The notes beneath the pieces are model-generated. The model did no database searches. It saw nothing but the letters and a program-made list of their open reading frames with translations, and was not told where the DNA came from. From the IMG/VR virus record IMGVR_UViG_3300038761_000007, positions 1-38,633 of that record: 38,633 nt of DNA; one strand, written 5' to 3'. Shown one piece after another: positions 1-38,633 of the stretch; position 1 is the stretch's first letter; every line of letters begins with the position of its first letter. This DNA comes from a virus. Both the position numbers and the translations under genes were made by a program.

Positions 1-957
1 ATGGCTACTATTAGAAAGCGGGATGGCCGCTGGCGGGCGGAGGTGCGCCGGGGGAGTTTTCGCAAGTCAAGAACGTTTGCGACGAAAACGGCGGCGCAGC
101 GTTGGGCTACTGCGCTTGAGGCCGATATTGATAACCACAAGCTGGGCCAGGTTGCGAATAAGTCGCTGGGAGATTTACTGGCGCGCTATAGCGATGATGT
201 AGCGGTGCATAAAAAGGGCTGGCGGCAGGAGGTGATTCGTTTGGCGCGAATCGGGCGGGACCCTATCGCGGGTACACCGTTGCGGGAGTTGAGCGCAGCC
301 GATATGGCAGGCTGGCGAGATAGGCGGTTGCGTGAGGTGTCAGCCGCGTCGGTGCGGCGTGATTGGAATGTAATTAGCCACGCAATTAATGTAGCAATCA
401 ATGAGTGGGGCTGGCTACATACCAACCCACTGAAAGGAGTGAAAAAACCGGCGCCACCGGCGGCACGCGACCGGCGGGTGAGTGAGGATGAGATAGCGCT
501 GCTGCGCCATTGCTCGGGCTATGACCACACGCCAGACACCAAAACAGCCCGCACATTTTTAGCATTTTTGCTGGCCATTGAAACGGGTATGCGCGCAGGC
601 GAGCTGGCAGGGCTGACACGCTCTAGCATTACCGGGCGCGTTGCGCATTTACCTATGACGAAAAACGGCACCCGGCGTGATGTGCCGTTGTCGCCCAAAG
701 CGGTCGAGCTGCTCGAGCCCCTGGGCGACAAGCTGTTGGATTTAAATAGCGAGCAAATTAGCAGCTTGTTTCGCAAAATACGCGACCGTGCAGGCATTGA
801 AAACCTGCACTTTCACGACTCGCGGCACGAGGCCATCACACGGCTAGCTGAAAAACTCGACGTGCTGGAACTGGCGCGCATGGTCGGCATTAAAGATTTA
901 AAAATTTTAATGGTGTACTACAACAAAACAGCAGAACAGCTAGCTGACAAGCTGTAA
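1..957 (+). CDS. int: Tyrosine-type phage integrase
   Basis: Site-specific recombinase of 318 aa that would integrate and excise the phage at att sites. An N-terminal Arg-rich arm-binding segment (1-50) and a SAM-like core-binding domain (about 52-145) precede the catalytic domain. Visible catalytic residues are Arg198 in TGMRAGEL, Lys221, His272/Arg275 in FHDSRHEA, and the probable nucleophile Tyr306 in MVYYNK. Oddity: the third conserved His/Trp position (GH in most members) is Ile297. The ORF starts at base 1, so its promoter and any adjacent att site lie outside the window. It converges on the late block; its TAA abuts the stop of the next gene inside a 16-bp palindrome. Confidence 0.96.
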   Translation: MATIRKRDGRWRAEVRRGSFRKSRTFATKTAAQRWATALEADIDNHKLGQVANKSLGDLLARYSDDVAVHKKGWRQEVIRLARIGRDPIAGTPLRELSAADMAGWRDRRLREVSAASVRRDWNVISHAINVAINEWGWLHTNPLKGVKKPAPPAARDRRVSEDEIALLRHCSGYDHTPDTKTARTFLAFLLAIETGMRAGELAGLTRSSITGRVAHLPMTKNGTRRDVPLSPKAVELLEPLGDKLLDLNSEQISSLFRKIRDRAGIENLHFHDSRHEAITRLAEKLDVLELARMVGIKDLKILMVYYNKTAEQLADKL

Positions 958-965
958 TTACAGCT
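950..965. repeat. 16-bp perfect palindrome spanning two convergent stop codons
   Basis: AGCTGTAATTACAGCT reads identically on both strands and covers both the integrase TAA (955-957) and the TAA of the opposing gene (958-960). There is no loop and no flanking T-run, so it is not a standard terminator. It could be a protein-binding site or a collision/insulation element between convergent transcripts. Function unknown. Confidence 0.7.
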
Positions 966-1197
966 CGCCGAGCCAGGCGGTAGTGGTGTCATTGGTTGCA
1001 ACGAGCTCTATTTCATCGCCCGCAGAAACAGTAAACACGCGCCCGTCACGGGCCGGGATCGAGGCATAAACTACGCTATCGAACATAACGTCGACACTAC
1101 CCGAGGCGCAACGAACAACCGCGCCGGTACCGGTGATAGCCTGAGCACCCGTTGACACCCCTTTCGCGACAGAATCTAATACTTTTGTTGATGTCAT
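958..1197 (-). CDS. Small hypothetical protein, last gene of the late operon
   Basis: 79-aa protein with a good ribosome site (GGAGA, 8 nt before ATG) inside the end of the preceding gene. The sequence is rich in Val, Thr, Ser and Gly with alternating hydrophobic residues, suggesting a small beta-rich structural protein such as a fibre tip or decoration. It contains no motif that I recognise. Its place after the tail fibre genes and its coupling to the preceding gene suggest a virion or fibre-assembly role, which is inference only. Confidence 0.75.
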   Translation of the reverse strand: MTSTKVLDSVAKGVSTGAQAITGTGAVVRCASGSVDVMFDSVVYASIPARDGRVFTVSAGDEIELVATNDTTTAWLGEL

Positions 1198-1200
1198 TGC

Positions 1201-1671
1201 TTATTCTCCGGGTAAAAAAATGGGGTCTGTGCCTGAATACATTGGTAAATAAATAGGGTCAGCCATTATTGCCGCGCGCGGAACAACGTTATCGTTTTCG
1301 TCCAGCTCGTTAATATCTGCAATAAACGGCAGGATTTTGGCTTTATCGATGGGTTCAATGACCGGGTAATATGCAGCTTGGAGTTCACTGCCTTCGTTGT
1401 CGTACGTTGCCGGTGTTTTGTACGCTTTTCGTATACCTACCACTTCCCACGTTAAATCGTGAGCCTTTATCAAGCCCGCTAATATAGATTTAGTTAAGTT
1501 ATGGTGCCGAATACGGGCGTGGATTAGGCTCTTGCTATCATACGGCTTTGTACCAAGGGCAATAGATGATGGCCAGCGTTTATCTAATGCGTCGAGCTGC
1601 GCTTGCAGTTGCGGAGACATGTTATCGAACTCAGTGCCTTCGGGAATTATTAAGTGAACATCGTAGAACAT
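1201..1671 (-). CDS. Hypothetical protein of the tail-fibre module
   Basis: 156 aa when started at the ATG at 1671, preceded by a GAGAG ribosome site; an in-frame TTG six bases upstream is less likely. It is a soluble acidic protein with an N-terminal segment beginning MFYDVHLIIPEG and a C-terminus rich in Pro, Tyr and Asp. No signal peptide, membrane segment or familiar motif is visible. It lies between the large fibre/spike protein and the terminal 79-aa gene, three bases from the latter, and could be a fibre assembly chaperone or tip protein. Family not recognised. Confidence 0.75.
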   Translation of the reverse strand: MFYDVHLIIPEGTEFDNMSPQLQAQLDALDKRWPSSIALGTKPYDSKSLIHARIRHHNLTKSILAGLIKAHDLTWEVVGIRKAYKTPATYDNEGSELQAAYYPVIEPIDKAKILPFIADINELDENDNVVPRAAIMADPIYLPMYSGTDPIFLPGE

Positions 1672-1683
1672 TGTCAACTCTCG

Positions 1684-3390
1684 TTATCTATTAGCTTCAA
1701 CCCAGGTTTTTACATCAGAAAAAGATGAAGACTCAGGCGGTAGGCCTTTGTAGATCTCTAGTTTGCTGATTGTGTATGCACTCTCTATATCTTGGCCAAG
1801 CCCTAACTTAAGAGATCCGCCTGAGGTCCAGCCAGAGAAAGCTTGCTCTGAGCCCCAAGTAAACGTGTCGGTAGTTGGTTCGTAATAACCAATGACAAGC
1901 TTGTTGTAAGTAGATGACCACGCGACGCCGACTTGAATTTCTTCGCCTGCCAAACCGCCGGATGTTACTAAAGAAGTATTTGTCCCGTCATAAGCTTCCA
2001 GCCCCGAACCCGACGTATAACCCTTTATCAATTGATTATCAGCGCTTCCACCTCTTACATAGCTGCCGCCTGTGTCGGCCAAATCAACTTTAAGTGCCAT
2101 TCTATACAGAGCGACGCCTTCATCGACATCGACAATTCCGTCCCAGCTATCGATCTCGATCTTATCTGCGTCTCTGGTAGAAGCTGCTGTTGTGTTTTTT
2201 ATTGGAGTAGTTGCGAACTGTCCCTCCTCTAGCTGCACAGAAGTCAGAAAATGCACAAGACCTGCCCCGCCATTCCTGGTGATATAGAAAATCCAGACAC
2301 GATTTCTACCTACGTTAAGCTGAGGCAAAGCCATCGTCCATCGCTCCCACGAGGTAGGCAAGTTAGTAGGTACAAACTCTGCTGCGCCGTCCTGCCAGCT
2401 CGACCCGTCTAGTGATAAAAACTGCACATCCCCACCAGAGCCGTCGTCGCATTTTACAATGAATTTCAGGCCATTCGCAGCACCCGCTTTAACCTCCATC
2501 GACATCACTGCGTAACCGCTCGTCACGCTGGTTAGATAGTCCAGCTTAATCAGTGACACAGCGTTGTTTGATCCATCCACTGTTATTTTCGCAGCAGAGG
2601 AGAAACCAGCAGGCACATCATCTAGTTCTTGCGTTAAAGTCGAGCTCCCCGACACGCTTTGCAGCCAGTTTTCAAATGTGTTTGAGCCGGAATCCAGCTC
2701 AGTAAATAAATTATTAACAATAGGGTTAGAGCGCGGAGGCTGCATGAGAACTTGGGGTGCTGGTGTTATTGCTGATCCAGTGTCTTCTGTGACAACTCCG
2801 CTCGATATAGTATTTCCTAGCTCCGTGGCATACCAGCGCACGCCGTCAGCCCCACAGCCATAATCTGTGTTTATGTCCAGTTTTTCGCTCGGCGCTATGT
2901 TTGACCTGCCCGTGACGTCTTGCACTTGAATATGCGTTAACGTGCCAGAAATAGTTAGCGTTAGCGTTGTAGTCGCTGCCTTCTTTGCAGCGTCAAATGC
3001 TATTCTGTTTGTTCCATCATTAGTCAGCACGCCGGTCGCGGCATTAGATAGCGTTACTGTGGCCCCGCTATCGCCCTCACAACTTACTTGGTAACTGCGG
3101 TTTTCTGCCACTGTGATTGAATGCGTCGTGAGAGTTGATGTTAATGTTTGCTCTCTGCGGCCGCCTTCGAGAATGATTTCTCCCGCTTCGCAAATATTCA
3201 ATACGTCGTCGTAGTCGTAAACCGATGCTACTGACGTTCGCGTATTAGTCGGGGCTTTGTTGCTCTGACCCATCTTGTTAAGCCAAAAAGCTGGCGCATA
3301 CAAAGCAGGCCCAACGGGTTGCCGTGCGGCACTAAAATGCTGCGACATGCTTTGCACAAACGGGCGAGAAAAAGAGGTGCTAAAGGTCAT
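1684..3390 (-). CDS. Tail fibre/spike-like structural protein with lectin-like C-terminus
   Basis: 568 aa. The N-terminal about 70 residues look like a virion-attachment segment. Ser/Thr/Gly-rich beta segments follow, then a region around 240-410 with the look of a carbohydrate-binding jelly-roll, ending in a QLEEGQFATTPI-type strand and a T-R-D-A-D motif common in phage tail proteins. The C-terminal about 150 residues resemble a concanavalin-like sandwich. Likely role: host surface recognition. Its ATG overlaps the stop of the preceding gene (ATGA). The family is inferred from composition and motifs rather than a firm match, and the receptor is unknown. Confidence 0.75.
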   Translation of the reverse strand: MTFSTSFSRPFVQSMSQHFSAARQPVGPALYAPAFWLNKMGQSNKAPTNTRTSVASVYDYDDVLNICEAGEIILEGGRREQTLTSTLTTHSITVAENRSYQVSCEGDSGATVTLSNAATGVLTNDGTNRIAFDAAKKAATTTLTLTISGTLTHIQVQDVTGRSNIAPSEKLDINTDYGCGADGVRWYATELGNTISSGVVTEDTGSAITPAPQVLMQPPRSNPIVNNLFTELDSGSNTFENWLQSVSGSSTLTQELDDVPAGFSSAAKITVDGSNNAVSLIKLDYLTSVTSGYAVMSMEVKAGAANGLKFIVKCDDGSGGDVQFLSLDGSSWQDGAAEFVPTNLPTSWERWTMALPQLNVGRNRVWIFYITRNGGAGLVHFLTSVQLEEGQFATTPIKNTTAASTRDADKIEIDSWDGIVDVDEGVALYRMALKVDLADTGGSYVRGGSADNQLIKGYTSGSGLEAYDGTNTSLVTSGGLAGEEIQVGVAWSSTYNKLVIGYYEPTTDTFTWGSEQAFSGWTSGGSLKLGLGQDIESAYTISKLEIYKGLPPESSSFSDVKTWVEANR

Positions 3391-3680
3391 TTAATCCGCC
3401 TTTTTTTAATTAAAATTTGTCCGTTTTTATGGCGCTCCCAAAGCACCAGGGTTACATCTTTTGTTGCCATGGCTGTGTCAAAATCTAACCACGCCTGATC
3501 ATTACTCATGTCACCAAAGCCGAGTGTCGCCCTTGCTGCAGCACCAGAAATTTGTATGTTTGCGACAGCAATAGCAGTGCGCATTTCTTCACACAGCGGT
3601 TTTCGCGGATCACCGGGCTCGGCATAAACACGCAGCTCATAAGGCGGTATCGCAATGCGGTCAAGGCGTATTAAGCTCAT
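3387..3680 (-). CDS. Hypothetical tail-module protein
   Basis: 97 aa when started at the ATG at 3680, which overlaps the TGA of the upstream membrane microprotein as ATGA; an ATG 21 bases further upstream is possible but would overlap that gene more. The N-terminus (SLIRLDRIAIPPYELRVYAE) suggests a small beta-rich domain and the C-terminus is Lys/Arg-rich. No recognised family. It is also coupled by ATGA to the spike-like gene, so the three genes probably form a translational unit. Confidence 0.75.
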   Translation of the reverse strand: MSLIRLDRIAIPPYELRVYAEPGDPRKPLCEEMRTAIAVANIQISGAAARATLGFGDMSNDQAWLDFDTAMATKDVTLVLWERHKNGQILIKKRRIK

Positions 3681-3814
3681 TTTTGGGCTGCTGCAATGCA
3701 TGCTGTATTACCGCTAATATAAAAATGATCACTCGCGTCGATGGTTATAGCCGGGCGAAAAATAACAACAAGCAATAGCGCCAGCAGCACGATAAAAACA
3801 GTGTTTTTACGCAT
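3677..3814 (-). CDS. 45-aa membrane microprotein in the tail-fibre module
   Basis: Starts at the ATG at 3814, overlapping the end of the DUF4376-like gene by 8 nt, and ends in a TGA shared with the next ATG. The N-terminus is MRKNTVFIVLLALLLVVIF: two positive charges and then an unbroken hydrophobic stretch, so either a signal anchor or an uncleaved signal peptide. About 25 residues follow with one Cys, presumably periplasmic. It could be a superinfection-exclusion or fibre-associated membrane protein. Tight coupling on both sides supports it being real; the function is unknown. Confidence 0.7.
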   Translation of the reverse strand: MRKNTVFIVLLALLLVVIFRPAITIDASDHFYISGNTACIAAAQK

Positions 3815-4427
3815 TAGGCCAACCGGTCCTTATGTCGTGCTGGGCTATAACGGCGGTGCTGGCCAGTGCGTCGATAATGTCGGTATGGTTTTTTTCAGCC
3901 GTTGCCAGCGCGTTGCGTCGTGTTTGCACGGCTAACTCAATAGCCTCGGCTTGCGTTTGCGTCACGTCGGCCCAGCTGCCGTCTGCCTTTTTGAGCGGCA
4001 CTTTCGCAGCTTGTACTTTTACCTGTGTCGCTATGGCGGCGGTAATATTTAAGGCACCAAGCGCGTCGCAGGGGTAAACAACACCATCAACCACCACCCC
4101 TTTTTGCTCTTCTACCTGGGCTTTTTCTGCCAGCTCAGTTTTTTTAATCGCACGCGCAGCGGCTGGGCTTATGTCGGTGCCTGTGTAGCTGCGGGTCACG
4201 GTGCGCGCTGTTTCGTCAACGACGAGTGTTTCGCCGGTGTAGTTTTGATATTGCGTGAGCGACGCGGGGGCATCAATAACCTGGTACAACCCGGCGGTTT
4301 TAAAGTCGTTAGCGCTGGCACCCAGGCCAAAGGCAATACGCCCGTAAGATGTGCCGGGGCCATATTGCCCGGTGATTTTGTTTTTTGCGGCATTTAAGCT
4401 GGCAAAAGTTAGGTTTTGTGTGCTCAT
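3807..4427 (-). CDS. DUF4376-type tail protein
   Basis: 206 aa. The C-terminal half (about 105-205) carries the pattern of DUF4376: G-V-V-V-D-G-x-x-Y-P-C-D, then a W-A-D-V-T-x-x-Q segment and a helical tail with regularly spaced Ala. This domain is common near the C-terminus of tail fibre and fibre-assembly proteins. The N-terminal half begins with a probable virion-binding beta segment. AGGT precedes the ATG. It lies between the beta-propeller gene and the membrane microprotein. Confidence 0.75.
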   Translation of the reverse strand: MSTQNLTFASLNAAKNKITGQYGPGTSYGRIAFGLGASANDFKTAGLYQVIDAPASLTQYQNYTGETLVVDETARTVTRSYTGTDISPAAARAIKKTELAEKAQVEEQKGVVVDGVVYPCDALGALNITAAIATQVKVQAAKVPLKKADGSWADVTQTQAEAIELAVQTRRNALATAEKNHTDIIDALASTAVIAQHDIRTGWPNA

Positions 4428-4458
4428 TTTTTACCTGCTTTATTAATAAAAATCAGCG

Positions 4459-5481
4459 TTAATTAAAGTTAACGGCTAATCCGTTGTTGGGCGGCAAATC
4501 AACGGGGTTTGTGTGCTTAGCGCCAAAGCCTGCGGCAGACCACGGGTATGCGCTGATATAGGGTGAGGAGTTATGCGCAAAAATAATACTGCTGTCATCA
4601 TCGCTAAAAGCAACAGCATTAGCCTTGCCGCTTGGCGGCGTTATTGGATCGGCATAGCGCGCCCCAAACCCTGCCCCTGACCAAGGGTAAACACCAACAT
4701 ATTCTGTATTATTTTCTGCCACGGCAATGTATTCGCCGGATTTTGCGAAAACAACAGCGAAGCAGCGGCCGCCCGGCAGGGTTTCGGGGTCAGCAAATTT
4801 TGCACCAAAACCCGCGCCCGACCACGCCCAAACACTGACATAAGGGTTGCTATCAGTGGCAACGGCAATAGCACTTGAATCAGGACTAAAAGCCACACCC
4901 AAAGGCACCGAAGTTGGCGCCGGCGACGGGTTCGCAAACCTTGCTCCAAAACCTGCTGGCGACCACGCGTAAACCGCAATATAGGGGTAAGTAGCATAAA
5001 TAACAGCAATGGCTGTGCTGTCGTGATTAAACACAACGCCCAAGGCGTTTTCGGGCAAAAAGGTGGGGTTAGCGAATTTTGCTCCAAAACCGGCTGGCGA
5101 CCACGGGTAAACTGTCACATAGGGTGTCGACTGGCTAGCAACAGCAATGGCTGTGCTGTCGTGATTAAACGCCACTGCCCTGGCATTGGCGCCGGGCAGT
5201 GTTTCCGGGGCCGAGAATCTAGCGCCAAACCCCGCTGACGACCAGTTGTACGCCGCGACATACGGAGACACTTCAAACCCGGCTGCCACAACAGTCGACA
5301 AATGATTGAACACCGCGCTATTAACTCCCGATTCAGGCTCGCTAACAGGGTCTGGAAACTTGGCACCAAAGCCTGCCGACGACCAGGGGTAAACACGTAA
5401 AAATGGCGCAGAAAAGTGTCCAACAACAACACGATTGCTGCTCGAACCCCCTTTGGTTATACCCGTTTTTAATAAATCCAT
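4459..5481 (-). CDS. Seven-repeat beta-propeller tail-tip protein
   Basis: 340 aa made almost entirely of seven repeats of about 44 residues, each containing a W-S-x-A-G-F-G-A-(K/R)-(F/Y/H) block preceded by Y-x-x-Y and followed by an A-V-A-F-N-H-D-S-T-A-I-A-V block. Seven such units are what a closed seven-bladed WD40/YVTN-like propeller would need. The repeats also show at DNA level as runs of near-identical sequence. The ATG overlaps the upstream stop as TAATG with GAGGGG ahead. The position in the tail-fibre cluster suggests a virion-surface receptor-binding or scaffold protein. The fold is inferred from the periodicity. Confidence 0.85.
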   Translation of the reverse strand: MDLLKTGITKGGSSSNRVVVGHFSAPFLRVYPWSSAGFGAKFPDPVSEPESGVNSAVFNHLSTVVAAGFEVSPYVAAYNWSSAGFGARFSAPETLPGANARAVAFNHDSTAIAVASQSTPYVTVYPWSPAGFGAKFANPTFLPENALGVVFNHDSTAIAVIYATYPYIAVYAWSPAGFGARFANPSPAPTSVPLGVAFSPDSSAIAVATDSNPYVSVWAWSGAGFGAKFADPETLPGGRCFAVVFAKSGEYIAVAENNTEYVGVYPWSGAGFGARYADPITPPSGKANAVAFSDDDSSIIFAHNSSPYISAYPWSAAGFGAKHTNPVDLPPNNGLAVNFN

Positions 5482-6218
5482 TACCCTAGCCCCTCGTTCA
5501 TCACAGACAGGCTGTAGACGTTATTTTTGTCTTTAAGCACCAGCAACCGGTCGGTGCCACCGGCGGTAAACACGGGCGCCGAGCTGTTAGAAAACAGCAT
5601 GCCAGCTGGCAAGGTAACGGTGTAGTCACCCCAGTTCACGGCATCGATAATCATGGCGCAAACCTGCCCACTTACAAACCCGGTAAACGCGATGGTGACC
5701 GCGCCGGTTAGCGTGAGCTTTTGCATATCACCTGCGGCATAGTCAAAGGTGTGGGTGCCGCTGCTTTTTGTTGCGTCGGCAATTTGTCGATAACTCGATG
5801 CGTCAATGGTTTTGCCGTTGGTGTCGAGCGCGGCCCCCAGCTGTGGGGTGGTGTCGTCGGCAATGGCGAAAGGCACCAGGTCGTAGCCGTCTTCGGCATC
5901 ATTCACTTTGGGGCGCTTGCCGGCATCGCCACCCACCAACGGTGGAAAGTTAAGCCCGGCAGCACTGGCAGCGGCCTTGGCCGCCCAGTGGGGTAGCGAG
6001 TAGTCGTCTACTTCGTTACCGCCACTAGCGGCAGGTATGAGGCTGTCTTCAGCGCGAGTGGCCCAGTCGTGATACGCGACGAACAGGGCGTTTTGCTCGG
6101 TAATCGCGGCTTCTAGCGAAGCTAAATAGGCGTTGAATTTGGTGATGAATTCATCGTCGTCACCAATCACAATATTGTAATTGCTCCAATCTAAAACTGT
6201 GATTGTGGGCAGGGGCAT
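5481..6218 (-). CDS. Tail fibre N-terminal/connector-like protein
   Basis: 245 aa from the ATG at 6218 (GAGGA, 9 nt upstream), chosen over an in-frame TTG at 6254 that would overlap the previous gene by 34 nt. Residues about 20-90 are helical with acidic patches. The middle contains a G-A-A-L-D-T-N-G-K-T-I-D motif typical of fibre shafts. The C-terminal about 100 residues (SSGTHTFDYAAGDMQKLTL onward) resemble beta-rich fibre domains. It is probably the fibre protein that attaches to the tail tip, next to the propeller gene. Confidence 0.75.
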   Translation of the reverse strand: MPLPTITVLDWSNYNIVIGDDDEFITKFNAYLASLEAAITEQNALFVAYHDWATRAEDSLIPAASGGNEVDDYSLPHWAAKAAASAAGLNFPPLVGGDAGKRPKVNDAEDGYDLVPFAIADDTTPQLGAALDTNGKTIDASSYRQIADATKSSGTHTFDYAAGDMQKLTLTGAVTIAFTGFVSGQVCAMIIDAVNWGDYTVTLPAGMLFSNSSAPVFTAGGTDRLLVLKDKNNVYSLSVMNEGLG

Positions 6219-6220
6219 TG

Positions 6221-7051
6221 TTATGCTTCCTCGAATGTTAGCTGGATTTTCCAATTGTTAAAAAAGGGGTGCGTAAAGCCCAGGTCAGACATGCGCCGGG
6301 CCACAAATGCGTGCTCTATCTCAAGAAAGCCGCCTTCTTCCGGATACGCCGTGATGTACACATCGGCCCGCTTGCCCGCGCTAAACAGCCCGGTGACTAA
6401 TTTGCTGCGGTCCGCGTCGTCGAGCCAGTCGAGCCCTATGCGCATGCGCCGGTGCGCAGCGTGGGTGCCTTCGCTACGCAACGAGCCACCGTCGGTGCGG
6501 TGGTGTTCGGTTTGCTCTATCCACTCTAAACTGAGGCCGTAGCTCATGTTGACGCTGGGCTCGAAAGCTTCGCCCAGCATGATTTGGCCAATTTGCAAAA
6601 AGCCGTCGGCATTGCCGGTGTCGGTAATAATGATTTGGTAGCTGTCGAAAGTGACCGCGCTAAACCACAAGTCAAAATGCTGAGGCTCTAGTAAGTTGTT
6701 GTAAGTGGCCCCGTATTTGTCGATGCCCGCCCGCCATGTGCCAGCGGGGATTATGTCACCAGCCCCAACCTCGCCCGCACCAACGGTGCCGGTGTCATAA
6801 ACCGTGGCGGCCCCTAGTTTTAAAATCAGCTGAATAGACGCCCCGCCGCTCAAATTGTGCCGGGCCATCACTAATCCGTTTGCCGTTGCTGGCGCTGCTG
6901 GCGTGCCGCTGATTGTTTGCTCGGCGGTGTCTGTCGAGCGCCACACAAACGCACGGCGGCCGCCTTGCGTGTTGGCGATGGGCATGGCCTCGCTGGTAAC
7001 GGTCAGCGCAGCGGTGTTGTGTGCGCTGTCAGATAAAAAACGAATGGTCAT
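6221..7051 (-). CDS. Minor tail / tail-tip protein
   Basis: 276 aa from the ATG at 7051, whose ATGA overlaps the stop of the upstream hub-like gene; an in-frame GTG six bases earlier is less likely. It is a beta-rich protein with a Trp-rich core (HFDLWFSAVTFDSYQIII) and a C-terminal region of charged strands resembling phage tail proteins of the distal-tail/baseplate type. It sits between the hub-like protein and the fibre connector. The exact family is uncertain. Confidence 0.7.
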   Translation of the reverse strand: MTIRFLSDSAHNTAALTVTSEAMPIANTQGGRRAFVWRSTDTAEQTISGTPAAPATANGLVMARHNLSGGASIQLILKLGAATVYDTGTVGAGEVGAGDIIPAGTWRAGIDKYGATYNNLLEPQHFDLWFSAVTFDSYQIIITDTGNADGFLQIGQIMLGEAFEPSVNMSYGLSLEWIEQTEHHRTDGGSLRSEGTHAAHRRMRIGLDWLDDADRSKLVTGLFSAGKRADVYITAYPEEGGFLEIEHAFVARRMSDLGFTHPFFNNWKIQLTFEEA

Positions 7052-8433
7052 AGCCACAGCTCCAGGCCAATGCGGTTGCGGGTGTAACTGCGGTTAATAG
7101 CAATAACAAGGCCTTTTTTGCCGTTGGCGAAACCAAAGCGGGGGTTTATAAGCTCAACGGTTTGACCAATTTTCACCTGCGATGGCGCTAGAAAACATTC
7201 CACCGACCACACCTCGCGGCGCTGGCTTTTTACGGCGGCAACGCGGTCACATTCGGTTTGCGCATTGGTGGTGCCGGTGATGTAGCTGTCGACCACCTGG
7301 TCGCCTGCTAACGGGTAGTCTGTAACGGTGTTGGCTGTGCTCACTTGCTGCCAGGGCTCGGTGAGCTGTTCGGCCAGCGCGGGAGATGTGTCGAGCATGC
7401 CTGCTAAGCTGTTGCGCGCCACGGGGGCAAAGTTGCGGTTGTAGTTGAATTTTAGCGTTTTTACCGGCGGCTCCATCGTCTCAAGCTGCAATTGCCCTGC
7501 GGCTACGTCGTCGGCAGTGATGGTTAAGTCGGCAACCAGGGCGGGGGCGGTAATGGCGTAGGCCTCGACCTCACCAGCAGCATTAACCAACCAGAACGCG
7601 CCCAGCGAGCTGCACACGTCGTCGAGCACTTGCGCTGCTGTGGTTTCGTCGGCGTAATACAAGCCCAGGGTGTAGGTTGGCAGCGCGTTAAGGGTGGTTT
7701 GGTTGGCAGTAAGGCCAAAACGGGTGCACACCCAGTTAATAATTTCTTTTGCTGTGCCGTTGGCTTCCACCACGTCGGTGCCCAAATTGCCTTGGGGCCG
7801 GGCTGACAGTGTGTATTTGCCGTTGCTGTAGTCGGCGGTGTGGCTAACCACCGCGCCGTTATCGCGCACCACAGCGCTGGTTATTGAATTTTCGTTAATT
7901 TGGTACTCGTGAGTGGGGTCGTCAGTTAACGCTGGCAGCACGTTAAAGGGTTCACCAAGGGCTATGGGTACGGGCTGGCCACTGGCCAGCAGCGCGGACT
8001 GTAGGGGCTGGTCGAGCACTGCTTTACCATCACGGATGCCAAAACGCAAAATACCGGGTGAAATCTCGGTAATACCGTCATTTATAACGTTAGCCACTTG
8101 TCGAAAGTCGTCTAGCGACCAGTCAATAGCCCCCAGAAACATGCGCACCGCGTGGCCACGCCATTTAATAGCGGCCCAGGTGTCGAGGGTGCCGTCGTTA
8201 ATAAGTGTTATCTCGCCCACATCCATAGCGCCGTCGATGCGGCTAGATATGTCGATGGCTTCGCTAATCACGTCGTCGTAACTGCGGTTGGGGCTGGTGT
8301 CGCCCGGGCGGCTAATGTACGGCGCGTTGGCGATGTATTCGGTGCCCCCCGAGTGGTCCAACTCTATTAACAGCGTGCGCTGTTGGCCCATGTCGGCCAG
8401 CCATGCCGCGTACTGCGCATCGCTCATAGACAT
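7048..8433 (-). CDS. Tail-tip/baseplate hub-like protein
   Basis: 461 aa, first gene after the tape measure, to which it is joined by a TAATG overlap. The N-terminal about 100 residues form a beta-rich module and the mid-protein contains a segment (CTRFGLTANQTTLNALPTY) like the inserted helical domains of hub proteins. The C-terminus is again beta-rich. Position and size fit the tail-tip hub that closes the tail tube and contacts the tape measure. I see no lambda L/K/I/J-like set or NlpC/P60 peptidase nearby, so the tail tip may be of an unusual type. Confidence 0.7.
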   Translation of the reverse strand: MSMSDAQYAAWLADMGQQRTLLIELDHSGGTEYIANAPYISRPGDTSPNRSYDDVISEAIDISSRIDGAMDVGEITLINDGTLDTWAAIKWRGHAVRMFLGAIDWSLDDFRQVANVINDGITEISPGILRFGIRDGKAVLDQPLQSALLASGQPVPIALGEPFNVLPALTDDPTHEYQINENSITSAVVRDNGAVVSHTADYSNGKYTLSARPQGNLGTDVVEANGTAKEIINWVCTRFGLTANQTTLNALPTYTLGLYYADETTAAQVLDDVCSSLGAFWLVNAAGEVEAYAITAPALVADLTITADDVAAGQLQLETMEPPVKTLKFNYNRNFAPVARNSLAGMLDTSPALAEQLTEPWQQVSTANTVTDYPLAGDQVVDSYITGTTNAQTECDRVAAVKSQRREVWSVECFLAPSQVKIGQTVELINPRFGFANGKKGLVIAINRSYTRNRIGLELWL

Positions 8434-11400
8434 TAGCTGAGCACCGTGACTTTGTTGCGCGTCATTTGTCGCCCGGTGCGCTCGATGCTTTGGCGTTGGC
8501 TATTGCGTTGCTGCGCAGCACTGGCGGCATCGCTGGCGCGTTCGTTTCGCAGGGCGGCGACCTCGTTGCGCAGAGCTTTCATTTCTGCTAGCAGGGCGTC
8601 GTTGTTGTTGCTGTTTGTGCCAACGTTAATGCCGTATTTTCGCAGCGCGTCTGCCGACTCTTTGTCGATGATTATTTCGCCGTAATCGATAATCGCTTTT
8701 TGAGTGTGACTAACGAACGGTGTACCTGTATTGAATCGGTTAATTTCAGTCGCGCCATTTTCAAGCGCACTGGCAAAAAACAGCTCTTTGAGCGATTCGT
8801 AATCTTTGCCGCTGTCGAGCATATTTTGCCAAAAAGCGTAGCCGTCAGCATCGGGTGTTTTGTTCAAGCCCCGGCTGTAGAGCTCGTAAATGGGGTCGTT
8901 GCTGAGGTCGGCAGCTTGCACGCCGGTGGCACTGCTAAAGTCGGCAGAAAGCTCAGCGGGCAGCACAGCTAAAAGCTCGGCAACACTGTCGATGCCCGCT
9001 GTCATTCTTACGGCTTGCTGCAGCTGTGAAAGCGCGGTGTTGCCGAGGCTGAGCGTTGCACCGAGGGTTTTTGTTTGTATGCGCGCAATGTCGGCGCTTA
9101 CATCGGCCTCGGTTTTAAACTCTTTGCCCAGATCACCCAGCGAACCGGTGACGCTATTGAAAATGTCGGTGTACTGGCCCGAGCTGGCGTAATAGCTGGC
9201 GGCTTCTTTTAAATACGCCTGGCCGTCGGCACTTAGCGCACCGGCGGCGGCCAGGTCGCCCCCTTGCGCAGCGGCAAGGCTTGCGCTGTACTGGTTTTTG
9301 GCAAAATCTAACCGCGCTTTGTTAGACAGCGGCGAGAGCGTTGACAAGTTGAGCTGGTCGACGGTGTCGAGCAGCGCGTTAGCCACGCTTAGCATGGCGG
9401 CTTTTTCGTCGCGCAGGGCTTTTATGCGCGCATCGGCATTGCTTTGCAGTGCCGCACGCTCGTCGTTGTAGCTGCCAAGTATGCTGGTACTCATGTCGCT
9501 AATAGACTGGGTAGCAACGGCAACTTGTGACGATGCGCTGGATAAATAAGTGTCTAAACTGGGCGCGAGTGACACTAGCTGCGCAAATAAGGTTTGCGCG
9601 GCGCTGGTGGTAAGATCAAGACCGTCGACCAGTGCTCTAAAGCCCTCGTGGGTTTGCGGTACCGCCAGCCCTAGCTCGTTAAATTGCTGGGTTAGGGAGT
9701 CACCCAATTTTTCGAGCTTTTCGCCGTCGGTGTAAAACGCATCGTAATACGCATTAATGCCGGTGCTGAGCTGGTCCAGGCCGCCGAAGGCTTGCACTAA
9801 ACCGTCAGCGGCTGCCATGCCGGTCACGGAGAAGTCGATAAGCTCAAAACCCAGCGCGTCGAGGGCGCCGGTAACACCAACAAACTCAATCTGCACGCGG
9901 CTGATCGTGTCGGCTAAGGCTTCGCCCTCTTTCATTAAGGGCTCGAAGGGCGAGAGATCAACAACAAAGCCGGTGAGCTCTTCAACTTTCGATTGCCATG
10001 CGCCAGTAAAGTCGTCGAGTACCGATTCGACATCGCCCTGGTTAATGCCGTTGTATTCAGCGGAGCCGAAGAATGTTTTGCCCCAGTCTGTGCCAGCCCC
10101 AGCGGCTTTACCGTCGAGCGTGCGGCCAGTGAGGTTGACAGTGGTGCCCAGCTGCTCATAAAGCCCTGTTAACACAGTGTCTGTGTACGCAGCAGCTTCG
10201 GCTAATTGATCTGCCAAGGCAGTGCCTTCACTGCCAGCGCGTTTAGCGTAAGCGGTAAGCTCAAGACCGGATGCGCCGTAGGCTTTATGGCCCGGTGACA
10301 ATGAGCCGGGCTCGGTGAGAACGCCCAGCGAGACACGCTCTTTGCCGTCGCCGCCGAGAGCGGAGTCTGTAAGGCCCCCAATAAAACCGCCAACGGCAGA
10401 GCCTAGAGCCGTTCCGATAACCGGCACAATAGACCCTACATATGCACCTATACCCGCCCCTGCTGTTGCCCCGATATTGGAGTTGGCCTCTTTCCCGAAC
10501 AACCCTCCACCAATCTTATTTCCTGCATAACCGCCTGCAAAACCAGAACCTACTGTGTACAACCCCCCCAGCGCTAAGTTTCCGCCGCCTTGAGCAGCAA
10601 ACCCCGCGCTGCTTTCCAGCAACCCGGAGGCAGCATTACCAAACCCATTTTCGTAAAGAAGATTAGCAATGTAATCAACCCCACGCGACGCACTAAGATG
10701 TGCACCTGTAAGCCCTCCGTTTATAAGGGATTTCCCCGCGCTGAGTAAGTCAGCAACAGAAAACCCGCCCCCGCCCGAACTAGCACCGAATAAACCAGTG
10801 CCATCGCCCGCCGATGCAACACCACTGCCGCCCATGCCCAGCCCAATAATAATGGGTTTGGTAATGGCGAGGTGGGCCATTTCGGCTAGCAGGGTTTTAA
10901 AGCTGTCTAGTATGCTGTCGCCAAAGCTTTTGAAGCCATCGAAAGCGCCGGCCCATGCGTCAGCAAATGTCTCGTCGACTCGTTCTATCGCCCTGTCCCA
11001 CGCGGTGACGTAAACGCTGGTGGCTTTGGGGGTTTCGCGTTGCACGGTGGTGACTATTTGGCTTGTGCTGCTTTGCACCGTGGCAACCATTTTGCCGGTG
11101 GACACTGCCAGGGTATCGGGCAGGGTGTTAATGTTGCTGTTGATCAGTGCTGTTGAGACGTTAGCTTCTGCGGCTATTTTTTCAGCAGTTTTTTGTACGT
11201 CGTCTTCTGTTTCTCGTAACCATTTTTTAATCGATTGCGAGGGCAGCGCCTTTGTTGTTAAGTCTTTTAATTCTTGCGTTAGTTCTGTTGCTGTACTGCC
11301 AACAGCATCGGAAATATTTTGAAAAAACTGGCTTTCCGTGAAATTACCGCCGCCTGCGAACTCTGGCAGCTTGTTGAGCAACGAGGTAATCGCGCTGTCG

Positions 11401-12362
11401 ATGCCTGCCGTTGCAGCGAAAATGCCGCGATAAGTTTGAGCAACAACAACCGTCACACCCTTCCACACTATTTGTAGGCCGCGAGCGGCATCAGCAACAA
11501 AGCCAATGCCGGCAATCATGCCGTCGAACAAAGCGTCGGCAGTGTCTTTAGCTGAGCTCATCTCGCTGCCGACACCCAATAATTCGTTAGCGATACCGGT
11601 TAACGCAGGAGAAACTTTAACCGCAAGCTGTTTCCACAAGCCCTCGCTGGCCTGCCCTACCCTGCTCATGGCATCGTTGGCTTGCTCGATTTTTGCAGAG
11701 TCAACCCGGTTTATGGCCAAGCCCCATTGCTCGGTAAAGGCGGCGGCTTCTAGCGCGGCAGCGCTGCCGCCTTTGAGGGTGTTAAGTAACGCCACACCCT
11801 CGGAGTCGAATAACTTAAACGCCAGGCGCACACGGTCGGACTGGCTGCCTACGTCACCCATGGCGTCGCCAATGGCGGCAAACTGCTGGTCGGGCGAGAG
11901 CTTCGCCAGCTCGGCGGCATTAATGTTTAATTCTTTAAGCGCGTCTTTTGCCTCGCCTGTGCCCTGGGCGGCTTCACCCACACGGCGCACCATGCGCTGT
12001 AGACCCATGTCGAGGGTGTTAGCTGCTACACCGCTAAGCTCGGCCTGTATGCGCAGGGCGGTGAGGCTTTCAGTGGCAATGCCGAGCTTGTCACTGACTT
12101 TTGCAGTGCTGTCAATGGCGCTAAGCTGCTGCTTAACCATTACCCCAACACCTGCCGCAGCCGCTAGCGCAGCGGCTGAGCCGTAAGCGGCGACCTTTTT
12201 GGAGAGGTCGGAAAAGCTGGCGCTGTTGTCTTTATTGTGCTGTACGGCTTTTTTCTGGGTGTCGTTAAGGCCCTTTAGCTGGTCGTCAGTGAGCTTTAAA
12301 GCCGAGACACCACCTCTTGCGTCACCGGTAATTATTAAGCCGGTTTTTATGGTTTTTGCCAT
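8433..12362 (-). CDS. Tail tape measure protein with a DUF4214-like C-terminal segment
   Basis: 1309 aa, the largest gene, directly after the frameshifted chaperone pair. The N-terminal half is Ala/Leu/Lys-rich helix, the middle (about 560-700) has Gly-rich hydrophobic stretches that could insert in membrane, and long coiled-coil-like helices follow. Near residue 1165 a D-P-I-Y-E-L-Y-S-R-G-L-N-K-x-P-D-x-x-G-x-x-F-W motif matches DUF4214, usually found in surface-layer and adhesin proteins. The last 60 residues are a charged helix. At about 1.5 angstroms per residue the tail would be near 200 nm, a long non-contractile tail. Confidence 0.93.
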   Translation of the reverse strand: MAKTIKTGLIITGDARGGVSALKLTDDQLKGLNDTQKKAVQHNKDNSASFSDLSKKVAAYGSAAALAAAAGVGVMVKQQLSAIDSTAKVSDKLGIATESLTALRIQAELSGVAANTLDMGLQRMVRRVGEAAQGTGEAKDALKELNINAAELAKLSPDQQFAAIGDAMGDVGSQSDRVRLAFKLFDSEGVALLNTLKGGSAAALEAAAFTEQWGLAINRVDSAKIEQANDAMSRVGQASEGLWKQLAVKVSPALTGIANELLGVGSEMSSAKDTADALFDGMIAGIGFVADAARGLQIVWKGVTVVVAQTYRGIFAATAGIDSAITSLLNKLPEFAGGGNFTESQFFQNISDAVGSTATELTQELKDLTTKALPSQSIKKWLRETEDDVQKTAEKIAAEANVSTALINSNINTLPDTLAVSTGKMVATVQSSTSQIVTTVQRETPKATSVYVTAWDRAIERVDETFADAWAGAFDGFKSFGDSILDSFKTLLAEMAHLAITKPIIIGLGMGGSGVASAGDGTGLFGASSGGGGFSVADLLSAGKSLINGGLTGAHLSASRGVDYIANLLYENGFGNAASGLLESSAGFAAQGGGNLALGGLYTVGSGFAGGYAGNKIGGGLFGKEANSNIGATAGAGIGAYVGSIVPVIGTALGSAVGGFIGGLTDSALGGDGKERVSLGVLTEPGSLSPGHKAYGASGLELTAYAKRAGSEGTALADQLAEAAAYTDTVLTGLYEQLGTTVNLTGRTLDGKAAGAGTDWGKTFFGSAEYNGINQGDVESVLDDFTGAWQSKVEELTGFVVDLSPFEPLMKEGEALADTISRVQIEFVGVTGALDALGFELIDFSVTGMAAADGLVQAFGGLDQLSTGINAYYDAFYTDGEKLEKLGDSLTQQFNELGLAVPQTHEGFRALVDGLDLTTSAAQTLFAQLVSLAPSLDTYLSSASSQVAVATQSISDMSTSILGSYNDERAALQSNADARIKALRDEKAAMLSVANALLDTVDQLNLSTLSPLSNKARLDFAKNQYSASLAAAQGGDLAAAGALSADGQAYLKEAASYYASSGQYTDIFNSVTGSLGDLGKEFKTEADVSADIARIQTKTLGATLSLGNTALSQLQQAVRMTAGIDSVAELLAVLPAELSADFSSATGVQAADLSNDPIYELYSRGLNKTPDADGYAFWQNMLDSGKDYESLKELFFASALENGATEINRFNTGTPFVSHTQKAIIDYGEIIIDKESADALRKYGINVGTNSNNNDALLAEMKALRNEVAALRNERASDAASAAQQRNSQRQSIERTGRQMTRNKVTVLS

Positions 12363-12389
12363 AGTTTAAAAGCCATTTTACGCGGTGAA

Positions 12390-12743
12390 TTAAGGGGTTT
12401 TTAGTTTTTCAAGCGCGGCTTGCTCAGCCATTTGTGCGAGGGCGCCTTGTTCAATAAAGCGCACTTTTTCAAAGGTTTCGCGGGTATTTTCAATACCCTG
12501 CAGGGCGATAACGCTTTGCAGAGCTGTGTAGTCAATGCCTTGTGCGCCGCCCATGGGCAACAAGCGCCACTGGGTGGCGCAGGCGGCAAAAACCTGCCAG
12601 GCGGCGAGGTTTGCGTGGTCTAAATAAAAGGTTTCTGGCTGGTCGGTGGCAGGTTCGGGGGGCAGGTTTATGTATTTTCTGTCCTCTGCTGTGCCGTCGG
12701 CACCGGGTTTAACATAGGCCCAGGCACGACCAGCCTGTGTTAG
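12390..12743 (-). CDS. Tail assembly chaperone frameshift extension (GT product, DUF1799-like)
   Basis: This frame has no start of its own. It is entered by a -1 shift from the chaperone gene ending at 12740 and gives 117 more residues, from L-T-Q-A-G-R-A-W-A-Y to E-K-L-K-T-P. It contains L-A-A-W-Q-V-F-A-A-C-A-T-Q-W-R and G-I-D-Y-T-A-L, the pattern of DUF1799 proteins, which are the T part of lambda-G/GT-type chaperones. The stop is 27 nt before the tape measure ATG. The fusion would escort the tape measure during tail assembly. The shift signal is described separately. Confidence 0.85.
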   Translation of the reverse strand, partial: LTQAGRAWAYVKPGADGTAEDRKYINLPPEPATDQPETFYLDHANLAAWQVFAACATQWRLLPMGGAQGIDYTALQSVIALQGIENTRETFEKVRFIEQGALAQMAEQAALEKLKTP

Positions 12744-12749
12744 TTTTTT
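12721..12749 (-). promoter_or_regulatory. Programmed -1 ribosomal frameshift signal
   Basis: On the minus strand the zero-frame codons GAA AAA AAC TAA contain the canonical slippery heptamer A AAA AAC (12749-12743) directly before the stop. Five bases downstream is a hairpin, CAGGC / GCCTG with a 7-nt loop (12737-12721). A second hairpin, GTGCC GAC GGCAC, follows further on. Heptamer, spacing and stem fit -1 frameshifting as in siphovirus tail chaperone pairs. Confidence 0.88.
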
Positions 12750-13090
12750 TCTGTGAGCACCTTACGCATGTTTTCGTCTTGCACCATGACGCATTCTCGA
12801 GCCAGCGGCGCGGCGATGTAGTCAATACCGCTAATTTGTTCTAATAATTCAGGGGTAAACGGCAGTTTTTCGCCGGCTGGGTCGTACATATCGGGTAAGT
12901 CGATAATTAATTTTTTAATTATTTCTGAATCTTTTTTATCGCTTAAATTGTCGATAAATTCTGATTTTTCATCGCCATACAGCTTTTTAATCACCGCTGT
13001 AAAAGGCTGCTCGGTATAGCCTGTTTCACCGGGTACTTTTGCTGTAATCGTTGAACGCACTTGGTCTGCAGGATCAATAATAAATTTCAT
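12740..13090 (-). CDS. Tail assembly chaperone (G product)
   Basis: 116-aa acidic protein located between the tail tube gene and the tape measure, the fixed position of the lambda G-type chaperone. It is mostly helical with many Asp, Glu and Lys residues and no membrane segment. Translation ends at TAA immediately after the A AAA AAC heptamer, so a fraction of ribosomes should continue in the -1 frame into a DUF1799-like extension. The ratio of short to long product normally matters for tail assembly; the ratio here is unknown. Confidence 0.88.
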   Translation of the reverse strand: MKFIIDPADQVRSTITAKVPGETGYTEQPFTAVIKKLYGDEKSEFIDNLSDKKDSEIIKKLIIDLPDMYDPAGEKLPFTPELLEQISGIDYIAAPLARECVMVQDENMRKVLTEKN

Positions 13091-13157
13091 GAGTTGTCCG
13101 CCTTTTATTTAAAAAATGAATTAAAAAATAGAAAATGTCCGCTGTTTGAATCTAGCC

Positions 13158-13186
13158 ACCGCGCGGGGGCGGACTCCCTGCGCGGT
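13158..13186 (-). other. GC-rich stem-loop after the tail tube gene
   Basis: ACCGCGC (13158-13164) pairs with GCGCGGT (13180-13186), with extra GGG/CCC pairing inside. A smaller hairpin, GCACT GCG AGTGC, lies at 13191-13203. No T-run follows on the transcribed strand, so it is better read as an mRNA 3' stabiliser or processing site between the abundant tail tube message and the chaperone gene than as a terminator. Confidence 0.6.
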
Positions 13187-13219
13187 GTTGGCACTGCGAG
13201 TGCAGCGCGCTAGAACTGG

Positions 13220-14143
13220 TTAGGTGAAAACGATGCTGAGCTCGTCGTCGCCGGCGTCGGTGGGTGTCCAGAGGGTGTTCATGTTCATGACACTCAGGCC
13301 GTCGGAGTCGCTTAAGCTGGGCTGCGACAATTGCACGTTACTGCCGGTAATTTGCACAATGTTGCCTGCCGTGGTGCCGTGAATAATGTTAACGGCGACA
13401 AGGCTGCCCGCCTTGGCGATGCCCCAAAAGTCTTTAGTGCCGATGGCTTCTTGCTCAAACGACAAACTGCCTGCGGGTGCGCGGTCGGTAATAATGACGC
13501 TTTCGGAGTTGACCACGTTGCGATAAACAACGTTGTTGGCGATGTCAAGGCTGAAACTTTCGGCTTTGGCGTTGTAGCCGTCGACGGTGTAGGTGGGCGT
13601 GTTAGCCTCGGTAACCGGCAGCGGTGTTTGAAACGCCGTGGTGTCGGGTGTAATGAGTGCGGGCGCGGTGGGGTCATTGTGCAGACCGGTAAAAGTGAAC
13701 TGCATTTCGGGGATGGCGTCTTTACTGAGATTAAATTTCACGCTGCCCCGCGCGCCGGTGAGCTTGTGTAACTCGTTGTCGTGGTAGTAGTAGAGGGTGG
13801 CGCTTTCAAAATTGGACGAAACAAACGCGTAAGTGGCGCTGGTTGAGGCGACGAGCGTTTCAGCAAACGCGCAGGCACGCAATAGCGGGCCAAAACCGGG
13901 GGCGTCACCCGCCGCGCCAGCACCGGCTATCTCGACAGCAAAGCTGATTGTGGTATAGCGGCTGGTTGCAATTTCTGCCTCGTTACCGATAGAAGGTCGG
14001 TCAAGGTCGCGGCCCACACGGTTGCCCTGCTGCGGGTTTATTTGCAGGTTTTTGGTGAGTATGGCATTGGCCCCCGCCGGGGTGGGGTCGGTGCCGTAGG
14101 TGCTTTCAATTTTGGCGAGAATGTACTTTTTACGATAGAGCAT
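13220..14143 (-). CDS. Major tail tube protein
   Basis: 307 aa. The beginning (MLYRKKYILAKIESTYGTDP) is characteristic of siphovirus tail tube subunits, which often open with a K-x-E-x-T-Y-G-T-x-P segment. The rest is rich in beta strands, Thr, Ala and Gly. Position between head-tail joining genes and tail chaperones agrees. It polymerises into the tail tube. Its ATG overlaps the stop of a small upstream gene (TAATG). A strong stem-loop follows the stop. Confidence 0.88.
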   Translation of the reverse strand: MLYRKKYILAKIESTYGTDPTPAGANAILTKNLQINPQQGNRVGRDLDRPSIGNEAEIATSRYTTISFAVEIAGAGAAGDAPGFGPLLRACAFAETLVASTSATYAFVSSNFESATLYYYHDNELHKLTGARGSVKFNLSKDAIPEMQFTFTGLHNDPTAPALITPDTTAFQTPLPVTEANTPTYTVDGYNAKAESFSLDIANNVVYRNVVNSESVIITDRAPAGSLSFEQEAIGTKDFWGIAKAGSLVAVNIIHGTTAGNIVQITGSNVQLSQPSLSDSDGLSVMNMNTLWTPTDAGDDELSIVFT

Positions 14144-14313
14144 TAGTCGGTGGCCTTTTGTTTGTTAGCGGGGGCAGCCTGCGCTTTGCTGGCAGAAGGC
14201 TGGGTGGGTAAACGCTTGCCGTTTTTGTCGCGCGCTGGCTCTTGCGTGCAGTGAACTAATTCGGGTTTGTCGCCTTTTTTGTCAGCCGTGTAGCTGCCGC
14301 CTGCGTTGGCCAT
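14143..14313 (-). CDS. 56-aa Lys/Ala/Pro-rich hypothetical protein
   Basis: Small gene with AGAGG before its ATG at 14313 and a TAATG junction into the tail tube gene. The protein starts MANAGGSYTADKKGDKPELV and continues as a disordered Lys/Gln/Ala/Pro-rich tail. Cys21 and the early G-G-S-Y segment are the only notable residues. Composition recalls the 75-aa protein at 16523-16750. Its tight coupling to the tail tube gene suggests a virion accessory or assembly protein; family not recognised. Confidence 0.72.
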   Translation of the reverse strand: MANAGGSYTADKKGDKPELVHCTQEPARDKNGKRLPTQPSASKAQAAPANKQKATD

Positions 14314-14360
14314 GGTGGTGCCTCTTTATTTGTTGGGATTGTTGCGGGTTATAGGTTTTG

Positions 14361-15098
14361 TTACTGGGATATAAACAAGCCGTCCTGGTACTGCTCGCGC
14401 CAGGCGTAAAGACCACCGCCAATGTCGATGGCCGAGCCACTGGAATACTGCATTTCGAAATAGGTGGCTTGCTCTTGCCAGCCCAGTAGCGCTGTTTGAA
14501 GCTCTTGTCGCAGGGCTGTGATGTTGTTGCTTGACGACAAAAGGGTTATGCCGTAATTGCGGGTTACCCGCTGCTTTACGATGTTGTCATAGACTGATTC
14601 CACTGCTGAAACGCTGGGCAAATCGACCAGTACCGCCGGGTAATCACCACTTACACCTGAAACTGCAGGCACTATGTATTGCAGCTCAAGCCCGAACATG
14701 TGCAGGCCGGTTTTGTCGTCAAACGCGGCGGCGGCACCGGTGATGGAGATGGCACCAGCGGCGGCTTGCACTTGTGTTTCGGTGGCTGTGAGCAGGGCCA
14801 GTAGTGCGCTATAGCTAGATTCGCGCAGGGTGACGTCGAACGTGACCTGTGTGGCGATGCGGGCAGCGCCAATGGTGATGGGGTTGGCGCCAACCACTTG
14901 ATAAATAGCGTCGGGCGGAGTGTTGCCCGCTTGCGCATCGAGGGGGTAAACGCTGGCGCCGGTTAATTCGAGCATTGTTTTTAGCGCGGCGCTGGCTGCG
15001 GATGCGTCAACAGTGGCGAGTGATTCGCTGCTGGGGGCCTCGGCCACGACATTAAAGCCAGTGGTGTTGTTGATTATTTGGTCAAGCAGATTTTGCAC
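14361..15098 (-). CDS. Tail terminator-like protein, probably two domains
   Basis: 245 aa starting at GTG 15098 with AGAGAAA ahead; no ATG is suitably placed. The N-terminal about 145 residues and the C-terminal about 100 residues each look like a small alpha/beta tail-completion domain. The second (NYGITLLSSSNNITALRQEL to the end) has the R-x-E-L-x-x-A-L-x-G-W pattern of tail terminator proteins. It would cap the tail tube. A fusion of two such domains is unusual; many phages have a single domain of about 130 aa. It overlaps the HK97-gp10-like gene by 17 nt. Confidence 0.7.
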   Translation of the reverse strand: MQNLLDQIINNTTGFNVVAEAPSSESLATVDASAASAALKTMLELTGASVYPLDAQAGNTPPDAIYQVVGANPITIGAARIATQVTFDVTLRESSYSALLALLTATETQVQAAAGAISITGAAAAFDDKTGLHMFGLELQYIVPAVSGVSGDYPAVLVDLPSVSAVESVYDNIVKQRVTRNYGITLLSSSNNITALRQELQTALLGWQEQATYFEMQYSSGSAIDIGGGLYAWREQYQDGLFISQ

Positions 15099-15591
15099 TG
15101 GCTTTCTCTAAAAATGTTTGTACTTTGTTAAAAAAACGGGTTTGAAAGACTTCGTCGGTTTGTTCCCAACCGCTACCAATAAAAGGTTTTGCCTTCATGC
15201 CGGGGTGGTTCACTTTTTTGGCGAATGTGCCGTAAAAACGCAGGTATTTATGGCCGCTCTTGCGGCTGGGTTTAATTTTGTGGGCTTTTGCGCCGGTGTT
15301 TTCTAGCCAGTTGGCTTTGTATTGCAGTTTGTTTTTGGGGCCGATGTAAATAGCGGCATCGTCGGGGGCGATGCCCAGCTCGGTGCGCTCGGCGGGCTTG
15401 AATTTGCGGTGGCCTATCGACTTTTTCAGTGCGCCGGTTTTTACAGGGGCTTGCCGTTTTATCGCCTTTTTTACAGGCGCAGAAGCAAAGGTAAGCGCTT
15501 GTTGCTGGGCTTTTTTACCCAGGCCTGACTCCATTGATTCAAGCTCTTTAAGCATGTGAGCAACGGAGGGGGAGAATTCAAAATCAATCAT
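15082..15591 (-). CDS. HK97 gp10-like head-tail/tail completion protein
   Basis: 169 aa. It has the typical layout of the HK97-gp10 family: an N-terminal helical segment with A-P-V-K-T-G-A-L-K-K-S-I, followed by a Tyr/Lys-rich region (IYIGPKNKLQYKANWLENTG) and a C-terminal P-F-I-G-S-G-W motif. Such proteins join the tail to the head-completion complex. It lies between the head-tail adaptor and the terminator-like protein, the expected order. Confidence 0.88.
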   Translation of the reverse strand: MIDFEFSPSVAHMLKELESMESGLGKKAQQQALTFASAPVKKAIKRQAPVKTGALKKSIGHRKFKPAERTELGIAPDDAAIYIGPKNKLQYKANWLENTGAKAHKIKPSRKSGHKYLRFYGTFAKKVNHPGMKAKPFIGSGWEQTDEVFQTRFFNKVQTFLEKASAKSA

Positions 15592-15602
15592 GGGCTGGCT
15601 GT

Positions 15603-15923
15603 TTATCCGTCAATTAAATAAACGAGCATTTCAAGTTGTGTTTTGTGGCCCTTTTTATCCATGGGCGGGCTGGCAATCTCCCAAGTGTTGCCGTCGACGA
15701 CCAGGCGCCAGCTGGCTTTAATGTCGGCGCGGTAGCGCATCCATACACGGGCGACTAATTTGCCCTGCGTTTGGTGGGCGCTGTGTATTTCGCTGCCATT
15801 TAACGGGGCGAGGTCAACCCGAGCGGTGCCGACGCTGGTAAAGCCAGTACCGGTGCTGTAGGCGTCGCCTGTGGCGGCGGGCTTGAGTAGTTCGGCCACA
15901 TAGCGCAGCTTGCCCGCTTTCAC
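15603..15923 (-). CDS. Head-tail joining (adaptor) protein
   Basis: 106 aa matching the phage head-tail joining family (SPP1 gp16-like): starts K-A-G-K-L-R-Y, contains L-A-P-L-N-G-S-E and R-V-W-M-R-Y-R-A-D-I, and ends with a beta strand. The start is GTG at 15923, overlapping the TGA of the upstream gene (GTGA). It forms the lower ring of the head-tail connector. Confidence 0.88.
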   Translation of the reverse strand: MKAGKLRYVAELLKPAATGDAYSTGTGFTSVGTARVDLAPLNGSEIHSAHQTQGKLVARVWMRYRADIKASWRLVVDGNTWEIASPPMDKKGHKTQLEMLVYLIDG

Positions 15924-16522
15924 AGGCCGCTGACTGCCATGCTGTCGACGAGCATTTGGTAAGCCATTGGGGTTTCGCTGATATTGCCGGGTGCGCTGGC
16001 TTCGCGGTTTTCATAAAAATGGGCGGCGAGCAAGTAAATAGCCTGGCGAAGTTGCGCGGGGGCTTCGCCCTGGGCAACATCGCCGACAACGTCGACATGA
16101 CCCGCTTGATAAACGACGTTTACGCCATTAAAACGGCCCGCTTGCACACTGGGCCAGCTGGCGCCGGGGGCTGGAGCAATGCGGCCAACAATGCCAATGG
16201 TCGACACTTGATAGTCGGCGGGGTCGAGGGTTTGTTCTACGCCGTCGGTATCGAAATATTTGATACTTTCGACCGCTAATAAAGGCGGTTTTGGCAGGTA
16301 AATAACCGCCGGAAAGCACTCTAACGATGCCTGCCATTGCTGCTTGACGATGGCGCGGCCGGTATCGGCCTGCACTTGTGCGGTGGCTACGTCAATATAA
16401 ATGGCCAGCAGGTCGTCGTCGTCATCATGCTCGACCACGGTGTGGCTTTGCAGGTCGGCAACGCTAACCGGGGCTAAGGGCGCGGGTGTTAGCAGCGCTG
16501 TGTGTACGGGGATGTGGGGCAT
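15920..16522 (-). CDS. Head-tail connector (HK97 gp6-like)
   Basis: 200 aa. A leading low-complexity segment is followed by an acidic HDDDDDLLAIYIDVAT helix, the V-Q-A-D-T-G-R segment and a C-terminal helix with L-R-Q-A-I-Y-L-L-A-A-H-F-Y, all features of gp6-type connectors that form the ring under the portal. The stop overlaps the next GTG. It is placed directly after the small Lys/Ala-repeat protein. Confidence 0.85.
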   Translation of the reverse strand: MPHIPVHTALLTPAPLAPVSVADLQSHTVVEHDDDDDLLAIYIDVATAQVQADTGRAIVKQQWQASLECFPAVIYLPKPPLLAVESIKYFDTDGVEQTLDPADYQVSTIGIVGRIAPAPGASWPSVQAGRFNGVNVVYQAGHVDVVGDVAQGEAPAQLRQAIYLLAAHFYENREASAPGNISETPMAYQMLVDSMAVSGL

Positions 16523-16750
16523 TTAGTCGTTGCTGGCTTCGTCGTTGCTGGTGGTAGGCTGGGGGCCAGCGGCTTTCGCTTTGTTTGCAGAGGGAGCCTT
16601 CGCTTTATTCGCTGCGGGGACTTTTGCCTTATTAATAATTTCTAGGTCAATAGCGGCCTTAATTGCCGCCTCAGACATTTCTTCATCTTTAGCAACCTGA
16701 ATCACGATGAAACCGTTTGGGGAATATTTAAACTTTTTTGGCGCCTTCAT
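16523..16750 (-). CDS. 75-aa protein with Lys/Ala/Pro tandem repeats
   Basis: Start chosen at the ATG at 16750, which has GGAGA 8 nt upstream; a longer GTG-initiated frame would run through a terminator and is unlikely. The N-terminal about 40 residues form a small alpha/beta fold (APKKFKYSPNGFIVIQ). The C-terminus is a tandem repeat of K-A-K-x-P-x-A-N units, a flexible basic tail. Between capsid and connector genes, it may be a head or DNA-binding accessory protein. Function unknown. Confidence 0.72.
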   Translation of the reverse strand: MKAPKKFKYSPNGFIVIQVAKDEEMSEAAIKAAIDLEIINKAKVPAANKAKAPSANKAKAAGPQPTTSNDEASND

Positions 16751-16760
16751 TTTGTTCTCC

Positions 16761-16793
16761 AAAAAAAGGCCCGGCTGAAGCGAGGGCCTTTTT
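16761..16793 (-). terminator. Rho-independent terminator within the late operon
   Basis: On the minus strand AAGGCCC pairs with GGGCCTT around an 11-nt loop and is followed by a run of seven T. It is also A-rich on the other side, so it may work in both directions. It lies between the decoration-like gene (ends 16819) and the 75-aa gene, and would reduce transcription of connector and tail genes relative to the capsid unless antiterminated. Confidence 0.85.
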
Positions 16794-16818
16794 GTGTGTA
16801 CGTGAATATGCTGTCTGG

Positions 16819-17214
16819 TTAGGCGACAGGTGCCTGCTCTGCGTGGCTGCGAATGATGCTGGCGCTGCACAAAAGGGTTGGCGAGGAGCCCGTTACTGCT
16901 GAGATCACCGCGCGTATGTAGCGCTTATTGCCGATATAACCAACACGGTAGATGTCGTTATCGTTAGCACTCGTGATTTGAGGCTCTGCCCCTTGCAGGT
17001 CTACTGCTGCTACAGCGGTGAATGTTGTATCGTCGTCAGACTCTTGTATTTCGAAAGTGAAATCAGGTGTGGTGCCGCCAGACGCACCGGCGTCGATAAT
17101 GACACAGGCGGAATTAAACCCCTGCAAGTCGGCGCTTGCCCCGTTAGCTGCCGCTGTTTGCTCGGCAGGTAAAAGAGATTGGCTGACGGATAGGTTGTTT
17201 TTAAGGTCTTTCAT
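16819..17214 (-). CDS. Decoration-like/capsid-associated protein
   Basis: 131-aa beta-rich protein beginning MKDLKNNLSVSQSLLPAEQT. Its motifs, T-F-E-I-Q-E-S-D-D-D-T-T-F and Y-I-G-N-K-R-Y-I-R-A-V-I-S, recur in a family found immediately after major capsid genes in many siphophages. It probably decorates or stabilises the head; direct evidence is lacking. It is bounded by the capsid-side stem-loop upstream and a terminator downstream. Confidence 0.75.
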   Translation of the reverse strand: MKDLKNNLSVSQSLLPAEQTAAANGASADLQGFNSACVIIDAGASGGTTPDFTFEIQESDDDTTFTAVAAVDLQGAEPQITSANDNDIYRVGYIGNKRYIRAVISAVTGSSPTLLCSASIIRSHAEQAPVA

Positions 17215-17232
17215 GGGTATGCCTCAATAGCC

Positions 17233-17266
17233 CAGCGGGCAACGCACGTAAAGCCCTTGCCCGCTG
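17233..17266 (-). other. 10-bp stem-loop after the major capsid gene
   Basis: CAGCGGGCAA (17233-17242) and TTGCCCGCTG (17257-17266) are exact inverted repeats separated by 14 nt. There is no T-run on the transcribed strand, so termination is not expected. As after the tail tube gene, it may protect the 3' end of an abundant message or be a processing site. Confidence 0.6.
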
Positions 17267-17303
17267 GATGTTAATTAAAAACGAATATGATTTTGGTCAG
17301 CTA

Positions 17304-18524
17304 TTACACTGCAAATTTCATAAATTTAACGGCTTCGTAATGATTGATGCCGCCACCGACGCGCTTGGTTGTGTAAAATTTAACGAAGCCTTTTTCTGTG
17401 AGGTCGTCTCGCAGTACTCGCACACCTACACGGTCAACAATGCGATAGGCACGCTTAAAATCGCCGAAGGCAATCGACAGGCTGTTAGCAGCCACATCTG
17501 GCATAAAGTCGTCAATTTCGATAGGTTTACCGAGCAAGGTTTCTGGTGCGCCTGCTTCGATACCAGGGCGCCATAAATAAGCGCCGTTGGAATCTTTGAG
17601 CTTGCGCACTTCTGCCAGTGTTAGGTCGTTCATCAGCCAGGAGGCGTTGGCGCGATAACCACGCTTAAGGGCGTGGGTAAGATCTATTAATGCATCGCCA
17701 CCATTTGGGGCTACAGCAAACGCACCGGCAGCACCTGAGTTAACGCTACCAATTTTGCCCCAGCTCCAGCTGTCGTTGTCCACAACAGGGTAGGTGAGCA
17801 GCCCGCGTGGTTGTTTGACCCCGTTGCCGGTGAGAAATTTGTCACCTTCTTGTTCGGCAAATTCAACACCCACTTCGTCGGCTAGCCAGTCTGCTATGTT
17901 GGCAATAGAGTCATCTAGCAACTCTTGCGTAGTCTTAGGCTCGGAGTACAGCTCTTTGACATTAAAGGCTAACTCTGCGAGCGCTGGAGTGTCGGTTTCT
18001 GACCTGGACTGGGTTTCACCAACCCAGCCAGATGTTGCACCACCGAGGCAAACGAAGCGCTTGTATTCGCTGGTTGTAATAGGCATTACGGTGCAAAGAC
18101 TGCGCATGGCACCAAAATCACCCATGATGCGGTCAATCGATTTTTCGATTTCAGCATGCACGGTATAACCACCGCTGGGGTCTGTGCCAACCGACAAGGC
18201 TTTTTGCTCTAGCTCACGCAAACCATCGATGGTGCCCTTGCGAAAATATTGATTAAAGCCTTTAACATGAGCCGCGACATTAGCTGCTTTTTCGCCGTCT
18301 TCTTGTCCACCACCGGGGATGCGGTTGCTTTTTGTTTCAAGGGCTTCGAGCTTGGTTTTAACGTCGGTTAATTCAGACATTTTTTCGTTAATAGCGACCA
18401 GCTTACCTTCGAGGTCGCCGACGGCACCACCCTCTTCGACCGCCTTCAATCTGGTATCGTTGGTTTTTTTAAATTCGTGAAAGACGGAGGCGAGTTCGTC
18501 AATGGTTTCTTTTAGTTCGTTCAT
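17304..18524 (-). CDS. HK97-family major capsid protein
   Basis: 406 aa. Residues 1 to about 85 are a charged coiled-coil delta/scaffold domain, followed by a flexible G-G-G-Q-E-D-G segment where the prohead protease would cut. The mature part has the HK97 hallmarks: S-V-G-T-D-P-S-G-G-Y-x-V near 110, a helical E-loop region and the K-R-A-Y-R-I-V-D-R-V-G-V-R-V-L-R-D C-terminal stretch. It assembles into the icosahedral head. ATGA couples it to the protease gene. Confidence 0.95.
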   Translation of the reverse strand: MNELKETIDELASVFHEFKKTNDTRLKAVEEGGAVGDLEGKLVAINEKMSELTDVKTKLEALETKSNRIPGGGQEDGEKAANVAAHVKGFNQYFRKGTIDGLRELEQKALSVGTDPSGGYTVHAEIEKSIDRIMGDFGAMRSLCTVMPITTSEYKRFVCLGGATSGWVGETQSRSETDTPALAELAFNVKELYSEPKTTQELLDDSIANIADWLADEVGVEFAEQEGDKFLTGNGVKQPRGLLTYPVVDNDSWSWGKIGSVNSGAAGAFAVAPNGGDALIDLTHALKRGYRANASWLMNDLTLAEVRKLKDSNGAYLWRPGIEAGAPETLLGKPIEIDDFMPDVAANSLSIAFGDFKRAYRIVDRVGVRVLRDDLTEKGFVKFYTTKRVGGGINHYEAVKFMKFAV

Positions 18525-19192
18525 GTTTGTGGTCTCATTGATTGGGTTAATTCATTAATGGATTTAATTAACTCCGCGTCGCCGCCTTCGTCGCGAGGGC
18601 CGATGCCGCTGTAGCCGTCGGCAATAAAGGCCTTGGCTTGCCGGGCGCTAAAACCTACGTCGCGTAGGCAGTGCTCGACTTGTCTGATATTTGGGGTGTC
18701 GCCGTGGGTAAGCATTGATTTAACTTGCGCCACTCTCGCTTCGTCGTTCGCAGGGAAAGTAACCAGGGAAACTTCCCAGAGGTCTATTTTTGACAGAACA
18801 AAAACGTCTTTTTCTTTGTCGTAATGCCAGCCGTCGCCGGGCAGGGAGTAGCCGATTGACATGCCCGACAGGCTGCCCGCTTTTAAGTGAGCGTGGGCAC
18901 GCTTGGCGAGCGGGTCGTCGTCAATAAGTAAACGGCCCTCAACGTAAAGGCCTTCGTCGTCTTCTTCCATTTTGGTGTAAACGCCAATAGGCTCTTTGGT
19001 GTCGTGCTGCCATAACAATGACGGCATACGGCCTTTGCTGGACCAGTCAGATAGCGACTGGCTAAATGCGCCTTTAACAACAACATCGCCATAGCTGTCG
19101 GTGGTGCCGAAAACAGAGCCGTAACCAGAGAACTCACCGCTATTACTGACTTCTTTGATCCTTAGTGGCGCGTGTAGTTTTTGCTTAAGCAT
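18521..19192 (-). CDS. HK97-type prohead protease
   Basis: 223 aa from the ATG at 19192 with AGGTGA ahead; an in-frame GTG at 19216 is a weaker start. This is a U35-type serine protease. His63 (LLWQHDTKEPIG) and Ser112 (GSLSGMSIGY) are the expected catalytic residues, and the F-S-G-Y-G-S-V-F-G-T-T-D-S-Y-G-D-V block is diagnostic. It removes the capsid delta domain during head maturation. The start overlaps the portal gene by 8 nt. Confidence 0.94.
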   Translation of the reverse strand: MLKQKLHAPLRIKEVSNSGEFSGYGSVFGTTDSYGDVVVKGAFSQSLSDWSSKGRMPSLLWQHDTKEPIGVYTKMEEDDEGLYVEGRLLIDDDPLAKRAHAHLKAGSLSGMSIGYSLPGDGWHYDKEKDVFVLSKIDLWEVSLVTFPANDEARVAQVKSMLTHGDTPNIRQVEHCLRDVGFSARQAKAFIADGYSGIGPRDEGGDAELIKSINELTQSMRPQT

Positions 19193-20408
19193 TGTCGTCA
19201 CCTGTGTTTTTGTCACCGATCTGTTGCATTTCGGTGTTGTCTTTTGGATCTATCATGTTGGCGGGCACCCAATATGTGTCGCCGTTTTCAATTGGGTTTT
19301 CGTCTTCAAAGTCGCGAATATCATTAGGTGACAGCGAGCCCATTTGAAAACGCTTCCACATGTAGTCTGCGCGGGATTTCATGTCGCCACGCAATAGGGC
19401 GTTGACGTTGAACTTGGCAAAAAACTTTGCCCGCTCTTGTGCCGTCAATAAACTGACGGCTATGCGCTGCTCGAAGCGCGTTACCCAGGGCGTGAGCGTG
19501 TGAACAACGAAGGCAATGTCTTGATGTTCGATATTAGAAAAAGTGGCCTTTTCCATGTCGTTGATCATGTGGGCGGGTACCCGAAAAATGCCGGCTATTT
19601 CGCTGCGCTGATATTTGCGTGTTTCGAGAAATTGGGCGTCTTCTGGTGATATTGATATAGCTGTCCATTTCAGGCCGCCACCGAGAATAGCGGTGCGCAG
19701 CTCGTCTTCACCGCTGTTAGCCTCGCGCCACGATTTTGACATGAGCTGCATTTGCTCTTGATTCAGCTTCGTGTCTGTACTCAATAAACCACTGGGGCGC
19801 GTGCCGTTTTTAAAAAGACGCGAACCAAAGCGCTCGGCAGCCATGCCTAAGCCAATACTGTTTCGCGCCTGGGCAATAGGACTAAGACCTGTGAGTCCGT
19901 CCATTGACATGAGGCGCACATGGAATATTTGGTTTTCGGCCAATGTTCGCTGGCTGCCATCGGGGAAGGTAACTTTGTAATCAACTGACCAGTCACTATT
20001 TATGACTGGGGTGACGCCATCGGGATTTAATGGAAGTAGTTCGCGTACCTGCCCATTTATGCGGTTGACCCAGGAGTAGTGGTTGCCCCGAAGGCATAGG
20101 TGGGCGACCATTGTCTCGCGCCACTCCTGGCTGGTCATGTAGCTGTTTGGGGCAAGGTTTATTAAGTTAAACAGGCTATGGCTGCGGGCTTTTTCGCGCA
20201 CTTTGCCTTTCTGCTCAAATAGATTTAAAGGCAGCATGCCGACGGACTCTGCCAGCACTTTTATGCAGCTATACACCGGGGCAAAGCGGGCGGCTTCTTT
20301 TGGTGTAACTGAGACTCCAGCGCTGGATTGATAACCAACACCGAGCGCTTCTGCCAGCTCTGCCGAGGTGCTAATAGTTGTGCTTTTTTGCAAGCGGTCA
20401 AAAATCAT
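19185..20408 (-). CDS. HK97-type portal protein
   Basis: 407 aa, usual length for the family. It contains A-R-F-A-P-V-Y-S-C-I-K-V-L-A-E-S-V, L-L-P-L-N-P-D-G-V, I-F-H-V-R and a C-terminal D-I-R-D-F-E-D-E-N-P motif typical of these portals. Twelve copies form the DNA entry/exit ring. The ATG overlaps the TGA of the membrane microprotein (TGATG). The C-terminal about 20 residues are hydrophilic and variable. Confidence 0.94.
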   Translation of the reverse strand: MIFDRLQKSTTISTSAELAEALGVGYQSSAGVSVTPKEAARFAPVYSCIKVLAESVGMLPLNLFEQKGKVREKARSHSLFNLINLAPNSYMTSQEWRETMVAHLCLRGNHYSWVNRINGQVRELLPLNPDGVTPVINSDWSVDYKVTFPDGSQRTLAENQIFHVRLMSMDGLTGLSPIAQARNSIGLGMAAERFGSRLFKNGTRPSGLLSTDTKLNQEQMQLMSKSWREANSGEDELRTAILGGGLKWTAISISPEDAQFLETRKYQRSEIAGIFRVPAHMINDMEKATFSNIEHQDIAFVVHTLTPWVTRFEQRIAVSLLTAQERAKFFAKFNVNALLRGDMKSRADYMWKRFQMGSLSPNDIRDFEDENPIENGDTYWVPANMIDPKDNTEMQQIGDKNTGDDNA

Positions 20409-20560
20409 CAGGCGATGGGGCCGCGACTAGCTATAAATGCAACGCCAATCAGCAATAAGCCGCCAACAATAAAACCAGCTGGCTCGTAAATAAGCCACGA
20501 GCCATAGGCAATAAAGCCGATGCCGAAAATACCAACGGCGTCGAAAATTGATTGTTTCAT
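20408..20560 (-). CDS. 50-aa two-segment membrane microprotein between terminase and portal
   Basis: It starts at the ATG at 20560, sharing ATGA with the terminase stop, and ends TGATG at the portal start, so it is translationally coupled on both sides. The sequence MKQSIFDAVGIFGIGFIAYG is followed by a second hydrophobic stretch around 25-45, giving two likely membrane helices. I do not recognise the family. The context suggests a packaging- or assembly-linked membrane protein, though no function is known to me. Confidence 0.75.
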   Translation of the reverse strand: MKQSIFDAVGIFGIGFIAYGSWLIYEPAGFIVGGLLLIGVAFIASRGPIA

Positions 20561-22236
20561 AGAATAAATATCTCAGGTGATTCTGTGTCATCTGACGCCA
20601 TAGCCAGCGCAATGCCCATGATAAGGGCGACGGCGGGGTCGATTTTTTCTGACACTTTGCCTTTGTCGGGCTTTATGTTGCCGGCGGGGTCGGTTTGCAC
20701 AACAACGTTGCTAACGGCCCAGGTAAGGAGGGGGTCGTTGTGGCGCAGTTGTTGGTTGAGCACGAGGCGCAGTAGTTCTTTGCTGGGGGCACTCATGCTG
20801 CCGTAACCCTGGCCAAATTCAATAAAGTCGATGCCTTCGTCGATTAAATCGCTAACGAGCTGACTGCTGTTCCAGCGGTCGAAGGCGATGGATTGCAGGT
20901 CAAACCGCTCAGCGGCGGCCATAATGTCGGTTTTGATAAAGTTGTAGTCGACGGTTTGGCCGGGTAGCACAATGAGGTGGCCGCTGTCGCGGAATGTTTC
21001 GAGCGTTTTGTCGCCCTTGTTTAGCCTGCGCTCTAGTGCGGCTTGCGGTAAGTAGGATCGCGAGAGCACTGTGCGCTGGCCGCTTTCACCGGGAAAGACG
21101 AGGCCGAAGGTGGTCATGTCCTCTACGGCTGAGAGGTCGAGGCCACCGTAACATTCTTGGCCGTCGAGCTCGGTAGCGTTGTCCCAGCTGTTAAGGCTGG
21201 AGTCTTTGCATTGGTGCCAGTGTTGCATGGGCATCCAGGCGGTTTCACCGTAGACCCATAGGTTAAGGCGTTTGGTGAGGAATTCTGTTTTGGCACTGGG
21301 TAGGTGCTTAGCTTCTTCGCATTGCTCTTGTAGGTCGGTGAGCGATACGGAGACGCCTAAGTTTGGGTTGGCTTTGGGCCACTCGGCGGGGTCGTCCCAT
21401 TTTTCGGGGTCGTCGAGGGTGTAAATTGTGGTAAAGAAGGCGTCGTCTTTGACGGCACCCTCGAGTACTTGTATTGCATAACGTCGGCGCTGGTAGCAGT
21501 AGCTGTTGTGGTCAAAGCCTGCTGTGGTTATAGCGCGCATTATGGGCTGTTTGCGGGCGCCCATGGCGCTGCGCATGACGTCCCAGAGCCCTGAGTTTGG
21601 GTGGGCGTGGAGTTCGTCAACAAGCCCTGCGTGAACGTTGAAGCCGTCCATGCGTTTGCTGTCTTTACTGAGCGGCAGGTATTTGCTGCGCTGGTATTTA
21701 AGCTTGTGTTCTTCAATTGTGCAGAGCTTGGTTAACGCAGGGCTTTGCTCAAGCATGGCTTTGCTGGATTCAAAAATAAGCCGGGCTTGTTCTTTTTTTG
21801 TAGCTGCGCTGTAAATTTGCGCGCCGGGTTCGTTGTCGCCGATGAGGTAGAAGTTGCCAGCGGCGGCGAGGCGTGTTGATTTGCCATTTTTGCGGGCGAC
21901 TTCTTCGTAAGACTGGCGAAAGCGGCGGGTGCCGTCTTCACGTATCCAGCCGAATAGGTTGGCGTCGGCAAAGCATTGCCAGGGTTCAAAGTCTATTTTC
22001 TTACCGGCCCATTCGCCTTCGTAGTGGCGACAGTGCCGGCCAACAAAGCGAAAGTATCGCGCCGCGTGATATTCACTGAACTGAAGGCCCCGCGAGGGAC
22101 CGTTGACCATGTCGTCAAACCAGCGATCAACAGCAAGCTGTATGTATTTACAGCTAGGTATTACGCCGCTTTTTACGTCGTCGGCGTATTGATAGGCGCG
22201 GTCTAGCCAGGCCCTGCCGACATCAGGGACGCTCAT
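20557..22236 (-). CDS. terL: Terminase large subunit
   Basis: 559 aa. The ATPase domain has a Walker A-like R-K-N-G-K-S-T at 115-121 and a Walker B V-D-E-L at 206-209, with Y-E-E-V just before the P-loop. The nuclease domain shows Y-G-G-L-D-L-S near 350 as the first metal-binding Asp. It is the packaging motor that cuts and translocates DNA. It begins in TAATG overlap with TerS and ends in ATGA overlap with the microprotein. HNH and a P27-type TerS nearby fit a cos-type packager. Confidence 0.95.
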   Translation of the reverse strand: MSVPDVGRAWLDRAYQYADDVKSGVIPSCKYIQLAVDRWFDDMVNGPSRGLQFSEYHAARYFRFVGRHCRHYEGEWAGKKIDFEPWQCFADANLFGWIREDGTRRFRQSYEEVARKNGKSTRLAAAGNFYLIGDNEPGAQIYSAATKKEQARLIFESSKAMLEQSPALTKLCTIEEHKLKYQRSKYLPLSKDSKRMDGFNVHAGLVDELHAHPNSGLWDVMRSAMGARKQPIMRAITTAGFDHNSYCYQRRRYAIQVLEGAVKDDAFFTTIYTLDDPEKWDDPAEWPKANPNLGVSVSLTDLQEQCEEAKHLPSAKTEFLTKRLNLWVYGETAWMPMQHWHQCKDSSLNSWDNATELDGQECYGGLDLSAVEDMTTFGLVFPGESGQRTVLSRSYLPQAALERRLNKGDKTLETFRDSGHLIVLPGQTVDYNFIKTDIMAAAERFDLQSIAFDRWNSSQLVSDLIDEGIDFIEFGQGYGSMSAPSKELLRLVLNQQLRHNDPLLTWAVSNVVVQTDPAGNIKPDKGKVSEKIDPAVALIMGIALAMASDDTESPEIFIL

Positions 22237-22691
22237 TAATCGAGATCGAGGCCGCCCTGGTTGGGGTTGTCGATAGTGATAGCTTTTCGCGCGCGGGGGC
22301 TGAGGAAAAACTTGTCGGCAATTTTCTGGTATCGATTAGCGTGGCGCTCGCGAGCAACTGCCCAAGGCGATAATTGCATGTAGTTGTTTGGCGTAGATTG
22401 GTATTCCCCTTTGTCCTCAACTTCACGCTGAGCCTCAACATACAATGCCCAGGTTTCACACATGATGCGAAACTGGCCGAGGTCAACTTCAGCTAGAAGG
22501 TTTAAGCCGACTAACCGCTCACCGATGTAGTACCAGTGCTTGCGAGCCTCGTCAGAAATACCACCAGGGACCGGTGGTATTTTTGGCTTCAAACCCTGGA
22601 ATAAATCGGCAGCAGGCTCGTTAGCTGTCGGCTTTTTATTGCTTGTCTCCGCCAACCCCAGCGGGATCACTGCGGCCATCGGTTTATTCAT
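22236..22691 (-). CDS. terS: Terminase small subunit, P27 family
   Basis: 151 aa. The P27-type pattern is visible: P-P-V-P-G-G-I-S-D-E-A-R-K-H-W near 40, then L-L-A-E-V-D-L-G-Q-F-R-I-M-C-E-T-W, a Y-x-Q-L-S-P-W segment and a C-terminal basic helix. It recognises phage DNA and loads TerL. Immediately upstream lies a 106-nt non-coding gap with a run of ten C. Confidence 0.9.
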   Translation of the reverse strand: MNKPMAAVIPLGLAETSNKKPTANEPAADLFQGLKPKIPPVPGGISDEARKHWYYIGERLVGLNLLAEVDLGQFRIMCETWALYVEAQREVEDKGEYQSTPNNYMQLSPWAVARERHANRYQKIADKFFLSPRARKAITIDNPNQGGLDLD

Positions 22692-22797
22692 TTAATTACA
22701 AAACCCCTCCGGGCTTTAACCCCCCCCCCATAAAATTCAACACTCATAAAATGTAAGTTAGGATGCGGTGTATATGCTGAAAGGCGTGAGGTTTTGA
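22692..22797. other. Non-coding gap with a C10 homopolymer between HNH and TerS genes
   Basis: No gene is visible. It holds ten consecutive C (22720-22729) next to a GC-rich segment (CCCCTCCGGG). In phages with HNH plus P27 TerS plus TerL, the cos region often lies near these genes, so this is a candidate cos or TerS-binding region. The evidence is positional only, and the homopolymer is also prone to sequencing error. Confidence 0.35.
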
Positions 22798-23151
22798 CTA
22801 CCCCCTACCCCTGCGAGCTTCTTCCGCTGTTTTTCTCTTGTCACACGCTTGGCAGATCGTTTGTAGATTCTCATCTTCATCGCTGCCACCCTCTGCAAGA
22901 GGAACGTCGTGATCGCAAACTCCGTGGTTTGGTCCGTGCAGAGAAACCGATACAAGCTTTCCTTTCTTCTTATGTATTTGACATAGATAGCCGTCACGCT
23001 CAAAAATTCGCTTGCGCTTGTTCTGCCATGTAGTGCCACCACGGCCAGAAGTTCCTTGCTTGCTCCGGTAACCTTTCCAGCCGCTCTTTGGGCATAATCC
23101 CGCATGAGGTTTTTTGCACTTAGCACACCACCTACGCGCCCTACCAGACAT
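22798..23151 (-). CDS. HNH endonuclease
   Basis: 117 aa from the ATG at 23151; an in-frame GTG nine bases upstream is an alternative. N-terminal C-x-x-C (WCAKC) and further Cys suggest a zinc site. The HNH core is V-C-D-H-D-V-P-L-A-E-G-G-S-D-E-D-E-N-L-Q followed by C-Q-A-C. HNH proteins beside terminases assist cos cleavage in HK97-like phages. It overlaps the alpha/beta hydrolase gene by 11 nt. Confidence 0.92.
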   Translation of the reverse strand: MSGRARRWCAKCKKPHAGLCPKSGWKGYRSKQGTSGRGGTTWQNKRKRIFERDGYLCQIHKKKGKLVSVSLHGPNHGVCDHDVPLAEGGSDEDENLQTICQACDKRKTAEEARRGRG

Positions 23152-23755
23152 CCACGCCACCCATCACCACACCATCGGCTATCAGCGGCCCGTAAAACGG
23201 CAACAGCTCCGCGCTGAATAAGTCAGAGTGCTCGGTGCTCGGCGGCTCCATCAACTCCTTGTTGTAGTTAGTCACGCGCTTATCTTCGCCAATATAACCA
23301 ACCGCGCCCATCTCCCCCCAAGGGCGAGCATCTGAAACAGGCAGCCACTTGCTCCAGCGCACAGGCCCGTCGCTCGGGCTGTGCCACACCGCTAGCTGCG
23401 CAACAGACGGCGCAATATCAACAGTTTCTTTCAGCGCAGGGTTGATATAAATTGCATCAACCGCGCATTCAGCCTCGACCTCTTCCAGTGCTAAATGAGC
23501 TATCGCACACCCGTTTGAGTGCCCTATAACAACTGGCCTAAACTCGTTACAAACTGCTGTTTTAACCGCTTTAGCCACAGTGCTCGCTATCGCGCGATTT
23601 TTAAACCGCGTGCCGATTAGGCCTACATGACCGTAATTGATTGAGATATAAGACACATCGCGTGCTGACAAAAAAGGGCGCAGCTTGCCCACTGTCGCCC
23701 TGCCTCCGTCCCACACATTAAAGCCGTGAATAAGTATCGCCAGCGGCCTACTCAC
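23141..23755 (-). CDS. Alpha/beta hydrolase in the lysis cassette
   Basis: 204 aa from GTG 23755, with AGGA 9 nt upstream. An early oxyanion motif (LIHGFNVWDGG) and the nucleophile elbow V-I-G-H-S-N-G-C (Ser80) are clear; Asp129 (SPSDGP) and His176 (TEHSD) are plausible triad partners. No signal peptide. It lies between holin and HNH, so it might act on lipid or envelope esters, by analogy with mycobacteriophage LysB. Substrate unknown. Confidence 0.8.
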   Translation of the reverse strand: MSRPLAILIHGFNVWDGGRATVGKLRPFLSARDVSYISINYGHVGLIGTRFKNRAIASTVAKAVKTAVCNEFRPVVIGHSNGCAIAHLALEEVEAECAVDAIYINPALKETVDIAPSVAQLAVWHSPSDGPVRWSKWLPVSDARPWGEMGAVGYIGEDKRVTNYNKELMEPPSTEHSDLFSAELLPFYGPLIADGVVMGGVDVW

Positions 23756-24002
23756 CTGACACTATCCTAGACATCCTTGCAATATGCTCAGCATGCTCGC
23801 GCCTGTCTCGCCGGCGCTGTAACACCAGCCCATACAGGCCAACCGCAATGCCCACCAGAATACCCACGCTCGACAACAGTAGATGATTATCTGCCAGCCA
23901 ACCTACCGCACCGCTACTCACCGCCAAACCACCACCTGCCGCCGTTAATTTATGCCCGGCTAATGCAAGGCCAACCTCGCCTACGGGATCACCCTGACTC
24001 AT
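23748..24002 (-). CDS. LydA-like holin
   Basis: 84 aa with one or two hydrophobic segments (about 20-37 and 41-61), then a strongly charged tail, R-R-R-D-R-R-E-H-A-E-H. This matches LydA/phage holin 3-3 type proteins. It would form membrane lesions that release the endolysin. ATGA overlap with the endolysin stop. Confidence 0.85.
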   Translation of the reverse strand: MSQGDPVGEVGLALAGHKLTAAGGGLAVSSGAVGWLADNHLLLSSVGILVGIAVGLYGLVLQRRRDRREHAEHIARMSRIVSGE

Positions 24003-24541
24003 TTGTCGCCAGTGTCCACAGCGCCAAACCGTAAATTATCAGCAATACGGCGCATCCAGCCCTTGCTCGCATCAGCCCAATTACGCAAATACGTCATAAA
24101 CTCAATGCGCTCAGCTAACAGCAACATAATCACATCGCCCTCACTAAGCGCCTCAAGCGCAGCTAATGTTACCGGGCCGACAACACCGTCATCAGCAACA
24201 CCAACGGCTCGCTGCAAACGACGAACCGCACGACCAGGCCCCGCGTTAACCGCAAAATCCAGCAACTGATACGCCACGCCATCGCGATAGCGCCCCAGCT
24301 TTAGTGGGCGCACAAAATCGCGCTGGTAAATCGCCACCGTGTCAGGCAACGTCAGTCCAGCAATATTTAAATCGGGATACGTCTTCGCACTAATACCAAA
24401 TTTAGTGCCCTTCAGCTCGCCCTGGCCAACAATGCCGCCCGTCCAGTTGCCGGGGTCCAAAGGATTGTCAGAGAACTCACCCTCGTGCCCAACAATGCGC
24501 ACCAACCAGCTTTCAACTAAAGCATCGCTGTGACCTCTCAT
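23999..24541 (-). CDS. Endolysin, GH108 family with peptidoglycan-binding C-terminus
   Basis: 180 aa from the ATG at 24541 (CGGAG, 5 nt ahead). An in-frame ATG 15 bases upstream has no ribosome site and touches the terminator. The GH108 signature H-E-G-E-F-S-D-N-P-L-D-P-G-N-W-T-G-G gives the catalytic Glu20; K-F-G-I-S follows. The C-terminal half (D-D-G-V-V-G-P-V-T-L) resembles the PG_binding_3 domain. It cleaves peptidoglycan glycan strands; with no signal peptide, it needs the holin. Confidence 0.93.
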   Translation of the reverse strand: MRGHSDALVESWLVRIVGHEGEFSDNPLDPGNWTGGIVGQGELKGTKFGISAKTYPDLNIAGLTLPDTVAIYQRDFVRPLKLGRYRDGVAYQLLDFAVNAGPGRAVRRLQRAVGVADDGVVGPVTLAALEALSEGDVIMLLLAERIEFMTYLRNWADASKGWMRRIADNLRFGAVDTGDK

Positions 24542-24556
24542 ATAAACTCCGGGCAT

Positions 24557-24584
24557 AAAAAAACCCGCAAGAAGCGGGCTTTTG
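24557..24584 (-). terminator. Terminator just before the lysis genes (tR'-like)
   Basis: CCCGC (24564-24568) and GCGGG (24574-24578) form a stem with a 5-nt loop; seven T follow on the minus strand and CTTTT on the plus strand. It separates the early operon and a short promoter leader from the endolysin gene, so late expression probably needs antitermination. Confidence 0.85.
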
Positions 24585-24637
24585 ATATAAAAATAGCGCG
24601 AACTACATGTTTAATGCAATTAGCGCCAGCATGGGGA

Positions 24638-24667
24638 ATACTAGGGCAAAGTGTCGTATTTCGTCAA
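24638..24667 (-). promoter_or_regulatory. Putative late promoter (PR'-like)
   Basis: Minus-strand TTGACG (24667-24662), an 18-nt spacer and TAGTAT (24643-24638). Transcription would start near 24631 and meet the terminator at 24584-24557 about 50 nt later, an organisation similar to lambda PR'-tR'. The -10 matches consensus at four of six positions. Confidence 0.6.
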
Positions 24668-24707
24668 GTGCTGTTTTCTATATTTTTTATTTCCTGTTAA
24701 CGCCCTG

Positions 24708-24929
24708 TTATATTTCAGCATCAGCACGTTTCTCAACAGCGTTCCATGTGGGCTCGTATTCAGGCCAATCAGATTCAACAACAACACATTGCAGAACGCA
24801 TCGATTATCCTGTTTGCGGCCCTCGTCGATTTTTTCAACCAACAATCCAAGCTGTTTTTCTTCGACCGCAGACAAGTACCGCAAAATATCTTTACGTTTA
24901 ACAACCACGTATCTGTTTTCACGCTCCAT
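24708..24929 (-). CDS. Small phage protein of unknown function
   Basis: 73 aa from the ATG at 24929 with GGGGAA four bases ahead. It contains R-Y-V-V-V-K-R-K-D-I, a helical middle rich in Glu/Lys and a C-terminal V-V-V-E-S-D-W-P-E-Y-E-P-T-W motif seen in a family of small proteins from enterobacterial prophages. It is the last gene of the early operon. Probably cytoplasmic; function unknown. Confidence 0.8.
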   Translation of the reverse strand: MERENRYVVVKRKDILRYLSAVEEKQLGLLVEKIDEGRKQDNRCVLQCVVVESDWPEYEPTWNAVEKRADAEI

Positions 24930-24963
24930 AATATTCCCCAAAATATAACAAGTCGTTGAAAAA

Positions 24964-25012
24964 TGGACGGGCAAAAGCACCCGCCTTTTAACTAGAGCCT
25001 TGTTTAAGGCTC
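24964..25012 (-). terminator. Tandem hairpins after the AP2-like gene, weak terminator
   Basis: GAGCCTT (24995-25001) pairs with AAGGCTC (25006-25012) around GTTT. Next, on the minus strand, GGCGGG pairs with CCCGTCC (with a bulge) around an 8-nt loop and is followed by ATTTTT. Together they could act as an inefficient terminator between the genes at 25073 and 24929. Confidence 0.5.
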
Positions 25013-25072
25013 GTCACTCACCACTTTATTAATTCAGCGATGCAAACTGCAGGCTATATTTTTTCGCTCTTC

Positions 25073-25348
25073 TTAGTCTCGACAACCCAACCTGCTATGG
25101 CCAAATTCAATATAAATACTCATAGGATCAAGGCTTTCCTCAATCAATCCGCTCTCTAGCATATAAGCGCAGGCTTTAATAAATGCGTCTTTTTGAGATT
25201 GTCGCGCCCCGAAATAAAACGATTTTGCCTTGGCCTTTCCATCCACTTTATGATTTACAGTGTAGCGAGTCATCGAGTAGCCCCGATCATTTTTTGTTTC
25301 ACCAATACTGAGCCCGGCTATGCCTGTAATATTGTGTTTACGTGCCAT
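25073..25348 (-). CDS. AP2/integrase-type DNA-binding domain-like protein
   Basis: 91 aa from the ATG at 25348. The pattern I-T-G-I-A-G-L-S, a Tyr-rich strand (YSMTRYTVNHKVDGK), K-S-F-Y-F-G and A-F-I-K-A-C-A-Y matches the three strands plus helix of small AP2-type domains in phage proteins. It probably binds DNA. Two boxB-like hairpins lie immediately ahead of its start, one ending 17 nt before the ATG. Confidence 0.65.
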   Translation of the reverse strand: MARKHNITGIAGLSIGETKNDRGYSMTRYTVNHKVDGKAKAKSFYFGARQSQKDAFIKACAYMLESGLIEESLDPMSIYIEFGHSRLGCRD

Positions 25349-25365
25349 TGATCTGTTTCCATAAG

Positions 25366-25380
25366 CTGCCTGACCGGCAG
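25366..25380 (-). other. boxB-like hairpin 4
   Basis: Minus strand CTGCC GGTCA GGCAG: a 5-bp stem with a 5-nt loop starting G and ending A, located 17 nt before the AP2-like gene start. Member of a four-copy set in this region. Confidence 0.6.
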
Positions 25381-25413
25381 TGAAATTGAAAAAGTGGAAC
25401 ATATTTTTTTAAG

Positions 25414-25428
25414 CTGCTTGTTCAGCAG
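25414..25428 (-). other. boxB-like hairpin 3
   Basis: Minus strand CTGCT GAACA AGCAG: 5-bp stem and GAACA pentaloop, comparable to the GAAAA/GAAGA loops of lambda boxB. It lies between the DUF1456-like gene and the AP2-like gene. Confidence 0.65.
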
Positions 25429-25450
25429 TTATCAGCAATAACGCATTTTA

Positions 25451-25714
25451 CTAAACTGACTTCTCGTCAGTATAAAAAAGATCAATACCTTTCTCTTGCT
25501 GCTTATCTCGATATTCGAACAACCCGGATATAAAGCCATCAAGCACCTGGTCGGGCATATGCGTTGCTCTGGAGCCTTTGGTTGTGCGCCAGCCCTTAAT
25601 CAGTGATTTTGAAGCACGAATGCCGCCTAGTTTAAATATTTCTATCGTTAACTCGGGATGCCTGCTGCACCCGGTGAGATGCAATAGGCGATTGAAGATG
25701 TGGTTATTTGTCAT
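25451..25714 (-). CDS. DUF1456 (YehS-like) protein
   Basis: 87 aa. It begins M-T-N-N-H-I-F-N-R-L-L-H-L-T-G and continues with P-E-L-T-I-E-I-F-K-L-G-G and a W near 42, the repeat pattern of DUF1456/YehS. A full-length member has two copies of this unit; here only one and a charged tail are present. Possibly nucleic-acid binding. Its 3' end includes hairpin 2. Confidence 0.75.
   Translation of the reverse strand: MTNNHIFNRLLHLTGCSRHPELTIEIFKLGGIRASKSLIKGWRTTKGSRATHMPDQVLDGFISGLFEYRDKQQEKGIDLFYTDEKSV
25456..25470 (-). other. boxB-like hairpin 2
   Basis: Minus strand CTGAC GAGAA GTCAG: 5-bp stem with GAGAA pentaloop, overlapping the last codons of the DUF1456-like gene. Confidence 0.6.
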
Positions 25715-25725
25715 CTAAAATCCTG

Positions 25726-26115
25726 CTACCACTGATAATCGCAAGGCTCATTATTGATGACCATTTCAGCTCTTTCAGCGCCAAGAACGCCAACAAGCTC
25801 GTCTGCATCGAGAAAGCCGCCCACACCATCCTCTTCGACGAGCCAGCGTCTTTCCCCGCAGATTTCATATTCTTCACAAGTGATGGTGACCGCAGGCGCG
25901 GGAGTGTTCCCCGTGATTTTTTCAATGCAACCATTCATGCAATTTTCGTAAGCTGTCCAAAAAAGCTGATTATCAAGCACAACATTATCGGTGCCGCGCT
26001 CACAGAATCTGTAAGAAGGTTTGCCGTTTATAGTTATGTTTCCGCGCTTAAACGTGAGACCGTTGTCTTTAGCGATTTCGCGTATTTCTTTTATGGCTTC
26101 TGATTGAGTGTACAT
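25726..26115 (-). CDS. Hypothetical protein of the early operon
   Basis: 129 aa from the ATG at 26115 with AGGAGA ahead. The N-terminal helix M-Y-T-Q-S-E-A-I-K-E-I-R-E-I-A precedes a small beta domain (RGNITINGKPSYRFCERG), and the C-terminus is acidic. I know of no family. The start lies about 35 nt after hairpin 1. Confidence 0.75.
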   Translation of the reverse strand: MYTQSEAIKEIREIAKDNGLTFKRGNITINGKPSYRFCERGTDNVVLDNQLFWTAYENCMNGCIEKITGNTPAPAVTITCEEYEICGERRWLVEEDGVGGFLDADELVGVLGAERAEMVINNEPCDYQW

Positions 26116-26150
26116 ATTGATTCTCCTGAGCGAAGTTATTTGATTAATAC

Positions 26151-26165
26151 CTGCTTGTGCAGCAG
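26151..26165 (-). other. boxB-like hairpin 1
   Basis: Minus strand CTGCT GCACA AGCAG: 5-bp stem, pentaloop G-C-A-C-A. It lies in the 5' leader of the 129-aa gene, downstream of the Q-like gene. Confidence 0.6.
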
Positions 26166-26239
26166 ATGTCGTAACAATACAAAAAGGCAGCTTAGATAGC
26201 AAGAGTTTATTTCAATAAATTGCGACTTTTATTACAACA

Positions 26240-26803
26240 TTAAGCCGCCCGCGCATTAATCTCACCCAGCACCCGCGCCACCGGCCCCAGGGCACCACCG
26301 ATCAACTCATCTAGCGACGCTCTAGCAACAGCACAACGCCGCCCCCACTTATACCGAGCATCAAGACAGCGCCGATCAACACCCAGCGCACGCGCCATAT
26401 CTGCCTTGCTGTGCAACTCTCGGCCATTGCGCTCGCGCTGGCGAGTGTCGTGCAACAGCATCAGCAGCAGACGCTCCTCCGCCTCGCCCTCGGCATCGCT
26501 GCGCACATCGGGCACCCCGGCGGCATCCAGCGCCTTCACCAGCCATTCAAGCAAAAACATCTCCCGGTCAGCTTGTTTTTTTACGTCGCCCTCGCGGGGC
26601 TCGGTGTACGCCCACATACCCCAGGTGTAGCACTGCTCCGGTAAGTTATCGATAATCGCCATCACCCGCCCCGCCACCAGGCCGTCGAGAATGCGGTAAT
26701 CAGCCGTATTGCGCCCGCCACCACCAGCACCCTCGCCCCAGCTTTGCGCCCGCAAACCTTCAAACACCACCGCCCACGCTTGCCTTGCCGACCGTAAAAC
26801 CAT
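26240..26803 (-). CDS. Candidate late-gene antiterminator (Q-like)
   Basis: 187 aa from the ATG at 26803 (GGGTGG ahead). A helical region D-Y-R-I-L-D-G-L-V-A-G-R-V-M-A-I-I-D-N-L-P is followed by W-G-M-W-A-Y and a C-terminal HTH (SKADMARALGVDRRCLDARY), the layout of a phage protein type often encoded ahead of lysis genes and annotated as antitermination Q-like. The position before a PR'-tR'-like site agrees. Not a clear sequence match to lambda Q; HTH-based activation is the alternative. Confidence 0.55.
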   Translation of the reverse strand: MVLRSARQAWAVVFEGLRAQSWGEGAGGGGRNTADYRILDGLVAGRVMAIIDNLPEQCYTWGMWAYTEPREGDVKKQADREMFLLEWLVKALDAAGVPDVRSDAEGEAEERLLLMLLHDTRQRERNGRELHSKADMARALGVDRRCLDARYKWGRRCAVARASLDELIGGALGPVARVLGEINARAA

Positions 26804-26827
26804 TACCCACCCCACTTATTAACTCTG

Positions 26828-27016
26828 TTATTTCTTTCGACTCACCCGCCTAGCCATTTTTTTCGCTTTTCTCTTCGCTTTGCGCCGCTTCACTCCCGGC
26901 GCACCAGTTTTCACGGCTGCTTTTCTTTCACCACAACGCAGAGAAAACCCTCCGTTTCCCATTTGCACAACGGCCTCGATATCACTAATAATCCCGATTA
27001 TTGAAGCATTGCTCAT
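26828..27016 (-). CDS. 62-aa Lys/Arg-rich protein (possible RNA-binding)
   Basis: Start chosen at the ATG at 27016, with AAAGGA about five bases before it. The first 35 residues form a small helical/beta segment (MSNASIIGIISDIEAVVQMG). The last 20 residues are almost all Lys and Arg, as in arginine-rich motifs of N-type antiterminators, but also as in many DNA-binding tails. It overlaps the previous gene by 32 nt. Confidence 0.65.
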   Translation of the reverse strand: MSNASIIGIISDIEAVVQMGNGGFSLRCGERKAAVKTGAPGVKRRKAKRKAKKMARRVSRKK

Positions 27017-27203
27017 CATTTCCTTTGCCCTTTTCTTGCCTTCTCTTCTTTTCCTTGCGCTCAAATTCAAACTCAACATACAAGCGCACCCAATCCCTAA
27101 AATGGCCCGGAACCACCTCTTCCAAATACGCCCGCCGCTCGGCTCGGCTCGGCAGGGCGCAGCACTTGGCTGCATAATGCCGAGGGCGCAGCTCGTCGCG
27201 CAC
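26985..27203 (-). CDS. 72-aa hypothetical protein after ssb
   Basis: GTG start at 27203 inside the ssb stop (TAGTG), a coupled start. It contains A-L-P-S-R-A-E-R-R-A-Y-L-E-E-V-P-like and F-R-D-W-V-R-L-Y-V motifs that recur in small proteins next to ssb or replication genes in Pseudomonas and related phages. Highly charged C-terminus. Function unknown. Confidence 0.72.
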   Translation of the reverse strand: MRDELRPRHYAAKCCALPSRAERRAYLEEVVPGHFRDWVRLYVEFEFERKEKKRRQEKGKGNDEQCFNNRDY

Positions 27204-27688
27204 TAAAACGGAATATCATCATCAAAATTGTCAAACCCGCCACCCTGAGCAGGTGCCGCTTGCGGCGCGGCTGGTTGCCCTGGTTGTGCCCCCGCACCGG
27301 GCGCCTGCTGTTGAGCATACGCAGCGGTATTACCCGCACTCTCAGCCCCTCGGCTATCCAGCATCTGCATTTCACCCGCCACAATCTCCGTGGTGTAGCG
27401 GTCGGCGCCGGTGGTTTTGTCTTGCCATTTACGCGTGCGCAGCGAACCCTCAATGTAAACCTTGCTACCCTTGCGCAAATACTCCCCGGCAACCTCCGCC
27501 AGGCGGTTAAAGAAAATTACCCGGTGCCACTCCGTACGTTCCTGAGGTTGCCCGGTTTGCTTATCCTTCCAGGTCTCGCTGGTGGCAATATTCACATTGG
27601 TCACCGCACCGCCCGAGGGCATGTAGCGGGTGTCTGGGTCTTGCCCCAGGTTGCCGATTAAAATAACTTTGTTGATGCCTCTAGCCAT
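27203..27688 (-). CDS. ssb: Single-stranded DNA-binding protein
   Basis: 161 aa. The OB-fold domain occupies 1-110 ([13 protein letters not shown], then W-H-R-V-I-F-F-N and K-G-S-K-V-Y-I-E-G). A Gln/Pro/Ala/Gly linker follows, ending in the conserved acidic tip D-D-D-I-P-F that recruits partner proteins. It supports phage replication. The leader upstream holds a large inverted repeat. Confidence 0.96.
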
Positions 27689-27742
27689 GGTTGATTCTCG
27701 TCAATACTTCGTTATGTGGAATTTCATCCCGTAGAACACGCT

Positions 27743-27890
27743 GTTATATTTTAAGTAATGAGCCGCGCTCTTCTGGTGGCTACGCGGTAGGTCTATCACT
27801 CTTTCGCCAAACCTTTTATGTATCGACCGGGACGGTTTGATTAGCAATCCCACAAGGCATACCTCATTTACCCATTACTTAAAATATAAC
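27743..27890 (-). other. 18-bp inverted repeat enclosing a branched structure ahead of ssb
   Basis: GTTATATTTTAAGTAATG (27743-27760) is the exact reverse complement of 27873-27890. Between them CCGCG (27763-27767) pairs with CGCGG (27783-27787), and AAACC (27809-27813) with GGTTT (27834-27838), giving a three-way-junction-like RNA. It covers the end of the upstream gene and most of the ssb leader. A structured regulatory RNA or a small MITE-like element are both possible. Confidence 0.7.
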
Positions 27891-28167
27891 CAGTAGCTCC
27901 AGCGGACCCGCTACGCTCACCGCTGAGCATGGGCTTTATCTGAAGAGTCTCGACCAATACTTCGCGTGTTGGTGCATCGTGCCCTGCATCACCCAGCACA
28001 CTCCCGCTGAAACCGCTCTCTCTCACGCTGCCTAAGCGACCTGCTGTCAACCTCAGCTGTTGCACGGGCACCAGTGGTATCGGCCCGTGTTTAGCAACCC
28101 ATGCGGCAACATCCCGCTCGTACTGCGCCAGCTTCGCTTTTTTCTCTACACTTAATGTTTTTCGCAT
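27868..28167 (-). CDS. Hypothetical protein with a basic N-terminal helix
   Basis: 99 aa, ATG preceded by AGAGGA. The N-terminal segment M-R-K-T-L-S-V-E-K-K-A-K-L-A-Q-Y-E-R-D-V is helical; the rest is Gly/Ser-rich with no recognised motif. Its last codons run into the 18-bp inverted repeat, so the C-terminus may have been altered by insertion of that element. It lies between the origin-like region and ssb. Confidence 0.65.
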   Translation of the reverse strand: MRKTLSVEKKAKLAQYERDVAAWVAKHGPIPLVPVQQLRLTAGRLGSVRESGFSGSVLGDAGHDAPTREVLVETLQIKPMLSGERSGSAGATGYILSNG

Positions 28168-28465
28168 TTCTTGGTCCTCTTTCTGGGTTTTTAAGCCTTT
28201 TTTACCCTGCCCCGGTTGCCCCGTTTTTAAACCCTAACCGGGGCAACGTAAGTTATTGATTTAATTCTATTTGCCCCGCATGCCCCGCATGCCACGCCTG
28301 TTTACGCGCACACGGGAGAGTTTTTTTATTTTAAAAACATACACACGTGCGCGCGGGAAACCCCGTGGCAAGCGTGGCATGCGGGGCATTCCCTTGGTTT
28401 TCAAGGGCTTAGCTTGCCCCGGCTTTGCAAAAAAAACGGGGCATCCGGGGCAAATCGGGGCATTT
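28168..28465. other. Iteron-rich candidate replication origin
   Basis: A 298-nt non-coding stretch. The 7-mer TGCCCCG occurs exactly at 28208, 28217, 28272, 28281 and 28415, and its complement CGGGGCA at 28239, 28382, 28437, 28446 and 28456; TGCCACG/CGTGGCA variants are at 28290, 28364 and 28373. Inverted repeats include a 17-bp pair (28281-28297 / 28372-28388), an internal 7-bp pair (28305-28311 / 28347-28353) and 9-bp pairs (28215-28223 / 28239-28247; 28414-28422 / 28445-28453). An AT-rich tract (28321-28340) lies centrally. It is next to the P4-alpha-like primase-helicase gene. Confidence 0.75.
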
Positions 28466-30970
28466 TTACGCAACATTGCTAAAACCTCCGCCAGAAACGG
28501 GCGCGGCAAGCAATTTATCCCACTGCTCAACACAGTCACCCAGCCACTCGCCTTGCGTTTTCCCCGGTGGCATAGCAACATCGCGGGGCAGAAAGAAGCG
28601 CGCCTTGGCTGTTGAGTGCCCACTCTCGTAATGCACACCCGCCCGACTACGCAACCAGTCGAGGGTTTTAATTAGCCCGGTAAACTTATTGCTACTAATC
28701 GCCCGCTCGCCCTGGCCCTTGCACCAGCGCTCGTAAAATTTGTACAGGTCTTTATTGCGCACTGGCACATACGGCGCGTCGGTTTCACCCGCCTGCCATT
28801 GCAGAGCGAACAACTCCCACCCCGCCCGGCCAAAGTTAATCAATCGCTCTTTAGCAGCACTGCGGGGCGGTTTGGTGTGGGTGTTAAAATCTTTTAGATC
28901 CCACGCCAGCAAATAGGCATAAAACGCTTCAATGCCACCGTTGGCTATCTCATGGGCCACCTGCTGCTGCAGCTCGTCGCTGAGCTTCCAGCGGGGCCAC
29001 ACCACGAAAAACCGCCGGTCCTCGTCCTCGATGTACATGGGTTGCACCTCGTTCGACAAAAACACCGAATTCATGCAGTTCATCTCTTCCCAGCCGGTAA
29101 CGAACTTCTGTTCAACCCGGAAGGTCTCGCCGGTCACCATCTGCTTCACAAGGCCCATATAGTCGTACTTTTGGCCACGAGAGAAAATCTCCTCAAACAC
29201 CGCGTACAGCTTTTGGCTACGCCACACCGTGTACTTGTCTTCAAGCTCGTGCTGGCTCACCGTGGCACTGTATTCGCCATAAATCTGGCGCATTACACCG
29301 TCGAAAAACAGGCTTTTACCCGCACCCTGCTTATTACTGTGCATTAATACAGCCGTGGCCATTTTCGCGCCCACCTGCTGCAAAGGCAGAGCCAGCCAAC
29401 TCATTAGCCAGCGCCAGTCGTCCTGGTCTTCATTACACAAACTAAACACCAGTTTTTGAATGCCCACACACGCACTGTCATTGCGCACAGGCTGCAAGGG
29501 CAGGCCCCGAAACATATTAATGTAAGCGCCGTCGCGGCCCTTCTGCCGAGGGTCGAACAACAAATCAGTGTGATGCAACTCGTGGCGTTTAGGGTGCTTC
29601 AGCCAGTCTTCGTAATCGTCAGCCAACTGCAAGCGCAGCGCGTTAACATTCACCCGCTCGCGGCGCAACCGGTCCCACACATCAGTGGTGCCCGCAAGGT
29701 AAACAAAGCGCTTTAAGGCATCTGTCAGCCCCCCGCGCCCCTCAGCCTTGGCGGCCGCAATATCATCCAACAGGTCGAGCTGCTGCACCTCTTTACGCGC
29801 AGGGTCTTTTACCCACGCGTCCCACAAATTAGCCAGCAATGTCTTGGCAGCTTGCTTGTTCATCAAACGCTTGTATTTGTAATCCCACACCTTGGCATCA
29901 GGCATAGCCAGCGCAAATCGCTCAAGTGCTTTGTCGAGCGTCAGCGCGCCACCAGCACTCACCGGGGGCGCGGGGGTTTCACACGGGCGCTGCGTGGCAG
30001 CCAACAACTGCTTTTTCACCTCAGCCAAGCCCGCCTGCACGTGTAAATCATTCCAATCCGTGCCACGCTCGGCATCGGGTGCAAACTCAGGAACCACCAC
30101 ACGGCCACCGCAATGCTGGGCCGCTTTAGTGGCAGCAGCAACACCCGGGTTACCCTGTGTTTTATAGTCATCGTCGGCGCAAATCATGAAAATAGCGTCT
30201 GGGTGTTGCGCATGCAGCGCCTTAGCCACGGCCAGCACGTTGCCTGCGTCAAACGCCACGGCGACTGTCCAGCCCATGGCTTGGCGAATGCTGGCGCCGG
30301 TGACGTAACCCTCTACAATAGCAATGGGGGCGCGGGGGGTAATATCCCCCAACAAATGCCAACTGCCCCGCTTTTGCGTACCGGTCAAAAACTTCTTATC
30401 GCCGTTGCCTTGAATAAACTGCAGGCCCACCAGGGCGCGTTCGGCATTGCGCACCGGCACCACCACACTGCCCCGGCTAAAACGCAGGCCCCAGGCTTTT
30501 ACTTGCTTGCAAGCTAAATAATCACTCGCCCCAGCATCGGGCAAGGCATCCCAAATCTTCGCGCTGCGTTCAATACAATCCTCCACTTTCGAGGCATGGG
30601 CCGCTTCAGCCTTCGCCTGCTGCGCGGCCACTTTTTCGCGCCGCTGCGCCTGGGCTTTCATTAATTCAATTTTTTCTTCAGCGCTGGGCTCAGCCTTTGC
30701 CGGCTGCCAGCCACCATCTTTAGCCTGGGCAATTAACGTACCAATGGTAATGCCGCCACTGGCCTTAACCGACCGCCAGGTGGCCCGCGCATCGTCAGGC
30801 TTGTAGCTGGCCCCGCCCTGGCTCCAATTATCGAAGGCATCAAAACCCTCGTCGCCAAACTCGGCTTTTAGCGCCATAGCAATTTGCGCCCACTCGTCGC
30901 GGGGCAAATCGGGGTTTATATGGGCCAGCGCATCGTCGGCATCGGCCAGGGTGAATTGATACTCTTTCAC
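28466..30970 (-). CDS. Primase-helicase (PriCT_2, Toprim, DUF5906), P4-alpha-like
   Basis: 834 aa. PriCT_2-type N-terminus (about 5-80), a charged linker, and a Toprim domain with Glu220 (AIVEGYVTGAS) and the D-D-D at 266-268. A large helical segment precedes the SF3/DUF5906 helicase with Walker A H-S-N-K-Q-G-A-G-K-S at 544-553. It should prime and unwind at the origin. It begins with ATGA overlap with the DUF6378-like gene. The iteron cluster sits directly after its stop. Confidence 0.92.
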   Translation of the reverse strand: MKEYQFTLADADDALAHINPDLPRDEWAQIAMALKAEFGDEGFDAFDNWSQGGASYKPDDARATWRSVKASGGITIGTLIAQAKDGGWQPAKAEPSAEEKIELMKAQAQRREKVAAQQAKAEAAHASKVEDCIERSAKIWDALPDAGASDYLACKQVKAWGLRFSRGSVVVPVRNAERALVGLQFIQGNGDKKFLTGTQKRGSWHLLGDITPRAPIAIVEGYVTGASIRQAMGWTVAVAFDAGNVLAVAKALHAQHPDAIFMICADDDYKTQGNPGVAAATKAAQHCGGRVVVPEFAPDAERGTDWNDLHVQAGLAEVKKQLLAATQRPCETPAPPVSAGGALTLDKALERFALAMPDAKVWDYKYKRLMNKQAAKTLLANLWDAWVKDPARKEVQQLDLLDDIAAAKAEGRGGLTDALKRFVYLAGTTDVWDRLRRERVNVNALRLQLADDYEDWLKHPKRHELHHTDLLFDPRQKGRDGAYINMFRGLPLQPVRNDSACVGIQKLVFSLCNEDQDDWRWLMSWLALPLQQVGAKMATAVLMHSNKQGAGKSLFFDGVMRQIYGEYSATVSQHELEDKYTVWRSQKLYAVFEEIFSRGQKYDYMGLVKQMVTGETFRVEQKFVTGWEEMNCMNSVFLSNEVQPMYIEDEDRRFFVVWPRWKLSDELQQQVAHEIANGGIEAFYAYLLAWDLKDFNTHTKPPRSAAKERLINFGRAGWELFALQWQAGETDAPYVPVRNKDLYKFYERWCKGQGERAISSNKFTGLIKTLDWLRSRAGVHYESGHSTAKARFFLPRDVAMPPGKTQGEWLGDCVEQWDKLLAAPVSGGGFSNVA

Positions 30971-31266
30971 TGCGGCTTACCCCGCAGAATGTTAGACACC
31001 AGCTTGGTATAGCCCTCGACATCGTCCCAGCTGTCGAGGTACTCAGGGTCGCCATTAAGAATGCGCCCTATTTTGTGAGCCACCATCTCAAGCCCCTCTT
31101 TTTTATCATCACTCAAGCCAGCCCAGTTGGGGCTATCGACCATTGCTCTTTTAATGCTCTGCGTTATGCGCGCATGCTCGGCAAACAAACCATAGCGCTC
31201 ACCGCGCTGAGCGAGAATTTCATCCACACTCATGTCGTAAGGGTCGCTATATATCTCATCACTCAT
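30967..31266 (-). CDS. DUF6378-like small protein
   Basis: 99 aa from the ATG at 31266, chosen because a GGGGAG precedes it and the C-terminal motif is in register. The pattern R-Y-G-x-F-x-E-H-A-R-I-T-Q and K-I-G-R-I-L-N-G-D-P-E-Y-x-D-S-W-D-D-V-x-G-Y matches DUF6378, common near phage replication genes. Function unknown. Its start overlaps the preceding 39-aa gene by 8 nt. Confidence 0.85.
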   Translation of the reverse strand: MSDEIYSDPYDMSVDEILAQRGERYGLFAEHARITQSIKRAMVDSPNWAGLSDDKKEGLEMVAHKIGRILNGDPEYLDSWDDVEGYTKLVSNILRGKPQ

Positions 31267-31378
31267 CACCCACACTCCCCGCCGACTCAAACCAAGGCCC
31301 AGTGCGGTACAAACCACACTCAATTTCAGCGCGGCTTAAGCCCAGCAAGCGCAAGCGACGGTACTCACTCCAACTCAC
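31259..31378 (-). CDS. 39-aa coupled small protein
   Basis: GTG start at 31378 shared with the preceding TGA (GTGA). The protein starts V-S-W-S-E-Y-R-R-L-R-L-L-G-L-S-R-A-E-I and is a compact helical peptide with Trp and Arg. It overlaps both neighbours, as expected of a real translationally coupled gene, but the size keeps the call tentative. Confidence 0.55.
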   Translation of the reverse strand: MSWSEYRRLRLLGLSRAEIECGLYRTGPWFESAGSVGDE

Positions 31379-31542
31379 GACTGTGCACTCAACAATGCCC
31401 GCACCTTCTTAGCTCGGGCAACGTCACGCTGAGCCTCAAGCGCGGCGATGGCGGCCAACATAGTGCCGGGGCGCGGCAACAACGGCGCGCGCGGGGCAGC
31501 CTTTTTTGCACGGCTTAAATAGCTATCTCTAAACTCCGTCAT
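31375..31542 (-). CDS. 55-aa basic small protein
   Basis: ATG at 31542 with AAGGA upstream. M-T-E-F-R-D-S-Y-L-S-R-A-K-K then Ala/Pro/Leu/Arg-rich helix. No family recognised. It couples to the 39-aa gene by GTGA. Confidence 0.6.
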   Translation of the reverse strand: MTEFRDSYLSRAKKAAPRAPLLPRPGTMLAAIAALEAQRDVARAKKVRALLSAQS

Positions 31543-31554
31543 AACAATCCTTCT

Positions 31555-31668
31555 TCATACAATTGATTGATTAAAAACACGGCCTTGCGCAATTACCCCT
31601 TCAATTTTGTGCGAGGGAGGTTTCCGTTGCTGGGGCGAGAATGCCTGCGGGCGCACCCAGCCAGCCAT
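31555..31668 (-). CDS. 37-aa small protein
   Basis: ATG at 31668 with AGGTGA 8 nt upstream, ending just before the ribosome site of the next gene. Sequence M-A-G-W-V-R-P-Q-A-F-S-P-Q-Q-R-K-P-P. Short, but the ribosome site and tight packing support translation. Confidence 0.45.
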   Translation of the reverse strand: MAGWVRPQAFSPQQRKPPSHKIEGVIAQGRVFNQSIV

Positions 31669-31717
31669 TGCGCAATCACCTGGGGCCGTGACCAGGTTGA
31701 GGAGGCTCGCTCCCGCA

Positions 31718-32179
31718 TTATTTTTCTTGCTGCTTGCCCTGCAGCTCATAATCTTTCACTGTCCATACAAACAGCGGTATCGACCAGTACTCCGCATCGC
31801 CGTACAAGCGGCGCACATATCGCTCATCAGCCGGGCGCTGCAAAATCAACATCACACCCGGCATACGGCCGGTCATGCGCGCATAATGCAGCGCCTGCCC
31901 CATCGCCTCTGCCCAGTTGTGCCCGTAGTCCACCTCAACCGCAAAACCCGGCAATAAACAATCGACCCGCGTGCGATCGGCCAACACCTTCTCGGCCACG
32001 CCACCGCGCTCGGCACACCACGGTGCTGCGTAATCGCTTTCAAGCGCATGGGCAAAATGTGGGCAAGCCACCAGGCTAATCACCAGCACCACCGCAAACA
32101 GCCAAAAAAACAAAACCGCAAGGCCCCAGCCAACAAACTGGTTGCGGTGGTGGCGCTCTCGACTTCCTGAACTTTTCAC
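31718..32179 (-). CDS. Exported PD-(D/E)XK-like protein
   Basis: 153 aa from GTG 32179 with AGGGG five bases ahead; an in-frame TTG at 32260 lies before the terminator and is unlikely. Basic N-terminus, hydrophobic 15-37 and an A-H-A cleavage-like site near 45 suggest export. The mature part has R-V-D-C near 74, A-V-E-V-D and W-A-E-A-M-G-Q-A-L-H-Y-A, the family pattern of secreted proteins with a degenerate PD-(D/E)XK fold (E-x-D core). Position directly after cro and its terminator. Substrate unknown. Confidence 0.7.
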   Translation of the reverse strand: MKSSGSRERHHRNQFVGWGLAVLFFWLFAVVLVISLVACPHFAHALESDYAAPWCAERGGVAEKVLADRTRVDCLLPGFAVEVDYGHNWAEAMGQALHYARMTGRMPGVMLILQRPADERYVRRLYGDAEYWSIPLFVWTVKDYELQGKQQEK

Positions 32180-32205
32180 GGCAACCCCTAATTTTCCGAC
32201 GATGC

Positions 32206-32235
32206 AAAAAAAAACCGCTGACTTACGATAGCGGT
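32206..32235 (-). terminator. Terminator after cro
   Basis: On the minus strand ACCGCT (32235-32230) pairs with AGCGGT (32219-32214) and is followed by a run of nine T. It would end short transcripts from the cro promoter, as lambda tR1 does, so expression of the replication genes may need antitermination or readthrough. Confidence 0.85.
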
Positions 32236-32246
32236 ATGGATAGTAA

Positions 32247-32456
32247 TCACTGGGCGGCAACTACTGACAAAGCCTCAACGTCTCGCAGCACGCGCCGCTC
32301 TACAACAGACAGCCCCCCCTGCGGATGCAGGCGAATAACCACATCACGACCATTTTTTAAAGTTTGTGAAATCCAGCCTTGGGAGTATCCAAGCTCGTTA
32401 GCAACTTGCTCTTGAGTTTTACCTTCGCAAAACTTGCTTAAACTTATTTCATTCAT
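32247..32456 (-). CDS. Cro-like repressor
   Basis: 69 aa, divergent from CI. It has a helix-turn-helix T-Q-E-Q-V-A-N-E-L-G-Y-S-Q-G-W-I-S-Q-T-L, followed by a beta-hairpin-like tail. The ATG lies only 6 nt after the -10 box, so the message should be leaderless. Expected role: lytic switch and turnover of early transcription. The terminator follows 11 nt after its stop. Confidence 0.88.
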   Translation of the reverse strand: MNEISLSKFCEGKTQEQVANELGYSQGWISQTLKNGRDVVIRLHPQGGLSVVERRVLRDVEALSVVAAQ

Positions 32457-32462
32457 TCCTGA

Positions 32463-32491
32463 ATATTAGCGTTGCGAATTATTTAAGTCAA
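32463..32491 (-). promoter_or_regulatory. cro promoter (PR) with TTGACT-N17-TAATAT
   Basis: -35 TTGACT at 32491-32486, 17-nt spacer, -10 TAATAT at 32468-32463. The first ATG of cro is at 32456, about where the transcript would start. Both boxes overlap operator sequences, so CI or Cro binding would block RNA polymerase. Confidence 0.82.
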
Positions 32492-32504
32492 TAGCGTTGC
32501 TAAT
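32463..32504. promoter_or_regulatory. CI/Cro operators OR1 and OR2
   Basis: Two related sites: ATTAGCAACGCTATT (minus strand, 32504-32490) and ATTCGCAACGCTAATAT (minus, 32479-32463). Consensus TTAGC-AAC-GCTAA is an inverted repeat with a 3-nt centre. A third palindrome, CTAATAATTAG, is near 32524-32534, upstream of ci. Related sites lie at the other early promoter. Confidence 0.75.
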
Positions 32505-32538
32505 AGTTTTTATTATTACAAAGGCTAATAATTAGGCT

Positions 32539-33267
32539 ATGAAAAGAGAAACCCCAGATATCCTTGATAAAGCTCGATTAATGGCAGCAGAAGCCGCTTT
32601 TGTCGATAACAAATTTCAGCAGAAAAAAACCGCAGAACCAAACCTAACCCAAGAACAGCTTGCTATTGAAATGAGCATAACCCAGGGCGTCGTCGGGCAG
32701 TGGCTAAAAGGAATTACAAAAATACCCGATAAACGAATGGTTTGGCTAGCCAACAGGCTTGGTTTCGACCCTACCGAGGTTCGCCCTTCTATTGCTGACT
32801 ATGCCTTCACTCGAGATAGCGAGCAAACTACGCAGCGCATACGCGAACCTAGCAGGACATATAACACCAGAATCGCCATTGTCGGCAACGCCCAGGCAGG
32901 CCCCGATGGCTATTGGGATGATATGGGTCACCTTGAACACGGCGACGGATTTATCGTAGCGTCATCAAAAGACCCCGACGCCTACGCACTGCGTGTGCGC
33001 GGCGACAGTATGGCCCCCGCTATAAAAAACGGCCAGATTGTTGTCATAGAACCCAACAGCCCCGTACACCAGGGCGAAAACGTGCTCGTCTGCACCACCG
33101 ACGGGCTCTGCATGATCAAAGAATACCGCCTCTACAATGAGACCGACGAGGAATACACCTTCGGCAGCATTAACGACCAACACCCCGCCATGACCGTCCA
33201 AAAAACCAACATCACCCGCATACAACCCATTACCATGGTCGTGGCTGCCAGCCTGCGCCAAGCGTGA
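32539..33267 (+). CDS. CI-like repressor with S24 (LexA-type) peptidase domain
   Basis: 242 aa. HTH at about 35-60 (LTQEQLAIEMSITQGVVGQW). A cleavage site Ala120-Gly121 precedes the peptidase domain with Ser157 (RGDSMAPAI) and Lys194 (MIKEY). RecA-stimulated self-cleavage would induce the phage. It diverges from cro. No strong -35 is visible for its promoter, so activation at the operators is likely. Confidence 0.95.
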   Translation: MKRETPDILDKARLMAAEAAFVDNKFQQKKTAEPNLTQEQLAIEMSITQGVVGQWLKGITKIPDKRMVWLANRLGFDPTEVRPSIADYAFTRDSEQTTQRIREPSRTYNTRIAIVGNAQAGPDGYWDDMGHLEHGDGFIVASSKDPDAYALRVRGDSMAPAIKNGQIVVIEPNSPVHQGENVLVCTTDGLCMIKEYRLYNETDEEYTFGSINDQHPAMTVQKTNITRIQPITMVVAASLRQA

Positions 33268-33328
33268 TCCAGCACCGCTTTACCGCATTCTTAACTATGC
33301 TATAGTGGCGCAATGGCGTGTTGATGCC

Positions 33329-33357
33329 TTGACATACCAAAACAAAATCAATAGAAT
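33329..33357 (+). promoter_or_regulatory. Near-consensus sigma70 promoter of the accessory island
   Basis: TTGACA, exactly 17 nt, TAGAAT (five of six). Start expected near 33364, at the foot of a hairpin CGCCC/GGGCG (33361-33376). No CI/Cro-like operator is visible, so it should be on in lysogens. Confidence 0.85.
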
Positions 33358-33425
33358 TCGCGCCCGATTTTGGGCGGCACTTAAAAACACAAAGCGGGAC
33401 AACTGCAGAAAAAAGGAGAGATATC

Positions 33426-33635
33426 GTGAATGCCGACAACAAAGAGGTTGTTTTTGACAATCTTATTGAGGCCAACGTTAAAACAGACGATTACGGAAAA
33501 GCCATTAAGGCAAAAATACCAGCCAAATCGCTAGGCACAACCAACGCCACCGGGCAAATAAAAACCAGAACCACCAGCGAAATCACAATGCGCGCCTCAC
33601 GCTTGGCAAAAGCATCGCTAGCAGCCACCTCTTAA
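33426..33635 (+). CDS. Accessory protein in the rex-like island, 69 aa
   Basis: GTG start with AAAGGAGAG ahead, about 60 nt after a consensus promoter. It is a soluble, Lys/Thr-rich protein with no membrane segment or known motif. Terminator follows 16 nt after its stop. It is probably expressed in the lysogen. Family not recognised. Confidence 0.75.
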   Translation: MNADNKEVVFDNLIEANVKTDDYGKAIKAKIPAKSLGTTNATGQIKTRTTSEITMRASRLAKASLAATS

Positions 33636-33651
33636 GCAGTATCGCAACCAG

Positions 33652-33678
33652 CCCTCGCCTTCTACGCGGGGGTTTTTT
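33652..33678 (+). terminator. Rho-independent terminator after the 69-aa gene
   Basis: CCCTCGC (33652-33658) pairs with GCGGGGG (33666-33672, one G-U pair) and six T follow. Transcription beyond this point to the 184-aa gene would be reduced unless readthrough occurs. Confidence 0.82.
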
Positions 33679-33692
33679 ATGGATTGAAAAAA

Positions 33693-34247
33693 ATGATCTA
33701 CAACGAGAAACCTTTTGACGACTACAACAATCTCTTAACACACATAAGCGCTTTCGCCAAAGCATCAGACCCCGATGCCATCATATCTGTAGACACCGAC
33801 GCATTGTTAGAGACCATATCAAACTACACCAACAACTTCCCTTACGAAGGCGGTGCAGCCAAGGCCAGCACATTCAAAAAAGCGGCCAACTTTATTGTCT
33901 GGTTTTTAGCGAAGCAACCCATTAAAAGCCCTTTACTTAAAGAAGGCACACAATTATCTGGCCCAGAACACAACCCAAACGCAGTTATCGCCTTTGACGT
34001 CGCCATCTGCATTCTCCAGAACTCAACACTGCTTCGCAACAACGACACCCAGGTCACCATCGACCAACCTATCTACTTATCAGACCACGCCTATATCGAC
34101 ACCATAAGAGCCTTTAGCCAGGGCAACATAGAGCCATCTGCGGTGTTTCACTTTGTCTCTATTTTCCTTGAACAGCTAGTTTATAAAACCAACCCGCACT
34201 GCGAATATAAAGCCAGCACCTACTATCCCGATCTCATTGACGAATAG
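33693..34247 (+). CDS. Accessory protein in the rex-like island, 184 aa
   Basis: ATG at 33693, preceded by a weak GGA, starting just beyond the terminator. A cytoplasmic acidic protein, mainly helical, with N-terminal helix M-I-Y-N-E-K-P-F-D-D-Y-N-N-L-L and C-terminal S-T-Y-Y-P-D-L-I-D-E. No motif I know. It might act with the 69-aa gene, but its coupling is unclear because of the terminator. Confidence 0.72.
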   Translation: MIYNEKPFDDYNNLLTHISAFAKASDPDAIISVDTDALLETISNYTNNFPYEGGAAKASTFKKAANFIVWFLAKQPIKSPLLKEGTQLSGPEHNPNAVIAFDVAICILQNSTLLRNNDTQVTIDQPIYLSDHAYIDTIRAFSQGNIEPSAVFHFVSIFLEQLVYKTNPHCEYKASTYYPDLIDE

Positions 34248-34264
34248 CCAGACAACCAGAACAC

Positions 34265-34292
34265 AAAAAAGCCCCGCAATGCAGGGCTTTTT
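34265..34292. terminator. Bidirectional terminator in the island
   Basis: AAAAAGCCC-C-GC aat GC-A-GGGCTTTTT: a stem of complementary arms with A-run and T-run on either side. It separates the plus-strand 184-aa gene from the minus-strand zinc-ribbon gene. Confidence 0.85.
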
Positions 34293-34315
34293 ATCCGCTC
34301 AATAACAAAACACTG

Positions 34316-34921
34316 TCAAAGCACCGTGCATTGCCCTTCAATCGTGCAACGCGCCCGCACAGACTCAAGCGCAAAACCCCCAAAACTATTTTTTGCCCTA
34401 TAGCGCATCAGCACCATAATGTGGTCACCGTTATCGTTATAACCTGTCTCGATATGCTCGTAAGAATCCGGGTCTTTTAAACGCTTCTTTATATACCGCT
34501 CAAGATCCTTATGCGCGCCAGACCATGCGCTGAACTGCGCTTGAATTTGCCTATAGCGCGTCATTTTTTCTTCGTAGTACGCTACTTTTTTGTGATATTT
34601 CTCATTTGCCGGGTTTAACTCGGCCAGCTCCCGGTAACCATCAAGGTTTTTCTGCACCTCTGCCGCCGGTATGGTTTTTAATTCGACGACCAGCTCAGCC
34701 TCACGCGCCTTCTTCTGCTCATCCGTTAACACCACGGGCGCTGCAACCGAAGCGCGGTCTGGCGGCGATGACAAGTTCGCGAAGATCACCGCACCAATCA
34801 CAACCAGCACCAGCCAGGTAAACATCGACGTTTTCTTTTTCGCCGGCGCCCCACACTCCGGACAGGCCGCCGCCTTTTTTGACACCTGCGCACCACACTC
34901 CCTGCACTTAACTAACGCCAC
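34316..34921 (-). CDS. Zinc-ribbon membrane protein in the rex-like island
   Basis: 201 aa. It opens with a zinc ribbon, two C-x-x-C pairs in M-A-L-V-K-C-R-E-C-G and C-P-E-C-G (about 1-25), then a transmembrane helix around 33-50 (MFTWLVLVVIGAVIFANL). A helical coiled stalk (65-125) and a C-terminal domain of about 70 residues follow, probably extracytoplasmic. This is the style of phage-encoded sensor or exclusion proteins, though no family is assigned. Confidence 0.78.
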   Translation of the reverse strand: MALVKCRECGAQVSKKAAACPECGAPAKKKTSMFTWLVLVVIGAVIFANLSSPPDRASVAAPVVLTDEQKKAREAELVVELKTIPAAEVQKNLDGYRELAELNPANEKYHKKVAYYEEKMTRYRQIQAQFSAWSGAHKDLERYIKKRLKDPDSYEHIETGYNDNGDHIMVLMRYRAKNSFGGFALESVRARCTIEGQCTVL

Positions 34922-34924
34922 CTT

Positions 34925-35278
34925 TCAATCTCCCTCATCATATTCACGTAAACATGCTGCATACCAAGCATTGGAAAACTCTTTTATTGCGCGCGCCTTA
35001 CTACTTTTACTGTAATACAACGAGACATCAAAAGCAGATCTGACCACCTCTATCACAAACCTTGACGCCGCCTCCGCCTGAACAACATCCTGTCCGGACA
35101 CGCCTGTCCCAAAGTTTCTGCCCACCTTCATCAGCGAGGGCATAGATACACCGGCCTGCCTGCTATCCATCATCATTTCTGCTATTTCGTAGTCCCATAA
35201 ACAAGGATCATCCTCATCGCCGGCACTCGCAACACCATAGGCCGACAAAAAAAACAGCACCGCCATTACCCGTTTCAT
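34925..35278 (-). CDS. Secreted small protein in the rex-like island
   Basis: 117 aa with a clear signal peptide (MKRVMAVLFFLSAYGVASA, cleavage near 19). The mature part has two Cys (C-L-W-D-Y and A-C-L-R), suggesting a periplasmic disulphide. It precedes the zinc-ribbon membrane gene by 3 nt, so the two could form an envelope pair. No homologue known to me. Confidence 0.78.
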   Translation of the reverse strand: MKRVMAVLFFLSAYGVASAGDEDDPCLWDYEIAEMMMDSRQAGVSMPSLMKVGRNFGTGVSGQDVVQAEAASRFVIEVVRSAFDVSLYYSKSSKARAIKEFSNAWYAACLREYDEGD

Positions 35279-35330
35279 TCAGCCAATCCTGCTAAAAAAG
35301 CAATCATGCCACACAGGTCAGCAAATTATT

Positions 35331-35372
35331 ATTAGCAATACTATTGACAGGTTTAATTTGTATCACTAATAT
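35331..35372 (+). promoter_or_regulatory. Operators OL1 and OL2 at the second early promoter
   Basis: ATTAGCAATACTATT (35331-35345) and TTTGTATCACTAATAT (35357-35372) match the two cro-side operators in sequence and in their placement on the -35 and -10 boxes. The -35 upstream site shares 13 of 15 bases with OR1. Confidence 0.72.
35344..35372 (+). promoter_or_regulatory. Second early promoter (PL equivalent)
   Basis: TTGACA, 17-nt spacer, TAATAT. The first ATG is 7 nt after the -10, predicting a leaderless message. Same layout as the cro promoter, with related operators. Confidence 0.85.
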
Positions 35373-35379
35373 ATTTCCC

Positions 35380-35808
35380 ATGAACACACAAATCAACACC
35401 AACGGACTACTCACCCCTCGCGAAGAACAAGCCATGCTGTTTGTCGCCCAGGGCAAAACCATCAAAGATGCTGCCCGCGTTATGCGCATCGCCCGCGACA
35501 CCACCTACGGCTATGTGGACCAGGCCAAAAACAAACTCAACGCCGAAACCACACCCCACGCCGTCAGTCTGCTGTGGGCACAAGGCCACATCAAATACGT
35601 CGCCTGCCTTTTTCTGGGCCTTTGCCTTTGGCTGCCTATTACTGAAAGCCTGCTCGACCAAAACACCGCCATCGCACGCCGGGGGGCCGGGGGTAAAGCC
35701 CGTCGCACCGGGCGCAGCAAAACAGACAGCGACCTCTTCACCATTGACCCCGACACCGGCGCCCTAAGCTGGCCTTGCGGGGCTAACAACCCGGAGCAAA
35801 CAGCATGA
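35380..35808 (+). CDS. LuxR/GerE-type HTH protein with C-terminal membrane helix
   Basis: 142 aa, ATG at 35380. The HTH (11-66) shows L-L-T-P-R-E-E-Q-A-M, Q-G-K-T-I-K-D-A-A-R-V-M and a short linker. A hydrophobic segment 72-90 (YVACLFLGLCLWLP) suggests membrane anchoring, then a basic tail. It is the first gene of the second early operon, in the place of lambda N. A DNA-binding regulator at the membrane is likely; targets unknown. Confidence 0.82.
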   Translation: MNTQINTNGLLTPREEQAMLFVAQGKTIKDAARVMRIARDTTYGYVDQAKNKLNAETTPHAVSLLWAQGHIKYVACLFLGLCLWLPITESLLDQNTAIARRGAGGKARRTGRSKTDSDLFTIDPDTGALSWPCGANNPEQTA

Positions 35809-36071
35809 TTATTGCCACCATCGGCTTTCAGCAATTCGCCATTAATCCCAGCGACGTGGTACCCCTGATAAGCGCCATGAGCAAGGCCGTGGCCATCGAG
35901 CCGATACCTAGCGACGAGGGGGACGAGCGCTACTTTAAAACCAATGAGCCCTCAATCAGCCTCTCAATAGTGCCCAGCGGCCAAATTCTCAGCGACGAGC
36001 AATCAAAAGAGATTATAAAAAAACGCGCCGAACGCGCCGAAAGAGAATTCCAACAACTCACGGAGCAGTAA
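35805..36071 (+). CDS. Hypothetical protein of the second early operon, 88 aa
   Basis: ATGA overlap with the LuxR-like gene. N-terminal segment with hydrophobic stretches, C-terminal basic/acidic coiled helix (KEIIKKRAERAEREFQQLTE). Not recognised. Confidence 0.7.
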   Translation: MIIATIGFQQFAINPSDVVPLISAMSKAVAIEPIPSDEGDERYFKTNEPSISLSIVPSGQILSDEQSKEIIKKRAERAEREFQQLTEQ

Positions 36072-36073
36072 TA

Positions 36074-36313
36074 ATGAGCAACATCGCCATACACCCCACC
36101 ACCGCCACCAACCCCACATTGCTGCGCCACCTACAAGCCAGCACCAACCGCATAGCAGTACCAACACCCGGCCAAAACTACGCCACACTGGTGCCAAAAA
36201 CACCGAAAGTCGTACCAATAACAAATAAAAAAGTACCATCGCGCACCTGGCTAAAAGCCATCGGCGAGCGGGCATTAAACAAGAAAAAAATAATAAAAGA
36301 GGTGCGCAAGTGA
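36074..36313 (+). CDS. Basic hypothetical protein, 79 aa
   Basis: ATG two bases after the preceding stop. Thr/Pro-rich N-terminus, C-terminus strongly Lys-rich (RALNKKKIIKEVRK). Possibly nucleic-acid binding. Not recognised. Confidence 0.68.
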   Translation: MSNIAIHPTTATNPTLLRHLQASTNRIAVPTPGQNYATLVPKTPKVVPITNKKVPSRTWLKAIGERALNKKKIIKEVRK

Positions 36314-36597
36314 CAGAAAGAGACCTAATCGACCGCGTTGAAGTTTTTAACGACTCGAAAGAGCTGGCCGCAAAACTGAACGCTATCAGCGAAATGCAAG
36401 AGAACAAAAGTGATGCTTATTGGTTTAAAGAAATCGCTACCCATATCGCCGAGCTTTTTGCCTTGGCCACGGATTTAAGTCGGGCGCTAGAAATAGCACT
36501 AACCGAAAAATCACGAAGCGAGCAAAACACCAAAGCCGACGACGATAAATTTATCGACACCCTCGGCCTCACACACCTAACACCCCAGGCTGGCTAG
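36310..36597 (+). CDS. Hypothetical protein, 95 aa, GTG start
   Basis: GTGA overlap with the previous stop. Helical, acidic, with a mid-protein hydrophobic helix (FKEIATHIAELFALA). Not recognised. Followed by a ribosome site AAAGGAA for the next gene. Confidence 0.7.
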   Translation: MTERDLIDRVEVFNDSKELAAKLNAISEMQENKSDAYWFKEIATHIAELFALATDLSRALEIALTEKSRSEQNTKADDDKFIDTLGLTHLTPQAG

Positions 36598-36621
36598 CCT
36601 CACAACAAAAGGAACCAACCC

Positions 36622-36957
36622 ATGAGCACCAATGTAGAAACCTTCATGGCCGACCTCGACGCCGGCACAGTGCAAGACAAACTCGGCACCATGCTCTCAC
36701 TGGTCGCCGCTTCAGTTGTCGACACCGGCAAGCAAGGCAAAGTTGCCATCTCGTTTGACATCAAACAAATCGGCAACAGCCACCAGGTTGAGATCAGCAA
36801 CAAGCTCGCCTACGCCAGACCCACTGCGCGCGGCAAGCAAAACGAAGAAGAAACCACCGTCACGCCTATGCACGTCGGCACCGGCGGCGACATGAGCTTC
36901 TTCCCAGAAAACCAAGTCGAAATGTTCGGCAAAAACAAGGAAAACAGCCATGCTTAA
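36622..36957 (+). CDS. Conserved phage protein adjacent to DUF2303
   Basis: 111 aa. The pattern S-T-N-V-E-T-F-M-A-D-L-D, K-V-A-I-S-F-D-I-K-Q-I-G-N-S-H-Q and F-F-P-E-N-Q-V-E-M-F is shared by small proteins that precede DUF2303 in many enterobacterial and marine prophages. AAAGGAA lies upstream. The last codons overlap the next gene by 8 nt. Role unknown. Confidence 0.85.
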   Translation: MSTNVETFMADLDAGTVQDKLGTMLSLVAASVVDTGKQGKVAISFDIKQIGNSHQVEISNKLAYARPTARGKQNEEETTVTPMHVGTGGDMSFFPENQVEMFGKNKENSHA

Positions 36958-37792
36958 TAAAGAAACCCTAAAAGCCCTGCAAGAAGCCACCATCACTCAG
37001 CCCATCAACAGCGGCATCTTAAGCGAAGGCTTGCCTGCTCTGCTTTTACCCGACGGCTATTCAGTTAAAGATATTGAGCACCTGCAACCCGCCCGCTATC
37101 GCTTCAGGGGCCAGCTTAGCACTGGCTTTATTAACGATTTTATCAACTACACAAAAGCCCGACTTTTCGACGATCTCACAGTCCGCGCCGCACGCCCCTA
37201 CCAGATAATGGTTGACGGCAAGAAAATGACAGCAAAAGCCTTTTTCAACCTTGGCAACGATGACTACCCCGGCCACGGTGACGACACCGCGATACTAACC
37301 CTCGAAACAAACCCACCACTCGCCAGCCTGCGTGACATTTGCGGCAAACGATTATCACAACTTGATCTAGCCGCATGGCTAGAAGACTGGGCCAACTACC
37401 TCAAAGCCGAAAAATCAGACGGCGAGAGCATGGACATAAAACACGCGATTAACGCCGTGCGAAAAATTACCATCGAACAAGCCCGTACTGCCACCAACGA
37501 AGCTGGCAATCTCTCGGCAACCCGCAGCGTGCTTGAAAGCATCGACGCCAATAAAAACAACGACAAACCCACTTACTTCACCTTTACTTGCCGCCCGCAC
37601 CAAGGATTCGAACCACGAGATTTTAAAATTGAGCTATCCACCATCACAAGCGAAGACAAACCGATGCTAAAGCTACGCATAGTGCGCGAAGAAGACATCA
37701 ATCTTGAAATCAGTGAAGAATTTAAAGAAAAAATAGGGTCCTCATTCAACTCAGACCAAGTCAGCGTTTATAGCGGAACGTTCACCCTGTAA
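36950..37792 (+). CDS. DUF2303 (YfdQ-like) protein
   Basis: 280 aa, the usual length of YfdQ-type proteins. It starts M-L-N-K-E-T-L-K-A-L-Q-E-A and shows F-I-N-Y-T-K, L-D-L-A-A-W-L-E-D-W and F-T-F-T-C-R-P-H-Q-G-F motifs. Genes of this family sit in early operons; function is not firmly known. It overlaps its neighbour by 8 nt. Confidence 0.88.
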   Translation: MLNKETLKALQEATITQPINSGILSEGLPALLLPDGYSVKDIEHLQPARYRFRGQLSTGFINDFINYTKARLFDDLTVRAARPYQIMVDGKKMTAKAFFNLGNDDYPGHGDDTAILTLETNPPLASLRDICGKRLSQLDLAAWLEDWANYLKAEKSDGESMDIKHAINAVRKITIEQARTATNEAGNLSATRSVLESIDANKNNDKPTYFTFTCRPHQGFEPRDFKIELSTITSEDKPMLKLRIVREEDINLEISEEFKEKIGSSFNSDQVSVYSGTFTL

Positions 37793-37794
37793 CG

Positions 37795-37832
37795 ACAAAC
37801 CACCAACAAACCAAGCTATCACCGGGCTTTTT
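37795..37832 (+). repeat. Degenerate terminator with 22-bp direct repeat, left copy
   Basis: ACAAACCACCAACAAACCAA (37795-37814) continues into a short stem and GGGCTTTTT. The same 22-nt unit, with one mismatch, occurs at 38294-38315 before a full terminator. The two copies flank the MazG-like gene. Confidence 0.7.
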
Positions 37833-37877
37833 AAAGATTCTTCCTATTACTATTTTATAAATTATATGGAGTTAGAC

Positions 37878-38284
37878 ATGACCACAAACGACAGGCAATC
37901 AAACATCGACGCACTTAAAAGAGAAGACGTCCAAAAGATGCTGGCTCGCAATGGCAACAGCCTTACCGGTTTTTGTCACGGCATAGCAAAGGAATGCGGC
38001 TGGTGGGAAACAACCACTGAGCGTGACGTGCCCCGATTGCTAATGCTGATTGTATCCGAGGTTGCAGAGGCAATGGAGGGTGACAGAAAGAAATTAATGG
38101 ATGACACCTACCTGATCGAAAAATGCTTGAAGTTGAGCTCGCAGACGCTGTAATTCGTATTTTTGATATGGCGGGCGGTTTAAAGCTGGATGTAGCTGGG
38201 GCTATTGTGGATAAGCTGATTTACAACACCACTCGCCATGACCATAAACCCGAAGTGCGCGCTGCCGGAGGCAAAGCGTACTAG
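37878..38284 (+). pseudogene. MazG-like NTP pyrophosphohydrolase gene with a frameshift
   Basis: ATG at 37878 with GGAG ahead. The first part reads to L-M-D-D and goes out of frame near 38105; the open frame ends at 38153. The -1 frame continues exactly where a MazG-like protein should: H-L-P-D-R-K-M-L-E-V-E-L-A-D-A-V-I-R-I, then D-H-K-P-E-V-R-A-A-G-G-K-A-Y, to TAG at 38284. One missing C near 38105 explains this. No slippery heptamer is seen. Either an inactivating mutation or a sequence error. Confidence 0.82.
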
Positions 38285-38293
38285 CAAGCTAAA

Positions 38294-38334
38294 ACAAACC
38301 AGCAACAAACCAAGCCCCTTCACTGGGGCTTTTT
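38294..38334 (+). terminator. Terminator with 22-bp direct repeat, right copy
   Basis: The repeat at 38294-38315 runs into AAGCCCC (38312-38318), a six-base loop and GGGGCTT followed by TTT (38325-38334). It ends the operon after the MazG-like gene and matches the degenerate copy at 37795-37832. Confidence 0.82.
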
Positions 38335-38372
38335 GGGTGAAATCAACAGCAAAGCAAATTAGAGAATCCCGA

Positions 38373-38633
38373 ATGAGACCTAATACAGTAATAATGCCTC
38401 GCGAACTTACGGCAGAAAATGGAGCAAAATGTCTGCTTTCTGGCGAATTTAGTGTAGGGCATTTCATTGAATGTGGATACTGCGACGAGGGCGATGCAAA
38501 AATTGATCCCGATGGAGACTATGAAGAGTGCGAGCTTTGCGAAGGCCAAGGCGAGGTCCATATAGAGATACCGATTGACTGGCCAACAATTAAAGCAATT
38601 TACGCAATGGCAGTGAAGCACTTAGCTAAATAA
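38373..38633 (+). CDS. DnaJ-type Cys-rich small protein
   Basis: 86 aa from the ATG at 38373. An N-terminal segment, M-P-R-E-L-T-A-E-N-G-A-K, precedes a Cys pair C-G-Y-C and a second C-E-L-C-E-G-Q-G, the zinc-finger layout of DnaJ. It ends exactly at the window edge with TAA. Common in phage early regions near the integrase; it could bind nucleic acid or protein. Starts downstream of a terminator, so it needs its own promoter or readthrough. Confidence 0.78.
   Translation: MRPNTVIMPRELTAENGAKCLLSGEFSVGHFIECGYCDEGDAKIDPDGDYEECELCEGQGEVHIEIPIDWPTIKAIYAMAVKHLAK

Follow-up and report, generated by a model that had tools for sequence, protein, structure and literature searches.

The window, the whole stretch of 38,633 nucleotides analysed here, harbors an array of short repeats between two genes of the minus strand, that of an 834-aa primase-helicase and a 99-aa ORF. 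The array and its surroundings comprise the following features, with the basis of each in brackets.

28466–30970, minus strand: 834-aa primase-helicase, proposed origin-binding initiator (Pfam/PHROGs, AlphaFold2, Foldseek)
28208–28462, no strand: proposed origin of replication, a 13-site iteron array with an exact dyad about 28330 (sequence)
28437–28462, minus strand: outer iteron trio adjoining the primase stop, CGGGGCA at 28437, 28446 and 28456 (sequence)
28415–28421, plus strand: opposed iteron, primase-proximal half (sequence)
28364–28388, minus strand: inner iteron trio at 9-bp steps, variants at 28364 and 28373, exact copy at 28382 (sequence)
28297–28363, no strand: 67-nt core between the inner trios, candidate unwinding region, AT-rich centre about 28318–28340 (sequence)
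28337–28355, minus strand: GC-rich alternating purine-pyrimidine (Z-DNA-like) tract CGCGCGCACGTGTGTATGT (sequence)
28304–28317, minus strand: TCCCGTGTGCGCGT, weak counterpart in the window phage of core element TCTCACGCGCGAGG, which is conserved (EM motif)
28272–28296, plus strand: inner iteron trio, distal half, exact copies at 28272 and 28281, variant at 28290 (sequence)
28239–28245, minus strand: opposed iteron, distal half (sequence)
28208–28223, plus strand: outer iteron pair, distal half, at 28208 and 28217 (sequence)
27868–28167, minus strand: 99-aa ORF beyond the array, no family match in Pfam or PHROGs, 3' end in an 18-nt inverted repeat (ORF)
27203–27688, minus strand: single-strand binding protein, SSB (Pfam/PHROGs)
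20557–22236, minus strand: terminase large subunit (PHROGs)
19185–20408: portal (PHROGs)
17304–18524: capsid (PHROGs)
8433–12362: tape measure (PHROGs)
23999–24556: endolysin (PHROGs)
32539–33267: repressor (PHROGs)
1–957: integrase (PHROGs)

A first-pass annotation had reported ten exact copies of TGCCCCG/CGGGGCA and three one-base variants within 255 nt, and all thirteen are where it placed them: TGCCCCG starts on the plus strand at 28208, 28217, 28272, 28281 and 28415, CGGGGCA, its minus-sense form, at 28239, 28382, 28437, 28446 and 28456, and the variants are TGCCACG at 28290 and CGTGGCA at 28364 and 28373. The inverted repeats that it described, one of 17 bp and the others shorter, are likewise present. 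A chance origin of the array is excluded, because in 5,000 dinucleotide shuffles of 28168–28465 no 7-mer exceeded five copies, against the ten observed, and elsewhere in the window the count per 300 nt stays at four or fewer. The count over window and host genome that had been proposed as a check upheld the enrichment, with 22 exact copies in the whole window against 9.2 expected, nearly half of them within the 255 nt. Across the 3.53-Mb host genome, the array accounts for three of the four exact occurrences of the tandem form TGCCCCGNNTGCCCCG; the fourth falls on Pro/Ala codons of a coding region that reads as accB. Use of the iteron in multiple copies across the host genome was thus rejected, as its tandem form is found outside the array only this once.

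The array also forms an exact dyad that the first-pass annotation had not seen. Six pairs of iterons are mirrored to the base about position 28330, inside the AT-rich centre, and the starts of each pair (28446/28208, 28437/28217, 28415/28239, 28382/28272, 28373/28281 and 28364/28290) add up to 56654. In the reading direction of the primase, the outer trio, whose members lie at half-site positions 73, 82 and 92 counted from the innermost iteron, is followed by the opposed site, the inner trio and the 67-nt core, past which come the other inner trio, again at 9-bp steps, the second opposed site and the outer pair. When the gaps were jittered by up to 2 bp, a mean of 2.4 mirror pairs remained versus the six observed (p=0.0017).

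The primase-helicase combines three domains recognised by Pfam/PHROGs, namely PriCT_2 (residues 12–83), Toprim_3 with the motif EGYVTG (216–314) and an SF3/DUF5906 helicase (543–653); the DUF5906 match is above cut-off, which places the protein in the SF3 helicase fold. In its AlphaFold2 model (pLDDT 91.8, pTM 0.80), the modelled secondary structure shows a predicted winged helix at the C-terminus, at residues about 738–795. The closest structure in Foldseek is NrS-1 polymerase (3e-19), and SaPI5 PriRep (6e-10) and PriRep1 with dsDNA are also matched. The earlier description of the protein as P4-alpha type therefore holds in part: Toprim_3 and DUF5906, a Toprim primase fused to an SF3 helicase, are common to it and P4 alpha, but its N terminus is PriCT_2 instead of the P4 zinc ribbon, the D5_N and Pox_D5 models that P4 alpha also has give no match at E 0.001, and the closest solved folds are those of NrS-1 polymerase and SaPI5 PriRep. 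NrS-1 polymerase, a phage primase-helicase that forms a hexameric SF3 ring (PMC7102993), differs in turn by having an AEP PrimPol domain (PMC8718748) in place of Toprim.

Relatives of this locus were collected by two scans with a helicase alignment as query, which gave 160 loci; with phage records and genomes added, 175 were usable, the fetched loci being mostly about 9 kb long and the sample dominated by Pseudomonas. The position directly 3' of the putative initiator gene, as in origins of PICI/SaPI type, is shared by the window array and by 169 of the 175 relatives, in which the densest 7-mer cluster of the locus directly follows the helicase stop. The median is 8 copies of the 7-mer there and 4 at the best other place in the locus, and seven copies or more were found 3' of the helicase in 119 loci and nowhere else in the fetched loci. 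Some phages encode primase and helicase in separate ORFs, and there it is the helicase ORF that the array follows; at the corresponding place in four phages with a primase related through its PriCT_2/Toprim part alone, there is no array.

What changes between relatives is the repeat itself. They fall into 28 iteron classes, and once proteins more than 93% identical are removed, the remaining 84 loci carry 38 distinct 7-mers. CCCAACA is the iteron in most Pseudomonas prophages, an iteron of the CCCTGCACA type is found in Moraxella and Marinobacter, and further words include GGCCGGA, ACCGGCA, TCAGACA, AAGTTGA, CCTAGGC and CCGTATA, among others. Since the iterons change, a DNA similarity search of the window array against phage records gave no match. 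The layout stays alike across classes, with half-site positions at 0, 9, 18, about 51–62, about 72–74 and about 82–85, and the 9-bp step separates 67 of 127 neighbouring same-strand iteron pairs. Mirror exactness beyond the ±2-bp jitter (p<0.05) is seen in 16 of 28 class representatives; the other 12 are not significantly mirror-exact, partly through flipped outer right-hand sites. A constant layout with changing words fits an array for protein–DNA recognition, as shared sequence descent alone would not.

Far-side outer sites that are flipped with respect to the mirror template, with their spacing kept, can be seen in several classes (L039 6483–6770, L044, L013 and L015, and also the CCCAACA class).

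The core between the inner trios is also kept in kind across the iteron classes. The alternating purine-pyrimidine tract has a mean longest run of 17.3 nt in 27 cores versus 4.5 in shuffles, and the element resembling TCTCACGCGCGAGG reaches an EM log-likelihood of 172 versus at most 49 in shuffled cores. Both are present in cores with unrelated iterons and follow one order, in which the alternating tract lies beside one trio and is followed by an AT-rich stretch and then by the TCTCACGCGCGAGG-like element, which starts about 20–30 nt ahead of the other inner trio. The association of motif and helicase also appears when the DNA alone is searched. A pattern built solely from inner repeats of the CCCAACA type and the first part of the alternating tract found 19 matches in 2.9 million viral contigs, and at all 19 sites a helicase-family gene ends about 100–110 nt before (213 in one). 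None of these 19 CCCAACA-type matches is a satellite using the phage origin without the helicase.

The same search with the window's own 17-mer returned mostly chance matches and a single array, in L240. This one (about 11700–11890 of the reverse complement) is an inverted CGGGGCA/TGCCCCG array with the iteron word of the window, and lies at the 3' end of a 729-aa helicase ORF that is 23% identical over the helicase part.

The place of the array in the gene order bears on two other explanations. It sits between the early replication genes and a later operon, and the next rightward gene in one relative is annotated as an antitermination protein, so that it could be read as a control region, that is, an operator, late promoter or antitermination site bound by a phage regulator and not by the helicase. 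However, the array keeps its place by the helicase whichever genes lie beyond it, and these differ among relatives (the 99-aa ORF and SSB, hypothetical proteins or an antiterminator); its 13 mirror-placed sites far exceed the usual operator number, and the repeat type is tracked by the C-terminal domain of the helicase, as described below, which leaves this explanation highly unlikely. Phage packaging sites can contain short repeats, and the array could on that ground be a packaging (pac/cos) or recombination site, but the terminase genes of the window (20557–22691) are 5.5 kb off, those of relatives are several genes off, and it is the helicase, not the terminase, that the array follows. Such a role is extremely improbable.

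Variation in the iteron goes together with variation at the C-terminus of the helicase. Iteron similarity correlates with C-terminal identity when the helicase core is controlled (partial Mantel r 0.41, p 0.001), and not with the helicase core when the C-terminus is controlled (r 0.04, p 0.2). An equally variable N-terminal stretch, 350–440, also correlates with iteron type (r 0.23 versus 0.42 for the C-terminus), so part of the C-terminal signal is general relatedness. The link is clearer in pairs such as L055/L063 and L063/L067, where detectable DNA similarity ends about 300–340 nt before the helicase stop, is lacking through the array and returns 280–300 nt past the stop. In these comparisons the C-terminal domain and the array behave as one cassette, diverging together between homologous flanks. 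Covariation and cassette behaviour support the proposal that the C-terminal winged-helix domain sets the iteron specificity. A column-level analysis gave a weak signal, with 11 of the 40 top columns in residues 727–834, a region that holds 21% of the columns, so that the winged helix did not stand out strongly, and an attempt to pin specificity to single residues was not convincing.

It could also be argued that something other than the helicase opens the origin, either DnaA of the host or a further phage protein, and that the helicase is loaded secondarily, given that the self-loading of the helicase is something we infer and that Cch2, weakly active in vitro, may depend on further factors (PMC7581432). 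The joint change of C-terminal domain and array as one cassette argues against it, as does the structural match of the 834-aa model to SaPI5 PriRep, and this alternative seems highly unlikely.

The C-terminal domain of the SaPI Rep helicase recognises iterons directly 3' of its gene, and that of SCCmec Cch2 binds repeats 3' of its own (PMC7581432), while a PICI pri-rep-ori segment drives plasmid replication (PMC6092414). As in the window, PICI origins (SaPIs and E. coli EcCICFT073) consist of two iteron sets round a centre, 3' of pri-rep and at 9-bp steps, and their initiator is an SF3/DUF5906 helicase. The E. coli CFT073 PICI (L206 8997–9949) shares with the window the order of initiator, iteron array, small ORF and SSB as well as exact mirror pairs (5 pairs, p 0.005), although no BLASTP similarity is detectable between the two initiators, and the one PICI origin examined shows neither a long alternating tract rich in GC nor a TCTCACGCGCGAGG element, unlike the window family. 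P4 crr is also directly 3' of the alpha gene with iterons at 9-bp steps, but is made of two 120-bp direct repeats without an exact dyad, and P4 also has a distant ori. The putative origin of SCCmec Cch2, a helicase comparable to the proposed window initiator in the 3' repeats that its C-terminal domain binds, has three iterons only, a mirror array being undescribed, and belongs to a staphylococcal cassette, not a phage.

The reading of the array as an iteron origin, made in the first-pass annotation, is the best supported one, because the array lies 3' of an SF3 primase-helicase of the self-loading type, its layout is kept in the great majority of relatives (169/175), its iteron type follows the C-terminal domain and it parallels PICI origins that have been tested. 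The array is thus very probably the origin of a tailed temperate phage or prophage, with the neighbouring 834-aa primase-helicase as its own initiator acting through the C-terminal domain. Position, dyad, conserved layout, changing iterons, C-terminal link and fold are shown by the computation; in the model of origin activity that we infer from relatives, binding, ring assembly, melting and priming would succeed one another. The C-terminal winged-helix domain would recognise the TGCCCCG iterons, and the SF3 helicase may assemble into a pair of rings, one on each mirror-image half, with the inner trios at 9-bp steps and the outer sites at about 51, 73 and 82 bp as their footing. By analogy with relatives, the AT-rich core between the rings would then be opened, helped by the alternating GC tract, after which the two rings would move apart and the N-terminal Toprim/PriCT_2 part would prime synthesis.

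By gene content, the carrier of the array is a complete tailed temperate prophage and not a satellite, as seen from its integrase, repressor, terminase, portal, capsid, tape measure, tail and endolysin genes, the tail genes also being assigned by PHROGs. It therefore differs from PICIs, which are helper-dependent satellites without full virion genes. A 2018 paper held that the origin type of PICIs and P4 satellites is common to no other replicon. The relatives suggest that it is widespread in tailed temperate phages and, set against Fillol-Salom et al., would be the rule in a large group of temperate phages from Gram-negative bacteria, a point relevant to the provenance of satellite replicons. 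PICIs and P4 already provide examples of this kind of origin. The TGCCCCG iteron, for which the first-pass annotation knew of no described origin, was not found in the open literature searched (subscription papers lay outside its scope), nor were an earlier description of such phage origins, their carriage by complete phages, the constant core element or the many iteron classes.

The helicase family offers dozens of matched pairs of initiator domain and iteron on a constant geometric frame, so that an initiator–iteron code and the double-ring loading model are directly testable, and swappable repeat words open a way to study how starter proteins locate start sites. It is conceivable, as a tentative idea, that there is one geometric origin template in which the recognition word is swapped, the C-terminal domain and the array being exchanged as a cassette that avoids cross-firing by prophages and satellites. 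If so, there would be at least 28 natural classes of origin specificity, in effect phage origin incompatibility groups.

Other repeats were observed in the collection. L208 (about 8400–8775), L209 (about 9450–9850) and L210 (about 8780–9175), phages with PriCT_2/Toprim-only primases, carry, about 2 kb further along, 4–6 copies of GTGACAA/GTGACCA/TGACCAA that lie in the gap ahead of a later gene or close to it, this gene being annotated in two of them as late transcriptional activator; these may be activator sites or a different origin. In Pseudomonas phage PPpW-3 (L211, about 8025–8425), 17 copies of CGCAGCC are packed into 350 nt, inside a hypothetical-protein gene or close by. Finally, a perfect 18-nt inverted repeat, GTTATATTTTAAGTAATG / CATTACTTAAAATATAAC, with its arms 112 nt apart, occupies 27743–27890 of the window as a single copy in the genome; it overlaps the 3' end of the 99-aa ORF and resembles a small remnant of a mobile element or a hairpin.
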